Shown here: positions 1 through 60,836 of the stretch, piece after piece
How the letters are laid out: every line of letters starts with the position of its first letter
How positions within the stretch are numbered: position 1 is the stretch's first letter
Source: a virus
Length of the DNA stretch: 60,836 bases
Strand: one strand, 5' to 3'
IMG/VR virus record: IMGVR_UViG_3300020005_000005
Coordinates: 1 to 60,836 of that record
Notes under the pieces: model-generated
The model's input: the letters and a program-made list of their open reading frames with translations, nothing else
Databases searched by the model: none
What the model was told of the DNA's origin: nothing
Made by a program: the position numbers and the translations under genes

Positions 1-322
1 ATTTGCAACCATATTGCAACAAGGCAAAGCGATTGCCCCCCTCATGTCCCCCTTATTACGTGTTGTAACATCTAATTTATTGTCGCAATGCACCCGCGGA
101 GGGCGTAATGCGACATGACTGCAGTACTATGCTATACCTAGTTAACATAATGATAATTATTTAACAAACAAAACCTTTAAATTAGGCTATATACTCATGT
201 TTGTATTGCTGACATGGTATAACAGGAGTCTATCTGTCAAGGTGGCATAAGATAGGACCGGCACAAAAAGAATGCTTTTTAGGCAGGGGAAACAAGAGGC
301 GGGGGGTGTTTGACTTGACGCC

Positions 323-346
323 GGGCAGCCGGGCGGGGGGGAGGGG
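323..346 (+). other. G-quadruplex motif
   Basis: Four G runs (GGG 323-325, GGG 331-333, seven G at 335-341, GGGG 343-346) are separated by loops of 5, 1 and 1 nt, which satisfies the usual G3+N1-7 pattern. It lies about 265 nt upstream of the first gene, inside an unusually G-rich patch. Folding and function are inference. Confidence 0.4.
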
Positions 347-440
347 AACCCCCAAACATTTCACACAAAAAGGGACCCCCTCTACATTTTTCCCAAAAAA
401 ACCGGGGTAAAAAGTGCCCTGAGGCTCGATTTACAGACAA

Positions 441-475
441 AATATTAATAATGGTATACTTGAGTTAATATTAAC
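441..475 (+). promoter_or_regulatory. AT-rich palindrome and possible -7 box upstream of the NAD+ operon
   Basis: GTTAATATTAAC (464-475) is a perfect 12-bp palindrome, and AATATTAA (441-448) pairs with TTAATATT (465-472). Between them lies TATACTTG (456-463), one mismatch from the Bacteroidota primary-sigma -7 element TAnnTTTG. I do not see a well-spaced TTTG at -33. An operator overlapping a promoter is the simplest reading, but it is inferred from sequence symmetry only. Confidence 0.3.
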
Positions 476-516
476 AGTCGAGCATTGGGGTCTCGCGGGG
501 TGTGCTTATCCCCCCT

Positions 517-560
517 ATACTAAAGTTGATTACTTTATTGATCAAAAACGACTTTAGTAT
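517..560 (+). promoter_or_regulatory. Leader hairpin upstream of the first operon gene
   Basis: ATACTAAAGT (517-526) and ACTTTAGTAT (551-560) form a perfect 10-bp inverted repeat. TTGAT (526-530) and ATCAA (541-545) can extend pairing inward. It lies 50 nt upstream of the chosen ATG at 610, so it would be in the 5' leader of the mRNA. There is no T tract after it, so a simple terminator is unlikely; an operator or RNA control element is possible. Confidence 0.4.
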
Positions 561-609
561 CATCCCTTTGGTGGACAACCTTTGGTATCCTTTTTGCGTT
601 ATAAGGGGT

Positions 610-1353
610 ATGGACTACAAAACAATAAAATACCCGGACGGGCAGATATCTGTAGAGATTACTGATTTCGACGGACCAATCAAAAAGAGGATTAATAGTT
701 ATGAGGATCTGATAGGGATAGTGTCTGCAGGCGAGGTGCTCCGCCACCAGGGTAAATCGTGCGATCTATTTATTCCATGCCTTTTGGGGCAGCGGAGTGA
801 TAGGCGCTTTGGTCAAGATCAATCCTTTGATCTTAAAGTGATAGCGGGGCTGATCAACTCGGGCGGTTTTGGCAATGTGTCAATACTGGATCCACACAGC
901 GATGTTGCCTTAGCCCTGATAGACAGATCAACCAAGGTATCTTCTTACCAGTATGTCGCCCAGGCGTACGCAGAGGAGGGGTCTCCTACCTTAGTGTCTC
1001 CGGACGCGGGGGCCTATAAGAAGGTTTTTGAGTACGGTCAAAAGCTGGGAGCGCCAGTAGTGGCGGCAGTCAAGCACCGTGACAAGGATGGCAAGATCGA
1101 CCTTTCTTTTATTGGGGACGTTGCAGGGCAAAAATGCCTGATAGTGGATGACCTGGCTGACGGGGGATACACCTTTGTTTTGCTTGCAGAAGCGCTTCGC
1201 AGACAGGGTGCCATCAGAGTCGCGCTCTACGTCACGCACGCCTACTTTAATAAGGGTTTTGGTTTATTAGCCCCCCTTATAGACAACATTTATTGCACCA
1301 ATTCCGTTAAAGATATCGTAGACCCACTTGTAACACAATACAATGTCATATAG
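610..1353 (+). CDS. prs: PRPP-synthetase family enzyme (Prs; possible ADP-ribose pyrophosphokinase, Adps)
   Basis: This 247-aa protein has the Prs layout: YPDGQ near the N-terminus (where Prs has FPDGE), RSDRRF in the position of the catalytic RQDRK loop, LDPHSD in the position of DLHA, and the phosphoribosyl-binding loop VDDLADGGYT near the C-terminus. Prs makes PRPP from ribose-5-phosphate and ATP. Phage homologues called Prs can instead be Adps, which pyrophosphorylates ADP-ribose in the NARP1 NAD+ rebuilding pathway. I chose the ATG at 610 because family similarity begins there and the upstream GTG extension crosses a hairpin. The end overlaps the macro gene by 11 nt. Family assignment is strong; substrate is unproven. 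Confidence 0.85.
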   Translation: MDYKTIKYPDGQISVEITDFDGPIKKRINSYEDLIGIVSAGEVLRHQGKSCDLFIPCLLGQRSDRRFGQDQSFDLKVIAGLINSGGFGNVSILDPHSDVALALIDRSTKVSSYQYVAQAYAEEGSPTLVSPDAGAYKKVFEYGQKLGAPVVAAVKHRDKDGKIDLSFIGDVAGQKCLIVDDLADGGYTFVLLAEALRRQGAIRVALYVTHAYFNKGFGLLAPLIDNIYCTNSVKDIVDPLVTQYNVI

Positions 1354-1822
1354 AGAAGTACAAGGAAATCTAATCACCCTTGCCCAGGAGGGGGAATTTG
1401 ACCTCATCGCACACGGCTGTAATTGCTTTTGTACCATGGGGGCGGGTCTAGCCCCCCAGATGGCAAAGGCCTTTGGATGTGACAAGTTCCCCCTGGAGCA
1501 TGTTGATTATAGAGGTGATATCAACAAATTAGGGCAGATCGACGTCGGCGGCTTCAGATATTTGGGTAATGACTTTTTTGTAGTTAACTGTTATTCACAA
1601 TATGGTTTTGGGGCAAACCACGAGGAAGGCAAAGTAGCACCACTCGACTATGAGGCCCTGATCCTATGCCTGCGCAAAATAGGTCATATTTTTAAGGGTA
1701 AACACATTGGACTGCCCCAGATAGGGTGTCACCTTGCTGGGGGGGATTGGGAGGTGGTAAAAGAGATAATTAAGAAGGAATTGTCAAAATGTGATATTAC
1801 TATTGTAATTTATAAACCATGA
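1343..1822 (+). CDS. Macro-domain ADP-ribose-binding protein (Poa1p/TARG1-like)
   Basis: This 159-aa single macro domain opens with the family-type GNLITLA. HGCNCFCTMGAGLA forms the ADP-ribose-binding region, and LPQIGCHLAGGDWEVV near the C-terminus matches the second signature of the Poa1p/TARG1-like branch. Such proteins bind ADP-ribose or remove phosphate or ADP-ribosyl groups from ADP-ribosylated molecules. It is wedged between the Prs-like and Nampt-like genes, with an 11-nt overlap upstream and an ATGA overlap downstream. That points to a role in ADP-ribose handling within the same NAD+ pathway. Whether it hydrolyses ADP-ribose-1''-phosphate, reverses ADP-ribosylation or only binds is not visible from sequence. 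Confidence 0.85.
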   Translation: MSYREVQGNLITLAQEGEFDLIAHGCNCFCTMGAGLAPQMAKAFGCDKFPLEHVDYRGDINKLGQIDVGGFRYLGNDFFVVNCYSQYGFGANHEEGKVAPLDYEALILCLRKIGHIFKGKHIGLPQIGCHLAGGDWEVVKEIIKKELSKCDITIVIYKP

Positions 1823-3261
1823 GAATAAATCCTTTACTTTTAACAGACTACTACAAGACGGAGCACTACAAGATGTACCCCCTCGGTACTTCTATGATCT
1901 ATTCCAACCTGACTCCACGCAAGAGTAGGCTACCAGGGGTCGATGCTGTTGTCGTCTTTGGTGTTCAATATTTTATAAAAGAGTACCTTATTAAAAGGTT
2001 TGATGAGGACTTCTTTGATAGGTCCTGGGGGGATGTGCTGGAAGAATACCGCTTTGCTGTCAACACTGATACAGCCCACATCGAGGCACTACACCGTTTG
2101 GGGTACTTACCTATCAGGATAAAAAGTCTTGCTGAGGGGTCTTTATGCCCTATAAGGGTACCTATGTTAACTATCGTAAATACCCTTCCTGATTTCTTCT
2201 GGCTGACTAATTACTTGGAAACATTGATGAGCAATGTCTTGTGGCAACCTATTACTTCGGCCACCATTGCTTACGAGTACAAGAAATTACTAAATAGGTG
2301 GGCACGCATGACAGGGGGAGATGAAAGTTTTGTGCCCTGGCAGGGGCACGATTTTAGCTTTAGGGGTATGTCTTCTCCTGAGTCAGGCATGACATCCGCT
2401 ATGGGCCACCTCTTGTCATTCACCGGTACTGACACCATACCCGCTATATACGGCCTGCGCGATTACTATAATGGACAGGGTCTGATTGGCGCCTCTGTGC
2501 CTGCAACAGAGCACAGCGTTATGTGCATGGGTGGCGCTTACTCAGAGCAGGAGACTTTTGAAAGATTGCTCGACCTTTATCCTACCGGAATCCTTTCAGT
2601 CGTCTCAGACACGTGGGACCTGTGGCACGTCTTGGGTACTATCTTACCTAATTCAAAAGACAAAATAATGGCCCGAGACGGTAAACTGGTGATCAGGCCC
2701 GACTCAGGGGATCCTGCTGATATTCTGTGCGGACAATCAAAAGATAAATGGACAAGGAGTATTAAAGACATTCCCAAACAAAAGGGGGTTATAGAGTTGT
2801 TATGGAATATCTTCGGGGGCACTGTCAACGCCAAGGGATACAAAGTACTTGATCCGCACATTGGGGCCATCTACGGCGACTCAATTACTTTGGAGAGAGC
2901 AGAGGACATACTGTCCCGCCTGGCAGTCAAAGGCTTTGCCTCTACCAACGTGGTGTTAGGTATTGGTTCCTATACCTATCAGTATAATACGCGCGACACC
3001 CTGGGCTTCGCCGTCAAGGCGACGTACGGAGAAGTAGATGGTGTAGGCAGAGAGATCTTTAAAGACCCAGTCACTGACGACGGTACAAAGAAAAGTGCCA
3101 AGGGGCTTCTTGTCGTTCACAAGGGCGACGGCGGTTATGTGCTCAAAGATCAGCAAACAGTTGACGGAGAAAGAAGGGGAGAACTAGACACCGTCTTTGT
3201 TGATGGTATGATAATCAAAGAGGAATACTTGGATAATATAAGAACAAGATTAAATTTTTAA
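1819..3261 (+). CDS. nadV: Nicotinamide phosphoribosyltransferase family enzyme (Nampt/NadV; possible Namat)
   Basis: At 480 aa this is full length for the family. Conserved blocks are the N-terminal LLTDYYKTEHYKMYP, DFSFRGMSSPESG, the VPATEHS segment with the catalytic-type histidine, VVSDTWD, and IRPDSGDP in the phosphate-binding region. Nampt joins nicotinamide to PRPP to give NMN. In NARP1 phages the related enzyme Namat joins nicotinamide to ADP-ribose pyrophosphate and gives NAD+ directly. The start ATGA overlaps the macro gene stop, so the three genes look translationally coupled. No NMN adenylyltransferase is seen in the window, which fits NARP1 or reliance on the host enzyme. Confidence 0.9.
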   Translation: MRINPLLLTDYYKTEHYKMYPLGTSMIYSNLTPRKSRLPGVDAVVVFGVQYFIKEYLIKRFDEDFFDRSWGDVLEEYRFAVNTDTAHIEALHRLGYLPIRIKSLAEGSLCPIRVPMLTIVNTLPDFFWLTNYLETLMSNVLWQPITSATIAYEYKKLLNRWARMTGGDESFVPWQGHDFSFRGMSSPESGMTSAMGHLLSFTGTDTIPAIYGLRDYYNGQGLIGASVPATEHSVMCMGGAYSEQETFERLLDLYPTGILSVVSDTWDLWHVLGTILPNSKDKIMARDGKLVIRPDSGDPADILCGQSKDKWTRSIKDIPKQKGVIELLWNIFGGTVNAKGYKVLDPHIGAIYGDSITLERAEDILSRLAVKGFASTNVVLGIGSYTYQYNTRDTLGFAVKATYGEVDGVGREIFKDPVTDDGTKKSAKGLLVVHKGDGGYVLKDQQTVDGERRGELDTVFVDGMIIKEEYLDNIRTRLNF

Positions 3262-3265
3262 CTAT

Positions 3266-3487
3266 ATGGAATGCTTACCGTTGTTTTTTGCAGGTTTCCT
3301 TGTTGGCCTATCACTTGGAATGTTGTTGGCTAATAGGTGGTGGACAAAGGCAGATGTGTACAAGAGAGATGCGAGGGATAGGCACCAAGGACCACCGGGG
3401 GCACCCCCTCCGGACTACTGGGGTAAAGGAACAAAAGGGGGCACGAACAGAGTAAACACTGGTTATAACCATCAATATCATGAGTAA
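3266..3487 (+). CDS. Small membrane protein, function unknown
   Basis: This 73-aa protein has one hydrophobic segment at about residues 4-22. A polar, Pro/Gly-rich tail follows that ends in His and Tyr residues. It starts 4 nt after nadV, so it is probably co-transcribed, and overlaps the next gene by 8 nt. I do not recognise a family. The tail should face either cytoplasm or periplasm depending on topology, which the sequence does not settle. Confidence 0.6.
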   Translation: MECLPLFFAGFLVGLSLGMLLANRWWTKADVYKRDARDRHQGPPGAPPPDYWGKGTKGGTNRVNTGYNHQYHE

Positions 3488-3692
3488 ACAACTCATCTCT
3501 CTAGAGGTACACAACGCGGCCCGTAGTGCTAGTTACAAATTTGACAACAGTCCGGAGCCTAACGGGATTGAATGCCCACAGTGTGGTCACGAGTTGGTAG
3601 ACTCCAACCCTATGGTAGTACTAACTAGCATGCCGGCGCAGAAGAACGTACACTGCCTGACGTGTCGCTACAGGGGTTATAGGTACCTATGA
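3480..3692 (+). CDS. Small zinc-ribbon protein
   Basis: This 70-aa protein has two CxxC knuckles (CPQC at about 35-38 and CLTC at about 59-62), the pattern of a zinc ribbon. Basic residues follow the second knuckle. Such phage proteins often bind nucleic acid or a host protein, but no specific family is recognisable. It overlaps its upstream neighbour by 8 nt and its downstream neighbour by an ATGA. Confidence 0.65.
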   Translation: MSKQLISLEVHNAARSASYKFDNSPEPNGIECPQCGHELVDSNPMVVLTSMPAQKNVHCLTCRYRGYRYL

Positions 3693-3820
3693 CAGAGGAT
3701 CCTATCATCTTTGCTGTAAGAACGCGCTTTTACTATAAGGGCCCCCGGATAGAAACGCTGACTAAGGAGCAATTGCTCGACCTCCTGCGTAAAATCCTCA
3801 AAAAGGAGATTTTTAAATAA
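3689..3820 (+). CDS. 43-aa basic protein, function unknown
   Basis: The ATG at 3689 overlaps the stop of the zinc-ribbon gene (ATGA), and the frame runs 43 codons to TAA at 3818-3820. The protein is Lys/Arg-rich with a predicted helix in its second half (KEQLLDLLRKILKKE). The coupling arrangement is the same as at most other gene junctions here, which supports it being real. It is the last gene before the promoter-like box at 3822. Confidence 0.5.
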   Translation: MTEDPIIFAVRTRFYYKGPRIETLTKEQLLDLLRKILKKEIFK

Positions 3821-3821
3821 T

Positions 3822-3836
3822 AGGCACAATTTTTGT
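3822..3836 (+). promoter_or_regulatory. Sigma-54-like -24/-12 promoter box
   Basis: AGGCACAATTTTTGT: GG at 3823-3824, CAC after it, TTG ending at 3835, followed by TATAAA. The -12 dinucleotide is GT rather than GC. If the last T is -12, transcription would start near 3848, one base before the ATG at 3849. It is one of eight such boxes in the window. Confidence 0.6.
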
Positions 3837-3848
3837 GGTATAAATCTT

Positions 3849-4505
3849 ATGATTAAACCAATACTAATTTGTGCCTTTTTTGTGCTTTTTGCACAGGGCA
3901 TGCCGGAAGCGGAGAATCAAACGAAGACCACCTACCTTAAAGAGGTGGAGATTGTTGGCTATCCGCTCGATGTGGAGATCTACCGGGTTCTTACTCAGGG
4001 TAAAGACTCTGTTTGGGCGCTTGATGGGTCTGACAGTCTCCTGATCGATGTACCGGCCCTAGATCCGGCCATGGCGCGACTCATCGTTGCACAAGCCCGA
4101 CACGAGACGGGTGACTTTGTCTCCCCATTATTTACTAATCACAACAATGTTTACGGAATGCAACATCCGGGACGCGGCAAACTAACCACCTCCCTAGGTC
4201 CACTTGCGACAGCAGAAGGAAGGCCCAACAAGTACGCATCCTATAGTACCGTTGAGGCATCGGTACTTGATTTAATGCTCTGGCTACAGTATCACAACAC
4301 ACCCAAGATTACCACGGCCGATGCGTATTGTAAGTATTTAAAACAACATCGTTACTTTGAAGCACCTTTAGTCGTTTACCAAAACAGTCTCAAACACTAT
4401 TTAGCATGTCCATCACCCAGTTTAAAAACCTTTATGACCAAAAACCCTTTTACACATCAATCGACAAAGTCCTTGAGACTATCAAAAACGGTGGCAAGCA
4501 ATTAG
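3849..4505 (+). CDS. Exported glucosaminidase-like peptidoglycan hydrolase
   Basis: This 218-aa protein begins with a hydrophobic signal-peptide-like segment (about 1-18). The central part resembles the FlgJ/GH73 glucosaminidase fold: ARHETGDF with a candidate catalytic glutamate near residue 86, then NNVYGMQHP, then a conserved WLQYH. It would cut the glycan backbone of peptidoglycan in the periplasm. A promoter-like box ends 13 nt before the ATG. The last 33 or so codons overlap the next gene in another frame and form a Ser/Thr/Lys-rich tail with no domain features. A lysis role or a role in entry are both possible. Confidence 0.7.
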   Translation: MIKPILICAFFVLFAQGMPEAENQTKTTYLKEVEIVGYPLDVEIYRVLTQGKDSVWALDGSDSLLIDVPALDPAMARLIVAQARHETGDFVSPLFTNHNNVYGMQHPGRGKLTTSLGPLATAEGRPNKYASYSTVEASVLDLMLWLQYHNTPKITTADAYCKYLKQHRYFEAPLVVYQNSLKHYLACPSPSLKTFMTKNPFTHQSTKSLRLSKTVASN

Positions 4506-6118
4506 ACCTGATCAAACAAATCCGGGCGTCTAGGGACAAGGAGGAACGCAATGAGTTAAAGAAGCAACTTTCCGTTATTTGTTTTGGCGGTAAGTTTAGT
4601 GAACGCAAGGCCGCCGCTTTGGTGGAGTACTCCCGTCTGGTGGTGCTTGACTTTGATGACGCTTCTATAGTGACTAAAAGGCAAGAACTCTTGCTCCTTC
4701 CATACGTCTATGCTGTCTTTGTCTCGCCCTCCGGCGAGGGACTCAAGGCACTCATCCGGGTGAGTTCCGACAACCACTTAGGTCACTGGTCGGCCCTGCA
4801 CAAAGAGATTGATGGAGTTGATAAGAGTGGCAAGGACGTCTGTCGCGCCTGCTTCATGTCTTACGATCCCTCACTGTATGTCAATGCACACAGCGATATT
4901 TATACCAAAGTTGTCGAATCGGCTTATACTGACGAACAAAAACTAGAGAAGTTAAAAGTATGGTTAGCCAACAAGGGCGAACAGTTTAAGACGGGCAACC
5001 GCAATAATTTTTTAGCCAAGCTGGCGGGAGCCTGCAATCGCTTTGGTCTGACGGAGGCCTACGTCCTATCTGTTTTTGAAAGGGACTACGTAAAGGGATC
5101 TGACTTTAGCCTCAACGAGGCGCAGACCGTCGTTAGGTCTATCTACAAGAACTACTCGGAGTTCCACGCGACCGCCTCCTTCGACGAATCCTTTGGTGAG
5201 GCTAGGGCGGCTGAGATACTCTCCTCAGAGTTAACCACCAATGACGTCATTTATCTTAAAGACGTCGAGGCTGATCTGATCAACGATTATGAGCACGGCA
5301 CTCAAGGCGCACCCACCACCTATTTTCCTTCTATCGATCCTATCTTTAGGCCCCTACCCGGTGACCTTAATGTGTTGTCCGGCATAGGCAACCACGGTAA
5401 ATCGGCCATTAAAAAACAAATGGATCTTGTCCGCTCAGTCAAGGACGGTCACAAGCACTGTTACTTTAGCCCCGAGGAGGTCCCGCCTCTGTTCTGGTAC
5501 AGGGAACTCATTCGTTCTTATATAGGCAAACCACTGGAGCCTGGCTCGCGCGACAGGATGACAATGACCGAATATAAGCGGGGTATGGATTTTGTGAAGG
5601 AACACTTTGTTTTTGTCTACCCGCCCAGTCTACCTACACCCGATTACATACTAGAACGCTTTTCTGAGGTGATTATCAAGCACGGTATGAACTCGGTTAC
5701 ATTAGACCCATGGAACCAATTGCTTCACATCATGGACAAAAGGGACGATATCTACCTAGGAGAAGTCCTTTCCAAATTTGAGCGTTTCGCCCAGCAACAC
5801 GGAATCTATTTTACAGTGATATGCCACCCGAATAGGACGCGAAAAAAGAAGGACAAACAGGGGAATGAAGATGCTAATTATGATTGTCCGGACGTTTATG
5901 ACTTAAATGGCGGCCCTACCTGGAACGCGCGATCAACCAATATTTGTGTCTACCATCGCCCGTTTTGGGGTTCGGACAAAAACGACCCTACCGCCGAATT
6001 CCATTCAAAAAAAATTAAGAGACAAATGATTAGCGGCATTCCTGGCGCGTGTTCACTTGATTATAACCGCAAAACAGGTCGTTTTTATGATGGTGGTTAC
6101 TCTCCATTGGACAACTAA
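4406..6118 (+). CDS. Primase-helicase: BT4734-like N-terminus plus RecA-type ATPase
   Basis: This 570-aa replication protein begins in the style of the BT4734/VirE N-terminal family (FKNLYDQKPF, then ICFGGKFSERK, then VVLDFDD), the type common in Bacteroidota mobile elements. From about residue 305 it has a RecA/DnaB/Twinkle-type ATPase with Walker A GIGNHGKS (about 326-333), CYFSPEE after it and a Walker B-like SVTLDPW. It probably unwinds DNA and may prime at the fork. The start at 4406 is supported because family similarity begins at once, which makes the 100-nt overlap with the upstream gene real. No DNA polymerase gene is in this window. Confidence 0.75.
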   Translation: MSITQFKNLYDQKPFYTSIDKVLETIKNGGKQLDLIKQIRASRDKEERNELKKQLSVICFGGKFSERKAAALVEYSRLVVLDFDDASIVTKRQELLLLPYVYAVFVSPSGEGLKALIRVSSDNHLGHWSALHKEIDGVDKSGKDVCRACFMSYDPSLYVNAHSDIYTKVVESAYTDEQKLEKLKVWLANKGEQFKTGNRNNFLAKLAGACNRFGLTEAYVLSVFERDYVKGSDFSLNEAQTVVRSIYKNYSEFHATASFDESFGEARAAEILSSELTTNDVIYLKDVEADLINDYEHGTQGAPTTYFPSIDPIFRPLPGDLNVLSGIGNHGKSAIKKQMDLVRSVKDGHKHCYFSPEEVPPLFWYRELIRSYIGKPLEPGSRDRMTMTEYKRGMDFVKEHFVFVYPPSLPTPDYILERFSEVIIKHGMNSVTLDPWNQLLHIMDKRDDIYLGEVLSKFERFAQQHGIYFTVICHPNRTRKKKDKQGNEDANYDCPDVYDLNGGPTWNARSTNICVYHRPFWGSDKNDPTAEFHSKKIKRQMISGIPGACSLDYNRKTGRFYDGGYSPLDN

Positions 6119-6193
6119 ATTTAAAATCTTACGTTAATAAGTCTATAGTCCCTTAACCTGACCCCCTCTTGAACCCTATAAAATGGAGATACG

Positions 6194-6325
6194 ATGAAAG
6201 AAGATCAAAAGACAACAGATTTAGGGTGTGGATGCGCTTTCTTCATGCTGATGTTTATTTGCTACGCCCTTTGGCATATCTCAAATCAACTTTCAAGTAT
6301 TATTGAATTATTGAAACGACCTTAA
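6194..6325 (+). CDS. 43-aa membrane protein
   Basis: An ATG at 6194, preceded by GGAG 8 nt upstream, opens 43 codons ending at TAA 6323-6325. The protein has a short polar N-terminus, a CGC motif and one transmembrane segment at about residues 12-29. No family is recognised. It fills most of the gap between the primase-helicase and the next gene, and the Shine-Dalgarno-like GGAG is unusual for this genome. Confidence 0.45.
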   Translation: MKEDQKTTDLGCGCAFFMLMFICYALWHISNQLSSIIELLKRP

Positions 6326-6337
6326 CCCCCTCCCCCC

Positions 6338-6772
6338 ATGCCCCTAAGTGAGAACATGACTATTGACGAACGCAAAGCAAGAGACAAGGCGATAAGAAAA
6401 GCCATAAAAAGCGATTACCCGCTAATTAAGTTTTTAGATATTGATGATGAGGCCAGATTAATTGCGGTGGCGTGGGTAGAGGGATTTGAAAAGATCGGAA
6501 CGATTGAAATTGAACAAAAACATAAGCTCGCCTCTGACATCATGAATTACACCAGACGCAAACTCGCCTCCCGCGATTCTGAACTTAGGGAACTGAGAGA
6601 GGTAGCGGAGAGGATGGCGGAGGCGTTGGAATTTTTCTCCACTGAGAGCGATATAATTGATAACGAATACCCAGTACACTCTGGCAAAGGTCGTGAAGCC
6701 ATCGCAGCTTATCGCAAAATTAAACCCGAGATAAAACATGGCACGCAAAAAGACCCATCAAGAAGTAGCTGA
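6338..6772 (+). CDS. Hypothetical helical protein
   Basis: This 144-aa protein has a charged N-terminal helical region and a probable coiled coil at about residues 75-105, rich in Arg, Glu and Leu. The C-terminus is basic and Ser-rich. I do not recognise a domain. It overlaps the next gene by 35 nt and heads a run of small, tightly packed genes typical of early phage regions. Confidence 0.6.
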   Translation: MPLSENMTIDERKARDKAIRKAIKSDYPLIKFLDIDDEARLIAVAWVEGFEKIGTIEIEQKHKLASDIMNYTRRKLASRDSELRELREVAERMAEALEFFSTESDIIDNEYPVHSGKGREAIAAYRKIKPEIKHGTQKDPSRSS

Positions 6773-6884
6773 GGCACATGCTAAAGACTTCCTTCGGTAC
6801 ATGCTAAAAACCTGTAAAGTGGTTGAGGTGAAACGAAACTTCAAAACTATTGATGAGCATTATTTCGAATATAAATATCAATAA
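6738..6884 (+). CDS. 48-aa basic hypothetical protein
   Basis: The frame runs from ATG 6738 to TAA 6882-6884 and encodes a Lys/His-rich 48-aa protein that begins MARKK and ends with a Tyr-rich tail. It overlaps the previous gene by 35 nt and lies 2 nt before the next ATG. Size and spacing match the surrounding genes; function is unknown. Confidence 0.5.
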   Translation: MARKKTHQEVAEAHAKDFLRYMLKTCKVVEVKRNFKTIDEHYFEYKYQ

Positions 6885-6886
6885 CC

Positions 6887-7285
6887 ATGAGAACATTAAG
6901 CGCACAAAATTTGGCTCTGTACCTGGGGTGTGAAGTGGAGTGCAAAGACGGCTTTACCCGCCAATTAATAGGTATATGCCGGTCCAACGATGATGAGAAC
7001 GAAATTAGGATTCAAACACGCATGGATGAACGTAGTAATGTATTGTGGTTTGATGAAGGTGAAGTCAAGCCACTTCTCCGCAAACTTGAATCTATGACGG
7101 AGGAAGATAAAAAAGAACTTTGTATCGTATGCGACTGGCCTGATTGGAAAACTGTTTTGATTAATTCTTCAGGTAGATATACCCCATCTCAATTCACCTA
7201 TCTTCTCTCCAAGCACTTCGATTTATTCAACTACATCGCGGAAGGTTTAGCGCTAGACAAAAATTTAAAAGATAATGCTAATTGA
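6887..7285 (+). CDS. Hypothetical early protein
   Basis: This 132-aa acidic protein looks like a family common in Bacteroidota phages and prophages. An N-terminal beta-rich region contains LGCEVECKDG. A linker of the type KPLLRKLESMTEEDKKEL follows, then a C-terminal helical segment ending LLSKHFDLFNYI. The biochemical role is not known to me. It overlaps the next gene by 11 nt. Confidence 0.6.
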   Translation: MRTLSAQNLALYLGCEVECKDGFTRQLIGICRSNDDENEIRIQTRMDERSNVLWFDEGEVKPLLRKLESMTEEDKKELCIVCDWPDWKTVLINSSGRYTPSQFTYLLSKHFDLFNYIAEGLALDKNLKDNAN

Positions 7286-7568
7286 TGAACTTATTGATAT
7301 GAGAGCAAAGGCCAGAGAAGGTAAGAACTATAAACTTTGTGACATAACCAGGCACAAATTGGATGCAGAACTTGTCTTCATATTTGATGCACCTTGGGGC
7401 CAGCAAATTTACTACCTAACCGAATCCTATTTTAAAAGAAAGCCGCCTGAAATGACTAACCGCAAATATGTTGAATACAAAATTCAGGCAGACATTAAGG
7501 CAGATCAGCTTCTAGATGCATGGTTATACACTGTGCGTCAAACATTGGACAAAAATCAAAGGGTATGA
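7275..7568 (+). CDS. Small protein with cysteinyl-tRNA-synthetase DALR-like helix pair
   Basis: This 97-aa protein begins LIDELIDMRAKAREGKNYKL and continues CDITRHKL. This resembles the C-terminal DALR-region helices of cysteinyl-tRNA synthetase (LIxxRxxARxxKdwxxaDxIRdeL). Nothing of the catalytic core is present. It may be a stand-alone RNA-binding or decoy module, or the likeness may be a general helical-hairpin resemblance. It overlaps both neighbours (11 nt and an ATGA). Confidence 0.5.
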   Translation: MLIDELIDMRAKAREGKNYKLCDITRHKLDAELVFIFDAPWGQQIYYLTESYFKRKPPEMTNRKYVEYKIQADIKADQLLDAWLYTVRQTLDKNQRV

Positions 7569-7780
7569 AAGACGAATGGATTAGCGTTAAGGAGAGATTA
7601 CCGGGAGAGTTAGAATTTGTATTAGCCTACGGGAATGAAATTAATATGAAAATGCAAGTCGTAAGCCTTTGGAAAAGTGGTCATCCGGATAGAGTAATTG
7701 GTTATCAACTTAACGGTAATTCAATAAATGATGTCACCCACTGGATGCCCCTCCCTTCACCCCCTAATCAAGGACACTAA
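7565..7780 (+). CDS. DUF551-family protein
   Basis: The 71-aa protein reads WISVKERLPGE near the start and VTHWMPLPSPP near the end, the two signature blocks of DUF551. That family is common in phages and of unknown function. I chose the ATG at 7565, which overlaps the upstream stop as ATGA and begins 4 residues before the family motif. Confidence 0.75.
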   Translation: MKDEWISVKERLPGELEFVLAYGNEINMKMQVVSLWKSGHPDRVIGYQLNGNSINDVTHWMPLPSPPNQGH

Positions 7781-7792
7781 ACGGAATAGAAT

Positions 7793-8458
7793 ATGAAAAA
7801 TAAGCGCAAGGTTGCCGTCCTATCCAGCAGCCCGGTAAAGAGCGAGACAGAAAGTATAGGTATTAAAATTGACGTTAACAACTTATCAACACATGAATTA
7901 CTGGACAATCTTATGTGTTCTGCTTATTACCAAAAATCTTACTTCGGTGGATTTGAGGAATGGAGAGAAAGTGATATAATTCAACAGGATATTAAACGTA
8001 TAGAATCACGTCTTCAACCCAAGGCCGAACCTACCGTAGAAGGGGAGAAATGGATTCTTGATGAGGTCAATGCCTGCATCTTTAAGGGTGATGATGTTCT
8101 TCGATTTGAATCATTTGAACCATACTTTCCGCCAGATAAAAATAAATTAATTAAACTCCAATCCATCGCTGCCCTTCTCAATCGTGCCCCCTCGGGGGAA
8201 GAGACAAAGGAGGAAATTAGTCCAAGAGTTGCAAAACTGATTCTTGGTATTCGTGACGCTCTTGCGCTGGATAACGAAAAGGAAGCATATCACTTACTTT
8301 ATCAGATTACCTCGCCTAAATTCGATAAAACTACGGAACTATGGAAAGACGTTGAAGCTATTGCTCGCCGTTCCCCCGACAAGAACGTAGGAAAGGGGTG
8401 CCCCTGTAAAGAATCTCCTAATTGTGACTGCACTGTTGCTGGATTTCAATCTATATGA
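7793..8458 (+). CDS. Hypothetical protein with C-terminal Cys cluster
   Basis: This 221-aa protein is charged and mostly helical, with a composite feel. The C-terminus contains CPCKESPNCDC, a four-cysteine cluster that could bind zinc. No domain is recognised. It overlaps the following HNH gene by an ATGA, so the two are probably co-translated. Confidence 0.55.
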   Translation: MKNKRKVAVLSSSPVKSETESIGIKIDVNNLSTHELLDNLMCSAYYQKSYFGGFEEWRESDIIQQDIKRIESRLQPKAEPTVEGEKWILDEVNACIFKGDDVLRFESFEPYFPPDKNKLIKLQSIAALLNRAPSGEETKEEISPRVAKLILGIRDALALDNEKEAYHLLYQITSPKFDKTTELWKDVEAIARRSPDKNVGKGCPCKESPNCDCTVAGFQSI

Positions 8459-8808
8459 TCAAATATAAAACATCAACTGGAGAGGTGGTCTCTCAGGCAA
8501 CAATCAACAAAGAGCGGGCGGAGGCGTACATCAAGTACGATTTGGGTGTACGGGTTTGCGCGGGATGTGGCGGCCAGGCGCAGGGTCGGGCACACATTAT
8601 CGCTCAAGCGCGATGTAAGAGTATCCACAAAACAGACTATATCTGGCAACCATGGAACTGGTTCATTGCTTGTCATCGTTGTAATCAAAATTGGGAGGGA
8701 TTTAAGGGAGATGCGTGTAAGAAACTACTGAATTATGAAGAGTGTCTGCAGGTTCTGAAAGAGCATGATTATTATACTTTTCTGAAATATACTCATCTCC
8801 CGGCATGA
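8455..8808 (+). CDS. HNH-type endonuclease-like protein
   Basis: This 117-aa protein has the HNH layout: a CxxC knuckle (CAGC, about 36-39), AHIIAQARC with the conserved histidine, a Trp-rich spacer WQPWNWF, then CHRCNQNW with the second knuckle and the Asn. The family nicks or cuts DNA. It is free-standing and directly upstream of a GIY-YIG gene, so it may be a homing enzyme or a repurposed host-DNA nuclease. Its stop codon lies inside a promoter-like box. Confidence 0.7.
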   Translation: MIKYKTSTGEVVSQATINKERAEAYIKYDLGVRVCAGCGGQAQGRAHIIAQARCKSIHKTDYIWQPWNWFIACHRCNQNWEGFKGDACKKLLNYEECLQVLKEHDYYTFLKYTHLPA

Positions 8809-8815
8809 TTTTTGC
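8801..8815 (+). promoter_or_regulatory. Sigma-54-like -24/-12 promoter box
   Basis: CGGCATGATTTTTGC: GG at 8802-8803, TTGC ending at 8815, then ACATATAAC. CAC is CAT here, but the -12 element is the canonical GC. The predicted start is near 8827, one base before the ATG at 8828. The box overlaps the stop of the HNH gene. Confidence 0.5.
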
Positions 8816-8827
8816 TACATATAACAC

Positions 8828-9484
8828 ATGGCTCTTCCTGTTATCTATATAATAATTTCTCCAACTAACCGTATTTATGTCGGTCAGACTCGTGATTTTG
8901 AAAAACGAATAAGTTATTATAAAAGATCTAAATGTAAGGGACAAACACTATTGCACGCGTCTTTGAGAAAATACGGCTGGGAACAGCACACGTGTGAGGT
9001 AGTTGTCAAAACCAGGGCAGAAATTCCTCAATGGGAACTAACTCTTTTAGAGCAAACAATCATGGATCATTACCGCTCGGAGGGTTATGAATTGATGAAT
9101 CTAAAGGAGGCCGGTTCTTGGGGTAAACACTCGGAAGAAACAAAATTAAAAATGAGCGTTTCTCGCAAGGGTACCTGCCTCGGAACAGATCATCATAATT
9201 TTGGTAAACACCCGTCCAGAGAAACTCTTTTAAAAATGAGCCTCATAATGAGAGGTAAGCACAAAGGATCAAAAAGTCCGTCAGCCGTGCCTGTGTGGCA
9301 ATGTGAAAAAGACGGCACAAAAATAAAAAGATGGGAAGCGATGGCAGAGGCAGCAGAAGGCTTAAATATTAAATACACAAACATATCCAGATGTTGTAGG
9401 GGAACCAGACTTACTGCGTACGGATTTGTGTGGAAATATACAGAACCAAAATTACCCATAGTAGCGAAACACACTACTAGGTAA
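8828..9484 (+). CDS. Free-standing GIY-YIG homing endonuclease
   Basis: This 218-aa protein has the GIY-YIG catalytic core in variant form (VIYIIISP, then IYVGQT, then a conserved Arg). DNA-binding NUMOD3-type repeats follow (GKHSEETKLKMS, GKHPSRETLLKMS), and a C-terminal IENR1/NUMOD1-like helix-turn-helix ends GFVWKY. Such enzymes cut a cognate site in a co-infecting relative so that their own gene is copied in. It is one of five intact copies in the window. Unlike the others it appears to have its own promoter-like box. Confidence 0.9.
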   Translation: MALPVIYIIISPTNRIYVGQTRDFEKRISYYKRSKCKGQTLLHASLRKYGWEQHTCEVVVKTRAEIPQWELTLLEQTIMDHYRSEGYELMNLKEAGSWGKHSEETKLKMSVSRKGTCLGTDHHNFGKHPSRETLLKMSLIMRGKHKGSKSPSAVPVWQCEKDGTKIKRWEAMAEAAEGLNIKYTNISRCCRGTRLTAYGFVWKYTEPKLPIVAKHTTR

Positions 9485-9490
9485 CCAGAT

Positions 9491-9505
9491 TGGCACGATT
9501 TTTGA
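9491..9505 (+). promoter_or_regulatory. Sigma-54-like -24/-12 promoter box
   Basis: TGGCACGATTTTTGA, with GG at 9492-9493 and TTG ending at 9504, followed by TCTAATTAA. It perfectly matches TGGCACG-N4-TTG; the last base is A instead of C. The predicted start near 9517 gives an 18-nt leader to the ATG at 9535. Confidence 0.65.
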
Positions 9506-9534
9506 TCTAATTAATTGTTAAAAATAACACTTTT

Positions 9535-9669
9535 ATGGCAAAAACAAATTCAAAAAAGAAACCAAAAAAACTCTACAAAGGAGTAGCCTGTGTCGTTCCT
9601 GGAAAAATATATGGAGGCGGTGTAGGTGTGCCGGAAAAGAATATTGACCTAGAAGGTAACCTGATTTAA
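9535..9669 (+). CDS. 44-aa basic protein
   Basis: The frame from ATG 9535 to TAA 9667-9669 encodes a small protein with a very Lys-rich N-terminus (KTNSKKKPKKLYKG) and a Gly/Val-rich C-terminal half. It stands right behind a promoter-like box and 1 nt before the next gene. It may bind nucleic acid; no family is recognised. Confidence 0.5.
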   Translation: MAKTNSKKKPKKLYKGVACVVPGKIYGGGVGVPEKNIDLEGNLI

Positions 9670-9670
9670 T

Positions 9671-10015
9671 ATGTGCGTAGTTTCAAATACAGGGGACTAC
9701 TGGGGGCAGAGATTACATCCTTGGTCACCTTATACACCACCACTTCCTTACATTCCACCCGCTCAGATGCCCGATATAACCAAAATCGTCATTAATCCTA
9801 CCGGGCCTACCAAGGATGACTTTGACAATTTAAAAAAAGAGGTACAGATCATGAAGGAGCAATTGGCCCGTGCCAAGGAGTACGACAAAGCCAACGGAGA
9901 ACCAGACTGTGAGATAGAAGACAAAATGGCATTTTTAAGAGAAGTGGCCAAATTGGTTGGTATTGACTTGGATGAAGTACTTAAGAAAGACTCCGCAAAC
10001 GCCTCCTTATCCTAG
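9671..10015 (+). CDS. Hypothetical phage protein (VVSNTGDYWGQ type)
   Basis: This 114-aa protein opens with CVVSNTGDYWGQ, a motif I associate with a widespread but uncharacterised phage family. A Pro/Tyr-rich segment and a coiled coil at about 55-80 (DFDNLKKEVQIMKEQL) follow. It is the second gene of the unit headed by the box at 9491. Its function is unknown. Confidence 0.6.
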   Translation: MCVVSNTGDYWGQRLHPWSPYTPPLPYIPPAQMPDITKIVINPTGPTKDDFDNLKKEVQIMKEQLARAKEYDKANGEPDCEIEDKMAFLREVAKLVGIDLDEVLKKDSANASLS

Positions 10016-10024
10016 AGAGTTTTT

Positions 10025-10039
10025 TGGCACGGTTTTTGA
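10025..10039 (+). promoter_or_regulatory. Sigma-54-like promoter box for the tRNA and RNA block
   Basis: TGGCACGGTTTTTGA, with GG at 10026-10027 and TTG ending at 10038, followed by CATATAATAA. The predicted start near 10051 falls one base before the tRNA 5' end at 10052. That position coincidence is good evidence that the box is a real promoter for the tRNA and the structured region behind it. Confidence 0.65.
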
Positions 10040-10051
10040 TCATATAATAAC

Positions 10052-10129
10052 CGCGCGGTAAGGAAGTGGTCTATCCGCCCAGGCTCATAACCTCGGAATC
10101 GTTGGTTCGAATCCAACCCGACGCAACCA
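10052..10129 (+). tRNA. tRNA-Met (CAT), initiator-like
   Basis: A 78-nt cloverleaf with CCA encoded. The anticodon CAT is at 10086-10088 in loop CTCATAA, and the T arm is GTTGG-TTCGAAT-CCAAC (101-117 of the 10,000s). The 3' end GCAACCA and the first base C give the unpaired C1/A72 end typical of bacterial initiator tRNA, and the D-loop length also matches. Odd points are an extra A that must bulge from the acceptor stem, a C/C mismatch in the anticodon stem, and AGG/CCT instead of the GGG/CCC pairs of a normal initiator. It could be a decayed or specialised initiator, or an elongator or Ile (CAT) tRNA. Confidence 0.75.
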
Positions 10130-10650
10130 GACATTTAAAAAAGGCACGGCAGAACAAGATCTCACAACTTAATCCTCGGATTGATCTCAACGCACTGCCG
10201 TGCTGGCTTCCCACGAGAAGCCAAGATTGATTTCGAGGATTATTTTTTGCCCTTTGGATAGGGAAGGATCTCTCCTGTACTGTTACCAGAAACAGCCTCT
10301 AAACCCTGGCACAACCCGATACAAGGGCGCCGTGTCGTCCGCGTACAACAAACCGTACGCCGACCACGTTAAAGAGTTTAATTGAGGAAATGGGCCTTCT
10401 ACTACTTGCTACCCGCCTCGGCCCATACGGTACACCTCACGATAAGATAAAGGGTACTCAAGATAGCAATCCTCTATAGGGGGTAGGGGGTTGCTACTTG
10501 CTTATCCACGGCGCCCGTAGCCCCTCGCTTCGCTTCGTGGCGACGTGTAGAGCACCGCGGGGACGTGATCAGCCCCCGTTTCCTTCTCTAAGAGATAGAG
10601 CCACACGGTGACAAGCAAACAGGTATTCCCCTCAAAAAATAGGGGAAGGG
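10130..10650 (+). ncRNA. Candidate large structured RNA
   Basis: This stretch of about 520 nt has no convincing gene but many long helices. 10143-10152 pairs with 10195-10204 (10 bp, one G-U). 10205-10210 pairs with 10217-10222. 10170-10178 pairs with 10234-10242 (9 bp), crossing the first helix as a pseudoknot. 10331-10346 pairs with 10355-10368. 10383-10387/10435-10439 encloses 10390-10396/10420-10426. 10441-10446/10501-10506 encloses an 11-bp hairpin, 10464-10474/10486-10496. Further helices are 10506-10510/10536-10540 and 10558-10562/10574-10578, and a final hairpin is 10626-10632/10641-10647. Its position behind a phage tRNA recalls GOLLD and ROOL RNAs, though I cannot assign it to either. 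Confidence 0.55.
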
Positions 10651-10740
10651 GAAATGAAGGGGGCACGTCCCGACAGGATGCTTGATTTTAATAAAAAAAC
10701 GGTCGCGGAGGTCCGCCATTTTCAAACTAAAGTCTTAGTT

Positions 10741-10875
10741 ATGAGCAACCTTCATCTCGACAGGCCGGATTTAATGCTTACTTATCTAGTTGCTTCCGTC
10801 CTCGGATCTATAAGCATGCACTACGTAGCAATGCGGTTTTTCGAGAAAAAGGGCACTAATCGTGTAGTATCATAG
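10741..10875 (+). CDS. 44-aa membrane protein
   Basis: From ATG 10741 the frame encodes a 44-aa protein with one hydrophobic segment at about residues 12-30 and a basic end. The same frame is open back to ATG 10654, but the added 29 residues are Arg/Lys-rich without features and begin right after the final hairpin of the structured RNA, so I prefer the shorter form. A single-span membrane role is the only thing the sequence suggests. Confidence 0.4.
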   Translation: MSNLHLDRPDLMLTYLVASVLGSISMHYVAMRFFEKKGTNRVVS

Positions 10876-10935
10876 GTCCGCACAACCTTTATAGCCCAAA
10901 TACGTTAAATAGGATAGGGTCAAAACAACAAAAAT

Positions 10936-11205
10936 ATGCCAAAAACAGTCACCTTTAAAGTTACACGGGAGGATCTGAAAGGTTATTATAGTGATAGTCA
11001 AGATTGTCCCATTGCTTTAGCTGCCAAAAGATATTTTAAAAAACCAGTATGGGTGACTGCCTGGTACCTAAGCATACCTGTGTGGGGTATGCGATATAAA
11101 TTGAATAGAAGTGCCTCTAGCAAAGCATACGCCAGGGGAAATAATTCTTTATGGGGTAAGTTAATGGGCGGCTTCGCAGTAGTTTTAACTGAACTGCCGG
11201 AATAG
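10936..11205 (+). CDS. Hypothetical protein
   Basis: This 89-aa protein has a CPIALAAKRYF segment near residue 25, a pattern I have seen in small phage proteins of unknown role. A Trp/Tyr-rich middle and a hydrophobic end follow. The ATG follows an A-rich stretch. It is likely the first gene of the short run leading to the 5'-3' exonuclease. Confidence 0.55.
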   Translation: MPKTVTFKVTREDLKGYYSDSQDCPIALAAKRYFKKPVWVTAWYLSIPVWGMRYKLNRSASSKAYARGNNSLWGKLMGGFAVVLTELPE

Positions 11206-11388
11206 GTGGAAAGAGGATCTGTTATTGACAACCAGGAGCAAAAAATCGATGGAAGGATCAAGGTGTGGGTAACAGTCAAGAAAAAGGACGGGACAAAAGA
11301 GCGCCTTTTTTATTATTGGGACGAGGCCAGTAAGCAGCAGAAATACTACGATAACCTGTATAAAAATCACCCCCCGTGCCCACTATGA
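11206..11388 (+). CDS. Short hypothetical protein with GTG start
   Basis: This 60-aa protein begins at GTG 11206, directly after the upstream TAG. It is charged and beta-rich (KVWVTVKKKDGTKE) with a Tyr-rich C-terminus. The GTG has no in-frame ATG alternative in the first part. The stop overlaps the ATG of the GIY-YIG gene at 11385, which supports translation through the junction. Confidence 0.5.
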   Translation: MERGSVIDNQEQKIDGRIKVWVTVKKKDGTKERLFYYWDEASKQQKYYDNLYKNHPPCPL

Positions 11389-12215
11389 AATATTATGTCT
11401 ATCGTCATATTCGCCCAGACAAGAACGAGCCCCTTTACATAGGCTTGGCTAAGAAAGCGAAGAAGTTTAATACTATTAAAAACGAATACGCACGAGCCTA
11501 CGCTCACAGCAAAGATCATAGAACTGAATTTTGGCATAACATATTTAACCTGTGTAATAAGAAAATTGAAGTTGACATTCTTTATGAATCCGATGATTGG
11601 AAAGAAATCAATGAAAAGGAAATAGAGTTTATAAAACTCTACGGGCGTGCTGATTTGGGTCTGGGCCCCCTAGTAAATTTCACCAACGGCGGCGAGGGTA
11701 ATCATGGAACAATAGTCACGGAGGAAACAAGACGCAAAAGAAGCGAGTCCATGAAGGGTAAAAATACCGGCCCAATAACGGAGGAGCATAGACAAAACTT
11801 AATCAAGTCCCATCTAGGATATAGCCCCACGGAGGAACATCGTAAGAATTTAAGTATAGCGGGTAAAAAACGCTATGAAGATCCAGTAGCGCGTCTTGTA
11901 ATGAGTCAACGAATGATTGGTCGCGTGTTTACCGAAGAATGGAAACAAAACGGTAGTAAGGCTAGGCTAAAATTTATGGCGGAAAATCCTGGCCATTGGG
12001 AAAGCATAAGATTAATCAATGATAGGGCTGTTGTTAAATTAACACTGGCTGGTGAATTTGTTCAAGAATATAAATCACTACGTGAAGCCGCCAAAGAAAA
12101 CGGAATGAAAAGCAGTTCTGGAATTGGTGCGGTTGTAAGAAAAGTAGGCAATAACAAAACGGCGTACGGATTTAGGTGGGCATTTAAAGAGAACTTTGTT
12201 CTATGCCCCAATTGA
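11385..12215 (+). CDS. Free-standing GIY-YIG homing endonuclease (divergent)
   Basis: This 276-aa protein has a divergent GIY-YIG core (YYVYRHIRP, then LYIGLA), unlike the other four copies. A linker with NFTNGGEG follows, then several NUMOD3-type repeats (TEETRRKRSESMKGK, TEEHRQNLIKSHLG, TEEHRKNLSIAGKKR). A C-terminal NUMOD1/IENR1-like helix-turn-helix contains LAGEFVQEYKSLREAA and ends GFRWAF. I chose ATG 11385, overlapping the upstream stop. The last 13 nt overlap the start of the 5'-3' exonuclease gene, as expected for an enzyme parked beside a conserved replication gene. Confidence 0.9.
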   Translation: MKYYVYRHIRPDKNEPLYIGLAKKAKKFNTIKNEYARAYAHSKDHRTEFWHNIFNLCNKKIEVDILYESDDWKEINEKEIEFIKLYGRADLGLGPLVNFTNGGEGNHGTIVTEETRRKRSESMKGKNTGPITEEHRQNLIKSHLGYSPTEEHRKNLSIAGKKRYEDPVARLVMSQRMIGRVFTEEWKQNGSKARLKFMAENPGHWESIRLINDRAVVKLTLAGEFVQEYKSLREAAKENGMKSSSGIGAVVRKVGNNKTAYGFRWAFKENFVLCPN

Positions 12216-12871
12216 AACCACTGGTAGACGCCGACCTGCTTGTATATAGATGTTGCGCTGGCAACAGGGGTCATAACGATTTCATTCAAATGGTGGAGGC
12301 GGCCGATGATTTTATCCAATATATAGAGGGAATGTTTGAGGAGAAAGCCCTACTGTTCCTGACAGGGAAGAACAACTTTAGATATGCGGTAGCAACGCTA
12401 GTACCTTATAAAAACAATCGTAAAGATAAACCGCGCCCCCGTCACTTCCAATCAATGAGAGAGTACTTAGTGAACTTTCACAATGCTCGAATAGTGGACG
12501 GAATAGAGGCAGATGACGCTCTTGCGACGCTCCACAAGGAGGACACAGTACTTGTAACTTATGACAAAGATTTACGACAGTGCAAAGGGTGGTATTTTAA
12601 CACGCTTAAAAACGAACTTATTTATATCTCCCAGATCGAGGCAGACTACAACCTGTACTATCAAATGCTTGTGGGAGATTCCGCGGATGCCGTGCCAGGT
12701 ATAAGAGGAATAGGCGAAAAAAAGGCACCGCCGATTTTAATAGATAAGAATAAGCAAGAAATGGAGGAGGCCGTGATGAAAGAATACAAAAGACAGTACG
12801 GCGACAATGCTAAGAAATATTTTGATGAGGTTTATACACTACTTTACTTAAAAAGAGATTGCCAATTATGA
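12203..12871 (+). CDS. 5'-3' exonuclease / flap endonuclease
   Basis: This 222-aa protein is of the FEN/T5-T7 exonuclease family. Acidic metal-site motifs run in order: VDADLLVYR (about 7-15), the arch-region basic stretch PYKNNRKDKPRP, GIEADDALA, and TYDKDLRQ. A helix-three-turn-helix DNA-binding motif GDSADAVPGIRGIGEKKA follows. It would remove RNA primers or degrade host DNA for nucleotides. The length is near that of compact phage versions. The start overlaps the preceding GIY-YIG gene by 13 nt. Confidence 0.85.
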   Translation: MPQLKPLVDADLLVYRCCAGNRGHNDFIQMVEAADDFIQYIEGMFEEKALLFLTGKNNFRYAVATLVPYKNNRKDKPRPRHFQSMREYLVNFHNARIVDGIEADDALATLHKEDTVLVTYDKDLRQCKGWYFNTLKNELIYISQIEADYNLYYQMLVGDSADAVPGIRGIGEKKAPPILIDKNKQEMEEAVMKEYKRQYGDNAKKYFDEVYTLLYLKRDCQL

Positions 12872-13083
12872 ACATAAACGATTTTATTGACAAATGGTGC
12901 TTAGGCCAGTATAGAGAACTGGCAACGCAGGACTTGCTCACGGTGTCTGACACCGAGTACAAGCAGGTGGGACTGGGCGAGATTTTTGAGATTGATGGGA
13001 AGAAGTACCTAATAAGGACGCCGGAAACTGCGACAGAAGACATAAACATACACGGTCAAGTAATTTACCCAGTATTCACATGA
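12868..13083 (+). CDS. Hypothetical protein between two exonucleases
   Basis: This 71-aa acidic protein has beta-rich GEIFEIDGKKYLIRTPE in its second half. The ATGA at 12868 overlaps the exonuclease stop, and its own stop overlaps the next ATG. Its fixed place between two nucleases suggests a replication or recombination accessory role, but this is context only. Confidence 0.6.
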   Translation: MNINDFIDKWCLGQYRELATQDLLTVSDTEYKQVGLGEIFEIDGKKYLIRTPETATEDINIHGQVIYPVFT

Positions 13084-13805
13084 AAATTTTACTTAACTAT
13101 AAAAGTTCAGATCTCATTTTCTTCGATATTGAAACAGCGAGGGTTGTGGAAAAATTAATACCAGGGACTCCATTGCACTCAGCGTGGCAGTACAAAGCGA
13201 GGTACCAGAATGAGATGAAGGAAAAACTATCACGCGACGGATCAGACCCCGAAGTGGCGCTGGAGGAATTCTTTGAAGAAAAAAGCCCACTCTACGCGCC
13301 ATTCGCTCGAATTGCTTGTATAGTGGTGGGTAGAATAGACGGAGAGAATCTCAAGGTTAAGACTTACGCTGGAGAGGAGGATCAACTTCTCACCAACTTC
13401 ATGACGGACCTGTCTATGTTTACCACCGCCAGGCCAGGCGCGGCCCTGTGTGGTTTCAATAATATAGGCTTTGATCAGCCAATGATTACCAAGAGATCGA
13501 TGGTCAATAATGTGCAACTCCATCCATTGCTTGACACGGCACACCTAAAACCGTGGGAAATTAATGCACTGGATCTCAGCACATTGTGGAAAGGCGCTTC
13601 CTTTTATCCCGATTCCCTCGTAGCCGTGGCCACAGCACTCGGCTTACCATCGCCCAAAACGGGCATGGACGGCGCCAAGGTTTCTGAAGCCTTTTACGCA
13701 GGTAAAATAGATGAAATTGTGGAGTACTGTAAGGCCGATGTCTTAACAACAGCCAATATTTATAGGCGCTTTTCTCAAAAAAGTTTATTAAAAATGACAG
13801 AATAG
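13080..13805 (+). CDS. DEDDy 3'-5' exonuclease (DnaQ-like)
   Basis: This 241-aa protein has the RNase H-fold exonuclease motifs: ExoI FFDIET (D16, E18), ExoII GFNNIGFDQPMI with its Asp, and ExoIII YCKAD (Y216, D220), which marks the DEDDy subclass. DLSTLWK lies between. It most resembles stand-alone proofreading domains of family-B-like polymerases. Since no polymerase is joined to it, it may act in trans or in DNA degradation. It closes the run with the 5'-3' exonuclease. Confidence 0.8.
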   Translation: MKILLNYKSSDLIFFDIETARVVEKLIPGTPLHSAWQYKARYQNEMKEKLSRDGSDPEVALEEFFEEKSPLYAPFARIACIVVGRIDGENLKVKTYAGEEDQLLTNFMTDLSMFTTARPGAALCGFNNIGFDQPMITKRSMVNNVQLHPLLDTAHLKPWEINALDLSTLWKGASFYPDSLVAVATALGLPSPKTGMDGAKVSEAFYAGKIDEIVEYCKADVLTTANIYRRFSQKSLLKMTE

Positions 13806-13840
13806 GGCAACCTTGCGGGCCTGCTTTACGTTATAACACT

Positions 13841-14290
13841 ATGGGCAAATTGTTTTTAACTCTTTTCTTTGTCATTAGCACGAGTCTCTCAGCCCAGACG
13901 TATGTTTACAGTTATTTACTAACTATAGACAAACAAGGAAAAGCTACCGAGGTGAGAGATTCGTGCGTCCGGGTGGAGACATGGCCATCAATTTCTCATA
14001 AACCATTCATCATCGAGTATCAAGGTAATACATATTACTTCAAGGTTTTAAAGATGAGAGAAGAAAACACAAGCCGCTACTATCATTTGCATCAATCTTC
14101 AACACTATACGGTGTGGCAGATTGTTTAGGTAGTCCCTACTCACTCAGACAGGATTTCAAAGGTAATATTTTTACTCTTTGGATCCTACCTATGCGATTT
14201 AATACCCGCTCCACGATTAATCACAAGAGAGCCTTTATATTTACTGACGACAAAGTAGTTATCAAAACTTTACCCGGATACCATGACTAA
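13841..14290 (+). CDS. Exported hypothetical protein
   Basis: This 149-aa protein has a clear signal peptide (about 1-18, ending SLSAQ), typical of Bacteroidota periplasmic or surface proteins. The mature part is beta-rich and Tyr-rich with no recognised domain. It starts a run of exported or membrane proteins and overlaps the next gene by 8 nt. Envelope remodelling or superinfection exclusion is possible but not shown. Confidence 0.6.
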   Translation: MGKLFLTLFFVISTSLSAQTYVYSYLLTIDKQGKATEVRDSCVRVETWPSISHKPFIIEYQGNTYYFKVLKMREENTSRYYHLHQSSTLYGVADCLGSPYSLRQDFKGNIFTLWILPMRFNTRSTINHKRAFIFTDDKVVIKTLPGYHD

Positions 14291-14660
14291 ACTCCTGTTT
14301 GCATTGTTGATGTTGGTTGGTTCCTTTGCTGTTGCGCAGAAGTCTCAAGAACCACAGAAGTTTGAATACTTGATGTATGCGGAACGCTTGGTACACGGCG
14401 ACACAATCACCGGTCAGCCGGAGACCCTAAAAACCGAATCTTTTGTTGTGTTCTACGCTGGAACAATGGATGTATTTACATTCAATTGGAAAGAGACCTT
14501 AGTAAGAGAAAGTAAAATAGCTAAAAATGTCTACCTCTGTAGAGATCACAATGGAGAATTAGCTATCGTTTCCTTCTTGAGAACAAAAAAACCAAGACAA
14601 TTGATTTTGGCTATCCAGACCGGAAATAAGAATTACTGGCTCTTTAAGCAAACAAAATAA
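14283..14660 (+). CDS. Exported hypothetical protein
   Basis: This 125-aa protein has a signal peptide (about 1-18, ending AVAQ) and a beta-rich mature domain. Its layout resembles the gene just upstream (signal, short linker, two beta-rich blocks), so the pair may be distant tandem paralogues. I see no convincing motif-level identity. The stop TAATG overlaps the next start. Confidence 0.55.
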   Translation: MTKLLFALLMLVGSFAVAQKSQEPQKFEYLMYAERLVHGDTITGQPETLKTESFVVFYAGTMDVFTFNWKETLVRESKIAKNVYLCRDHNGELAIVSFLRTKKPRQLILAIQTGNKNYWLFKQTK

Positions 14661-14809
14661 TGAAGAATCAAATTGAATTCTGGCTGGACCTGTTCGTTCG
14701 ACGCGAGATTTCTTACGCAGTGCTTGTCAAGCAGTTGACAAGAATAATAGTACTTGCTTTTGCGGTAGGTGTCATTTTAGGCGGAGTTGTATCTTATGGA
14801 ATCAGGTAA
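14660..14809 (+). CDS. 49-aa membrane protein
   Basis: The ATG at 14660 overlaps the preceding TAA, and the frame runs 49 codons to TAA 14807-14809. The protein has a charged amphipathic N-terminal half and a strong transmembrane segment at about residues 28-45 (VLAFAVGVILGGVV). It overlaps the next gene start at 14796. A holin-like or membrane-anchor role is possible from size alone. Confidence 0.5.
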   Translation: MKNQIEFWLDLFVRREISYAVLVKQLTRIIVLAFAVGVILGGVVSYGIR

Positions 14810-15248
14810 CCCAAGTTTTATGTTGATCGAAGAAATTGTTGAAATTTTGAGTGACGCCGGTAAGGTAGGCGTATATGCTGCCGAGGTCATGGAGGATAGC
14901 AAAAACAAAGATGAGACATATGCGCTGGCATGGTTCCTGTATAATTCGCGCCAATTTAAGGACAGTTTGGTTCAGGTTGCTTTTGTACTGGGCGGCAAAG
15001 ATGGCCGCCCAGTATCGGAGTTTTATACAGCCGCACCGGCCCTGACTGATCAGTACTTCACCCTGCACGATCTGCAAGAAAGACACTCGACCCTCCGCGA
15101 CAAGGTTCTGCGCATGCGCTTGGCCTATGAGGACTTCATTAACGAGAACGTGGCCGTCAGGATCCTCTTCAAAGTGGTGGACTCTCAGATGCAACTCATG
15201 ACGTGGGCACTTGGACAAGCCGTAAATGCAATACCCGATGCTAAATAA
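14796..15248 (+). CDS. Hypothetical helical protein
   Basis: This 150-aa, largely alpha-helical acidic protein has an LHDLQERHSTLRDKVLRM segment in the middle. There is no signal or membrane span and no recognised family. I took the ATG at 14796, which overlaps the upstream small membrane gene. It overlaps the next gene by 11 nt. Confidence 0.55.
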   Translation: MESGNPSFMLIEEIVEILSDAGKVGVYAAEVMEDSKNKDETYALAWFLYNSRQFKDSLVQVAFVLGGKDGRPVSEFYTAAPALTDQYFTLHDLQERHSTLRDKVLRMRLAYEDFINENVAVRILFKVVDSQMQLMTWALGQAVNAIPDAK

Positions 15249-15612
15249 GCCTAAGTTCCTCAAAATCGTCATTTTGGCACTATTTTTGCTACTTGTAGTA
15301 GGAGGAATCAGTGGATGGATATACCACAGCCGGACTCAAAAACAATTACAGAATGAAAATCAATACCAACAATTACGGTCTCGCCAGCGCGAACTGGAAT
15401 ATGACAAAAGGCTCCAAGCCTCTGAGTTGGAGAGAAAAAGCGTACAGCGTCATTTGGATTCTCTTGCTTTTGCTTTTGATCATCTTGATAGGATACATGC
15501 AGCAGACTCTGCCGAGTTGGTCAAAATAAAAGGTAGGTTTAGTAAGTTAACTGGCACTGAACTCAGCAAGAAAATGATTGAGGAGTACAACAAAAGTTTA
15601 CAGCATGACTAA
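15238..15612 (+). CDS. Single-span membrane protein with periplasmic coiled coil (spanin-like)
   Basis: This 124-aa protein has one N-terminal transmembrane segment (about residues 7-28). A long Gln/Arg/Glu-rich coiled coil of about 60 residues follows. This is the layout of inner-membrane spanins, but also of many phage anchors. The alternative in-frame ATG at 15226 adds 4 residues. The gene two downstream carries a signal sequence, coiled coil and C-terminal span, so the pair could act together at the envelope. Confidence 0.5.
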   Translation: MLNKPKFLKIVILALFLLLVVGGISGWIYHSRTQKQLQNENQYQQLRSRQRELEYDKRLQASELERKSVQRHLDSLAFAFDHLDRIHAADSAELVKIKGRFSKLTGTELSKKMIEEYNKSLQHD

Positions 15613-15805
15613 ATACAGGTTTATCCAGGAGAACAAAATCAACGGCGAAGTATTTTACTCCACTGAAAAGGAATCACCTCTTGGTCAATGGACTTACGTA
15701 CCCGACTCCTCAACTAGCAAGCACGGCCAAGGTAAAGCCATTTTTGACCGTATTTGTGGTGGAGTAGCAGCCGGAAGAATTACTCTGGAAACCAAAGAAG
15801 TATGA
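15605..15805 (+). CDS. 66-aa hypothetical protein
   Basis: From ATG 15605, overlapping the upstream gene by 8 nt, this codes for a small soluble protein. It is beta-rich at the N-terminus (YRFIQENKINGEVFYST) with a Gly-rich C-terminal half. No family is known to me. The stop overlaps the next start (ATGA). Confidence 0.5.
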   Translation: MTKYRFIQENKINGEVFYSTEKESPLGQWTYVPDSSTSKHGQGKAIFDRICGGVAAGRITLETKEV

Positions 15806-16185
15806 CGCGATATTTTTTAATTCTGGCGTTTTTTCTATTTTTTGCGCCCAGCGGCCAAGCACAGACCACGGTACCTGATCCCGTGGCCGCCTGGTTCTTA
15901 GAAAGAAACGAGGAGCACAAGGTGCTCGATCACGACATTCAAACTTTGAAACTTGAGATTATTAATCTCACCACCCAACGTGATGACAAGGCTAAGTTGG
16001 CCGATAGTAGAGCCAAGGACGTAATCTCTTATGAAGGCAAAATCCTGGAGAAACAAATACAACTCGATCTCAAACAATCAGACATCAAAAGACTGGAGAG
16101 AGAAGTCAGACGACAGAAGTTTGCCAAAATGATATCTTGGATAGCCGCCGGTGTCATAATATTAGCAACAATAATTTATGGCTAG
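15802..16185 (+). CDS. Exported coiled-coil protein with C-terminal membrane span
   Basis: This 127-aa protein has a signal peptide (about 1-20, ending GQAQ). A long charged coiled coil follows at about 38-100, and a C-terminal transmembrane segment at about 108-126. The topology, a periplasmic rod anchored at its C-terminus, is like a unimolecular spanin but without a lipobox. It could be part of lysis or an envelope scaffold. It overlaps the next gene by 8 nt. Confidence 0.5.
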   Translation: MTRYFLILAFFLFFAPSGQAQTTVPDPVAAWFLERNEEHKVLDHDIQTLKLEIINLTTQRDDKAKLADSRAKDVISYEGKILEKQIQLDLKQSDIKRLEREVRRQKFAKMISWIAAGVIILATIIYG

Positions 16186-16321
16186 AGCGAAATCAAAACT
16201 CATATCTGAAATCTTTGAAATCATTGGCGGTGATCAGAGTCGTCATTTTGACTCCCTGTCGGACAAGTCGGCGGAATATTTAGAGAAGTACTTGCGCGTA
16301 GTTAAATCGCTCAAAAAATAG
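16178..16321 (+). CDS. 47-aa hypothetical protein
   Basis: ATG 16178 to TAG 16319-16321 encodes a basic helical protein (SKLISEIFEIIGG near the start, YLEKYLRVVKSLKK at the end). It overlaps the upstream gene by 8 nt and abuts the next ATG without a gap. Size and coupling match its neighbours. Its function is unknown. Confidence 0.45.
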   Translation: MARAKSKLISEIFEIIGGDQSRHFDSLSDKSAEYLEKYLRVVKSLKK

Positions 16322-16948
16322 ATGTTATATAAACTTGTTGCCAGCGAAGATCCGTTTGACCTCAATCCAGGCATTCGCGCAATCGAGGCTTATAACAAAC
16401 TTACCGGTCAGCAGTTTTTTTTCGTAAGCCTAGTGAGCGATTCGGATTGGGACAATCCGGTCCGGACCCTTCCCGAAAAGACCAAGCGCGAGAAGGCGGC
16501 TAAAATAGCCGGTTATGGTATGGAAGGCAAGAGGCCGGACAAGAACGCTCGCAACATGATCAACGGCAAAATTGAAAGTGTTGAGAGAGCCATTTTAGAA
16601 TATCGATCCTTGCAATATGACGAGGACAAAGTTAACCTAGATTTAATCAACACCCAAATTGAGCGTACTCAGACTCTAATACGCGACTATGATAGTAAAC
16701 TTAAAGATGAGAATATAGATGCTCGCTTTGACTACGCTAACAAAGCTATCAAACTTACACTCGAACTCACTAAGTTGATAGAGAAAAAGAAGGAACTCAT
16801 CACATTAATACAAAAGAAGGAGCCGGTGAAGGTTGCGGTCAGTACCTATACAGCCGCCGATCTCACACCACAAGAAGGTGACGAGCCGGACGAGGATGAA
16901 GAAGGAATGAGCACTATCGACAAAGTAATGGCACAAAAACATGACTAA
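16322..16948 (+). CDS. Hypothetical coiled-coil protein
   Basis: This 208-aa protein has a globular N-terminal part. A long coiled coil lies at about 85-165, and an acidic tail contains PQEGDEPDEDEEG. No family is recognised. It overlaps the following gene by 8 nt. The acidic tail could mimic DNA or bind a partner, but this is speculative. Confidence 0.55.
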   Translation: MLYKLVASEDPFDLNPGIRAIEAYNKLTGQQFFFVSLVSDSDWDNPVRTLPEKTKREKAAKIAGYGMEGKRPDKNARNMINGKIESVERAILEYRSLQYDEDKVNLDLINTQIERTQTLIRDYDSKLKDENIDARFDYANKAIKLTLELTKLIEKKKELITLIQKKEPVKVAVSTYTAADLTPQEGDEPDEDEEGMSTIDKVMAQKHD

Positions 16949-17720
16949 AGCAGTAGTTACCGATACACCCATCAACACCACTTTTGGCTATCTTTACGTG
17001 AAGTCGTTCAAATGGTCCTCCGCGCACGACAATGAAACTCATGTAGGTAATCCAAAAGCCGGCCGCGTCTATCGTGCAGCTTTCAACAAAGATACCAAAA
17101 CTCACCGCCTCTTCTATGATTTATCTAATCAAGTTACTGCTCTATTTCTGCCTCACCTTGTCGTGGCTGAAAAATCAGATGAAGATAATTTTTTCTCGGA
17201 ACTTAACTACACCGGAGAAATTATAGAGTTAAAGAAGAGCACGATCTTGGACTGCAATATATCGGAAGAAGATCTAGATGAACTCTGCAAATGGATCGAG
17301 GAAGATAACAGATCAATCAAACAACTCATGGGATTTGAACAACCGCAGTTTAAACCAGTAACCGGAGAAGAAATCGTCCGGGCCATCCAGCAGAACATTC
17401 TTCGCGATGAGGACTTCATTGTCTTCGTTCAGGAGGCGCGAACCCTCAAAGAAAACAACAGAGTATTATTTGACGCCGTCGGGGAGTTTATGTGGTTTGT
17501 GAATGAGAAGTCGTCCCACCCGGACGAGCCAATTGATGGCTCCTGGACGGAGTTTAGTAAGACACTCGGTGCCGGTAAAAACATCAGCAAGGCGTTGGAT
17601 CACATTTCTAAATACGGTGGTGAGAGCGTCCGCACTAATCTCATGCAGGAGGATCTGTTTGGCGCAATTCGGTCGCTGATGCTTGAGCAGGGCCGTAGAC
17701 AAATACACGGAATAGAATGA
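16941..17720 (+). CDS. Hypothetical protein
   Basis: This 259-aa soluble protein has an acidic helical middle (EEDLDELCKWIEED). I recognise no catalytic motif. It is coupled to the upstream gene (8-nt overlap) and downstream gene (ATGA), so it belongs to the same unit as the coiled-coil protein and the metallophosphoesterase that follows. Confidence 0.55.
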   Translation: MTKAVVTDTPINTTFGYLYVKSFKWSSAHDNETHVGNPKAGRVYRAAFNKDTKTHRLFYDLSNQVTALFLPHLVVAEKSDEDNFFSELNYTGEIIELKKSTILDCNISEEDLDELCKWIEEDNRSIKQLMGFEQPQFKPVTGEEIVRAIQQNILRDEDFIVFVQEARTLKENNRVLFDAVGEFMWFVNEKSSHPDEPIDGSWTEFSKTLGAGKNISKALDHISKYGGESVRTNLMQEDLFGAIRSLMLEQGRRQIHGIE

Positions 17721-17986
17721 ACATAGATGATAAGCTAAAATGGTTCACCGTAGTAGCCGACGGCATCATTAAAGACATGGACCTTAAAGGTAAACTACTC
17801 TTTATTGTGCATGTTGTTAACAATGAGAAGTGGCCATTCCGCGTGTTGATAGAATATAATAAAAAGAAATTTGCATTTCCGATGGAAGCAAAGGTTACGC
17901 TTAAACAGGCAGAGCGATTTATAGAGGAAAAAATAAAAGATGTCAAAAAAAACGAGAGCCCAAAGAGATCGATATTCGACTTATAA
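17717..17986 (+). CDS. Small hypothetical protein
   Basis: This 89-aa basic, mixed alpha/beta protein has a KGKLLFIVHVVN beta strand and a C-terminal Lys-rich helix. Its frame overlaps the next gene by 47 nt, longer than most overlaps here. No known domain is visible. Confidence 0.5.
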   Translation: MNIDDKLKWFTVVADGIIKDMDLKGKLLFIVHVVNNEKWPFRVLIEYNKKKFAFPMEAKVTLKQAERFIEEKIKDVKKNESPKRSIFDL

Positions 17987-18212
17987 GTCGGCTGCCCAGC
18001 AGGTCTTCCACGACAAGGACATGATCATCGCGCGTCCGGCCGAAATGGCTTATGACGAGTATAAGATCATGCAACGTATTCAAAATAGAGTCCTGCGGAT
18101 TATCTTTCGTAAGCCAGCGCCGCGTCGGCCAACTATTCCACAAAGACTTGGTTATAATTTACACCCACAATTAAATTTAAAAGATGGCAAAAAAGTCGAT
18201 CAGAAAGATTAA
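17940..18212 (+). CDS. Small basic protein
   Basis: This 90-aa, very Arg/Lys-rich protein begins SKKTRAQRDRYSTY and later carries RKPAPRRPTIPQR. This suggests nucleic-acid binding. It overlaps genes on both sides (47 nt upstream, 29 nt downstream). Its function is unknown; the downstream neighbour is a nuclease- or phosphatase-like enzyme. Confidence 0.5.
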   Translation: MSKKTRAQRDRYSTYKSAAQQVFHDKDMIIARPAEMAYDEYKIMQRIQNRVLRIIFRKPAPRRPTIPQRLGYNLHPQLNLKDGKKVDQKD

Positions 18213-19197
18213 GGCGGAGGAAATTGTAGCCAAATTTAAAGATACCAACAACACGGCGCTGGCTAAACTTTTAATCAAGGAGAATCCAGCGCTGTATGAT
18301 AACGTCGATCAGGCACGCACTTGCGTCCGCCAAGTAAGAGGTTCGGCTGGTAAATTTCTCCGTAAGTACGCCACGGACGTCAAGCAGATGCCTAATGGCT
18401 TAGTTTACAATCCGTACGAACTCCCCGCCGAAGAACACCATGAAAACAAGTACTATAGTATTAAACCGTCTAAGGACACCGTGGTCGGCCTATTGTCGGA
18501 TATTCACATACCTTATCAGCATAACCAAGCCCTCACCTGTGCGCTCGATCACTGCAAGAAGGAAAAACTCACTCATTTAATTCTCAATGGTGACATCATG
18601 GATTGTTACCAAATTTCCAACTTCGTCAAGGATCCTACCATGCGTTCCTTTAAGAACGAGATAGAGGCCGTCCGCTCCTTTCTAAAAACATTGACGGAGA
18701 AGTTTGAAGGAGTAAAGATACTTTATAAGGAAGGTAACCACGAGGCGCGTTACATGCGCTTCATGCGATCCAAGGCACCCGAACTTCTCGGCGTGGAGGC
18801 TTTTACGCTTCCCCGATTGCTCGGCCTCAAGGATCTTGACATCGATCACATTCCGGATAATAAGTTAATTCAACTGGGTCATTTAATGATCATTCATGGT
18901 CATGAATTCGGACAAGCCATTTTCTCACCTGTTAATCCTGCCCGCGGTTATTTCCTTCGCGCAAAGACCAACGTGATCGGTGGGCACAATCATCAGGTAT
19001 CGGTCCACTCCGAGAATAATCTAGAAGGTAAGCAGTTGGTTGCTTATTCCACCGGTCACCTTGCCGATCCACACCCAGAGTACAAGCCAATCAACAATTG
19101 GTCTCATGGTTTTGCCATCATCAAGCATACGGAGGAAGGTAAAGATATTAATTTTGTCATCAACAACTATAAAATAATCAATGGCAAAGTCTATTAG
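18184..19197 (+). CDS. Calcineurin-like metallophosphoesterase
   Basis: This 337-aa protein has an N-terminal helical region of about 80 residues that could bind DNA. The metallophosphoesterase core follows: SDIHIPY (D106, H108), NGDIMD, GNHEAR (G184-E187), IIHGHEF and GGHNHQ. All five metal-binding blocks are intact. The family includes nucleases (SbcD/Mre11-like) and phosphatases. In phages these genes often lie near DNA metabolism genes. The substrate is not evident. Confidence 0.8.
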   Translation: MAKKSIRKIKAEEIVAKFKDTNNTALAKLLIKENPALYDNVDQARTCVRQVRGSAGKFLRKYATDVKQMPNGLVYNPYELPAEEHHENKYYSIKPSKDTVVGLLSDIHIPYQHNQALTCALDHCKKEKLTHLILNGDIMDCYQISNFVKDPTMRSFKNEIEAVRSFLKTLTEKFEGVKILYKEGNHEARYMRFMRSKAPELLGVEAFTLPRLLGLKDLDIDHIPDNKLIQLGHLMIIHGHEFGQAIFSPVNPARGYFLRAKTNVIGGHNHQVSVHSENNLEGKQLVAYSTGHLADPHPEYKPINNWSHGFAIIKHTEEGKDINFVINNYKIINGKVY

Positions 19198-19348
19198 GTA
19201 TTCGATCACAGAGGATCAATTAAAATTGATAAAGGAGATTGTAGCGGATGCGTTGCTTCTAGCTGACCGCACCAAGCGCAGAGAAGTAGAGGATCTATTG
19301 TTTGAATTGACTTATTTAAGGGGAAAAAAAGAATGTGCCTGCTCGTAA
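19181..19348 (+). CDS. 55-aa helical protein
   Basis: ATG 19181 overlaps the end of the phosphoesterase gene by 17 nt. The frame runs 55 codons to TAA 19346-19348, overlapping the next gene by 16 nt. The protein is charged, helical and ends ECACS. It is too short to classify. Confidence 0.45.
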   Translation: MAKSIRYSITEDQLKLIKEIVADALLLADRTKRREVEDLLFELTYLRGKKECACS

Positions 19349-20346
19349 GCGCAAGTGATGATCGTTCCGGCCGCAAGGAATCTCAATACGGCCCGACGCA
19401 ACTCAAGATGCAAAAGATCTTCGAGAATAATTCATCCTTTGGAATAAACAAGTTTCTGATGTTAACTTGGGACGACATTGCCCAGACTGAGTTTTATACA
19501 AACAACAAAGTACTGCTGGATAACGTGGACGCCAGTAAAAATGGAAGGGTGTACAAAGTTTATGCTATTGCTAGGGCACTGAGTAGTCTCCAGGACGGAG
19601 AGTACATGATCTACAGCGACTGCAGTCCGGAGATATGGAAAATGGATGAGGATTTTATAATACCGGACACCTATAGTCTAGATGTGATGAAAAGTCTGTG
19701 CCAGGCGGCGAATGATATATTGGCCGCTTTTGTTCGCTGGGACACACGTAAGATACCGGCCGCCTCTGATCTTTTGGGTATACATACGCACGAAAACTTT
19801 ACCACAGATAGGTGCATGAGAGTCATGGGCTTGGAGAGATACCGCCGGAGTTTCATGCCTGCCAGTGGAATGATCATGATCCGCAAGACGGCCAAGACGG
19901 AGGCCTTCGTGGATGAGTGGTTAAAATGGAACTGTAATCCAGAGGCGGCTTGTCTCGGAAAGCCTGAAATACCGGATGACTTTTCCTACTGGGACGGAAG
20001 TGAGGATGATCTAAAAATGGGTCACCGCCACGATCAGTCAATATTTGGGCTTCTGATGTGCCGCGATGGTTACCACTTGCTCTGGCCGCCAGGCCGCGCG
20101 GAGATGCCTAATCACAATCCTCTCCTTTACTGCATGAAGGATTTTACTTATAAATTCATGGATCCAAACATCAATCCGGATCACGAGCGCAGGATACGGA
20201 AGGGAGACAAGGTTATAAATGCCAAAGGAATAGAACTTCAAGTATTTGAAATTAGGCGCGATGACGACGTGGAGTGGCTGATAGTAGGAGTACACAGGGA
20301 GTCCTGCTATCGAACTCAAAAACATCTTGTAACTTTAAAGCGATAG
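19333..20346 (+). CDS. Glycosyltransferase-like protein
   Basis: This 337-aa protein has features of a GT-A fold sugar transferase: MIYSDCSPEIW, with an acidic donor or metal site following a hydrophobic strand, PASGMIMIRKT, and HRHDQSIFGLL, a block common near the C-terminal end of such folds. The extreme N-terminus overlaps the preceding small gene. It opens a three-gene sugar-transfer cluster with the GT11 fusion and a DUF616-type enzyme. Donor and acceptor are unknown. Confidence 0.6.
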   Translation: MCLLVSASDDRSGRKESQYGPTQLKMQKIFENNSSFGINKFLMLTWDDIAQTEFYTNNKVLLDNVDASKNGRVYKVYAIARALSSLQDGEYMIYSDCSPEIWKMDEDFIIPDTYSLDVMKSLCQAANDILAAFVRWDTRKIPAASDLLGIHTHENFTTDRCMRVMGLERYRRSFMPASGMIMIRKTAKTEAFVDEWLKWNCNPEAACLGKPEIPDDFSYWDGSEDDLKMGHRHDQSIFGLLMCRDGYHLLWPPGRAEMPNHNPLLYCMKDFTYKFMDPNINPDHERRIRKGDKVINAKGIELQVFEIRRDDDVEWLIVGVHRESCYRTQKHLVTLKR

Positions 20347-20347
20347 T

Positions 20348-22021
20348 ATGGCTATAACGATGACTTCGTTCGGATCTAACGGACGTCTAGGAAATCAACT
20401 TTTTCAGTACGCCTCCATGATAGGTCTAGCCAAGAAGCACAAAACCGAACTCGTTTTACCAGAATGGAAATATGCACAATACTTCGAAGGAACTTTTCCC
20501 AGCGGTGGAGTTCTTGAAAATGCAAGAGCAGTCCGAGAGCCCGTCTTCAATTACATTCCAGACTGGCCCTATATTGCTGAGAACGATCAGGTCGACATTA
20601 AAGGTTATCTCCAATCAGAGAAATACTGGGAAGATGCGATAGAAGAAGTCAGAACGGCGCTAACGTTCAAGAAAGAATTTAAGGAACAGGTATGGAACAA
20701 CTTCATGATCAATTATGTTGATGAAGATTTTAAGGCCAATCCTAAGAAGACATTAGCTATAAGTGTTCGTCGTGGTGATTACGTTGGAAATCCGCATTAC
20801 GCACAACTTTTGGTCACCTATTATATCCGCGCTATGTTTGATAATTTTCCAGACTGGCGCGATAGAAATATCATCCTGTTCAGTGACGACATACCTTGGT
20901 GTCGCGTGCACTTCGATTGTCTTCCTAATACCTACTTTAGCGAAAATAACAGTGACATAGAGGATCTTTGTTTGATGTCTCAGTGTGATGACTTTATAAT
21001 TTCTAACAGCACTTTCGGGTGGTGGGGTGCTTATCTTGGGCAGCAACCAATAGTCGTAGATATCGCACAAATACCGGAGGGCAGTACTATAGAAGGATTT
21101 ATAGCTTTAGCAATTTTTAATTGCACAACTACAAAAGTAATTCGTCCAGTTCATCACTTCGCAGGCAAACTTCTCAAGCAAAACAATATTAAAGATTTCT
21201 ATCCTGCACGCTGGATTGCCTACGACCACAAAGATGAGATTGGTCAGAACAAGAGGCTGGATCTTAAAGACTGTTGTTTCACTATACCGGTCAGGGCTGA
21301 CCACGAAGACCGCGTAGAAAACCTGAAATTAATAATCAGATATTTGCTTGAGAACTTGGACACAGACATCATGGTCCAGGAGCAAGGAGGAACTACATTC
21401 AACTTTGTCGGCGATGATTGGCGAGTTAAGTATTTGACGTTTGGTGGGCACGACTTCCACAGGACGCGGATGCTAAATTACATGGCTGCGCACACAAACA
21501 AGCCTTATATTTTCAATTGGGACGCGGATGTTTTAATTACACCGCTTCAACTTTGGCTGACGGCCGAGAAGTTACGGGCCGGCGCAGACATGGTGTATCC
21601 TTATGATGGGCAGTTCGCCAGGGCGCCAAGAAACACTTGGTTTGTTAAACTCAGGGACCACGACGGAGATGTGGGCATCTTTGGAGACACCAAGTTGAAC
21701 GGTATGAACAGGGGTGATGCTGTGAGCCTGGGTGGTGCTGTGGCTTGGAACAAGAAGAAGTTTTTTGAACTGGGCGGAGAAAATGAGCAGTTTGTAGCCT
21801 ATTGTCCTGAGGATATGGAGCGTTATGAGAGGGCGGTCAAGTTGGGAGCCATAATAGACCGTGTGCCTGGTCCAATGTACCACATTAATCATTTTGTTGG
21901 TCCAACAAGCAATATGTCCAATCCTCACTATCCGGCCGGTAAAAGGGAATTGGAGCGCATTCGGGCGCTGCCGGCAGACATATTATATACAGAAGTTAAA
22001 ACTTGGCCGAAAGGACTATAA
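20348..22021 (+). CDS. Two-domain glycosyltransferase: GT11 fucosyltransferase-like plus GT2/GT7-like
   Basis: A 557-aa fusion. Residues 1 to about 255 match alpha-1,2-fucosyltransferases (GT11): GRLGNQLFQYA at the N-terminus, SVRRGDYV for the GDP-fucose site, FSDDIPWC, and SNSTFGWWGAYL. The second half (about 295-557) is a GT-A domain: CFTIPVRADHEDR, a DAD metal site in FNWDADVL, and GGAVAWNKKKFFELGGENE followed by CPEDMERYERA, as in GT7-type enzymes. It would build or cap a glycan with two sugars. It ends just before a promoter-like box. Confidence 0.8.
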   Translation: MAITMTSFGSNGRLGNQLFQYASMIGLAKKHKTELVLPEWKYAQYFEGTFPSGGVLENARAVREPVFNYIPDWPYIAENDQVDIKGYLQSEKYWEDAIEEVRTALTFKKEFKEQVWNNFMINYVDEDFKANPKKTLAISVRRGDYVGNPHYAQLLVTYYIRAMFDNFPDWRDRNIILFSDDIPWCRVHFDCLPNTYFSENNSDIEDLCLMSQCDDFIISNSTFGWWGAYLGQQPIVVDIAQIPEGSTIEGFIALAIFNCTTTKVIRPVHHFAGKLLKQNNIKDFYPARWIAYDHKDEIGQNKRLDLKDCCFTIPVRADHEDRVENLKLIIRYLLENLDTDIMVQEQGGTTFNFVGDDWRVKYLTFGGHDFHRTRMLNYMAAHTNKPYIFNWDADVLITPLQLWLTAEKLRAGADMVYPYDGQFARAPRNTWFVKLRDHDGDVGIFGDTKLNGMNRGDAVSLGGAVAWNKKKFFELGGENEQFVAYCPEDMERYERAVKLGAIIDRVPGPMYHINHFVGPTSNMSNPHYPAGKRELERIRALPADILYTEVKTWPKGL

Positions 22022-22039
22022 GTTCCAAGTGGAACATTC

Positions 22040-22054
22040 TGGCACGATTTTTGT
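22040..22054 (+). promoter_or_regulatory. Sigma-54-like -24/-12 promoter box
   Basis: TGGCACGATTTTTGT, with GG at 22041-22042 and TTG ending at 22053, then GCTATAATT. The predicted start near 22066 gives a leader of about 59 nt containing a short GGTTTctaAACC hairpin. With the terminator at 22427 it defines a unit with a single gene. Confidence 0.65.
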
Positions 22055-22124
22055 GCTATAATTGGTTTCTAAACCATGGGTAAGGCTAAAACGCCCTATC
22101 TGTTAAAAACCAAAACCCAATTAA

Positions 22125-22406
22125 ATGGCACAACCTACCACGTTATCTCTCAGGGCCTGCAAAATTGTATCGCCCGACCAAAAAATCGTTTTCGACGGCG
22201 GTCCTACTACGTCGGGCACAACTAAAGATGTCTGCGTAGTTCTTGCAGGCGGAACAGCCTTTCTAACCGCAGTTCCGGCACGTACAGGATCTACCTCCAC
22301 GAATGACACGCTGATTGTCACCTCTCTTGGCTATCAAATCACGATCATTCAAGAGTACGCAGATGTGTTGACCGCACTCTCTGCAACTGACATAACGGCT
22401 TCCTAA
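22125..22406 (+). CDS. Small beta-rich protein, decoration-protein candidate
   Basis: This 93-aa protein is rich in Thr, Val, Ala and Gly, with no signal peptide or membrane span. It is predicted to be mostly beta strand. It has its own promoter-like box and its own terminator, an arrangement suited to a protein needed in large amounts. It shares a general flavour with the 94-aa protein at 46079 but no clear motif. A capsid decoration or other virion protein is the best guess. Confidence 0.5.
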   Translation: MAQPTTLSLRACKIVSPDQKIVFDGGPTTSGTTKDVCVVLAGGTAFLTAVPARTGSTSTNDTLIVTSLGYQITIIQEYADVLTALSATDITAS

Positions 22407-22426
22407 TCAGACAGTTATGACTAATA

Positions 22427-22461
22427 GAAGCCCCCTACTTATGTAGCTGGGGCTTCTTTTG
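22427..22461 (+). terminator. Rho-independent terminator
   Basis: GAAGCCCC (22427-22434) pairs with GGGGCTTC (22449-22456), followed by a TTTTG run. It closes the single-gene unit of the small beta-rich protein and separates it from the next glycosyltransferase gene. Confidence 0.85.
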
Positions 22462-22494
22462 TTGATGTTCACAAAACCTGAACAACCCTTTAAA

Positions 22495-23385
22495 ATGAAC
22501 AAAAAACTTATTTATACGGTCCTCCTCGGAGGATACGACGACCTAAAAGAGCCCCGGGAAGTGACGCCGGGATGGGACTACGTAGTTTTTACGGACAATA
22601 GAGAACTCAAGTCTGATAACTGGTTTGTTTCGTGGGGCGGTTATTATAATACTTGTCCAGAAACTGATATTAAGAAGCAGTCCAGATGGTTTAAATTGAA
22701 GCCATTGGGGGGATACGATACAACCCTGTATGTGGACGCCTCTTACCGTCCACTGGGCAACCTCGATGAATTCATAGAGGGCAAAACAGAGGGCGTCTGG
22801 ATGACGCGACATCCGCAAAGAAATTGTGTGTATAGGGAAGCCCAGACAGTCCGCGAAAAGGGTCTAGACAACGAAAATACAGTACTTGAGCAAGTAGGTC
22901 GCTATAGAGACGAGGGCCTACCCGACAGAGGAGGGCTATGGAGAGGGGGAGTAATCGTTCGAAATAAGGGCTGCGAGGCTTTTAATGAAAAATGGTGGGA
23001 GGAAGTTTCACGGGGAACATATAGGGACCAGATTTCGGCACCCTACGCCGCCCGGGCGACCGGCACCAAGATACACGACATTCCGCACGGCCAGGTGGAA
23101 CAGTACTTTGCGCCCAGTCTCCACAAACCACACAAAGTGGGAGGGGGAGTAGTAAGGGTGTCAGATCCCGCGGAGATTTCTACATACAAAGACTGCTGGA
23201 TCTGCCTGGGAGACTTCCCGAAAGCAGAACAGGCCATAGAGGAATTTCCAGAAGTGCATCTAATAACCAATCAAAGTGGCGCTCTTTTGTTTCCCAGGTG
23301 GTTGTACAATTACTTGCAGTTTCCTGAACAGATGATCAAACATGTCCAGATTTATGGTGGTTCATATGTATTATACTTCAAATGA
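22495..23385 (+). CDS. DUF616/TOD1-like glycosyltransferase
   Basis: This 296-aa protein shows the block order of the DUF616 family: YTVLLGGYDDLKEP at the N-terminus, WDYVVFTDN, RWFKLKP, the acidic LYVDASYRP in the donor-site position, then WMTRHPQRNCVYREA and GGVIVRNKG. The family is thought to transfer sugars onto surface glycans. I chose ATG 22495, where similarity begins, over an upstream ATG at 22465. Its stop overlaps the next gene's ATG (ATGA). Confidence 0.75.
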   Translation: MNKKLIYTVLLGGYDDLKEPREVTPGWDYVVFTDNRELKSDNWFVSWGGYYNTCPETDIKKQSRWFKLKPLGGYDTTLYVDASYRPLGNLDEFIEGKTEGVWMTRHPQRNCVYREAQTVREKGLDNENTVLEQVGRYRDEGLPDRGGLWRGGVIVRNKGCEAFNEKWWEEVSRGTYRDQISAPYAARATGTKIHDIPHGQVEQYFAPSLHKPHKVGGGVVRVSDPAEISTYKDCWICLGDFPKAEQAIEEFPEVHLITNQSGALLFPRWLYNYLQFPEQMIKHVQIYGGSYVLYFK

Positions 23386-23684
23386 CCTTTAAAAATCTCT
23401 CCGATTTAGAACTTGAGTTAATCGTCTGGGCAGACGTCATAGAGTACGACGAGACGTGGGCCAGTCTGGACGAGATACAGGAGTGGCTCAAAGACGGAGC
23501 ACACTTCATAGTAGAGCAGCCCGGATACGTAATTGCTGAAGATAACGATTGTATAGTTCTGGTTTCCTGCTTCGTAGAATCTGCCGAAGTATTTAGTAAT
23601 GTTCACAAAATACCTAAAGGTCTGATTAAAAGGAGAGCAAAGCTAATTGAGCATGATCAAAGTCCCGGCCTTCATCCAGAGTGA
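23382..23684 (+). CDS. Hypothetical acidic protein
   Basis: This 100-aa acidic protein is rich in Trp and Glu in the first half (LIVWADVIEYDETW) with a basic C-terminal segment. It is coupled to the glycosyltransferase upstream by ATGA and overlaps the protease gene by 32 nt. No family is recognised. It may be a partner of either neighbour. Confidence 0.5.
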   Translation: MTFKNLSDLELELIVWADVIEYDETWASLDEIQEWLKDGAHFIVEQPGYVIAEDNDCIVLVSCFVESAEVFSNVHKIPKGLIKRRAKLIEHDQSPGLHPE

Positions 23685-24162
23685 TAGTTCTCGTTGTGGA
23701 CCTACCGTCATCAAAAGTATTCTGGCCTACTACGACATAGAGGCTTCGGAGGATGAGATTTGCCGATTATGCGGTCACACTTTTGAATATGGTTGCGATG
23801 ACGCTGGCATGAAGGCTGCTCTGGAGCATTACGGACTCCGCGTGGCTATCTACAACAACTCCAACTTCCAGCAAATAGCCTACTGGATCAAGAGAGAAAT
23901 ACCGGTGATTGTCGATTGGTTCACCGGCGGAGTTCAGCCAGGTCCGGCCGATCTACCTAACGGGCACTCAAGCATTGTGGTAGGACTCGACGAGGACAAG
24001 ATACATTTGCTAGATCCTGAAGATGGGAATATCAGACATGTTGTGCGAGAAGATTTTCTCCGTTGTTGGTTTGATTTTAAAGGTCTTGACGCGCCTTGCA
24101 TAGATTCTTGGGATCAGTTGATATTACGTCAAATCATTGTTCCGTACAAGGTTAATTTTTAA
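23653..24162 (+). CDS. C39-like cysteine peptidase
   Basis: This 169-aa papain-fold domain resembles peptidase family C39. The catalytic cysteine lies in SRCGPTVIKSIL (C15), the histidine in NGHSSIVVGLD (H105), and an aspartate in LLDPEDG (D121). C39 domains cut after double-glycine leaders in bacteriocin exporters, but here there is no transporter, so the target is unknown. I chose ATG 23653 over an upstream TTG. Its neighbours are sugar transferases upstream and terL downstream. Prohead processing or cutting of a host protein are both possible. Confidence 0.7.
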   Translation: MIKVPAFIQSDSSRCGPTVIKSILAYYDIEASEDEICRLCGHTFEYGCDDAGMKAALEHYGLRVAIYNNSNFQQIAYWIKREIPVIVDWFTGGVQPGPADLPNGHSSIVVGLDEDKIHLLDPEDGNIRHVVREDFLRCWFDFKGLDAPCIDSWDQLILRQIIVPYKVNF

Positions 24163-24166
24163 AAAT

Positions 24167-24781
24167 ATGAATATAGGTATTTATGTTATAACATCTCCCG
24201 TTAATAAACTATATATAGGTCAGAGTTGGAATATTTCTCGCAGAGAGGAAATTTATCAAAATAATCAATGTAAACATCAACCAAAAATATTAGCTTCTCT
24301 AAATAAGTATGGTTGGCCGGCCCACAAATTTGAAGTAGTCCTCTACCTAGAAGAAAAAACCAACCAAGCAATTATGGACTATTGGGAGCAGTTCTTCATG
24401 GACTTCTACAGGGCGCAAGATTATGAATTGTTGAATATTAAAGAGGGGGGAAGGGGAGGCAGACACTCCGAGGATACCAAATTTAAAATAGGGCAAGCGG
24501 GCAAGGGTAGAAAACATTCAGAAGAGGTCAAACAAAAAATAAAAGAATCGGTAAAAAAATCTTGGGAATCTGAAACAAATAGAAGTAGAAATAAACCGTC
24601 AGACAACCCAAATGCGATACCTATATTACAATTTACTAAGTCGGGTGAATTTGTTAAAGAATGGCCCAGTATTGGAGCCGCGGGTAAAGTATATAATAAC
24701 GCCAGAAGTTATATAAGTATTTGTTGTAAAACAGGTAAGGGGATCTCTGCCGGCTTTAAATGGGAATATAAGAATGTCTAA
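24167..24781 (+). CDS. Free-standing GIY-YIG homing endonuclease
   Basis: This 204-aa protein has the core NIGIYVITSP, then LYIGQSW, then NISRREE. NUMOD3-like repeats follow (GRHSEDTKFKIGQAGKG, RKHSEEVKQKIKESVKKS), and the IENR1-like end contains FTKSGEFVKEW and GFKWEYKN. The ATG at 24167 lies 4 nt after the protease stop, and the last 8 nt overlap the terL start. Only this gene separates the protease from terL. It is thus an intergenic insert beside one of the most conserved phage genes. Confidence 0.9.
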   Translation: MNIGIYVITSPVNKLYIGQSWNISRREEIYQNNQCKHQPKILASLNKYGWPAHKFEVVLYLEEKTNQAIMDYWEQFFMDFYRAQDYELLNIKEGGRGGRHSEDTKFKIGQAGKGRKHSEEVKQKIKESVKKSWESETNRSRNKPSDNPNAIPILQFTKSGEFVKEWPSIGAAGKVYNNARSYISICCKTGKGISAGFKWEYKNV

Positions 24782-26675
24782 GGAAGAAGATCGTCCTGGA
24801 ATAATTCCTTTAAATGAGTATAAAGAAGATCTCGAACTTGAGGTACAGTACCACGTCGCTCGAATAATGGCAGGGAATCCATTTAAAGTAAACAAGAAAT
24901 ATAAACGTATCGAAATACCCGACTTCAAACCAAATGAAACACGAGAGCGCTTGGACTGGGAAATGTCTCAAGTGGACAAGTGTATTCATGGTTTTGATGG
25001 ACTCCCCGGCAGATACTACTTCTTTCTAAACTTCTGCAAAATAAAACACAAGAAGCGTGGTAAAATTTCTCCCGATTTCAGAGCATGGCAATTAAATTTT
25101 GCCAATGTGAAAGAAAAGATTTCAAAAACACCCGGCAGAGGATTGGTATCTATTAAACGTCGTCAGGTTGGTGCTTCTTGGGATTTCTCAGCAGATAATA
25201 TTTATGACTGCACTTTCAATAAGCATTTTGATATAGGGATGAATTCAAAGGGGGAAGTAGACTCCAGATCCTTATTTATCAAACATAAATATATTCATCG
25301 CAATCTGCCGCCGTTTCTGCGGGCAAGCATTTCCATAGATCGCCGCGACGCGATGATCTTTGGTAAATGGGATAAAAAAATACAAAAGTGGAAAGGCAAT
25401 GAGTCATCTATTATTTCGGTAGCACCTACGCTTACATCTCACGCTGGAAATCAATATCGAAAATTAGTAATAGACGAGGCTGGTGAAATTGATAATTTAA
25501 TGGGTATTTGGTCAAATTGCGAGGATTGTATTATCCAAGACTCTGAGCGCGTGGGCATACCATACATATTTGGGACCATGGGCGACACAGCTAAAAACGG
25601 AAAAGGTCTGATGGAGTTTTATCTAAAGAACGAACTTTACGGGCTTGATCGCTTTCCTATTTTTGGATATAATGGTTTGCTTGTAGACGATTTAGGCAAT
25701 GATATGATCGAGGATGCGGTGCGCTACATTCTATATGAGAGAAGGAGGAAGGAGGGTGGTTCTGATATCGTCTACAGAAAATACTTACAAAAATTTCCAC
25801 TCACCGAACAGGACGCGTTCATAACCATTAGTGGTTCCGGGGTTGGTAATCCTCAACTAATACAGAAGCGCTATACGCAGTTAATGGAAAATCCAGTCCA
25901 GCAAGTCAAGGGATGGATGAGACCTAAAGTTGGAGGGGGATCTGATTTTGTTCCAGATCCATTAGGTAAGATTATTGTGTATGAAAGACCATTGCAAGTA
26001 ACTAATGGCTACGTGGCATCAACAGATCCGGCTGAGGATGATGATGTTCTTAAAAATCGCGATACCTCCAATTTATCAACAGCAATAGTTGCGCGTCCTT
26101 TAGGGTTACAACCGCCGCGGTTAGTACTTGAATATACAGATAGACCAAATAAACTTGCGGATTATTATCAGCAAGTAGCCCTTGCTTTAGAGTGGTACAA
26201 TCATACGCAAGTACTAATCGAAATGAATAAAGGCGGCTGGAGAATGAATGATTGGTTTGAGTTGTACTTCCCTAAATTAATATGTTGGTCGCCAAAGTCA
26301 GGTAATTCTGTTCGCGGCGGCTTTGCAATGACGAAGGGTATTAAGATGAGTCCCGATAGAAAGATGCAAATGATGGGGTTGCTTGATTCTAATGTAGAAA
26401 ACTACTGGGAATCATTGCCGTCACTTAGGTTACTAGACGAATTTAAAGTATTTGGGGCCGATCACGCGGATGATGATCTCGCGGCTGCGTATGGGTGGTG
26501 TCTTGTTCAATTACAAAGTGATAAACGTGTAGCGCAGGCACTCAATGCAGATGAAGCCAACAAACCAAAAGCCTTTTATAAAAAGGAAGGGCTCACCATA
26601 AAATTATATTCTGATATTAACAAGCCGGTAGGTCCGGTGATACGTCGTACTAGAAATCCACTTTTCAACAGATAA
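24774..26675 (+). CDS. terL: Terminase large subunit
   Basis: This 633-aa packaging ATPase-nuclease has a Walker A-like KRRQVGASW at about 127-136, Walker B LVIDEAGE at about 232-239, and the coupling motif IFGTMGD at about 264. The RNase H-like nuclease has acidic residues in STDPAEDD (about 420) and ADDDLAAAYGW near 585. It cuts concatemers and drives DNA into the prohead through the portal encoded next. I see no clear small terminase subunit upstream; one of the small unknown genes may serve. The 8-nt overlap with the GIY-YIG gene is noted there. Confidence 0.9.
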   Translation: MSKEEDRPGIIPLNEYKEDLELEVQYHVARIMAGNPFKVNKKYKRIEIPDFKPNETRERLDWEMSQVDKCIHGFDGLPGRYYFFLNFCKIKHKKRGKISPDFRAWQLNFANVKEKISKTPGRGLVSIKRRQVGASWDFSADNIYDCTFNKHFDIGMNSKGEVDSRSLFIKHKYIHRNLPPFLRASISIDRRDAMIFGKWDKKIQKWKGNESSIISVAPTLTSHAGNQYRKLVIDEAGEIDNLMGIWSNCEDCIIQDSERVGIPYIFGTMGDTAKNGKGLMEFYLKNELYGLDRFPIFGYNGLLVDDLGNDMIEDAVRYILYERRRKEGGSDIVYRKYLQKFPLTEQDAFITISGSGVGNPQLIQKRYTQLMENPVQQVKGWMRPKVGGGSDFVPDPLGKIIVYERPLQVTNGYVASTDPAEDDDVLKNRDTSNLSTAIVARPLGLQPPRLVLEYTDRPNKLADYYQQVALALEWYNHTQVLIEMNKGGWRMNDWFELYFPKLICWSPKSGNSVRGGFAMTKGIKMSPDRKMQMMGLLDSNVENYWESLPSLRLLDEFKVFGADHADDDLAAAYGWCLVQLQSDKRVAQALNADEANKPKAFYKKEGLTIKLYSDINKPVGPVIRRTRNPLFNR

Positions 26676-26678
26676 ATT

Positions 26679-28838
26679 ATGTTTCCAAGGTTAGACTCGT
26701 CAAAAAAAGATAAAGATTATCATGTTGCCTGGGGTAGGGCAATTTTAACTTCATCAATCACAGACGACTGGTCTATGAAGTACCGAGTCATGGCTGAGTG
26801 TTACAAGTTTTTTCAGTCAGGCTCTAGCGGCGAACTAACTTCCTTCTTACAAAAAGCAGCCGACGGAAGCGACATGCCGGCGATGTGGCTCACGATGAGT
26901 TCACTCAAGTCTAAAATCGAAGTGCTCGTTGGAGAACTCGAAGAACGCGGGTATGATATTCGCGTCAGAGCGCTAAACAAAGAAGCCACCTCGCGTAAAC
27001 TTGATGAGAAGGAAAGACTTCGTGTAGAAAGGCGCCTTCAAAACATAGCTAGGTTTGCTACGGCAGAGACCGGATTACCAGTTCAAAAGGATACAGACAT
27101 TCCGCAAAGTGATGCGGAATTAGATGAGAAGATGGACAGCTACAAAGATAAAGCCGAGATCATTGTAGAGACCGCGCTGAAGTACTGCAATAAAAGAGAA
27201 GACTTCGACGACACGCGGGTCAAGTGGTTTAAGGACGTGTGGATCGCTGGCAAAATCTTTGCACGCAACCAGATTGTGAGAGGAATGCCCGAATCACCTC
27301 GAGTTGATCCATTAGCTTTTATCTACGACAGACACTGCGTCAAGGACGACCTTAGTGATAGTACTTTTTTTGGTGAAGTCTATTACATGCCGTTAGGACA
27401 GGCCGCGGAACGTTTCAATTTAACCAAGGACGAATTAGAAACTGCCAACAACGCCTACAATCAATTTGTAGGTATGACCTCGCAGTTGATGAACACACCA
27501 CAGACGAGTAATCAATTTTTTGATAGTATTCCTAACGCCACACTTGGTTGGTTTAAAAACGTAGATAATATACCTCGCGTGCTCGTGTGCAGAACTGTCT
27601 GGTCAGATTTTAAGATCAGAAAGTATAAAAACGAAGTTAATACTAAATATGGCACCGAACACCTTCAGGAGATAACGGACGAAGTTAGAAATCGCGGCAA
27701 GAGTCCTCTTATCACGAGCAAGATGAATGTGTGGCGTCAGGTCACTTTGATCGGCGGTACTATTGTCAGGGAATGGGGAGAGTGTCCCAACCAGGCAAGA
27801 GAACTGTCAAGCCTTGAGATGACCGAACCTCCTTACAAATGTTGGGTTCCTAATTACTTCTTGAGTTCTTCGGTCAGTAAGACCGAGCAAGTCGTCGGCA
27901 TAGAATTGCTCCGAGACATTGCTGCTTACAATCTCCAGTTAGCCATGAACCGGTCAGCGGGCAAAGTGGTAGCTTATGATATAGCAATGAAGCCCGAAAA
28001 CATGACCTTTGAGCAGGTAATGGGGTATGCTAAGACGGGTGGATTTATCCCGGTGAACTCCAAGGAGTATCAAATGATGAGCGGGGGCATGAAGATCATG
28101 GATTCCTACGATCTGACTATGTCGGGTGATATTAACAAGTTCTTGGAAATCATGGCCTTTCTAGATTCCCAGGTGGATACAATTCTTGGCACCTCGCCCG
28201 AACGTCAAGGTAATATACCTGTTGCTTCTCAAGCTGTGGGTGTCACACAGGCTGCCGTGGCTGGATCTAATCTCGTCACCGCACCGTACTTCAAGGGCTT
28301 TGAAAGATTTTGTAGCAGAGTGCTCAATCAGAAGGCAAAGTTTATTAAAATTGCTTGGGCCAACAGTGATAAGGAATTATTTGCACCAATTATAGGTGAT
28401 GCCGGAATAGACTTTTTAAAAGACAACATAGATATAGATCTGGATGAATTCAATGTTTGGGTAGAATCCTTGCCGCCACTGTTGCGCGACCGCGATAAGT
28501 TGGAGAATCTGGTTACCCTAGCCGTGCAAAGCGGTACTATGGAAATTCAAGATGCGCTCGCTATCCTTATGGAGCCGGACCTCAAGATTGCCGTTCGCAA
28601 GCTAATGCGCAAAGCTGCACTTCGTAAGATGATGGAAGCGCAGCAGGCGCAGGCTGAACAGCAACAAGAAGCAGCCTTGCAGGAAAAAATGAAGGCAGCA
28701 GACATGCAGAATCAGCAAATGTTGATGCAGAATCAGCAACAATTGCAGGCTCAAAAGAACCAGGGCAATATGCAAAAAACACTGGCCACTGGGCAGGTCA
28801 AACTCTCTACTGAGAAAATAAAAGCACTGACTCAGTAA
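26679..28838 (+). CDS. Portal protein
   Basis: This 719-aa protein directly follows terL (3-nt gap) and is followed by scaffold-like and capsid genes, the portal position. The length and the long helical core fit podovirus-type portals of Bacteroidota phages. The C-terminal 80 or so residues are extremely Gln/Met/Ala-rich (QAQAEQQQEAALQEKM), a low-complexity helical tail compatible with a barrel extension or crown. It would form the dodecameric DNA channel at one vertex. The call is from position, size and composition. Confidence 0.75.
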   Translation: MFPRLDSSKKDKDYHVAWGRAILTSSITDDWSMKYRVMAECYKFFQSGSSGELTSFLQKAADGSDMPAMWLTMSSLKSKIEVLVGELEERGYDIRVRALNKEATSRKLDEKERLRVERRLQNIARFATAETGLPVQKDTDIPQSDAELDEKMDSYKDKAEIIVETALKYCNKREDFDDTRVKWFKDVWIAGKIFARNQIVRGMPESPRVDPLAFIYDRHCVKDDLSDSTFFGEVYYMPLGQAAERFNLTKDELETANNAYNQFVGMTSQLMNTPQTSNQFFDSIPNATLGWFKNVDNIPRVLVCRTVWSDFKIRKYKNEVNTKYGTEHLQEITDEVRNRGKSPLITSKMNVWRQVTLIGGTIVREWGECPNQARELSSLEMTEPPYKCWVPNYFLSSSVSKTEQVVGIELLRDIAAYNLQLAMNRSAGKVVAYDIAMKPENMTFEQVMGYAKTGGFIPVNSKEYQMMSGGMKIMDSYDLTMSGDINKFLEIMAFLDSQVDTILGTSPERQGNIPVASQAVGVTQAAVAGSNLVTAPYFKGFERFCSRVLNQKAKFIKIAWANSDKELFAPIIGDAGIDFLKDNIDIDLDEFNVWVESLPPLLRDRDKLENLVTLAVQSGTMEIQDALAILMEPDLKIAVRKLMRKAALRKMMEAQQAQAEQQQEAALQEKMKAADMQNQQMLMQNQQQLQAQKNQGNMQKTLATGQVKLSTEKIKALTQ

Positions 28839-28841
28839 GTT

Positions 28842-28856
28842 TGGCACGGTTTTTGT
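28842..28856 (+). promoter_or_regulatory. Sigma-54-like promoter box, first of a tandem pair
   Basis: TGGCACGGTTTTTGT, with GG at 28843-28844 and TTG ending at 28855, then TACTATAAG. The predicted start is near 28868. It stands between the portal gene and the scaffold-like gene, so it would add expression of head proteins. Confidence 0.65.
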
Positions 28857-28867
28857 TACTATAAGCA

Positions 28868-28891
28868 TGGCACGCTATTTGTTAGCTGCCA
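28868..28891 (+). promoter_or_regulatory. Second sigma-54-like box, overlapping an inverted repeat
   Basis: TGGCACGCTATTTGT (28868-28882) fits the same GG-N10 layout, with its GG 26 bp downstream of the first box's GG. The same bases form an inverted repeat: TGGCA (68-72), GCTA (74-77), then TAGC (83-86), TGCCA (87-91, all plus 28,800). It may be a second promoter, an operator or a leader hairpin. Confidence 0.45.
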
Positions 28892-28919
28892 GATTTTAAT
28901 AACCTAAACCCACTTTAGC

Positions 28920-30128
28920 ATGCCAGGAGGATCCGATATTGATCGTGATATTAACAAGGACTTAGCCGACTTCGGCAAAAAACTTAAAGAACAAGCGCTC
29001 GCCAAGGGTATTCAAACACCTCCGGCGGACCAAAATACTCAGGTTGCTAATGTGCAACCTACACAAATATCAACACAGGCCGCCCAAATAGCGGCTATCG
29101 TTGAACCAACACCTCCGGCACCTGCCGCTGCTACTCCCACCCAGCCGTCTGTGACGCCTGTAAAGGATGAGCCTACAGGACCGGACTCTACCTCGACGGA
29201 TCCTCCTTTGGATACCGAAGAACCAGTACCAGCCTGGGACAAAGACCTGGAAACACCACCAGTCAAGGACGAACCTTTGACATTCGAAAGTTTAGGCAGT
29301 GCCTTAAAACTGGAGAAAACGCCAAAGTCCACCGCCGAACTGGTAGAACAATTTACAGCACAGCAACTCAAGATTAAGGCATTGGAGGCCTCCCAGGAGC
29401 AATCCTTGGATGACATCGATCCTGAACTCAAGGAAGTAGTGCAATTTGCCAAGAATAAAGGGAATTGGAAACAGTTCCTCTCCACCAAGGTAGTCAATTT
29501 CAACAATGCCGATCCAGTAAGTCTGTTCAATCAATCGGTTGAACAGCAATTTAAAAAGCCGGACGGGTCCATCGATTTTGACGCCGCCGACGCAGAACTT
29601 GCTCAGATTCCCGATGCGGTAAAACGCGCTCAGGGTAACATAATGAAGCAAAATCTGATCGCCCAGCAGGAGAACAGACGGGCGCAAATCTTGCAGGAGG
29701 CTGAACGCAGGCAGACGGATTTTAACCGTAACCTAGCAGAGGCCGCGAAGAAATTGCCTGAATATCTAACCAAAGACAAGGTAGGAATTCAGGTAGAACC
29801 CAAACACGCCGATTTCCTCTATGAGGGAATAAGAAATGGAAAGTTAGTTGAGAAACACCTCGGAAAAGTTGATATCAGTGGTATCGCTCCCGAAAAGTTA
29901 ATCAGAACACTAGCCATGGCAGAATGGGGAGAACGCATCAGCAAGACGCAATTCGACCAAGGCGTTGTTCAAGGCAAAAAGCAACTCTTAAAGAGTACGC
30001 AAAACGTGCAACTCAACACGCCGGCCATTCCGCCGGCACCAAACGTGGCTGACCCAAATAAGGTAGAAACACCGGCTGAGAAAATGGCCAAGGTGATGAG
30101 CCGAAACAAGCAGCCCGGATCACTTTAA
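28920..30128 (+). CDS. Scaffold or head-assembly protein candidate
   Basis: This 402-aa protein has a Pro/Thr/Ala-rich, acidic, probably disordered region (about 40-115). A long helical and coiled-coil part with many Gln and Glu follows, and a short basic end (KVMSRNKQPGSL). Position between portal and major capsid, together with this composition, is typical of scaffolding proteins, whose basic C-terminus often contacts the coat protein. No protease domain is seen within it. The call is inferred from context and composition. Confidence 0.65.
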   Translation: MPGGSDIDRDINKDLADFGKKLKEQALAKGIQTPPADQNTQVANVQPTQISTQAAQIAAIVEPTPPAPAAATPTQPSVTPVKDEPTGPDSTSTDPPLDTEEPVPAWDKDLETPPVKDEPLTFESLGSALKLEKTPKSTAELVEQFTAQQLKIKALEASQEQSLDDIDPELKEVVQFAKNKGNWKQFLSTKVVNFNNADPVSLFNQSVEQQFKKPDGSIDFDAADAELAQIPDAVKRAQGNIMKQNLIAQQENRRAQILQEAERRQTDFNRNLAEAAKKLPEYLTKDKVGIQVEPKHADFLYEGIRNGKLVEKHLGKVDISGIAPEKLIRTLAMAEWGERISKTQFDQGVVQGKKQLLKSTQNVQLNTPAIPPAPNVADPNKVETPAEKMAKVMSRNKQPGSL

Positions 30129-30252
30129 AATAGATTACTTTTTGTAGTCGTTTAAACCTCATAAAAAGGGGTTTATCTCGTGCTCAAAGGTAATGTCGGA
30201 AGGGGCAAACGTCCTCTTTCTCAACCTATTACTTACCTAAACTTCTCATAAA
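30129..30252 (+). other. Leader of the major capsid gene
   Basis: A 124-nt gene-free spacer. TAAACC (30153-30158) and GGTTTA (30170-30175) form a short stem. I see no sigma-54-like box here. The ATG of the capsid gene follows CTCATAAA, with no Shine-Dalgarno sequence. Confidence 0.4.
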
Positions 30253-31599
30253 ATGCCATTAATTCCTGGTATAGACGTCCCCACGACCGTATCCGGCCAG
30301 GGCACCCAAGGTCGCAGCACGACTACTGGTGTCCTGTCCGGCCACTTGTATAATGCGGGGATGGAAAAACCCGAAATCCTGGAGTCCTTGATAATCAAGT
30401 ACCCGAATTATTACCTCACCGACCTCACCGAGAAAATCGCGGGTGTGTCGGGAACCATTTTTTCTGACGTGTACGCATGGCAGATCATGGACCGGACCCG
30501 TAAGGGCGCCACGGTCACTGCCGCTTCTGGCAACACCACAACTTCCGCAACGCTTACTTTGGACATCACTGCAGACGGTACCAATGACCTTGGTTACTTC
30601 CTCGTGGGCGATGAATTCAGGGTAGCAGACAGCGGTATCAATGGACGGGTAACCGCCGTTGGTAACTCGGGCGGCTTCCAGACTATCGTCGTTGCGCGCT
30701 TTGACGCCGCCGCTTGGGCAGTAGCAACAATAGCGGCCAATATGAAGATTGGCCACGTTGCCACAGGCTTCGCTCGTGGTTCGGCCGGATCTGGTGGAAT
30801 TCGTTCCTACATTCCTGGTACCGACTACAACGTCACCAACATCCACCGCAGAGGTTTCAAAATCGAACGCGGTGTGCTCGCCCAAAAGACTTGGGTGGAC
30901 AACGAGACCTGGTACTACAAACAGGAGGACTTCGAACAAAAGGAGTTCATGCGTGACTTCGAGGCCAAATTGGTCTTCGGTCAGCGCTACCTAGATCGTT
31001 CCGGTGTTAATCAAACACGTGGTTTGCAAGAGTATGCAGCCGGCTCAGGACAGACGGTCACCTTTGCATCAGCAGTAGGTGTGCAAGAGGCAGACTGGTC
31101 GCAATTGCTCCAGCAACTGTACCCTCAGCAAGGTTCGAATGACCTCATTGCTTTGTGCGGCGAGAAGATCCTCTTTGATACCAACCATGCGCTGAAGCCC
31201 AACTACAGGACGATTCCCAAAGATCAGATTCCTCAGCAACTCGCCGGGTTAAACTTCCAATCTTACGAGATTGCCGGGAAGCGTGTTCACTTTGCTTACT
31301 TTGAATTGTTCTCCGATGCGGCTGTCGTTCCAGTAGTGACACCGTCTAGCACGGCCAAAGATTTCAGAAACTACGCACTTGTGCTGGATTTTGGAACCGT
31401 GGCTGGCGCAGGTGAGCGCAACATTCAGGTTAAATATCGCGACGGTGCCAAGTTCATCCAAAAGATGATTCCAGGCATGGTGGGCGATGGTCTCCAAACC
31501 TCCAATGCATACGACGGAATCCAGGGCGAACTCTTGACCGAGTTTACCACGGCCGTTCTACTGCCTAATAGGTTGGGCCAAATCTACGCGAACTCGTAG
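30253..31599 (+). CDS. Major capsid protein
   Basis: This 448-aa protein lies immediately after the scaffold-like gene and before a strong terminator, the usual place and transcription pattern for the coat protein. It has a Thr/Gly-rich N-terminal arm, an extended mixed alpha/beta body with a Tyr/Trp-rich YYKQEDFEQKEFM helix, and a C-terminal VKYRDGAKFIQKMIPGM segment. The size suits an HK97-fold coat protein of Bacteroidota podovirus-like phages. I recognise the family by context more than by motif. Confidence 0.75.
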   Translation: MPLIPGIDVPTTVSGQGTQGRSTTTGVLSGHLYNAGMEKPEILESLIIKYPNYYLTDLTEKIAGVSGTIFSDVYAWQIMDRTRKGATVTAASGNTTTSATLTLDITADGTNDLGYFLVGDEFRVADSGINGRVTAVGNSGGFQTIVVARFDAAAWAVATIAANMKIGHVATGFARGSAGSGGIRSYIPGTDYNVTNIHRRGFKIERGVLAQKTWVDNETWYYKQEDFEQKEFMRDFEAKLVFGQRYLDRSGVNQTRGLQEYAAGSGQTVTFASAVGVQEADWSQLLQQLYPQQGSNDLIALCGEKILFDTNHALKPNYRTIPKDQIPQQLAGLNFQSYEIAGKRVHFAYFELFSDAAVVPVVTPSSTAKDFRNYALVLDFGTVAGAGERNIQVKYRDGAKFIQKMIPGMVGDGLQTSNAYDGIQGELLTEFTTAVLLPNRLGQIYANS

Positions 31600-31604
31600 T
31601 CTTC

Positions 31605-31634
31605 ATGGGCCGGGCAAACGCCCGGCCCATTTTT
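31605..31634 (+). terminator. Strong Rho-independent terminator after the capsid gene
   Basis: ATGGGCCGGGC (31605-31615) and GCCCGGCCCAT (31620-31630) form an 11-bp GC-rich stem with a 4-nt AAAC loop, followed by TTTTT. It should end most transcripts after the major capsid gene. Confidence 0.9.
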
Positions 31635-31654
31635 AAACTTTTAAATTTACAACA

Positions 31655-32491
31655 ATGGCTTTAAGAAATTATAATTCACAAAATTTTATTTGGTTCATTC
31701 TGACCGGCGAAGGTCTTGATAAAGTGGGACGCGGCGGCTCGGTATCCTTCAGAGGTTACACCGATCATGCAGGCGCTCTTGGTAAGCCCGGCGCTTATCT
31801 TCAATACGTAACTAGCACGGACGGTCAAGGCAAGGCTGTCGGCAAGTACTTCACCTTTGACGAGTCGCGTAGACGCTTCCAAGTCAGGGAGGGAGAGCAG
31901 GATGTCAATCAAGTTACTCAGTATGATTTTCTGAAAAATGCTCCAGACTGCGAGGGTTCGCCAAATGGCACCTACGTAGGCGAAGGAGATTTGAGAATAC
32001 AGCAAGGTGTCCTCTATCGTGAGTTCAACAACGAGGCCGATGCCGAAATTGCACTCGACGCAGAGTCCAATAGAATCAAGGCCCAGGCAAGTGCTTATGG
32101 TCTCGATGACAAAACACTTCAGGAATTAGCAGCATTCATTGGTGAGTTTGGTCCGCCGAATAAAACAATGAAGTTGAGAGTTCTTGAGTGGGCTGGCAAA
32201 CGTCCGGCCGATTACTTTAAACTTCTTGAATCAGGTGACCGGGCACTCAGGGCCATTGTTCGAAAGGCAATAGCTGATGGTATTTTCTCTAAGAAGGGAT
32301 CTATCATTTATTGGGAATCTACAATGATCGGCGCAACTGAGGACGATGCAATATCAACCTTGGCTGGAGATCCAGCAATGTTGGAAGCACTCCAGGCGAA
32401 GGTGGACCTAAACACATCGATCAAAATAGAGAAGGATAAGCGTCCTGCAAAAGGCAGCAATAAAAAAGCAAAAGCTGTTGAAATTACCTAA
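31655..32491 (+). CDS. Head-associated structural protein candidate
   Basis: This 278-aa protein lies between two terminators, next to the major capsid gene. The N-terminal half is beta-rich and Gly-rich, and the middle has charged helices. The C-terminus is highly Lys-rich (KDKRPAKGSNKKAKAVE). A gene of this size and place is common beside the coat gene in Bacteroidota phages, but its role is not known to me. I see no promoter box in front of it, so some read-through of the terminator would be required. Confidence 0.5.
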   Translation: MALRNYNSQNFIWFILTGEGLDKVGRGGSVSFRGYTDHAGALGKPGAYLQYVTSTDGQGKAVGKYFTFDESRRRFQVREGEQDVNQVTQYDFLKNAPDCEGSPNGTYVGEGDLRIQQGVLYREFNNEADAEIALDAESNRIKAQASAYGLDDKTLQELAAFIGEFGPPNKTMKLRVLEWAGKRPADYFKLLESGDRALRAIVRKAIADGIFSKKGSIIYWESTMIGATEDDAISTLAGDPAMLEALQAKVDLNTSIKIEKDKRPAKGSNKKAKAVEIT

Positions 32492-32508
32492 TAACCTATC
32501 CATAATCA

Positions 32509-32545
32509 AGAGCCTGCGCGGGATTCCTCGCGGAGGCTCTTTTTG
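32509..32545 (+). terminator. Rho-independent terminator
   Basis: AGAGCCT and AGGCTCT flank an inner GC-rich pairing of GCGCGG with CCTCGC-type bases, and TTTTT follows at 32541. It ends the unit of the structural gene at 31655 and lies just before the small membrane gene and endolysin. Confidence 0.85.
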
Positions 32546-32548
32546 TTT

Positions 32549-32644
32549 ATGAGCAGAGAATCCATATACAGGCTTCTGTCTTTTCTTATTTTTATCTTAT
32601 TCATAGCTACGCTGCTTATTCTTAAAGTTTTAATTTATGGATAG
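32549..32644 (+). CDS. 31-aa membrane peptide upstream of the endolysin
   Basis: ATG 32549 to TAG 32642-32644 encodes 31 residues with a polar start (MSRESIYR) and one long hydrophobic segment (about 9-29). It overlaps the CHAP endolysin start by 8 nt. A tiny single-span peptide coupled to an endolysin suggests a pinholin-like or release role, but it is very short and could be a leader peptide that couples translation. Confidence 0.45.
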   Translation: MSRESIYRLLSFLIFILFIATLLILKVLIYG

Positions 32645-33125
32645 GGACAAAATAATTAAGGTGGCTGCGTCTCAAAATGGGTATAAAGAAGATCCACCCA
32701 ATTCCAATCTCACCAAATATAACCTTTGGTATTATGGTAAAAACACAGCAGCACCGTGGTGCGCAACTTCAGCGAGTTGGGTTTTTAACGAAGCTGGTTA
32801 TCCTCTACCAAAAATTCAAGATGGTGTAAGCGGAGCCGCTTACGTTCCGTACATCTACAGTTTCTATAAAAAGTGGAGTACGCCGGCAAAATCTAAATTC
32901 ACCATTACTCCACAAAAGGCTGATCTTGTTTTGTACGATTGGAATGGAGACAAGGTAGGTGATCACATTGGTATCTTTGTTGGCTGGGTAGTACAAGGTA
33001 AATCTTCCTATGCTTGGGAAGGGAACACAAGCCCAACTAGCGATTCAAATGGTGGAGAGTACATGCTTAGACTTCGATACATTTCACAAGTTCTGTGTTT
33101 TATTGATGCAGAATTAGCAATCTAA
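32637..33125 (+). CDS. CHAP-domain endolysin
   Basis: This 162-aa protein is a CHAP amidase/peptidase domain. The catalytic cysteine lies in PWCATSASW (C42), the histidine in GDHIGIF (H110), and the trailing AWEGNTS contributes the polar third residue. It cleaves peptide bonds in peptidoglycan. There is no signal peptide, so export should depend on a holin; a small membrane peptide is encoded just upstream. It is the second peptidoglycan enzyme in the window, after the glucosaminidase-like protein at 3849. Confidence 0.85.
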   Translation: MDRDKIIKVAASQNGYKEDPPNSNLTKYNLWYYGKNTAAPWCATSASWVFNEAGYPLPKIQDGVSGAAYVPYIYSFYKKWSTPAKSKFTITPQKADLVLYDWNGDKVGDHIGIFVGWVVQGKSSYAWEGNTSPTSDSNGGEYMLRLRYISQVLCFIDAELAI

Positions 33126-33137
33126 AATTAAAAATCA

Positions 33138-33836
33138 ATGGCATTAGACGTGAGTTTGTCGTTCGAGTCAATTACTGCCGATAGGCTGACTGGAACTTTA
33201 CTGGATAATACAGTGTATGGCACCGGAGGTAATCCCGCACGAGCCGCCGTTGGCGTATGGATGACTGGGACAAAAAGAAAATTTGATGACACCGTTGATT
33301 CGACTTTAACGGTCAGCGGAAATTCAAATAGTCCAAGTACGGATGTTTCATGGACCTTCAACATACCTAAAGACGGATGGTTCCGCTTCTTGTTTGTAAT
33401 CATTCCTGATTACGCCGGAGGCACAACTTATGCGTTATATGATGCCGTTCGAAATTCTTCAACCAACGTAGTCTATCGTTCTAAACAAGCGGGCAATGTA
33501 GGGCACGCGTTGACAGATACCGCCTGGTGGGAAGTTATAGCCGATCCTTCTTCTCTAGCTTCTAATGAGGGAGAGCCCAATGAGTCAGCCAATATTGCAT
33601 CCGACGTGTATGAGATAGTACCAACTCCTTCGGGGGAGTTAGCGTTTGCCAGTGCTATAGCTATTGCTTCAACCGAGGGTGGAGATGCCGATAGAGAGCA
33701 AAGTGTTCAACTTTATGAATTACTTGCTGTTCTTATAGATGGCGCATACATTCGTTCAGATAGATCGTCTTTTAGTCAGGCTGAAAGAATATGTAGAAGA
33801 ATAGAAACTATTTATACAGAAAATGGATTGATATGA
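33138..33836 (+). CDS. Structural protein candidate at the head of the fibre region
   Basis: This 232-aa protein has a beta-rich N-terminal half with Thr/Ser/Gly-rich stretches and WTFNIPKDGWFRFLF. Its helical C-terminal part begins near SGELAFASAIAIAST. No catalytic motif is seen. It precedes the GIY-YIG gene and the first fibre gene and overlaps the former by ATGA. It is probably part of the tail or fibre attachment. Confidence 0.5.
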   Translation: MALDVSLSFESITADRLTGTLLDNTVYGTGGNPARAAVGVWMTGTKRKFDDTVDSTLTVSGNSNSPSTDVSWTFNIPKDGWFRFLFVIIPDYAGGTTYALYDAVRNSSTNVVYRSKQAGNVGHALTDTAWWEVIADPSSLASNEGEPNESANIASDVYEIVPTPSGELAFASAIAIASTEGGDADREQSVQLYELLAVLIDGAYIRSDRSSFSQAERICRRIETIYTENGLI

Positions 33837-34660
33837 GTATAGGAATTTATACTATTATTTCTCCAACCAGCAAGGTCTACGTAGGACAAAGTTGGGATAT
33901 ATCAAGACGCTGGAGGTCTTATAATAGACTGAGTTGCTCTGATCAACCTGCTATTTATAATTCTCTCAAGAAGCATGGTCCAGAGGCACATGATTTTGAA
34001 ACTATTTTAGACTTCACACAAGACGTCACCCAAGCAGAACTAGACTGGTGGGAACAAATTATGATGGATTATCATCGTGAAAAGGGAGACGAATTACTTT
34101 TTATAAGAGACGCCGGCTCTAATGGTAAACAAGCAGAAGAAACTAAAAGGAAACTAAGTGAATCTAAAAAAGATAAAAAAAGAAAACCATTTACGGCAGA
34201 ACATCAACAAAAATTAAAAGATCGCTGGACATACCAACCTCATCCCTGGGAAGGTAGAAATCATTCGGGCGAATCTCGACAAAAAATGAGTAATTCTCAT
34301 AAAGGAAAAAATACAGGAAATAAAAATCCTATGTTTGGTAAAACTCATTCCGAACTAGCAAAATTAAAAATTAGCAAAGCGTGGAAAGGCAAAAAACATC
34401 GTCCTGAGTCTATTTTAAAAATACAAAAAGCTACTGCGGGCGAAAATAATCCGATGTATAGTAAGTTCGGAATAGAGCACGGTGCCTCCAAGACAGTTGT
34501 TCAATTAACCAAAGAAGGAAAATTTGTTAAAAACTGGGATTGTATATCGGATGCCGGTAGATTTTTGCAGATGAAAAGTACATCTAACATAAGTGGGTGT
34601 TGCAGAGGCAAGCGTAAAACCGCGGCAGGATTTAAATGGAAATACAATGTCAGTAAGTAG
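33833..34660 (+). CDS. Free-standing GIY-YIG homing endonuclease
   Basis: This 275-aa protein has the core IGIYTIISP, then VYVGQSWDISRRW, and the conserved Glu in WWEQIMMDY. It has an extended set of NUMOD3-type repeats (HSGESRQKMSNSHKGK, HSELAKLKISKAWKGK, HRPESILKIQKA) and the IENR1-like end KEGKFVKNW...GFKWKY. The start ATGA overlaps the upstream stop and the end overlaps the fibre gene start at 34647 by 14 nt. This is an exact insertion into a structural gene junction. Confidence 0.9.
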   Translation: MSIGIYTIISPTSKVYVGQSWDISRRWRSYNRLSCSDQPAIYNSLKKHGPEAHDFETILDFTQDVTQAELDWWEQIMMDYHREKGDELLFIRDAGSNGKQAEETKRKLSESKKDKKRKPFTAEHQQKLKDRWTYQPHPWEGRNHSGESRQKMSNSHKGKNTGNKNPMFGKTHSELAKLKISKAWKGKKHRPESILKIQKATAGENNPMYSKFGIEHGASKTVVQLTKEGKFVKNWDCISDAGRFLQMKSTSNISGCCRGKRKTAAGFKWKYNVSK

Positions 34661-35738
34661 GCCACGAGTTATTTTAGACCGTATAACTTTCGGCGCAGGG
34701 GGTGTCAAGAACTCAATTGTCATCGACAGTTCTGATAACTTTATTGAACTTGATGGCGATCAGTTGGCGCCAGGTAATAATCAAGTATATGGTACTAATG
34801 CTTCCGGCATTAAAGGTTGGAAGGCTGATGTTAGTTCAGTCATATCCGACGGGTCAATCACCAATGCCAAGTTAGCCAACGAAGCCCAATCAACCATCAA
34901 GGGTCGCGCGGCGGGTGCTGGTACAGGAGCACCACAGGATCTCACCGCTGCTCAAGTAAAAACAATCTTGACTTATTTAGGGACCGAGGTTGGGAATACT
35001 CCAGCCGGTAGCATAGCCGCTACTACAGTTCAGGCAGCTATCAACGAACTCGATTCTGAGAAGCAACCGCTCAACGGAGATCTAACCGCACTCTCCAACC
35101 TTTCTGCGGCGAATAACACCCTTATTCAACGCATAACTGGCGTATTAACCACTCAAACACCAGCACAAGTAAAAACCAGCATGGCTTTTGTTAAAGCCGA
35201 TGTAGGTCTTGGTAATGTAGACAATACATCTGATGTTAATAAGCCGGTATCCACCGCGCAAGCCGCGGCCAATAATCTTCGTGTTTTAAAGTCAGGTGAC
35301 TCCATGACCGGTCCGCTTTCCATGGGTGCCAACAAGGTTACCGATTTGGCTAATGGAAGTAACGCACAAGATGCGGTCAGCTTTTCTCAAATGAACACGG
35401 CTATATCGGCCGCGGTGACATCAACCAACGGATTAATAACTACAATTGTCAATATTGGCGATTGGAATATGGATAGCACCGGTTTGGTAACAATAGCGCA
35501 CGGGCTGACACTTTCCAAGATAAGGATTGTAGAAGCAATGATAATTGCCGACGGCGGAGGAACAGTTACACCAATAGACTCAGGCGATCCGGGAGCTGCT
35601 GGAACAATAGGTGGTGGTATACAAATAAATTCAAGTAGTGTTTTATTAATAAGAACAACGGGCGGTTTTTTTGATAACACAAATTACGACGCTACATCCT
35701 TCAATAGAGGATTCATTACTATTCAATCGATTCCATAA
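34647..35738 (+). CDS. Tail fibre protein
   Basis: This 363-aa protein has typical fibre features. The N-terminal part is likely for attachment. VGLGNVDNTSDVNKP is a common phage fibre motif, MTGPLSMGANKVTDL is another module widely found in fibres, and the C-terminal domain is Gly/Ser-rich and beta-rich. I chose ATG 34647, where the sequence looks like fibre; the frame is open upstream only through the GIY-YIG gene. It stops with TAATG overlapping the next fibre gene. Confidence 0.75.
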   Translation: MSVSRPRVILDRITFGAGGVKNSIVIDSSDNFIELDGDQLAPGNNQVYGTNASGIKGWKADVSSVISDGSITNAKLANEAQSTIKGRAAGAGTGAPQDLTAAQVKTILTYLGTEVGNTPAGSIAATTVQAAINELDSEKQPLNGDLTALSNLSAANNTLIQRITGVLTTQTPAQVKTSMAFVKADVGLGNVDNTSDVNKPVSTAQAAANNLRVLKSGDSMTGPLSMGANKVTDLANGSNAQDAVSFSQMNTAISAAVTSTNGLITTIVNIGDWNMDSTGLVTIAHGLTLSKIRIVEAMIIADGGGTVTPIDSGDPGAAGTIGGGIQINSSSVLLIRTTGGFFDNTNYDATSFNRGFITIQSIP

Positions 35739-38700
35739 TGCCAGCTATAGAAAATAAAAAATCAGAAGTCAACGAACAAGCAATACGTTACCAAGCGCGG
35801 ACAACTTTGGCCGACTTGGCCAACGAGATATGCTCGATCCGTAATCTTGAAAAGGATACTACGATTGCTCTGATTAAACGTGCGGCTAAGATTCGTTATT
35901 GGCTTAAGGCACTGGATGCTAAGGAGTTTTTAACAAGGGAACAAAGAGAACAAATCTGGTATAAATTAATAGAAATTTCTCAAATTTATAATTTTCCCAC
36001 AGCACCAATTCTGGAACTTCGCAATAGGCCGAGTATCCTGACAGGATTGCCTGGCGCTAAGGGGGATACCGGTGCTGCTGGTGGCGGCACTGGTGGTATT
36101 CCTTTCAGCAGGAGCGCCGTTAACACGGGTGTCACCGTGGTTGACTTATTTCCCATCACTATTGGTTCAGGTACTGAGTGGTTATATACGGTTAAGAACG
36201 GAACAGATCAGCGAACTGGTCATATCGAAGCTACGTGGTTGGCCAATGGATCTGCTGTCGAGTTTGGTGATGACAACACAACCACCGAAATAGGAGACAC
36301 ATCTGATGTCCAGTTGAGTGTTGATTATAGTGCCGGTGAAATAAGATTATTGGCTACCGCTCTGTCCGACGGCTGGACCGTAGAGGGAACTCGTTCTGGC
36401 ATACCGGTGATTGTATCCAGCGGAGGAGGATCAGGTGGCGTCACCGGGCCTGCTTCATCAGTCACCGATGATTTTGCTTCTTTCTTGGATACTTCTGGGC
36501 AAGTACTAAAAGATTCAGGATATAATGCGGCATCGTTTCTGAAACAAGGTCCCAACACGCTTACACAAAATTTAGATTTTGACGGGGCTTTTCATGTAGG
36601 CTTTGGGTATGCTACTACACCAATAACTACATTCAGGGTCAATACCGGGGGTATGACTTTGACCAGTGGTTATTTCGATCTTTTTGCGGGTCAATTCAAC
36701 TTCAATGGTTCCTCTGGACTCCATAATTTCATTGTTGGTACTTCGCCGGGGGCTTCGGGAGAACCGGGGTTACAAGTAGGTTATGGTACAGGTGGACCCA
36801 ACACATCTCAGATTTTTTTAAGCGCGAACGGGCCAACGCCTAGCACAGATGGAGCCCAGATCTCTATATATGGCGTTATCAATCCGTTTATTCAAATGAC
36901 GGTAGGGGTAGGTACTAGGGCTAATTTTTATTCTGATGCTATTGATTTTGATGGGGCTATAGATGTCGGCTTTGGACAGAACACACCTATAACAACTTTT
37001 AACATTGCAAATGATGAAGGGCTTTTTGTTAAAATGGGGCACCTTGGTGACGGTAATGCAATGGAACTTGGGGCTGCATCGGCGCATCTTGATTTTAATA
37101 TTGGTAGTTTTGGAAATGAAACAGCAATCTTATCCGGTGATGGTATTGCTGTTCTAAGTAGTATAAATGGAAATCAAGTATCCGTTGGAGATATTTCTCC
37201 GGCAGGGACGGGCTCACCAAGAGGAGTCAAAATAATTACTAATTCTATACTTAGAATGACTATAACGGAAGCGGGGGCTTTTAGATTTCTCCCCTCTGTT
37301 GCTCCCGTTGTGGGTCAAGTCATAACCGCGACAAATGTAGATGGTACGTGGACATGGCAGACACCATCAGGAGGCGGCGGAACTGTAACCTCTGTTTCAG
37401 GTACAACCAATCGAATAACCTCAACAGGAGGCGCTACTCCTGTAATTGATATTTCAGCTTCTTATGTGGGGCAGACTTCAATTACAACGCTAGGAACAAT
37501 CACAACCGGAACGTGGACAGGCACAGCAATCACTGCTGCTAATGGTGGGACAGGTATAACTTCTTACGCGGTTGGCGATATATTATATGCCTCCGGTGCT
37601 ACTACTCTTTCTAAGTTAGCGGATGTTGCTGCCGGATCTTATTTAAGGAGTGGTGGAGTAACCACTGCACCAGCCTGGTCAACAGTGACACTTCCTAATA
37701 CGGTTGCAACAGGGGACATCTGGCAAGCATCGGCTACCAACACTGTAGTAGTTCTGCCTTCTGTAGCAACAGGGAATGTTTTAATCTCAGGAGGCGTAAC
37801 CACGGTATCCGCTTGGGGAAAGGTTACGTCTGCACACGTTGATGCGACGGTATTGACTACTACCACAGGATGGCAAGTTGCAGGAACTTCTACTTTCACC
37901 GGAGCCGTTCTGATCGACCAAACCACCACAGCAGGTAACACCCTTAAATTCAAGTCTGCCAACCTTGGAGTCACCCCGGTTGACGGCAAAGGAATCTGGC
38001 TATACAACGATACGGCAGCAGCAGCAGGAGCACAACAAATTTCCGGTTCAATAGTACAGGAAGGTCAGGGATGGGCGACTACTCCAGTAGCTTCACAATC
38101 AGTAAAGTTTAGAGCCGACGTTCTCCCGGTTCAAGGTGCGGCGAATCCATCGGCAACATGGAGATTGTTTTCCAGCATCAATGCCGGTGCCTATGTGACG
38201 CAGGTAACCGTTACCTCTGGTGGAGTGATGACGTTGGGTACACCAGGAAGTGGCCTTGGACAACTTGCCACAAATAATATACTTCTTAGCGGCACCGGCT
38301 CAGCGTCATTGCAATTACTTCTAAATTCAAGTTCTGTTGCTTTCATGGCGGTTGCCACCGGTGGGACAATAATGAGTGTCAACAGCCAGACGGCCACCAT
38401 TATCCTATCACTTGCCGGAAATTCCGGTAGTAACTGGATGGCTAACACTAGCGGTAATCTCACTCAATTCAACGCTTCGGTTGAATTTCGCCCAACATCA
38501 GGCACAGCGACGGTCAACTACATAAATTCGAGCGCGGTCATCAACATGACCGGCGGGGCAAACGGTTTGCAGACCATATTCAGAAGTGCCCCAACCATCA
38601 CCGCGGCGGTTGATCTTATTGGATTTTTACATGACCCCGTCACTCCGGCTAATATCTCAGGAGTGCATTTGGCTTTCAAGGCGACATCGGGCAGCGGGCT

Positions 38701-38896
38701 GATCGGCGGGACGACCCTGACCACCAACGCAATCCTTGATCTGCAATCAACGACCAAAGCCTTCATTCCGCCACGCATGACGACCACACAGCGCGACGCA
38801 ATCGGAAGCCCTTCGGCCGGCATGGTGATCCACAACACAACGACAGGAAAACTCAACGTTTACACGACGGCCTGGGAGGCGGTCACATCAGCTTAA
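35738..38896 (+). CDS. Large tail fibre with collagen-like motif
   Basis: This 1052-aa protein has a helical N-terminal part (about 1-105), then a short collagen-like GLPGAKGDTGAAGGG and long beta-rich repeats. A NGGTGITSYAVGDILYASG module lies at about 602-620, and the trimer-tip-type end reads TKAFIPPRMTTTQRDAI, then GMVIHNTTTGKLNVY. The length and repeats suggest a trimeric receptor-binding fibre. The C-terminal third appears more GC-rich than the rest, suggesting exchange of the tip. No enzyme domain is visible. Confidence 0.75.
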   Translation: MPAIENKKSEVNEQAIRYQARTTLADLANEICSIRNLEKDTTIALIKRAAKIRYWLKALDAKEFLTREQREQIWYKLIEISQIYNFPTAPILELRNRPSILTGLPGAKGDTGAAGGGTGGIPFSRSAVNTGVTVVDLFPITIGSGTEWLYTVKNGTDQRTGHIEATWLANGSAVEFGDDNTTTEIGDTSDVQLSVDYSAGEIRLLATALSDGWTVEGTRSGIPVIVSSGGGSGGVTGPASSVTDDFASFLDTSGQVLKDSGYNAASFLKQGPNTLTQNLDFDGAFHVGFGYATTPITTFRVNTGGMTLTSGYFDLFAGQFNFNGSSGLHNFIVGTSPGASGEPGLQVGYGTGGPNTSQIFLSANGPTPSTDGAQISIYGVINPFIQMTVGVGTRANFYSDAIDFDGAIDVGFGQNTPITTFNIANDEGLFVKMGHLGDGNAMELGAASAHLDFNIGSFGNETAILSGDGIAVLSSINGNQVSVGDISPAGTGSPRGVKIITNSILRMTITEAGAFRFLPSVAPVVGQVITATNVDGTWTWQTPSGGGGTVTSVSGTTNRITSTGGATPVIDISASYVGQTSITTLGTITTGTWTGTAITAANGGTGITSYAVGDILYASGATTLSKLADVAAGSYLRSGGVTTAPAWSTVTLPNTVATGDIWQASATNTVVVLPSVATGNVLISGGVTTVSAWGKVTSAHVDATVLTTTTGWQVAGTSTFTGAVLIDQTTTAGNTLKFKSANLGVTPVDGKGIWLYNDTAAAAGAQQISGSIVQEGQGWATTPVASQSVKFRADVLPVQGAANPSATWRLFSSINAGAYVTQVTVTSGGVMTLGTPGSGLGQLATNNILLSGTGSASLQLLLNSSSVAFMAVATGGTIMSVNSQTATIILSLAGNSGSNWMANTSGNLTQFNASVEFRPTSGTATVNYINSSAVINMTGGANGLQTIFRSAPTITAAVDLIGFLHDPVTPANISGVHLAFKATSGSGLIGGTTLTTNAILDLQSTTKAFIPPRMTTTQRDAIGSPSAGMVIHNTTTGKLNVYTTAWEAVTSA

Positions 38897-38914
38897 AAAT
38901 TAACAACTAAAACT

Positions 38915-39325
38915 ATGGCAACAGTAGCATTGACAGATGACCAAAAGGAACAGCTCCGGGCCAGTTCCAAATTCATACCGATGATCCGCACGGCAGCTTT
39001 GAACAAATCAAAGTTTTGGGCTGTGACGACCGACCCCACGGCTATCCCGGGAGGTCAGACGGCGCTCAACATTATCAGGTGGGCAAAGAGCCGCTTGATT
39101 TCCGCCCAGATGTTAAACAGCCCTCAGGTGATTGATGGGAATGTCAATCTTCAAATCCTCTTTTTGAAGAACCTTACGCAGAACGTGTGGGATAACGTGG
39201 CGGTCAATCCGTTCAATGCGGATGCTGTGATACTGAACATGGAGACATCCGGCAATGCGCCAACAATGATTGACGCCCCTATGGATACCACCTTTGACGA
39301 CCTTATCAAATACATGGTCTTCTGA
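38915..39325 (+). CDS. Small protein between fibre genes, possible chaperone or tip protein
   Basis: This 136-aa mixed protein begins MATVALTDDQKEQLRASSKF, followed by a helical middle and an acidic end. It is placed directly after the big fibre. Its codon and base composition look GC-richer than the neighbours and match the end of the fibre gene, suggesting the two were acquired together. A fibre-assembly chaperone or accessory is a reasonable guess; no family is recognised. Confidence 0.5.
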   Translation: MATVALTDDQKEQLRASSKFIPMIRTAALNKSKFWAVTTDPTAIPGGQTALNIIRWAKSRLISAQMLNSPQVIDGNVNLQILFLKNLTQNVWDNVAVNPFNADAVILNMETSGNAPTMIDAPMDTTFDDLIKYMVF

Positions 39326-39350
39326 TCGATGAAGCTCAGAATAAAATTAC

Positions 39351-42110
39351 ATGGCTAAAGGAGAAATTATTTGGAATCAACTCTATTTTAAGGGATGGAC
39401 TCTTTCGCAGGACCTGGCCGCTAAAATATTGTCCATCGACAATACTGGTAAGATAGTATCTCGTCCGGCGATTGATACGTCTGCCTTTATGTCCTCAGCA
39501 TTAACCGATAGTTATATTTTTGTTGGTAATGCTTCAAATATAGCCGAAGGAGTACCTGTTACAGGAGATATAATACTGGCTAATAATGGGGCAGTATCTA
39601 TTGCCGATAATGTTATTGTAGATAGTGACATTTCTGCTACGGCAGCGATTGCTCTGAGCAAGTTAAACGGGCTTACTCCATCCCGCGTGGTAGTTACCAG
39701 TAACCTTGGGGTTTTACAGGCTTCTACTAAAACAACAACCGATCTTACTTATTTGGATGCCACTTCCAGCATTCAAACTCAACTCAATACTAAATTAGCA
39801 GCTACTATCACCAGCCCGGTGACCGGTGACATGATTCGTTATAGTGGTTCTGCGTGGGTGAACTTTCCGGTTGGGACTAATGGATTTGTACTTACTGTCT
39901 CCGCTGGCGTTCCTACCTGGGCTGCTGCTGCTGCGGGTAATTTACCTGTGGGAGGGACGACTGGTCAGTATCTCAATAAGATTGACGCAACCAATTACAA
40001 CGCCCAATGGTCCACCCTGACGGTCGCTAAGATTACTGATCTGACCGCCTCGGCCGCAGAACTTAATATTATGGACGGAGTCACAACTGACTTTACCCAC
40101 ATCAACTACTTAACAGATGTGACAAGTCTGATTCAGGCTCAAATCAATGCTAAACAAGCAACTATTACGGGTGGCGCATCCACAATTGTCTCATCCAATC
40201 TTTCGACCAACCTTGTGCTTGTTTCCGACGGTTCGGGTAAAGTTATCGTTAGCACAGTATCAACAACTATACTTGGGTATATAGGAGGACTAACATCTAG
40301 CGCCCAAGCCCAACTTGATAGCAAACTCACCAAATCTCTTTCTCAAAATGCTCTTTGGGTGGGCAATGGTTCCAATATAGCAGTTGAATTATCCCCCGGA
40401 ACTACCGGATATGTACTTACTTCAGTAGGTGGTGTTCCAACATGGCAACCGGCCAGTGGTGGAGGAGGCGGTGGTATAGCAGGTCCTGGGTCCTCTACTG
40501 ATAATGCTGTGGTTCGATGGGACGGCGTATTGGGCACCGTTGTACAAGATAGCAGCATGCTTGTCGGTGATACTGGAATTGTTACGGGCGCCACATGGAA
40601 TGCCAATAAAATAGGACTTGCTTATGGTGGTACCAATGCCGATCTATCAGGAACAGGAGGTACGTCCAATTATCTCAAACAGGCCTCCGTTGGGGCGGCC
40701 ATTACAGTAGGTACCATTCCAGCTTCCGACATAGCTAGTGGTGCCGCTCTGACAAGGGTAAGTGATACCAACGTCACTTTGACTTTGGGCGGTGCGCCTA
40801 CCACGGCACTATTAACTGCCTCGTCGATCACAGTAGGTTGGGCAGGTACCCTAGCCTATGCTCGATTTGTAGACGGCGCAGGACTATCGGTTGTTGGACG
40901 TGCAACCAATAGTGCAGGTGTACAGGCTGATATCACGGCTGGTACAGATGCTCACGTATTGAGACGCTCAGGTACATCAATCGGTTTTGGGACGATAGGT
41001 GATGCTAGTATTACGGCCTTGGCCTTTGGTAAGCTGACCGGATTACCTACTACTTTGGCTGGTTATGGAATACTTGACGCGGCCAACAAATACTGGACAC
41101 TCAATCCACAAAGCGGCACAACCTATACTTTTGTATTAACCGACAAGGATACTGTTCTAGTACAAGCAACCAATGCTGCCGCTAGCAGTTTCACCATTCC
41201 TCCTAACGCCAGTGTAGCTTATCCTACAGGATCTCAGATCGCCTTGACTTGGGACGGAGTAGGCCAACCTTCCTTTGTAGCTGGTGCGGGAGTAACTCTC
41301 AATAGTTCTTCTGGAGATCTGACAGTACCCTCGCGCTATTCTATAGCTATTGCAACCAAGATCGCCACCAATACATGGTACGTGTGGAACGGCTCGGCTT
41401 TTGCTGCTCAATCAGCTAATGTTGTATTTGCCGGGCCAACGTCCGGTGGTGCTGCTGTTCCTACCTTCAGGGCCCTTGTAGCTGCTGATATCGGGACTAT
41501 TGCGGTAGCCAATGGTGGAACCAACATCACTTCCTACGTAGCGGGTGATATTCTTTATGCTTCTGGTACAACAACATTATCCACACTGGCTATTGGAACA
41601 ACCGGGCAGATCCTTTATGTTACTGGAGGAATACCTGCGTGGAAGAGTGAAGTTAGCATCACTTTAGGTAAAACTGACGATATAGGTAGCCTCACTGCTA
41701 ATTTTGAATTACTATCAAGTGTAGCAAATAATAAAACATCCACTTATTTTAGTAATAACGTCGCGGCTTCTTGGAATGGTGCAAGTGCCTCTACTAACGT
41801 TCTGCAATCAGTACCCAACACAGGGACTATCCTCGTCAGAGGTACGTTTGTGGGAGTGCAGACAAGTGGCACAGCCGGATCAACGGGGTTCCATTATGTA
41901 TTTGAACGCGCATTTAGACGTACAGGGTCTACCACTACAGCAATAGGTGCTGCGACAGTAACATCCTCCTCTAATGATACGGGGTTAACATTCTCAACCG
42001 TTCCGACATTTAGTACAAGCGGTAGTAATATTAATTTTGACAGACAGTTGTCCGCCACTACCATAACCTTTAATGTGCTTCTGAAAATAGAAGTTACCGA
42101 AGTAGTATAA
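39351..42110 (+). CDS. Large tail fibre paralogue
   Basis: This 919-aa, Ser/Thr/Gly/Ala-rich, beta-rich protein carries repeated fibre modules: TTTDLTYLDATSSIQTQLN, VRWDGVLGTVVQDSSM, and NGGTNITSYVAGDILYASG at about 723-741, the same module as in the upstream 1052-aa fibre. The C-terminal 150 residues look like a distinct beta-rich tip. Two different large fibres indicate multiple receptor contacts or host-range alternatives. The stop TAATG overlaps the next gene. Confidence 0.75.
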   Translation: MAKGEIIWNQLYFKGWTLSQDLAAKILSIDNTGKIVSRPAIDTSAFMSSALTDSYIFVGNASNIAEGVPVTGDIILANNGAVSIADNVIVDSDISATAAIALSKLNGLTPSRVVVTSNLGVLQASTKTTTDLTYLDATSSIQTQLNTKLAATITSPVTGDMIRYSGSAWVNFPVGTNGFVLTVSAGVPTWAAAAAGNLPVGGTTGQYLNKIDATNYNAQWSTLTVAKITDLTASAAELNIMDGVTTDFTHINYLTDVTSLIQAQINAKQATITGGASTIVSSNLSTNLVLVSDGSGKVIVSTVSTTILGYIGGLTSSAQAQLDSKLTKSLSQNALWVGNGSNIAVELSPGTTGYVLTSVGGVPTWQPASGGGGGGIAGPGSSTDNAVVRWDGVLGTVVQDSSMLVGDTGIVTGATWNANKIGLAYGGTNADLSGTGGTSNYLKQASVGAAITVGTIPASDIASGAALTRVSDTNVTLTLGGAPTTALLTASSITVGWAGTLAYARFVDGAGLSVVGRATNSAGVQADITAGTDAHVLRRSGTSIGFGTIGDASITALAFGKLTGLPTTLAGYGILDAANKYWTLNPQSGTTYTFVLTDKDTVLVQATNAAASSFTIPPNASVAYPTGSQIALTWDGVGQPSFVAGAGVTLNSSSGDLTVPSRYSIAIATKIATNTWYVWNGSAFAAQSANVVFAGPTSGGAAVPTFRALVAADIGTIAVANGGTNITSYVAGDILYASGTTTLSTLAIGTTGQILYVTGGIPAWKSEVSITLGKTDDIGSLTANFELLSSVANNKTSTYFSNNVAASWNGASASTNVLQSVPNTGTILVRGTFVGVQTSGTAGSTGFHYVFERAFRRTGSTTTAIGAATVTSSSNDTGLTFSTVPTFSTSGSNINFDRQLSATTITFNVLLKIEVTEVV

Positions 42111-43390
42111 TGTTTCCATCATCTATAGCATCTGGCCGTCGGGTAGTAACCAGGCAATATTTACCTCTGGCGGCGGCTCCGTCGTTGACAGCACCACATA
42201 CGACAATTCCATCGGACGACTATGCGCCCGGTTTCTTTACATACGCTAACTTCGGCGGGACTAATACAGTAGGGAATGACGTAATTTTAAGTGGCAATTT
42301 TAACCTAGGTCTAGATTGCAACGGTTTTAGTACGACGGTTAATCCGAGCCCTTATTACAGGATGGTTAATTTTGATGGTGCGACCGTGCTGGGTAGTTCC
42401 TCTTTAGCGGATCATGCAATGCAGACCATTGGGTCATTCTCCGGCGTAGAACTGTATGGTAAATCTGCCACCGAACCTTTAGTTTTTAAATCACAAACTC
42501 AAAATGGCGCTCAGATTGGATCTACTTCTTTTGGATCTTACTTTTTATTTCAAAACTGTGTAGTCAAGGGTGCCGGAGCGAGCGGAATGACTGCTAATTT
42601 TGGAAGTACTTCAATTTATTATGAGTCCGTAACTCTTTATCAATATAGAACTTTTAATACAGGAGAGGAGGGAATTTGCTATTTAGGACATACTTCCAAT
42701 CCATTTAGTTATCTTAATTATGCGACGGTTACTCATTGCTTTTCATACATTTCTCAGCGAGAGGGCACGCAGTTTGAGCACATCAACTATCTCACATCAC
42801 ATCATAACACCTGTGTCTTGCCTGGGCAGACGGCTACGGGCGGCCAAAATCACGGATTGCAAGCGCACGACATTGGCGCGGGATCTACGATTGCATACAA
42901 TATTTATGACGGATCCAAATATCCATTCAACATATTTACTCACGGACTAACTATCTCCTATACCTATTTTGGGTTTACTAATAGTGGTACAGGATATGGT
43001 GGCTTCATCGGTAGAACCGATAATTCTTATTTCTCAACCAGTCCGCGCCTCACAGGCGAGCCTTTAATATTCTACCGTTGTTACTTTAATTACACAGGTG
43101 TCGGAACATTAACTTACATGACATCAATAGAAGAAAGAGTAGCCAATATTATCTTCCTTGAATGTGTATTTAGTCCCAATATTACCAACGCTTACTTAGA
43201 CAACAGGGTTGCCGGTTATACTAATACGATCACAGGAACGATAGGTACCAATGGCAATACGTCAGCAACCATCTTGTCGCCCACTTATATAACTGGTTAT
43301 AACGATCAGGACGATTACGAACATCAAGGTTTACTCACCAGTCCATTCTACTTATCGCTGAGAATGGGCTACAGAACAATGGCAGCATAA
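42110..43390 (+). CDS. Right-handed beta-helix tailspike candidate
   Basis: This 426-aa protein is rich in short beta-strand rungs with stacked aromatic and Asn residues (YLNYATVTHCFSYISQREG, FIFLECVF-type patterns), as in pectate-lyase-like beta-helices used by phage spikes to bind or cut polysaccharide. There is no signal peptide. I cannot point to a catalytic triad. The gene is TAATG-coupled to the fibre upstream and to the lipoprotein downstream. Confidence 0.55.
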   Translation: MFPSSIASGRRVVTRQYLPLAAAPSLTAPHTTIPSDDYAPGFFTYANFGGTNTVGNDVILSGNFNLGLDCNGFSTTVNPSPYYRMVNFDGATVLGSSSLADHAMQTIGSFSGVELYGKSATEPLVFKSQTQNGAQIGSTSFGSYFLFQNCVVKGAGASGMTANFGSTSIYYESVTLYQYRTFNTGEEGICYLGHTSNPFSYLNYATVTHCFSYISQREGTQFEHINYLTSHHNTCVLPGQTATGGQNHGLQAHDIGAGSTIAYNIYDGSKYPFNIFTHGLTISYTYFGFTNSGTGYGGFIGRTDNSYFSTSPRLTGEPLIFYRCYFNYTGVGTLTYMTSIEERVANIIFLECVFSPNITNAYLDNRVAGYTNTITGTIGTNGNTSATILSPTYITGYNDQDDYEHQGLLTSPFYLSLRMGYRTMAA

Positions 43391-43971
43391 TGAAAAATAA
43401 AATATTAATTTTACTCTTCTTCTGTCTTTTCTCCGTTTCCTGCAACGATTTTTTGGATACTTGGGAAGGCTATGTGATTGAAAACGATGCACATTATAGT
43501 CATCGATCAGGATTACCACCTAGAGTAGTAAGTTTCAAGGATGGCAGACATTTGGTATTCGATGCTCGATTCGATCCTTCATGTTTGTATGACCCTAGTC
43601 TACTTGGTCAGGATGGAGCAGATATAAATAAACTGTATGGTTTTACTGATTGTAATTCGTTAATTCATCAAAATTCAGCGCGTTTTGGTTGGCGAGTAGT
43701 ACAAGATCAAAAGATAGAGATCTTTAGTTATTCATATTCCAACGGCAAAGTCGATTATCATTCCATGGGCTTTACGGAGCCCAATAAGGTAGATCACTAC
43801 GAAATTTGGGCTAAATATGATTCTTATTATTTTAATTTTAACGGCGCCGAGTACGAATCTGATCGGTCCAAAGATTGTGTTCACGGGCTCCGGGTGAGAT
43901 TATATCCTTATTTTGGAGGCAACGCCAAAGCACCTCACCGAATGGAAATATTCATCTACGAATATAATTAA
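43390..43971 (+). CDS. Lipoprotein
   Basis: This 193-aa protein has a signal peptide of about 17 hydrophobic residues, then the lipobox FSVSC with Asn-Asp-Phe-Leu-Asp after the cysteine (C18), as in Bacteroidota surface lipoproteins. The mature part is beta-rich and Tyr/Asp-rich. It is the only exported protein inside the fibre block. Phage lipoproteins next to receptor-binding genes often block the phage's own receptor after infection (for example T5 Llp). This function is inferred from position. Confidence 0.7.
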   Translation: MKNKILILLFFCLFSVSCNDFLDTWEGYVIENDAHYSHRSGLPPRVVSFKDGRHLVFDARFDPSCLYDPSLLGQDGADINKLYGFTDCNSLIHQNSARFGWRVVQDQKIEIFSYSYSNGKVDYHSMGFTEPNKVDHYEIWAKYDSYYFNFNGAEYESDRSKDCVHGLRVRLYPYFGGNAKAPHRMEIFIYEYN

Positions 43972-43980
43972 ACATAAAAT

Positions 43981-45588
43981 ATGTTTCCTTATACATACGG
44001 CAAAGCAAGAATAGGCGGAGATTCAGCAGTCCTCGGTGTTAATTTTTTAACCAATTCTAATCTCGGTTTAATAAATGGTTCTGGTGGAGTGGCCGGCCTT
44101 GCCCCAAAGTTAGATAACACTTATCAGAGTTTTGCTGGAGGTGTTTTAAGAAAGACTGATAAAGGATTGATCGTTGAAGACACCCGCCAAAACTTCATAG
44201 CCGCTTCTTCGGATTTTATAAACGCGGCATGGGCCGCTGGTTCATTTACAGGAATTGTATCTAAACTTAGTGTTATACCGTCAGTAACTGGCGCGTCCGA
44301 GTTTGAATCCAACACTAATCAAGGATTAATTAATCAAAATAACAGAGGAACATTCTCAGCGGGGGTAGAAACGCTTTGGTGCTTGGTGGAGGCCACGCCA
44401 TCGGCCACAGATTTTGGGATGGCGATGGGTGACTCTACATCCGGGAACGTCGAGGTTATTGGGATGTATTTCAACTTTGTCACCAAAGTGATCACACAAA
44501 GAGGAAACGCCAATACTCGCATCTTTGGATATATAGATTTTGGTCCTGCAAGTGGCCCTAATGGTGGAAATTTATTTTTACTTATCACTTCGGGAACACC
44601 CGCCGCCGGCACAGTAGGTCACACGCGCAGAATGTTTTTATATCCTAACGGGTCAACAGCCGGAACCGCAGGCAGAAAGACTACTTTACATCATCTTCAA
44701 TATGAACCTGGCGCTTTTGCAACTTCGCCCATTGTAAATGCAAGTACAACTAGCAATACACGCGCGGCAGAGTCAATAACAGTATCAGTAGCTACAGGAA
44801 CCTACGATGTAAGGTTTACTACGCAGGACGGAACAATAAACGATAAATATGCGGTAGCCAGTTCCTCTAATTTATTGACCATTCCGTTAGACATAACACA
44901 GAACGTATCAATTCAAATAGGTGACGTATTTTTACAGCGCTTACAGAGGAATGGATCAATATCCAATATATCCATTTGGAACCAAAAAGTTAATAATATT
45001 CATGGTCTCGGCGATAGTTACTTGGTTCTCGGGGCATCTGGCGGACAGAATGTAATCCAGTGGTTACCACCAAAATTGTACAGGCCTAGAGTATGGACTT
45101 TTGATGGAGTTGGTGCCACCTCTCTTACTCAGCAGGCGGTTAGGTTTGATGCTACGCCATCATTTTACGGGGACCTTCTTGTAATAGTAGATGGTGTTAT
45201 TGACGGACTAACTACTAATAACGACTTCGCACTCATAGTCCAACCGGCAATCGAAAGCATGCTTGCTCATTTAACTACCTCTCCAAAGCAATGGATTTAT
45301 GTACAACCAAACCCAGATGTAAATGCTGGCACTGTAGGAAGCGTTTATTATACTAGATGGCTCCTGATTCAGTCCCAAATAAAGGCGGCGTATCCAAATA
45401 ATTATGTTGAAACTTTACCTCAAATGCAAGCATTCAATAATGGATCAGCCAATGATCTTGCAGATATAGCCGCCGGCGAATGGCCCAGATCTTTGAGAAT
45501 AGACGCCGCTAATGTTCATCCTAATGAGTTAGGGTCGATGTATCTGGCTCAAATAATAGACAACGCGATTCAGGCCCGTGGCTACTGA
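43981..45588 (+). CDS. Tailspike with C-terminal SGNH esterase domain
   Basis: This 535-aa protein has a beta-rich N-terminal part of about 330 residues. An SGNH/GDSL hydrolase follows: block I GDSY with the nucleophile Ser near residue 346, a VDGVIDG segment after it, and block V with Asp near 508 and His near 513 (DAANVHPNE). Such domains remove acetyl groups from surface polysaccharide during adsorption. It is the last gene before the promoter-like box at 45591, closing the fibre block. Confidence 0.75.
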   Translation: MFPYTYGKARIGGDSAVLGVNFLTNSNLGLINGSGGVAGLAPKLDNTYQSFAGGVLRKTDKGLIVEDTRQNFIAASSDFINAAWAAGSFTGIVSKLSVIPSVTGASEFESNTNQGLINQNNRGTFSAGVETLWCLVEATPSATDFGMAMGDSTSGNVEVIGMYFNFVTKVITQRGNANTRIFGYIDFGPASGPNGGNLFLLITSGTPAAGTVGHTRRMFLYPNGSTAGTAGRKTTLHHLQYEPGAFATSPIVNASTTSNTRAAESITVSVATGTYDVRFTTQDGTINDKYAVASSSNLLTIPLDITQNVSIQIGDVFLQRLQRNGSISNISIWNQKVNNIHGLGDSYLVLGASGGQNVIQWLPPKLYRPRVWTFDGVGATSLTQQAVRFDATPSFYGDLLVIVDGVIDGLTTNNDFALIVQPAIESMLAHLTTSPKQWIYVQPNPDVNAGTVGSVYYTRWLLIQSQIKAAYPNNYVETLPQMQAFNNGSANDLADIAAGEWPRSLRIDAANVHPNELGSMYLAQIIDNAIQARGY

Positions 45589-45590
45589 TT

Positions 45591-45605
45591 TGGCACGATT
45601 TTTGT
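45591..45605 (+). promoter_or_regulatory. Sigma-54-like -24/-12 promoter box
   Basis: TGGCACGATTTTTGT, with GG at 45592-45593 and TTG ending at 45604, then ACTAAACATA. The predicted start near 45617 leaves a leader of about 30 nt to the ATG at 45647. It heads the connector, tail and internal-protein block. Confidence 0.65.
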
Positions 45606-45646
45606 ACTAAACATACGCATTAACCAATTTTAAACTAACAAAATTT

Positions 45647-46057
45647 ATGGAACAAATCGAACTTTCAATTGTAGAACTTTACGAACTTCGCGCGCTTTTG
45701 GACGGTTTTGCCATCATCAAACCCGCAAAAGAGGGTGAAGAGCCTAAAAGAGAGGCTATTTATCCGGGTTTTATCTCTGAAAAAGGCATCACTGAGGGCA
45801 CCAAAAGACAGATCAGAAAGGCATCCAAAGTACTTAACGAAGAACTCAAGACCATCGAGGAGCAGCGCCAGGAGATAAGAAATTACAAAGAAGAGGGTCT
45901 GTCTGAGGAAGAACTCAAGGCTAAAATCCTAGCAAAGGATCAAGAAGTGCTTAATGACAAGGTCAAATTCATGGTTGAAAAACTGGACTTTCAGAGGATT
46001 GAGGACCTTACTTTATCCATGGACTACGGATTATTGTACGAAAAGTTGTTTAAATAA
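45647..46057 (+). CDS. Coiled-coil hypothetical protein
   Basis: This 136-aa acidic/basic coiled-coil protein has helical heptads across about 55-110 (KASKVLNEELKTIEEQ...), and the end is helical. It is the first gene of the unit after the promoter-like box. No family is recognised; it might be an assembly chaperone for the connector. Confidence 0.55.
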   Translation: MEQIELSIVELYELRALLDGFAIIKPAKEGEEPKREAIYPGFISEKGITEGTKRQIRKASKVLNEELKTIEEQRQEIRNYKEEGLSEEELKAKILAKDQEVLNDKVKFMVEKLDFQRIEDLTLSMDYGLLYEKLFK

Positions 46058-46078
46058 ACAAAATATTAATAAAAAATC

Positions 46079-46363
46079 ATGGCTGTAACAAACAAACAAT
46101 TTCAATCAGAATATGACTTCCGTGACGGCTTTAATGTTACACCTAGTGACACGGTCAACCTAGCGCAAGACGCCGGTAATACACCCGGCTATACGTTTGC
46201 CAACGCCCTACTTGTTAGAGCAACAGGTGATGTTTCTTTCCTTACACCGACTGGGTTAACAATCACCATGACAGCCGTACCGGTTAGTACATACATCGTT
46301 GTAGCCGCGAAGCGAGTTAACGCTACAGGCACAACGGCTTCTGTAGCCGCCCTCATTAGATAG
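46079..46363 (+). CDS. Small beta-rich virion protein (spike-base/decoration-like)
   Basis: This 94-aa protein is dominated by Thr, Val and Ala. The stretch ANALLVRATGDVSFLTPTG followed by a run ending VAAKRVNATGTTA resembles the small jelly-roll-like spike-base proteins found in many phages. The ATG follows an A-rich stretch. It sits before the connector genes, so attachment of spikes or head fibres is the likely role. Confidence 0.55.
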   Translation: MAVTNKQFQSEYDFRDGFNVTPSDTVNLAQDAGNTPGYTFANALLVRATGDVSFLTPTGLTITMTAVPVSTYIVVAAKRVNATGTTASVAALIR

Positions 46364-46364
46364 A

Positions 46365-47021
46365 ATGACAACTCAGGAAGCTGTTAATTATTTCAACGTA
46401 CTCATCGATAAATACGGATCTCCCAATGTTATCGATAGTGAGATATTGACTTATCTCAATCACGCTATTAATGAATACCTTAATAGAGTGCTACCTAGCA
46501 ACCAGGGGGGTGTCATAAACTTCGAGGAGGATAAGAATGTAATTGCCAACATTCAGCCGCTGATCTATGCGGTTACCGTTAATATGGATAGTACGGGGTT
46601 GCTCACCGATGCAGTACTCAACGCAGCGGTTGATGTGGCGGCCGGAACCGGCTCAACCTATCTTAGGATCATGTCGGTAGGGCAAACGGTCGCCGGAGTA
46701 ACTTATCCAGTCAAGTATGTTCGCCAAAATAATCTTTGGCCCTTTCATAGAAACTACTTTAAGAAACCAGTAACCACGCAGTCTAAATTTACTTTGGTGG
46801 CCGAAGGTCTTCAATTTTATCCTACAGCCGCCTCCAATGCTTTAAAGGTAGCAGTTATTAAGAAGCCTAATGTCTTGGCATTGTCACCTGTAGTAAATCC
46901 TGAATGGGGCGATATGGAGATGTTTGTTATTATTGCAATAGCATTACAGTTGGGCGGTGTTGCTATTAGGGACGAGGAAGTCATACAGGATTTACGCAAC
47001 ATTACCTTGCAAGGTAAGTAG
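46365..47021 (+). CDS. Connector (head-tail adaptor) candidate
   Basis: This 218-aa protein has an N-terminal helical section (TTQEAVNYFNVLIDKYGSPNV, with ILTYLNHAINEYL after it) of the type found in adaptor proteins. A beta-rich middle and a C-terminal helix (MFVIIAIALQLGGVAIRDEEV) follow. Two similar-sized proteins follow at 47356 and 48097, giving an adaptor/nozzle-like set. Its TAG stop overlaps the GTG start of rusA. Confidence 0.55.
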   Translation: MTTQEAVNYFNVLIDKYGSPNVIDSEILTYLNHAINEYLNRVLPSNQGGVINFEEDKNVIANIQPLIYAVTVNMDSTGLLTDAVLNAAVDVAAGTGSTYLRIMSVGQTVAGVTYPVKYVRQNNLWPFHRNYFKKPVTTQSKFTLVAEGLQFYPTAASNALKVAVIKKPNVLALSPVVNPEWGDMEMFVIIAIALQLGGVAIRDEEVIQDLRNITLQGK

Positions 47022-47356
47022 TGGCTACAGTACAAATAAAGCCGCTGTCAGTAAACCAATGCTGGCAGGGTAGACGGTTTAAAACCAAGGCTTATCAGAG
47101 TTACGAGAAGGAAATGATCCTTCGTCTCAAAAAAGAGAAACTTCCAGAGCCGCCTTTCAAAATTGTTGTTGTTTTTGGTTTTAGTAATAAAGCGTCCGAC
47201 ATAGACAACCCCCTCAAACCCTTGCTCGATATCGTCCAAAAAAAGTACAAAAAGAAATTCAATGACAAGGACATTTATCAGATGATCATTTATAAACAAG
47301 TAGTAAAGAAAGGTAAAGAGTTCGTAAGATTTGCGATATATAATATAGACGATTAA
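47021..47356 (+). CDS. rusA: RusA-family Holliday junction resolvase
   Basis: This 111-aa protein carries the RusA signature: KASDIDNPLKPLLDIVQKK with its catalytic Asp residues, then FNDKDIYQMI with another conserved Asp pair and a basic end. RusA cuts four-way junctions made during recombination or replication and may clear branches before packaging. It starts at GTG, overlapping the TAG of the preceding connector gene. Finding it inside a structural gene cluster rather than with replication genes is unusual. Confidence 0.85.
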   Translation: MATVQIKPLSVNQCWQGRRFKTKAYQSYEKEMILRLKKEKLPEPPFKIVVVFGFSNKASDIDNPLKPLLDIVQKKYKKKFNDKDIYQMIIYKQVVKKGKEFVRFAIYNIDD

Positions 47357-48093
47357 TGGCAAGGATAACCAAAGAGAAACTTATAGGTGACGTGGAATTG
47401 CAGCTAACGCAGGCGTTTCCTAGCCAGGATCTTGAACTTGAACAAAGTCAGACTGCCTTTTGGTTAACCAATGTACGTAATGCTTTGGTGGCGCAGGAGA
47501 TAGAGAAATCTTTTAAACAGGGCAAACAGGTACCTCAAATTTATCTAGTCACCGAGACGTGCAAGCAATTAGTAGAAACACCGGTTGGCTGTGTCGACTC
47601 GGGGGAAGATGGAGAAAATGACAATTACTATTTTGCGTTGACTGGTGCAGTAGTAGACGTTAGTGACGATAATGGTATAGTGCAAGTATTATCAGCCGAT
47701 GACGATGGTGATCAAGATGAGATTTTTAAAGCATCGTTACAGTCATTACCTATGTTAAAGGCGATGACTTACACTAAACCCAGTTCGCAGATTGTCAGTT
47801 GGTCCCGTTCTGGAGACTACATTTATGTACAAGGTTTCAAAAATTCAGACATTGATTTTAATAAGATCATAGTTACTTATGTAGCCAAGCAGGATCTACT
47901 TACGATGGCGGATACTGATTTGGTAAACATTACCGACAGTCTGCTCCCTGTTTTAATTGAACAGGTGGTTGAACTTGGTAAGTTAGAACTCTTCGGCACA
48001 CAGGCCGACACGGAGAACAACGCCTCTCCTGATATCAAATCAGTTTATCATAGACAAATAGAATCACCGGCGCAACAACCAACTCAAGCATAA
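47356..48093 (+). CDS. Connector or tail-ring protein candidate
   Basis: This 245-aa acidic protein has helical ends and a beta-rich middle, with a stretch of acidic residues (DDDGDQDEIF). It lies between rusA and another connector-like gene, in the place of head-completion or tail-ring proteins in podovirus-like phages. I see no motif that identifies it. The start overlaps the rusA stop by 1 nt (TAATG). Confidence 0.5.
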   Translation: MARITKEKLIGDVELQLTQAFPSQDLELEQSQTAFWLTNVRNALVAQEIEKSFKQGKQVPQIYLVTETCKQLVETPVGCVDSGEDGENDNYYFALTGAVVDVSDDNGIVQVLSADDDGDQDEIFKASLQSLPMLKAMTYTKPSSQIVSWSRSGDYIYVQGFKNSDIDFNKIIVTYVAKQDLLTMADTDLVNITDSLLPVLIEQVVELGKLELFGTQADTENNASPDIKSVYHRQIESPAQQPTQA

Positions 48094-48096
48094 TAA

Positions 48097-48798
48097 ATGA
48101 ACACAATAGGAGTTGATGATATCATTGCAACAGTTCAGTCAAGCGGTAAAACAATCACCAGTCACGATAAGTTAATATTTCGTCAATGGATTGCTGTGCT
48201 GTGCTTACCAGTGCTTGGCTTGGCCGAGGAAGATGTAAAAACGGTAGCGCTGTTACCCATCAATGGAACAGTTCCAAAGCCAGATGATGTTCGCTGTGTT
48301 ATTGATATTTCTTTGTTTGATGTAAACGGTTGTCCGCTTGCCCACAAATTTCGCAGAGGCGGCCAACGTATTTATAGGGATGATAGAATATTACCGGCGG
48401 CATTGGTAACTCCACCGGATAACACAGCCCAAGCACTTTCTGGCCTAATACCAGTAGACGTTTCGGAAGATGCTTATTCCATCTTTTTGGGGACTAATGC
48501 CGATAGAGTTACCACGATTCTTTTAAGATATTACGCGGCCGCATTAGACGATGGGGGCTATCCACTGATACGCACCGACGAGAGTATGGCAATTCTTTTA
48601 TTCCTGCACTACATGATAGCCATGCGGGATAATGAAAACCAAAGCGAAATTCAAGCTAAAGAGATCCGTTGGAAACAGGAGGCAGATCGTGTGAAGGCTC
48701 ATAAAAAATCTATGAGTGTAACTAATGAGGTAATGAAGTACATCACAAATAGTGTCTGGATGCGTGGGATTCCAAACTTCAATTTCTCTCAGTATTAA
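48097..48798 (+). CDS. Connector or tail-tube protein candidate
   Basis: This 233-aa protein has an N-terminal helical segment (SHDKLIFRQWIAVLCLPVLG). A beta-rich central part follows, including SEDAYSIFLGTNADRVTTI, then a basic helical end. Its size and place are those of tail tubular or neck proteins of podovirus-like phages. It ends 1 nt before the GIY-YIG gene at 48800, which separates it from the stabilisation-like protein. Confidence 0.5.
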   Translation: MNTIGVDDIIATVQSSGKTITSHDKLIFRQWIAVLCLPVLGLAEEDVKTVALLPINGTVPKPDDVRCVIDISLFDVNGCPLAHKFRRGGQRIYRDDRILPAALVTPPDNTAQALSGLIPVDVSEDAYSIFLGTNADRVTTILLRYYAAALDDGGYPLIRTDESMAILLFLHYMIAMRDNENQSEIQAKEIRWKQEADRVKAHKKSMSVTNEVMKYITNSVWMRGIPNFNFSQY

Positions 48799-48799
48799 A

Positions 48800-49471
48800 A
48801 TGAAACAAGTTGGTATTTATACTATTTTCTCACCATCGAATAAGGTGTATGTAGGTCAGAGTTGGAATATAAAACATCGTATAGCCTGTTATTCCGGTGG
48901 ACAGTGTGCTCATCAATCAAAATTAAACGCATCGTTTAAGAAATACGGTTGGGAAAACCACAAATTTAATACCGTATTATATCTAAATGAGAAAGTAGAA
49001 CAAAAGATTCTCGATTTTTGGGAACAATATCTTATGGATTTCTACCGGGCTAGAGGGTATGAATTGATGAACATTAGGGAGGGTGGTTCCCGAGGGAAGC
49101 ATACGGAAGAGACAATAAAAAGAATGTGCATAGCACAAAAAGGAAGAATAGTTTCTGAAGAAACTAAGAAAAAACTTTCTGCAATAACTTTAGCCCAAGG
49201 TATGTGTGGAGAAAATCATCCCATGTGGGGTAAAAAACATTCAAAAGAATCTAGGCTAAAAATGTCATTATCTCACTTGGGGTGTAAAAATAGGGCAAAA
49301 GCAGTCATTCAAACAGATAAGTACGGTAATATTAAGGAATGGTTTTCTGCTACGGAGGCTGCCTCTTCGCTAGGAATAAGGAGCATGTCTAATATAAGCG
49401 CGTGCTGTAGAGGTAAAATAAAACAAGCCTACGGCTTCGTCTGGAAATACAAAGAGAAGACGTGCGCATAA
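48800..49471 (+). CDS. Free-standing GIY-YIG homing endonuclease
   Basis: This 223-aa protein has the core VGIYTIFSP, then VYVGQSWNIKHR, and FWEQYLMDFYRARGYELMN. NUMOD3-like repeats follow (GKHTEETIKRMCIAQKGR, HSKESRLKMSLSHLG), then the IENR1-like end with GFVWKYKE. The ATG at 48800 comes right after the connector gene. The end overlaps the GTG start of the next large gene by 10 nt. It is closest in layout to the copy at 24167 and resembles the decayed copies at 53529 and 54228. Confidence 0.9.
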   Translation: MKQVGIYTIFSPSNKVYVGQSWNIKHRIACYSGGQCAHQSKLNASFKKYGWENHKFNTVLYLNEKVEQKILDFWEQYLMDFYRARGYELMNIREGGSRGKHTEETIKRMCIAQKGRIVSEETKKKLSAITLAQGMCGENHPMWGKKHSKESRLKMSLSHLGCKNRAKAVIQTDKYGNIKEWFSATEAASSLGIRSMSNISACCRGKIKQAYGFVWKYKEKTCA

Positions 49472-52400
49472 CAAAAAACTCATTCGCCAAAGGGCTTAAT
49501 GCGGACATTGACCCCCAGTCTTTACCCCCCGACTCCTATGTGGATGCGCACAACCTAACCTTGACTTCCGACGGTAAGTTTCTTGCTTTAAAGAACTTTC
49601 AAGGCACTCTGCCGACAGGAGCAGTAACAGGCGGTATTAATACATTGTTTCCAGACTCCACCAACGTAAGATCTATAGTAGGCAAATATAAAGTAGGGGA
49701 CGTCGAGGGGGTAAACTTCATTACTTATTTCATTACAGGAAATGAAGCCGGCGATCAAGGAGCATTCTACATCACAGCGTACGATCTGGATAATGACGTT
49801 CTCTATTACCTGTTTCAACAACAGGGATTAGGAACTGATTATTTTGATGAACACAGAATAGTTGACCTCCGCTCGTTCGCAGAAAATGGAATAGATTACA
49901 TTTACTTTACTGATTTTTTTAATGAGATTAGGCAGCTTCGTTGTGAAATTCCTGCGGGATCTCCTGATTTTTTCCTAACCGAGCAGGATCTTAGTTTACA
50001 ACGGCACGGAGCCAACGGTGTAATAACCTACAATAATTCTACTGTAGTTGACGGTACACTGCTTTCGGGTACATATCAATATGCCTATCGGATGGTGGAT
50101 CCGATTCATAAGCGTTCGACACGCTGGAGTTCTTTGACATCTCCAATACATGTATATCAGCAGGCCAATACGTTCGGTGTAACTCCTGTCTATTCTGCTG
50201 TTGGTATTTCAACGCCTTTTGGAATAACTATAACAATTACGCCAACGGCGGAGGAATCCGCATTATTTTCTTATTATCAATTAGCCGTTGTAGAGAATAT
50301 CTATCCTGTCACTACGCCTGTAACACCTGCCTCTTTACTACCTATCACAGCAGTAACTAATACTCCTTTCGCCGGTTCTTCTGTATTTATTCATCGCTCT
50401 AATGATAAAATAGGTACCGTTCCAATCGAGGAGATAGTGGTTGATCTGGCGGCTATTCAAACGGCCAAAACTTTAGCAATTAAACAAGAGCGCCTCTTTG
50501 CTGGTAATATTAAGTATCATAAACTTGATTTTGATAATGGTACGCCTGCCACTTCCGGTAGTGTATTAACTAGCCATGCCTTTGTTAGTAATCATTTAGG
50601 GGGGTTCAACGATGCTCGATTATCCTCCTTAGATCGAGGTTACTTCCGCGATGAAACTTATAGATTTGGTATAGTTTATCGTGACAAGTACGGTAACAAA
50701 GCGCCCGTCAGTGTGCTTGATTTGAGTACTTTGACGGGTAATCAAATTTCGGGCGGTGCTATAGACTTTCATTTTCCGAGTCGCGCTGTAAGCAATCAAT
50801 ACAGCCTTTTTGATGGTAGTGGTTTTGTTAGGCTTATGGGGCTTAATTTAACCAATATACACAATCATCCTACCTGGGCGGTTGGTTTTGAGATCGTAGT
50901 TGCAAGAAGGATTAAAAATATTTTATTTCAGACACCGCTCATATCCTTGGTTGGCGTTAATGGAGTTGGAACCTTAGACAACTATCCTTCTTTGTCAGTC
51001 AATGTGGCTGATGGTATTGCAGACAATCCTTATCCAAATGCCCAGCCACAAACTAATTCCAAAATTTACGTACCAAGAAATTTATTCTGGCCCGAGTCGA
51101 GATCCATTAAATCACGAACAACCGCGATAGGGGGAACCGGTACCACAGTTAAAATAGGCGAGGCTGTTTTAACGCCCACCAATGATGGTAATCCTGCGTC
51201 AACAACATCTACTATAGCGGAGAACTATTTATATTCAATGATCTTCCCACCTTCCTCTATGTATGGGGCGGCTATACCCTATCAGTTTGTCGGGAACGAG
51301 CAGATTCAAACAGTAGACTACGCGATTGCCAAATTAAATGTAGCCAACTTTAATCCAAACATGGTTGATAGTTTTGGTGGGAGTATAGGTGCGGGGGATA
51401 GTGTAAAAACCAAAATATCGGGTACTTTCTATGCTTTGTCTGACGGGGATTATTATTTTGATTCTGGCTGGAGTGCCAAGACCATTCCCCTAACTAAAAT
51501 AGGCATAAAAGATTATCTGTTCTTAGATAATCTAGCGCCAGGCACTGTATTTGGTGGGAATAGAATACTAGATCACGAGGCTTTAGCTGGGGTTGGAGTC
51601 GACTATGGGGCTACACCACAAGTACAGCGGGGAGCAATTATAGGTCTCGCTATATCCAAACCGGAAATTAACACTATAGGTCCCCTAGTCTTTGCCAACG
51701 GCACACTCAACGATTATACTCTTAGTGCCAATTATATAGTTGGATCCTCCGGTCCGCGCTATGAGGAAGCTAATGTTGGAATTTCGGGGCAGTTTCTCAT
51801 CACCAATAAATACATTAGCGAATATAGTGGTTTTGTAAACAACTCTAGTTACGTTCAGTATTTTGAAATTGTCAACGTGGTTAATAATTTTGGGGATGAT
51901 CGTTATGGAACCATAGATACACCGCATGAATTTATATCAACGGGGACGTCCTACGCCTTCAACGAAACCGAGTTAGCCCTAGTTGCCGCCGGAAGTGTAG
52001 TTAATATTAGTACTTCAGTTTTTGGCGGAGATTGTTTTGTGGCACCTCATACATTCAAGATTGCCGATAGTGCTTATTCTGTAGTCTTTCAAGGTAAGAA
52101 CGAAATCCCCGCTATAATTGATTCTTCCTCGATCACAATCACCAAGTGGGGTCGGTTTTACTACAATCATCCTCCGGGGGGCGTTACTGGAGCACCTATA
52201 AGCCTGCCAGTAGGAGTACAGGGGGCTTCACAGTTTATTGAAGTAGTACTTGAATCTGAATATAACGGCGGGGTAATGGCTGAAGACATCATCAATGGAG
52301 TAGCCGTTGCTAATGGATTTCCGGTGATGAATCTGAGTACAACTCAAAATAGCGAGGGGGCAATACATTCACCCTTACTTTATGACTATAATAACAATCT

Positions 52401-53526
52401 ATCCAAACAGGATGATCAAAAAATATATTTTACACGTCAGCCTTTCAATTTTATTCAGTATAATTTTAAGTCTCGCATTAATTACAGCGACCTCAAGATC
52501 TATGGGTCCGATATTCAGGGATTCGATATTTTTAGGATTGGTAATACTTTTGACTTAGAGGAGAATAAGGGGGCCATCACCAAGTTGGCTGTAGAGGGTG
52601 ATAATATGTATGGCATCCAGGAGACGGGTGTTGTTTACTTACCCACCGGCCAAGTTCAACTCCAGCAGACAGACGCTGGACAACTGGCGGTCGGTACGGG
52701 AGACGTGATTGCTCGACCAATCATTATCAATCAAGCCAGCGGCAGCCAACACATGAACGCAATAGTTGAGACCGGTGACGCCATCTACATACCTAACGTG
52801 GCCAACAAGGACATCTATAAACTACAGGGTAGAAACTTGGAGCCAATTGACAATCTTAATTTCAACACCAAGACTAGACAACTGTTTGCGGAAACTATAC
52901 CGGAGGATAAATTGGTAGGTATCTATGATCAGGATCGAGGAGAGTATTGGTTGGCGGATAACGAGAATAACTTCTGTTACATTTTTTGTGAGGATATTGG
53001 TGAACTCGGTACTTGGGTGGGTAATTATGAATTTTTTGATCCTCTCGATGCGCTAACTTCTAAGTTGGTAGCTGGGGCTTATGGCAATCAACGGCTCTAC
53101 TTGGTAGCCGATACTACCACAGGGGGGCGCACAGTCTTGACGGGCCACGCCATGTACAGGGGTGCGGAAAACAATATGTTTGGTAGGGTTGTTCAGCCGC
53201 GCGTAACCGTTGTGGTTAATCCAGATAGCGACGTAAGCAAAACTTTTGACGTTATGAGTTTTGCGGCAACTGATCGATTGGCCTCCATGGATCTGACCGT
53301 ACAGCGTGAGGCCTCTTTGGGTGATCAAGTAGTCAACAATATATCGCTAGACAATTTGAGTATTGAGGGAAACTACAGGGTCAAAACGCTCAGAGACTCT
53401 TCAAGCGCAAGACTGAGGGGGCTCCGGATGCTTGCTACAATTAAGTGGAAACAAGTTTTATCACAAACGGCAGCATTAAGTTCTGTTTTGGTTAAGTATA
53501 GATGGTCGGCTAGAAATCCTTTTTAA
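49462..53526 (+). CDS. Large tail / DNA-stabilisation protein (P22 gp10-like role)
   Basis: This 1354-aa protein starts at GTG with ITKNSFAKGLNADIDPQSLP, then DSYVDAHNLTL. This is the N-terminal pattern of the stabilisation-type proteins found in Bacteroidota podovirus-like phages. The bulk is beta-rich repeats suggestive of a beta-propeller or ring, with a final VKYRWSARNPF. It would sit at the tail hub and keep packaged DNA in place, with possible receptor contact. The GTG overlaps the end of the GIY-YIG gene. Confidence 0.65.
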   Translation: MRITKNSFAKGLNADIDPQSLPPDSYVDAHNLTLTSDGKFLALKNFQGTLPTGAVTGGINTLFPDSTNVRSIVGKYKVGDVEGVNFITYFITGNEAGDQGAFYITAYDLDNDVLYYLFQQQGLGTDYFDEHRIVDLRSFAENGIDYIYFTDFFNEIRQLRCEIPAGSPDFFLTEQDLSLQRHGANGVITYNNSTVVDGTLLSGTYQYAYRMVDPIHKRSTRWSSLTSPIHVYQQANTFGVTPVYSAVGISTPFGITITITPTAEESALFSYYQLAVVENIYPVTTPVTPASLLPITAVTNTPFAGSSVFIHRSNDKIGTVPIEEIVVDLAAIQTAKTLAIKQERLFAGNIKYHKLDFDNGTPATSGSVLTSHAFVSNHLGGFNDARLSSLDRGYFRDETYRFGIVYRDKYGNKAPVSVLDLSTLTGNQISGGAIDFHFPSRAVSNQYSLFDGSGFVRLMGLNLTNIHNHPTWAVGFEIVVARRIKNILFQTPLISLVGVNGVGTLDNYPSLSVNVADGIADNPYPNAQPQTNSKIYVPRNLFWPESRSIKSRTTAIGGTGTTVKIGEAVLTPTNDGNPASTTSTIAENYLYSMIFPPSSMYGAAIPYQFVGNEQIQTVDYAIAKLNVANFNPNMVDSFGGSIGAGDSVKTKISGTFYALSDGDYYFDSGWSAKTIPLTKIGIKDYLFLDNLAPGTVFGGNRILDHEALAGVGVDYGATPQVQRGAIIGLAISKPEINTIGPLVFANGTLNDYTLSANYIVGSSGPRYEEANVGISGQFLITNKYISEYSGFVNNSSYVQYFEIVNVVNNFGDDRYGTIDTPHEFISTGTSYAFNETELALVAAGSVVNISTSVFGGDCFVAPHTFKIADSAYSVVFQGKNEIPAIIDSSSITITKWGRFYYNHPPGGVTGAPISLPVGVQGASQFIEVVLESEYNGGVMAEDIINGVAVANGFPVMNLSTTQNSEGAIHSPLLYDYNNNLSKQDDQKIYFTRQPFNFIQYNFKSRINYSDLKIYGSDIQGFDIFRIGNTFDLEENKGAITKLAVEGDNMYGIQETGVVYLPTGQVQLQQTDAGQLAVGTGDVIARPIIINQASGSQHMNAIVETGDAIYIPNVANKDIYKLQGRNLEPIDNLNFNTKTRQLFAETIPEDKLVGIYDQDRGEYWLADNENNFCYIFCEDIGELGTWVGNYEFFDPLDALTSKLVAGAYGNQRLYLVADTTTGGRTVLTGHAMYRGAENNMFGRVVQPRVTVVVNPDSDVSKTFDVMSFAATDRLASMDLTVQREASLGDQVVNNISLDNLSIEGNYRVKTLRDSSSARLRGLRMLATIKWKQVLSQTAALSSVLVKYRWSARNPF

Positions 53527-53528
53527 AT

Positions 53529-53592
53529 ATGAGTGGAGTTGGAATTTATCTAATCATATCACTGGAAGTATAAACATAAAAAAGATGCCTAG
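53529..53592 (+). pseudogene. Deletion remnant of a GIY-YIG gene
   Basis: Frame 1 from ATG 53529 reads MSGVGIYLIIS and stops at 53571-53573, matching the first 11 residues of intact copies. A second frame from 53563 reads WKYKHKKDA and stops at 53590-53592, matching the WKYK end of intact copies. An internal deletion with a frame change has removed everything between. The relic still overlaps the next gene start, as the intact copies do. Confidence 0.7.
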
Positions 53593-54235
53593 TCCTTATT
53601 ATCTACCTTCGTTCAACACCAATCCAGCCTCCTTCGGTAGAGGTATTAATTCCCGTGTAGCCGGACTCGATCCGCGCTTTACCAACAAAGGGAACATCGA
53701 TTATGGTGGTCAGAACAGCGGATCGTTTACAGAAGGCCAGGCTGCGGGGGCTATAGGTGGAGCAATAGGCTTAGGAGCCCAGGCTTACGGAATGAGTCGT
53801 CAGGGTCTCAACTTGCCACAGTACGACATGACTCAACAGTACTCTCCCACCGGTCAGCCGTCTTACAACGGGGAGATTGAAAACACAGCAACCAATGCTC
53901 GCGTACAACGGGGTGCGACAGGGGGAGAGATAGGAGGAGCAGTCGCCACGGGGGCTCTAACGGGGGCCAGTGTGGGTGGGCCGTGGGGGGCTGTTGTTGG
54001 TGGCGCAGTAGGTGCCGGCACCGCTATTGTAGGCGGGGCTGCAAGGGGAAATCGCCAACAGCGAGATAAAAATAGAGCAGAGGCTTCAGCATCCGGGTAT
54101 CAGTCCGCCTATAATTCCGCATCCAAAAACTTTGAGCAAAATCAGAACGCACAAATAGATTATCAGAGACGAACTAACAATTACAAAAGATTCCAAAATC
54201 TTTATTCTTTACCTTCTCAATACTACTATGGATAA
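53585..54235 (+). CDS. Gly/Ala-rich internal virion protein candidate
   Basis: This 216-aa protein has two Gly/Ala-rich segments (QAAGAIGGAIGLGAQAYG and GAVATGALTGASVGG, then GAVVGGAVGAG) that look membrane-active, and a Gln/Asn/Arg-rich C-terminus. This recalls T7 gp14-type internal proteins that line the channel during DNA ejection. Decayed GIY-YIG genes flank it on both sides. The assignment is by composition and position. Confidence 0.55.
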   Translation: MPSPYYLPSFNTNPASFGRGINSRVAGLDPRFTNKGNIDYGGQNSGSFTEGQAAGAIGGAIGLGAQAYGMSRQGLNLPQYDMTQQYSPTGQPSYNGEIENTATNARVQRGATGGEIGGAVATGALTGASVGGPWGAVVGGAVGAGTAIVGGAARGNRQQRDKNRAEASASGYQSAYNSASKNFEQNQNAQIDYQRRTNNYKRFQNLYSLPSQYYYG

Positions 54236-54366
54236 AATCTTCGCTATTTATAAAATTACTTCTCCTTCCGATAAAATTTATATTGTTCAGACAACATTTA
54301 AGCCTGTCTCACAAAGGTAAACCTTGGTCCTCGGCGAGACGGATTGCTCAAAATAACAGAAAAAAA
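54228..54366 (+). pseudogene. Second decayed GIY-YIG gene
   Basis: From ATG 54228 the frame reads MDKIFAIYKITSPSDKIYIV and stops at 54318-54320. It resembles the start of intact copies, but GIY has become AIY and YVG has become YIV. Another frame (54298-54366) reads LSLSHKGKPWSSARR, a NUMOD3-type repeat. Core and repeat are now joined out of frame by a deletion, and the IENR1 end is lost. The start overlaps the upstream stop, as in intact copies. Confidence 0.75.
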
Positions 54367-54367
54367 T

Positions 54368-55387
54368 ATGCAACGATATCTTGAAATTTTACGCGCACTG
54401 CGCGGTGGGCGTGATGTCTCCCAGGAGGACATCAAATATTTTGCTTCCTTCCATCAAGACTTTGATGCGGGTCAGTATGAAAAGTTGAAAGGCAAACTGG
54501 CTTCTGAAGAAGGTCTTAAGTCAATGACTGACGAAGATTTCGACAGTTATGTTAATGAGGCCCGCAAGATGCTCACTACGGGTAAGTACAAGGAGGACGT
54601 GATCGACATAGCCAAACAAGCGGAGGCAGGTAAGGTGGCCGCTAAAGTTACCACCGGCCTCAATACACTTTTAGCCGGCACAGATATAGCAATATCGCTA
54701 GGTCAAATTGGTAAAGCTAATCAACAGTTAGCGGGGATTAAGCGACCAGCGCGTCCGGCTGTTCTTCAGCGCGATCAGGATCTGGCCCAGGCTCTCCAGG
54801 AGGCCCATCGTGGAACTCTAGACCAATCAGCGGCGTTGCAACCTGCGCGTTTAGCCAATCTGGATACCTACAAAGCAGATCTAGCCCAGGGGGCTATCGC
54901 TTCAGAAGGCCAACCTGGGGCCTACGGAGCCTATGGCCAGGCCGCCGCTGGACGCATGTATCGCGCCAATGCCGAACTCGTGCCGCTGGGCAACGAAATT
55001 AAGCGCCAAGAACAAGGTAGATACGACCAATTGCTTGGCATGAGACAGCAGGAAGGGCAAGCTATCAACCAATCACAATCCCAATTTTATCCGCAAGATC
55101 TCTATCAATATGGTATTGATAGACAAGCAGCGGCTAGTCTTGGACAAACCGGCAGATCCAACTTGAGAGATTCTTTAACCGGATTGGCTGCGCAGGTTCC
55201 GGCTATTGGGCAAGAGTTTAGCAATCGCCGATACGACGATATCTATAATCAGATGTCAGCCTATGGGCACGAACACGCACAGACAGCAGCCGATGCTTGG
55301 AAGGACTTAAATGATATTCATCAAAGCAATCAGGGTTATCAATACGGGCCTCCGCGTGATATGTACGACAAAGCCTTTAGATTTTAA
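54368..55387 (+). CDS. Internal virion protein candidate
   Basis: This 339-aa, mostly helical protein is rich in Gln, Ala and Gly after about residue 110 (AQALQEAHRGTLDQSAAL, GAYGAYGQAAAGRMYRA). It lies between two similarly composed proteins, like the set of internal ejection proteins of podoviruses. I chose ATG 54368, after the GIY-YIG relic. Its function is inferred from composition and place. Confidence 0.55.
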   Translation: MQRYLEILRALRGGRDVSQEDIKYFASFHQDFDAGQYEKLKGKLASEEGLKSMTDEDFDSYVNEARKMLTTGKYKEDVIDIAKQAEAGKVAAKVTTGLNTLLAGTDIAISLGQIGKANQQLAGIKRPARPAVLQRDQDLAQALQEAHRGTLDQSAALQPARLANLDTYKADLAQGAIASEGQPGAYGAYGQAAAGRMYRANAELVPLGNEIKRQEQGRYDQLLGMRQQEGQAINQSQSQFYPQDLYQYGIDRQAAASLGQTGRSNLRDSLTGLAAQVPAIGQEFSNRRYDDIYNQMSAYGHEHAQTAADAWKDLNDIHQSNQGYQYGPPRDMYDKAFRF

Positions 55388-55392
55388 ATAAG

Positions 55393-56889
55393 ATGCCATA
55401 CCAAAACAACAGACTTCCTAACCAATCTTTCGCGCAGGACTTCGATCTTCCTGATCAGAGATATCTTGCCCAGCCTCAGCAAGGAGCGCCCGTAGGGCCT
55501 GGCGGTTATCAACCGACATTACCCGTACCTGCTCCGCAGAACGGGTTAGCCGACGTAGAGGGAATGACCGATAAATACTACGATACTTGGGGCAAGTTAC
55601 AAAGCCTTACACAGGGTATGTGGAAGGATTACGGTATTGATATTACTCAGCCAGACTTTACTCAACAAGGCGGAGGCACTCCTTTTAAAACCTATCAGAA
55701 GTTGTCCGGTGTCCTTATGAACACGGCAAACAAACTTGGCAACAGGATGAAGGAACAAACACAAGCTGCTCCTTATAAATTCACCGGACAGATTCATGGT
55801 GAAGGAACCGACCAAGATCCGTATGTTTCTAACGATCTTCTGCCTGAGGTTGTAAATATGCAGAAAATTGCCGAAGAGGCGCTGTACACCACAGGTGACG
55901 TCAAAAGAGCCAATGAGCAGATAGATAGATTCTTACCTGAATTAGAAAAGCAGGCGGCAACAGGTGATCCTTACATGGCACATAATTATGAAGTAGCGAA
56001 GGCCACCAAGGCTAAACTTCAAATTCATCCTTCTTTCTTTAAGAACGAGGAGGCAGACAAGAAGGCTGCCCTTAAAAAAGCCGCGGGGGCTTCTAAAGAA
56101 TTAGCCGTACTTAAAGAAATAATTCCTATAGCCAAGGGCCATTGGCGTCCCGGATCCTATAAGACAGGGCCAGATCCGGCGGATCCCGCTAAGATAGTAG
56201 CCATAAATATGGCACATTCCGGAGAGAACCTTGGTCAATATACCCCAGAAGGAAGCACTACACCCAAACCACGTCTGATCGATTATTTTGTAAAAAACAA
56301 CAGAGGAGAGGTCTACATTAGGTTTAAACCTCCGGAGGAAGGTGTAGAACCCCCGCCCGATGAACGCGTGGATAATCAGGGAGGCTTTCAGATTACCTCT
56401 AAGTTCCAGGAGAATAACCCCACCTACGGTAAGACTACCAATACGGCAGCCGCTGTACAGGCTATGGACTTGGCCGATCTTGGTGGGTACGATGTGAACG
56501 ATGAGAAATTATTTGATAAGGACTACCAAGATCTAACTAAATTGGGCGAGGGGGTGAATCAGGATATTTCCGCCGGGCAGGCCGCTACTGATCTTAAAGT
56601 TAAAACTCGAAATCAATTAGAGGGTATACCTCGTGGATCGACAGTTACTGTAGGGGGATTAGATATAACCAACAATTGGCTTAAGGGGTACGGTATAAAG
56701 GATGAGGGTCGTTTTTCTCTGGATGAAATAATGAAAAAGATTGAGGAATCCGGTTACTTTAACGGCACCCCCTCCACTGAGTCACCTTCTCAAGGCCCCC
56801 CTACCATAACCACCAAAGCTGCCTATGACGCCCTTCCAAGTGGTACAGCCTACATTGACTCAAAGGGAGTTAAAGCAACCAAAAAATAA
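55393..56889 (+). CDS. Internal virion protein candidate
   Basis: This 498-aa protein has a Pro/Gln-rich, likely disordered N-terminal section (about 1-55). A helical body and a Ser/Thr/Pro-rich segment near the C-terminus follow. The stop TAATG overlaps the next giant gene. Placed between the 339-aa protein and the giant protein, it is probably packaged in the head or tail and delivered on infection. No enzyme motif is visible. Confidence 0.55.
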   Translation: MPYQNNRLPNQSFAQDFDLPDQRYLAQPQQGAPVGPGGYQPTLPVPAPQNGLADVEGMTDKYYDTWGKLQSLTQGMWKDYGIDITQPDFTQQGGGTPFKTYQKLSGVLMNTANKLGNRMKEQTQAAPYKFTGQIHGEGTDQDPYVSNDLLPEVVNMQKIAEEALYTTGDVKRANEQIDRFLPELEKQAATGDPYMAHNYEVAKATKAKLQIHPSFFKNEEADKKAALKKAAGASKELAVLKEIIPIAKGHWRPGSYKTGPDPADPAKIVAINMAHSGENLGQYTPEGSTTPKPRLIDYFVKNNRGEVYIRFKPPEEGVEPPPDERVDNQGGFQITSKFQENNPTYGKTTNTAAAVQAMDLADLGGYDVNDEKLFDKDYQDLTKLGEGVNQDISAGQAATDLKVKTRNQLEGIPRGSTVTVGGLDITNNWLKGYGIKDEGRFSLDEIMKKIEESGYFNGTPSTESPSQGPPTITTKAAYDALPSGTAYIDSKGVKATKK

Positions 56890-59800
56890 TGGCATTTTTA
56901 GCACCGCAGGAGGAAATCGATAGCACTCCCCAAGAGGCCCCCTTTGTAGCACCCCCACAAGATGTTGGTGAGGGTTTTACGGCCCCTGTGGAGGAGCATG
57001 CTCCTGAAAATGAGCAGAGTCCGGGTGTGCTGGATTATATCAAATCCCTACCTGCTCTTGCTTTAAGAGGAGTGACGGAACCCTTTGCGGTAGATATACC
57101 AAAGGCCGCAGGGAGACTTTCTGAATTTGTAGGAAGACAACTGCCCGAGGGGTTTCAGCATAAATCTGCCTTTACAACCCTTGGAGAAGAAAATCAAAAA
57201 ACAATTGAGGGTTTATTCCCTGTCGATCAAGGAGTAGGGGAATCAGTTCCCGGGCAACTAGCTAAGGGGGCGGGTATGATTGCCGGGTTTGTGGGAACAG
57301 GGGGTCTGGGGGAACTCGGCGCGGCAGGCAAGGGGCTGGCTCTCACGGACACGGCTGTCCCAGGAGCGGCGTCCATAGTAGGTAAATTCTTAGGTAAGCC
57401 GGGATCTATCGCCATGGGGTCCATGGTAGGCGTGCCAGAGTTTGAAAAGGCAAAGGCGGCCGGTAAGAGCGATGACGAGGCTTTTAAGTCTCTCGTTGAG
57501 AATTATTTTGTAGGAACTTTAGGGGCTCTACCAATAGAATCCATGATCCACCGGCTCAATACGGTCACGGGAGGGGGGATCGTTAACTATCTCAAAACAG
57601 TAGGTATAGGGGGACTCCAATCGGGGGCCGCTATGGCTACGCAGACCTATCTGACCAACCAACTGGCCAAGGCTGACTACGATCCAGACCGCGATCCCAT
57701 GTGGGAGGTGGCTCATTCTGCCCTTATAGGGGGCGCACTAGGGATGCTCCTGCCAGGCATCGGGGGTGCTTTGAGAAAGGCTACTCCGGAGAACAGGGTC
57801 AAGATAGAGAAGAAAGTGGCCGAACTACAGGCTAAGGAGCAGGCTCTAAAGATGGCTGACCAAGGCATCAAACAGGCCGCCTCGGGGGATCAAGTTCTTG
57901 ATTCGCAAATTGCGGATATGGCTAAATTAAGTCCGGAGGAGCAGGCTGTCATCGATACAAAGAGAACGGCCGCCAGCCAGGCGGAAGAGGCTGTAAGACT
58001 TTCTGAAGAACGTCAAAAGCGCATCGATCAGATAGAGAAGGATCTGGAAAAGCACGAGGTGGCCAAGAAGAAAAGTGAAGAGGGAAAGGGCACTTTATTG
58101 CCTGAACAGAAAAAGGACCTTGATTTAGAACTCAAGGAATTACTTAAAGAAAAGGAGATTGGGGAAAAGAGCAATATACTGCCTAAAGGCGCAGAGTCAA
58201 AAATAGGGGAACAAAAAGAAGCAGAAAAAGCTAAATTTGACGCAGCAGAAAAAGCTAAAAATGATGCGATTGACAAGATCACTGCTCTCCAGCAAAAAAT
58301 GGCAGCGACGACTCCCGAGGCAGACATCGAAGGACTCTACAAAGAGTTGCTTGAGGCCAAAGCAGCGCTGCGCAAAATTGCACCCGAACTTAGACCAACA
58401 GGCAACAAAGCAGTAGAGGAGGCCACGGGTGGCGCCAAGGAAGGCAAGACGGTCAAGATGACGCCAGCGGAGGCCATCAAACACCAAGTCCAGACCTTTT
58501 ATAGAGGAATGACCAAAGGAGTCCGTAAAGGGGCTCAACTCAAGAATGACTTGGTTGACAAGGTAAGGGCGGCCTTAAAGGGCAGTCCTATGACCAATGG
58601 CCAAGTGGGTACCATCCTCACTAAGTTAAAAAGAACCAATCTCTTCACAGCAGGCTCTGTCTCAAAGTTAGGGCAATTTATCGATAAAGTTGCTACGGAT
58701 GCCGAGTATGCCGAGAAGTTGGATACCGCCCAAAAGATTCAAAAGAGAATCAAGAGTAAGAAGAACACAGGTACGCCGAGGGAGAAGGACGCCCTGACCG
58801 AGTTTTCCAAGATAGACCCCAGTGAGGTGGACATAGACAAGTACCTCGCCGCGGCTAACGAGATTACACCCTCCTTCCGCCCGGTCACCAATCGGTCCGT
58901 CATACCGCTAGATAGAACTTGGGAGTACATCAACAGCACCCACCCGGAGAGGGAAGCCGCTGAGGGGGCAAGACAGGAAGCAAGAATGGAACGGGCGAGA
59001 GAGATGGCCGATGAACTGGGCCTTAATTTTGAAGACGCACAGGCTTTGCTCTTCGGCGAGGAGACTAATATTGAGAAATCAATTACTGACGTTAATAAAA
59101 AGGAAAAGATCAGGGAGAAATTGGTCGAGATGGCCGACGGAGCCAAGGAAGGACTTCACTTTGTTTTTGATGACACCGCGGGGCTAACCGACACACAAAG
59201 GGGAGATGTTGACTCCTTCAAAACTGCTGATCTGGATCTGTTAACGCCCGATCAACTCAAGGCTTATATCCGAGCAATCGATAGACTAACAACCAACGAA
59301 GACTTTGGGGGAACAGGTAAGTTACATTCGATCATAGATTCCGCGAAAGACTTTGCTGAGTTAAAGGTTAAGTTAAAGGATTCGCATATTCTTACTCTCA
59401 ACGACTGGGAGAAGAATCTCAACAGCATGCCCCTTGTCATGCGGGCCATCACAGGATTGAGTGAGCATGCCGCACAGTTTCAAAATCTAATGGGGATGAT
59501 TCGTCCTAATGAGGCACACGTTAAAGCCACTCAAGCAGACATTAAACTTATCAAGGACATTCACAAGATTGATCCCAAAGGGAAAGGGGCTACGGCTGAA
59601 TCCAAAACTCGGCAGACTATCTTTAGCGAATTGATCAAGTCGCCAGTAACTGAGGATCCCGTCCAATGGATGGAGGGAGTCAAACAGATTATGGAGTACA
59701 ACGTGCGCGAATATGAACGTCAAGGGATGGTAGAGCAGGCCAAATTGATTGACAAGGCGCTGGAGCCCTTTAGAAAAGCAATCACGGTGGAGGAGGTCAT

Positions 59801-60836
59801 GGCCATCATGGAAAAGATGGATCCGATTGGTAAGAAAATCATCGATAAAACCATTGATCATTTTAAACCGGTAGCTGCAAAACTTGGCGATTATGCTGAA
59901 AGATACCACAACGAGGGTTTTGTTGAGCAGAGAAATTATTCCGGCCCCCGTTCCTGGCGTACCAAAGGCAAGAAGGGGGAGGACATAGTCTATCGTGATC
60001 CCTTTGGTGACTTGGGTGCTTATCAAAATTCAATAGCCAAACCAAAATTAAATACCTCAGCATTAGAGGTGTATAATGGGGTGCCCACGGACGGACGCTT
60101 ACTCAATTTTGATAAGCATGCCACTATGACGCGGGGGCTTAAGCGTTCGATTTTTGACATTGAGGGGGTAGATGGGCAGATCAGGGTCCGCGAGAATGCG
60201 GGGAGAGAAAGAGAACTTATTGAATTGCTTGGCGGCAAGGAAGGAACCAAGTCCTATATTGAGGCCCAGCGTCTGTATGATATACTGTTCAAGGGGAAAG
60301 AATCTCTCTACTTTAAACTTGAGCGCCAACTTTCCGGCCAGGTTCCGCATCGTCCCAACAAATTTATAGATAACTATCTGCGGCCCCTTCGTAAAATTGC
60401 ATACAACTTAGGCCTATCCGGCTGGACACAGTACCCCAAACAAATGGCTGTCATTTCAAACGTGATGTCTCAACTAGGTACCGACGTTACCCTCATGCCA
60501 ATCAAGGAACTTCTTGTCAATCCAAAGGGGGCATTTAAGTTCTTCAGCGGTCATACGGTCTCCTTGAGGGGGGCTCAGAGGGCCGACTATGCTTTGGGAG
60601 AAATTACTGAGGACACAGCGACAGAGGTCCATAACTTGGCCGGCAGGGCTTTGGATAATCTAGGAGAAAAGGGTTTCAATAGTATCCTTGGAGTCAGGGC
60701 GCTAATCAAGGGGGACGTGCATGCGGCTAAAATATCGTACGGGTCCTTCTACAAGCAGTATCTCAAGAATCAGGGGATCGAATATGAGGGCTTTGACCGG
60801 GAGGCCGATTTACAGGACACCCCCGCCCGCCGGGCT
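56889..60836 (+). CDS. Giant internal/ejection protein, 5' part only
   Basis: The frame from ATG 56889 stays open for 1316 codons and runs off the window, so this is only the N-terminal part. It begins with an acidic, Pro-rich segment. Glycine-rich hydrophobic segments follow (GAGMIAGFVGTGGLGELG near residue 130 and ALIGGALGMLLPGIGG near 285), then a long charged coiled-coil region (about 300-490) and a large helical body. Size, hydrophobic segments and place after other internal proteins suit a protein injected with the DNA. Many such giants carry enzymes further on, but none is seen in this part. Confidence 0.7.
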   Translation, partial: MAFLAPQEEIDSTPQEAPFVAPPQDVGEGFTAPVEEHAPENEQSPGVLDYIKSLPALALRGVTEPFAVDIPKAAGRLSEFVGRQLPEGFQHKSAFTTLGEENQKTIEGLFPVDQGVGESVPGQLAKGAGMIAGFVGTGGLGELGAAGKGLALTDTAVPGAASIVGKFLGKPGSIAMGSMVGVPEFEKAKAAGKSDDEAFKSLVENYFVGTLGALPIESMIHRLNTVTGGGIVNYLKTVGIGGLQSGAAMATQTYLTNQLAKADYDPDRDPMWEVAHSALIGGALGMLLPGIGGALRKATPENRVKIEKKVAELQAKEQALKMADQGIKQAASGDQVLDSQIADMAKLSPEEQAVIDTKRTAASQAEEAVRLSEERQKRIDQIEKDLEKHEVAKKKSEEGKGTLLPEQKKDLDLELKELLKEKEIGEKSNILPKGAESKIGEQKEAEKAKFDAAEKAKNDAIDKITALQQKMAATTPEADIEGLYKELLEAKAALRKIAPELRPTGNKAVEEATGGAKEGKTVKMTPAEAIKHQVQTFYRGMTKGVRKGAQLKNDLVDKVRAALKGSPMTNGQVGTILTKLKRTNLFTAGSVSKLGQFIDKVATDAEYAEKLDTAQKIQKRIKSKKNTGTPREKDALTEFSKIDPSEVDIDKYLAAANEITPSFRPVTNRSVIPLDRTWEYINSTHPEREAAEGARQEARMERAREMADELGLNFEDAQALLFGEETNIEKSITDVNKKEKIREKLVEMADGAKEGLHFVFDDTAGLTDTQRGDVDSFKTADLDLLTPDQLKAYIRAIDRLTTNEDFGGTGKLHSIIDSAKDFAELKVKLKDSHILTLNDWEKNLNSMPLVMRAITGLSEHAAQFQNLMGMIRPNEAHVKATQADIKLIKDIHKIDPKGKGATAESKTRQTIFSELIKSPVTEDPVQWMEGVKQIMEYNVREYERQGMVEQAKLIDKALEPFRKAITVEEVMAIMEKMDPIGKKIIDKTIDHFKPVAAKLGDYAERYHNEGFVEQRNYSGPRSWRTKGKKGEDIVYRDPFGDLGAYQNSIAKPKLNTSALEVYNGVPTDGRLLNFDKHATMTRGLKRSIFDIEGVDGQIRVRENAGRERELIELLGGKEGTKSYIEAQRLYDILFKGKESLYFKLERQLSGQVPHRPNKFIDNYLRPLRKIAYNLGLSGWTQYPKQMAVISNVMSQLGTDVTLMPIKELLVNPKGAFKFFSGHTVSLRGAQRADYALGEITEDTATEVHNLAGRALDNLGEKGFNSILGVRALIKGDVHAAKISYGSFYKQYLKNQGIEYEGFDREADLQDTPARRA

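Follow-up and report, generated by a model that had tools for sequence, protein, structure and literature searches.

The gene-free gap and its surroundings

The virus record analysed here, a single metagenomic contig of IMG/VR, was studied over its whole length (60,836 bp, hereafter the window). Its genes are tightly packed and lie nearly all on the + strand. Terminase and portal proteins, both encoded in the window, are 22–27% identical to those of Crassvirales and of a group of environmental contigs, and by this comparison place the virus far out among crAss-like phages. A related terminase is present on a contig of a Cytophagales MAG; because of this relative, and of a promoter type known from Bacteroidota (see below), the virus probably infects a member of that phylum.

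Between the stop codon at 10015 and the next ORF, 638 bp (10016–10653) carry no gene. This is the sole internal gap of at least 250 bp, the one other being the truncated 5' end of the window. It contains, in this order, a promoter box, a tRNA and about 555 nt with a predicted fold (Table 1). The coordinates originally given for a gene-free block, 10130–10650, were essentially right, and the structure extends to about 10682. Directly upstream of the tRNA unit, positions 9671–10015 encode a small protein (MCVVSNTGD..., phrog_10166), which has 48–59% identical relatives in phages that are otherwise unrelated.

Table 1. Features of the gap and of its downstream border. Domains and helices are predicted; z-scores are relative to dinucleotide shuffles, for domain boundaries that were chosen after seeing the fold.
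Feature	Position	Strand	Description
Sigma54-type -24/-12 box TTGGCACGGTTTTTGAT	10024..10040	+	Predicted +1 at ~10051
Initiator-like tRNA	10052..10129	+	CAU anticodon, encoded ACCA; Rfam and blastn
Domain I	10143..10252	+	Pseudoknot S1/S2, helices below; z -4.55, 0/200 shuffles
S1	10143-10152/10195-10204		10 bp
S2	10170-10180/10232-10242		11 bp, prolonged by 10180-10187/10224-10231
Domain I hairpin	10204-10210/10217-10223		
U-run after S2	10244-10249		Terminator-like
Domain II	10325..10516	+	Multibranch; z -4.58, 0/200 shuffles
Domain II closing helix	10325-10334/10507-10516		10 bp over 170 nt
Domain II arms	10341-10346/10355-10360; 10390-10396/10420-10426; 10459-10462/10497-10500		
Domain II hairpin	10464-10477/10483-10496		14 bp
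Domain III	10551..10682	+	Long stem; z -4.06, 0/200 shuffles; pair probabilities 0.90-0.98
Domain III stem	10560-10566/10665-10671; 10572-10577/10659-10664; 10578-10584/10649-10655		
Domain III hairpin	10626-10632/10641-10647		
Downstream small ORF	10654..10875	+	73 aa (start at 10654) or 44 aa (ATG at 10741)

Stop-free stretches in the six frames of the block gave codon scores of -0.34 to 0.14; the genes scored 0.25 ± 0.11 and wrong frames -0.12 ± 0.15. The two highest values belong to 58 codons within domain II (0.09) and to the stretch that leads into the downstream ORF (0.14). All are at wrong-frame or intermediate level and none is like a typical gene; codon usage says that the block is non-coding. 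A reading frame running across it, one of the observations that the original prediction had named as speaking against an RNA, was not found with coding-like codon usage, and the conceptual peptides of the block had no meaningful Pfam match. One minus-strand peptide contains YADDT, which recalls reverse transcriptase; Pfam gave nothing for it. The downstream small ORF has an intermediate codon score (0.121) and no family match, and its 73-aa form overlaps domain III.

The tRNA upstream of the block, as announced in the original prediction, was recovered as a match to Rfam RF00005 (10053–10125, 37.9 bits, E 1e-5), and is similar by blastn to annotated phage tRNA-Met genes. By comparison with related phage tRNA-Met it starts at C10052, which by eye creates a C1·A72 mismatch, accompanied by two more mismatches in the acceptor stem. 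The C1–A72 mismatch is a trait of initiator tRNAs. ARAGORN did not call the tRNA at 10052–10129, which may stem from the acceptor mismatches. In two other loci, Rfam tRNA matches span 161 nt (L211:611-771) and 175 nt (L252:11312-11486), suggesting inserts (introns) in tRNA genes of large phage tRNA arrays.

The promoter-like box that had been noticed ahead of the tRNA is present, and reads TGGCAC-GGTTT-TTGAT. It has the layout and the standard spacing of the published sigma54 consensus, TGGCAC-N5-7-TTGCT (PMC12316311), with A in place of C at -12, a position at which most boxes of the window carry A or T. On this motif it qualifies as a sigma54 (RpoN) promoter, and we infer that RpoN uses it. 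With up to three mismatches the window contains eight copies of the box, where 0.71 would be expected; none of 100 shuffles reached eight. Its positions include 9490, 10024, 22039, 28841, 28867 and 45590; boxes precede 9535, the tRNA, 45647 and the gene at 28920, which has two. At normal spacing, the +1 of the box at 10024 falls on about the first base of the tRNA.

In large viral contigs of IMG/VR the same box is found before tRNA genes or arrays, before many ORFs, and before ORFs starting MAKDVIIGIDL, which we take to be DnaK. The sigma54-type box TTGGCACGRTTTTTGAT recurs in this window and in loci L211, L212, L217, L219 and L247. It appears to be a phage promoter, and the phages seem to have borrowed a host chaperone-type RpoN promoter. 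In Bacteroidota, chaperone genes are linked to sigma54, and such control of chaperones is reported to be enriched in the phylum (PMC12316311).

Predicted fold of the block

The sequence behind the tRNA is predicted to fold into three independent domains. In scans of the whole window, where the background has a mean z of about -0.4 (sd 1.2), domain I ranked first by stability of 1349 segments of 135 nt (z -6.3). Domain II ranked first of 479 segments of 201 nt (z -5.1); its rank is somewhat favoured, because that segment had been deliberately put into the scan and is also met by a locally denser grid. For the block as a whole z was about -3.9, a stability that none of 100 shuffles attained. Stability beyond shuffles is suggestive of a functional RNA, and is not a proof of it.

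The original prediction had described the block as packed with helices. This was borne out by comparison with shuffles: seven helices scored at least 20 within 120 nt (shuffles 1.75 ± 1.25, maximum 5), and there were three strong short-range helices, compared with a shuffle mean of 0.34 and a single shuffle in 400 reaching three. Longer helices than those first named are also predicted, among them the 14-bp hairpin and the 10-bp long-range helix of domain II. Both arms of the pseudoknot initially pointed out, S1 crossed by S2, are present; with loops of 17, 14 and 27 nt it is sterically possible. When the block was shuffled 400 times, a crossing pair of similar strength arose twice, and two others exist elsewhere in the 60 kb, so that the pseudoknot alone is not decisive.

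The two strands were compared. The fold of 10126–10690 had a z of -3.91 on the + strand and -2.61 on the - strand; for 10253–10690 these values were -3.05 and -1.37. The better folding of the + strand points to RNA rather than to DNA palindromes. A single non-coding gap with inverted repeats in a tightly packed genome might also be a replication origin, a packaging site or a recombination site, in which the hairpins act as DNA. Besides the strand difference, the helices are rich in G-U pairs, the block is GC-rich (0.48–0.56, compared with 0.45 for the genome) and it lacks iteron-like direct repeats, having one diverged pair only. A DNA-level element is very improbable.

S2, which has 18 pairs when its prolongation is included, is immediately followed by six U. 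This arrangement looks like an intrinsic terminator that could end the transcript near 10250, and counts against an RNA of about 550 nt. The tRNA transcript might then end or be attenuated at this stem and U-run (10170–10249), the rest of the block being a long structured leader or trailer through which the downstream small ORFs (10654/10741 onward) are processed or expressed under control. The next genes, at 10654/10741 and 10936, are indeed on the same strand. However, regulating small ORFs would hardly call for a leader of 500 nt that has two more domains, of which one is the genome's most stable 201-nt segment, and the Rfam scans gave no match to a riboswitch or leader family. We consider such a cis-acting RNA rather unlikely.

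Comparison with known RNAs and search for relatives

GOLLD and ROOL are large phage RNAs found beside tRNA genes, which form RNA-only nanocages and have no known function. The setting is the same here: terminase and portal genes in the window, and a tRNA separated from domain I by about 14 nt. The GOLLD of env-38 likewise sits downstream of a Met-tRNA (PMC12286853). Like the block, GOLLD RNAs are phage-encoded, often located by tRNA genes, large, ornate and devoid of a protein product; unlike the block (about 555 nt), many of them exceed 800 nt. ROOL shares with the block its length class (the model has 574 positions), the setting in phages and tRNA islands, and pseudoknots. The lncRNAs of phage K (Kayvirus) are unclassified and abundant, lie beside tRNA genes, and were likened to GOLLD and ROOL by place and abundance only (PMC9241854). 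They resemble the block as long RNAs adjoining phage tRNA genes, and differ in host phylum and in that their expression was measured; the likeness is one of setting, the sequences not having been specifically compared. In T4, RNAs C and D of the tRNA cluster are stable, transcribed with the phage tRNAs and of unclear role; they are much shorter than the block.

The original prediction had placed the block in a GOLLD- or ROOL-like setting and had seen in it the signature of neither RNA. That it is a large structured RNA in such a setting is well supported: by the folding statistics, the strand bias, the context of promoter and tRNA, and the lack of any sign of coding. As expected of a large structured phage RNA linked to a tRNA, the block is long and non-coding and more structured than chance would make it. 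The second point stands as far as covariance models can tell, since neither GOLLD (RF02032) nor ROOL (RF03087) matched in the window at E≤10; the ROOL model was silent in all 14 control genomes too. Rfam scans of the block, strict and permissive (E≤10), gave no family match, whether to group I or II introns, tmRNA or RNase P. The phage origin, the adjoining tRNA, the length and the multidomain fold with a pseudoknot would suit a divergent GOLLD or ROOL that escaped the models, but with both models and the permissive scan of all Rfam negative, the chance of this is minimal.

No homologue of the block was found by nucleotide search of phages and plasmids, in 50 viral records related by terminase or by a neighbour protein, in 11 further records with the promoter box or a related terminase, or in 390 bacterial genomes, all of the order to which the Cytophagales MAG belongs. 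One 34-nt match among these genomes sits in unrelated sequence. Covariance models R1 and R2, each built from the single sequence of domain I or II, detected no homologue in 49 records. Relatives carrying the block were not obtained from IMG/VR with terminase and portal peptides or from terminase alignments, nor with the promoter motif in IMG/VR, nor with the tRNA core followed by the CGCAACCA end. The block is absent from the phrog_10166 relatives L093 and L097, and none of 80 loci with a NAMPT neighbourhood is related much beyond the NAD genes. A 17-mer of S2 had six matches, all in unrelated contexts. As no homologue turned up in these searches to show conservation or covariation, our claim does not go beyond a strongly predicted structured RNA.

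The lack of relatives and the raised GC would also fit relict or foreign DNA with no present function, either what is left of a mobile or intron-like element that had inserted behind the tRNA, or a chimera of the assembly. The flanks are in keeping with such an origin: a GIY-YIG homing endonuclease ORF lies at 8828–9484, and the ORF at 11376–12215 is alike by eye, with no Pfam match. Against this, the long helices are undecayed, promoter and tRNA are in place, and no group I or II intron was matched even at E≤10. Such a relict is distinctly unlikely. ORFs 8828–9484, 24137–24781, 33833–34660 and 48752–49471 all match a single site in locus L093. They look like one GIY-YIG homing endonuclease family, an assignment that for 8828–9484 comes from Pfam.

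A candidate large RNA and its proposed cotranscription with the tRNA

We favour, with a probability of roughly 0.6, the reading that the block encodes a large structured RNA without known relatives, and that a host RpoN-type promoter drives it together with the phage tRNA. In its setting this RNA resembles GOLLD, ROOL and the phage K lncRNAs, while it would belong to neither GOLLD nor ROOL. It would be the product of a single-copy gene of a deep-branching crAss-like phage, non-coding and about 500–600 nt in size. Transcription from the RpoN (sigma54)-type promoter would start at the 5' end of the tRNA and yield a primary transcript comprising tRNA and RNA, and a cut behind the encoded ACCA would release the two. 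The RNA would then fold into its three compact domains (pseudoknot, multibranch and long stem) and accumulate as a stable species during infection. On its molecular role we can only speculate: by analogy with other tRNA-linked phage RNAs it would most plausibly be structural or binding, as an oligomer or as a decoy that captures a factor of translation or of the stress response.

More tentatively, the RNA might be the first known example of a new class, as the original prediction had suggested: large multidomain phage RNAs that a host sigma54 stress-type promoter expresses along with a tRNA, and that possibly assemble as RNA only, like ROOL and GOLLD. An unrelated RNA in the same setting in another phage lineage would suggest that large RNAs have come to accompany phage tRNAs more than once, and this would help to find the purpose of the niche. 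The promoter context provides a testable link to host sigma54 control.

Near the start of the window (502–3261), an NAD-related set consists of a phosphoribosyltransferase/PRPP-synthetase-like ORF, an ORF that by eye resembles a macro domain, and a nicotinamide phosphoribosyltransferase; these genes perhaps restore NAD+ against a host defence.
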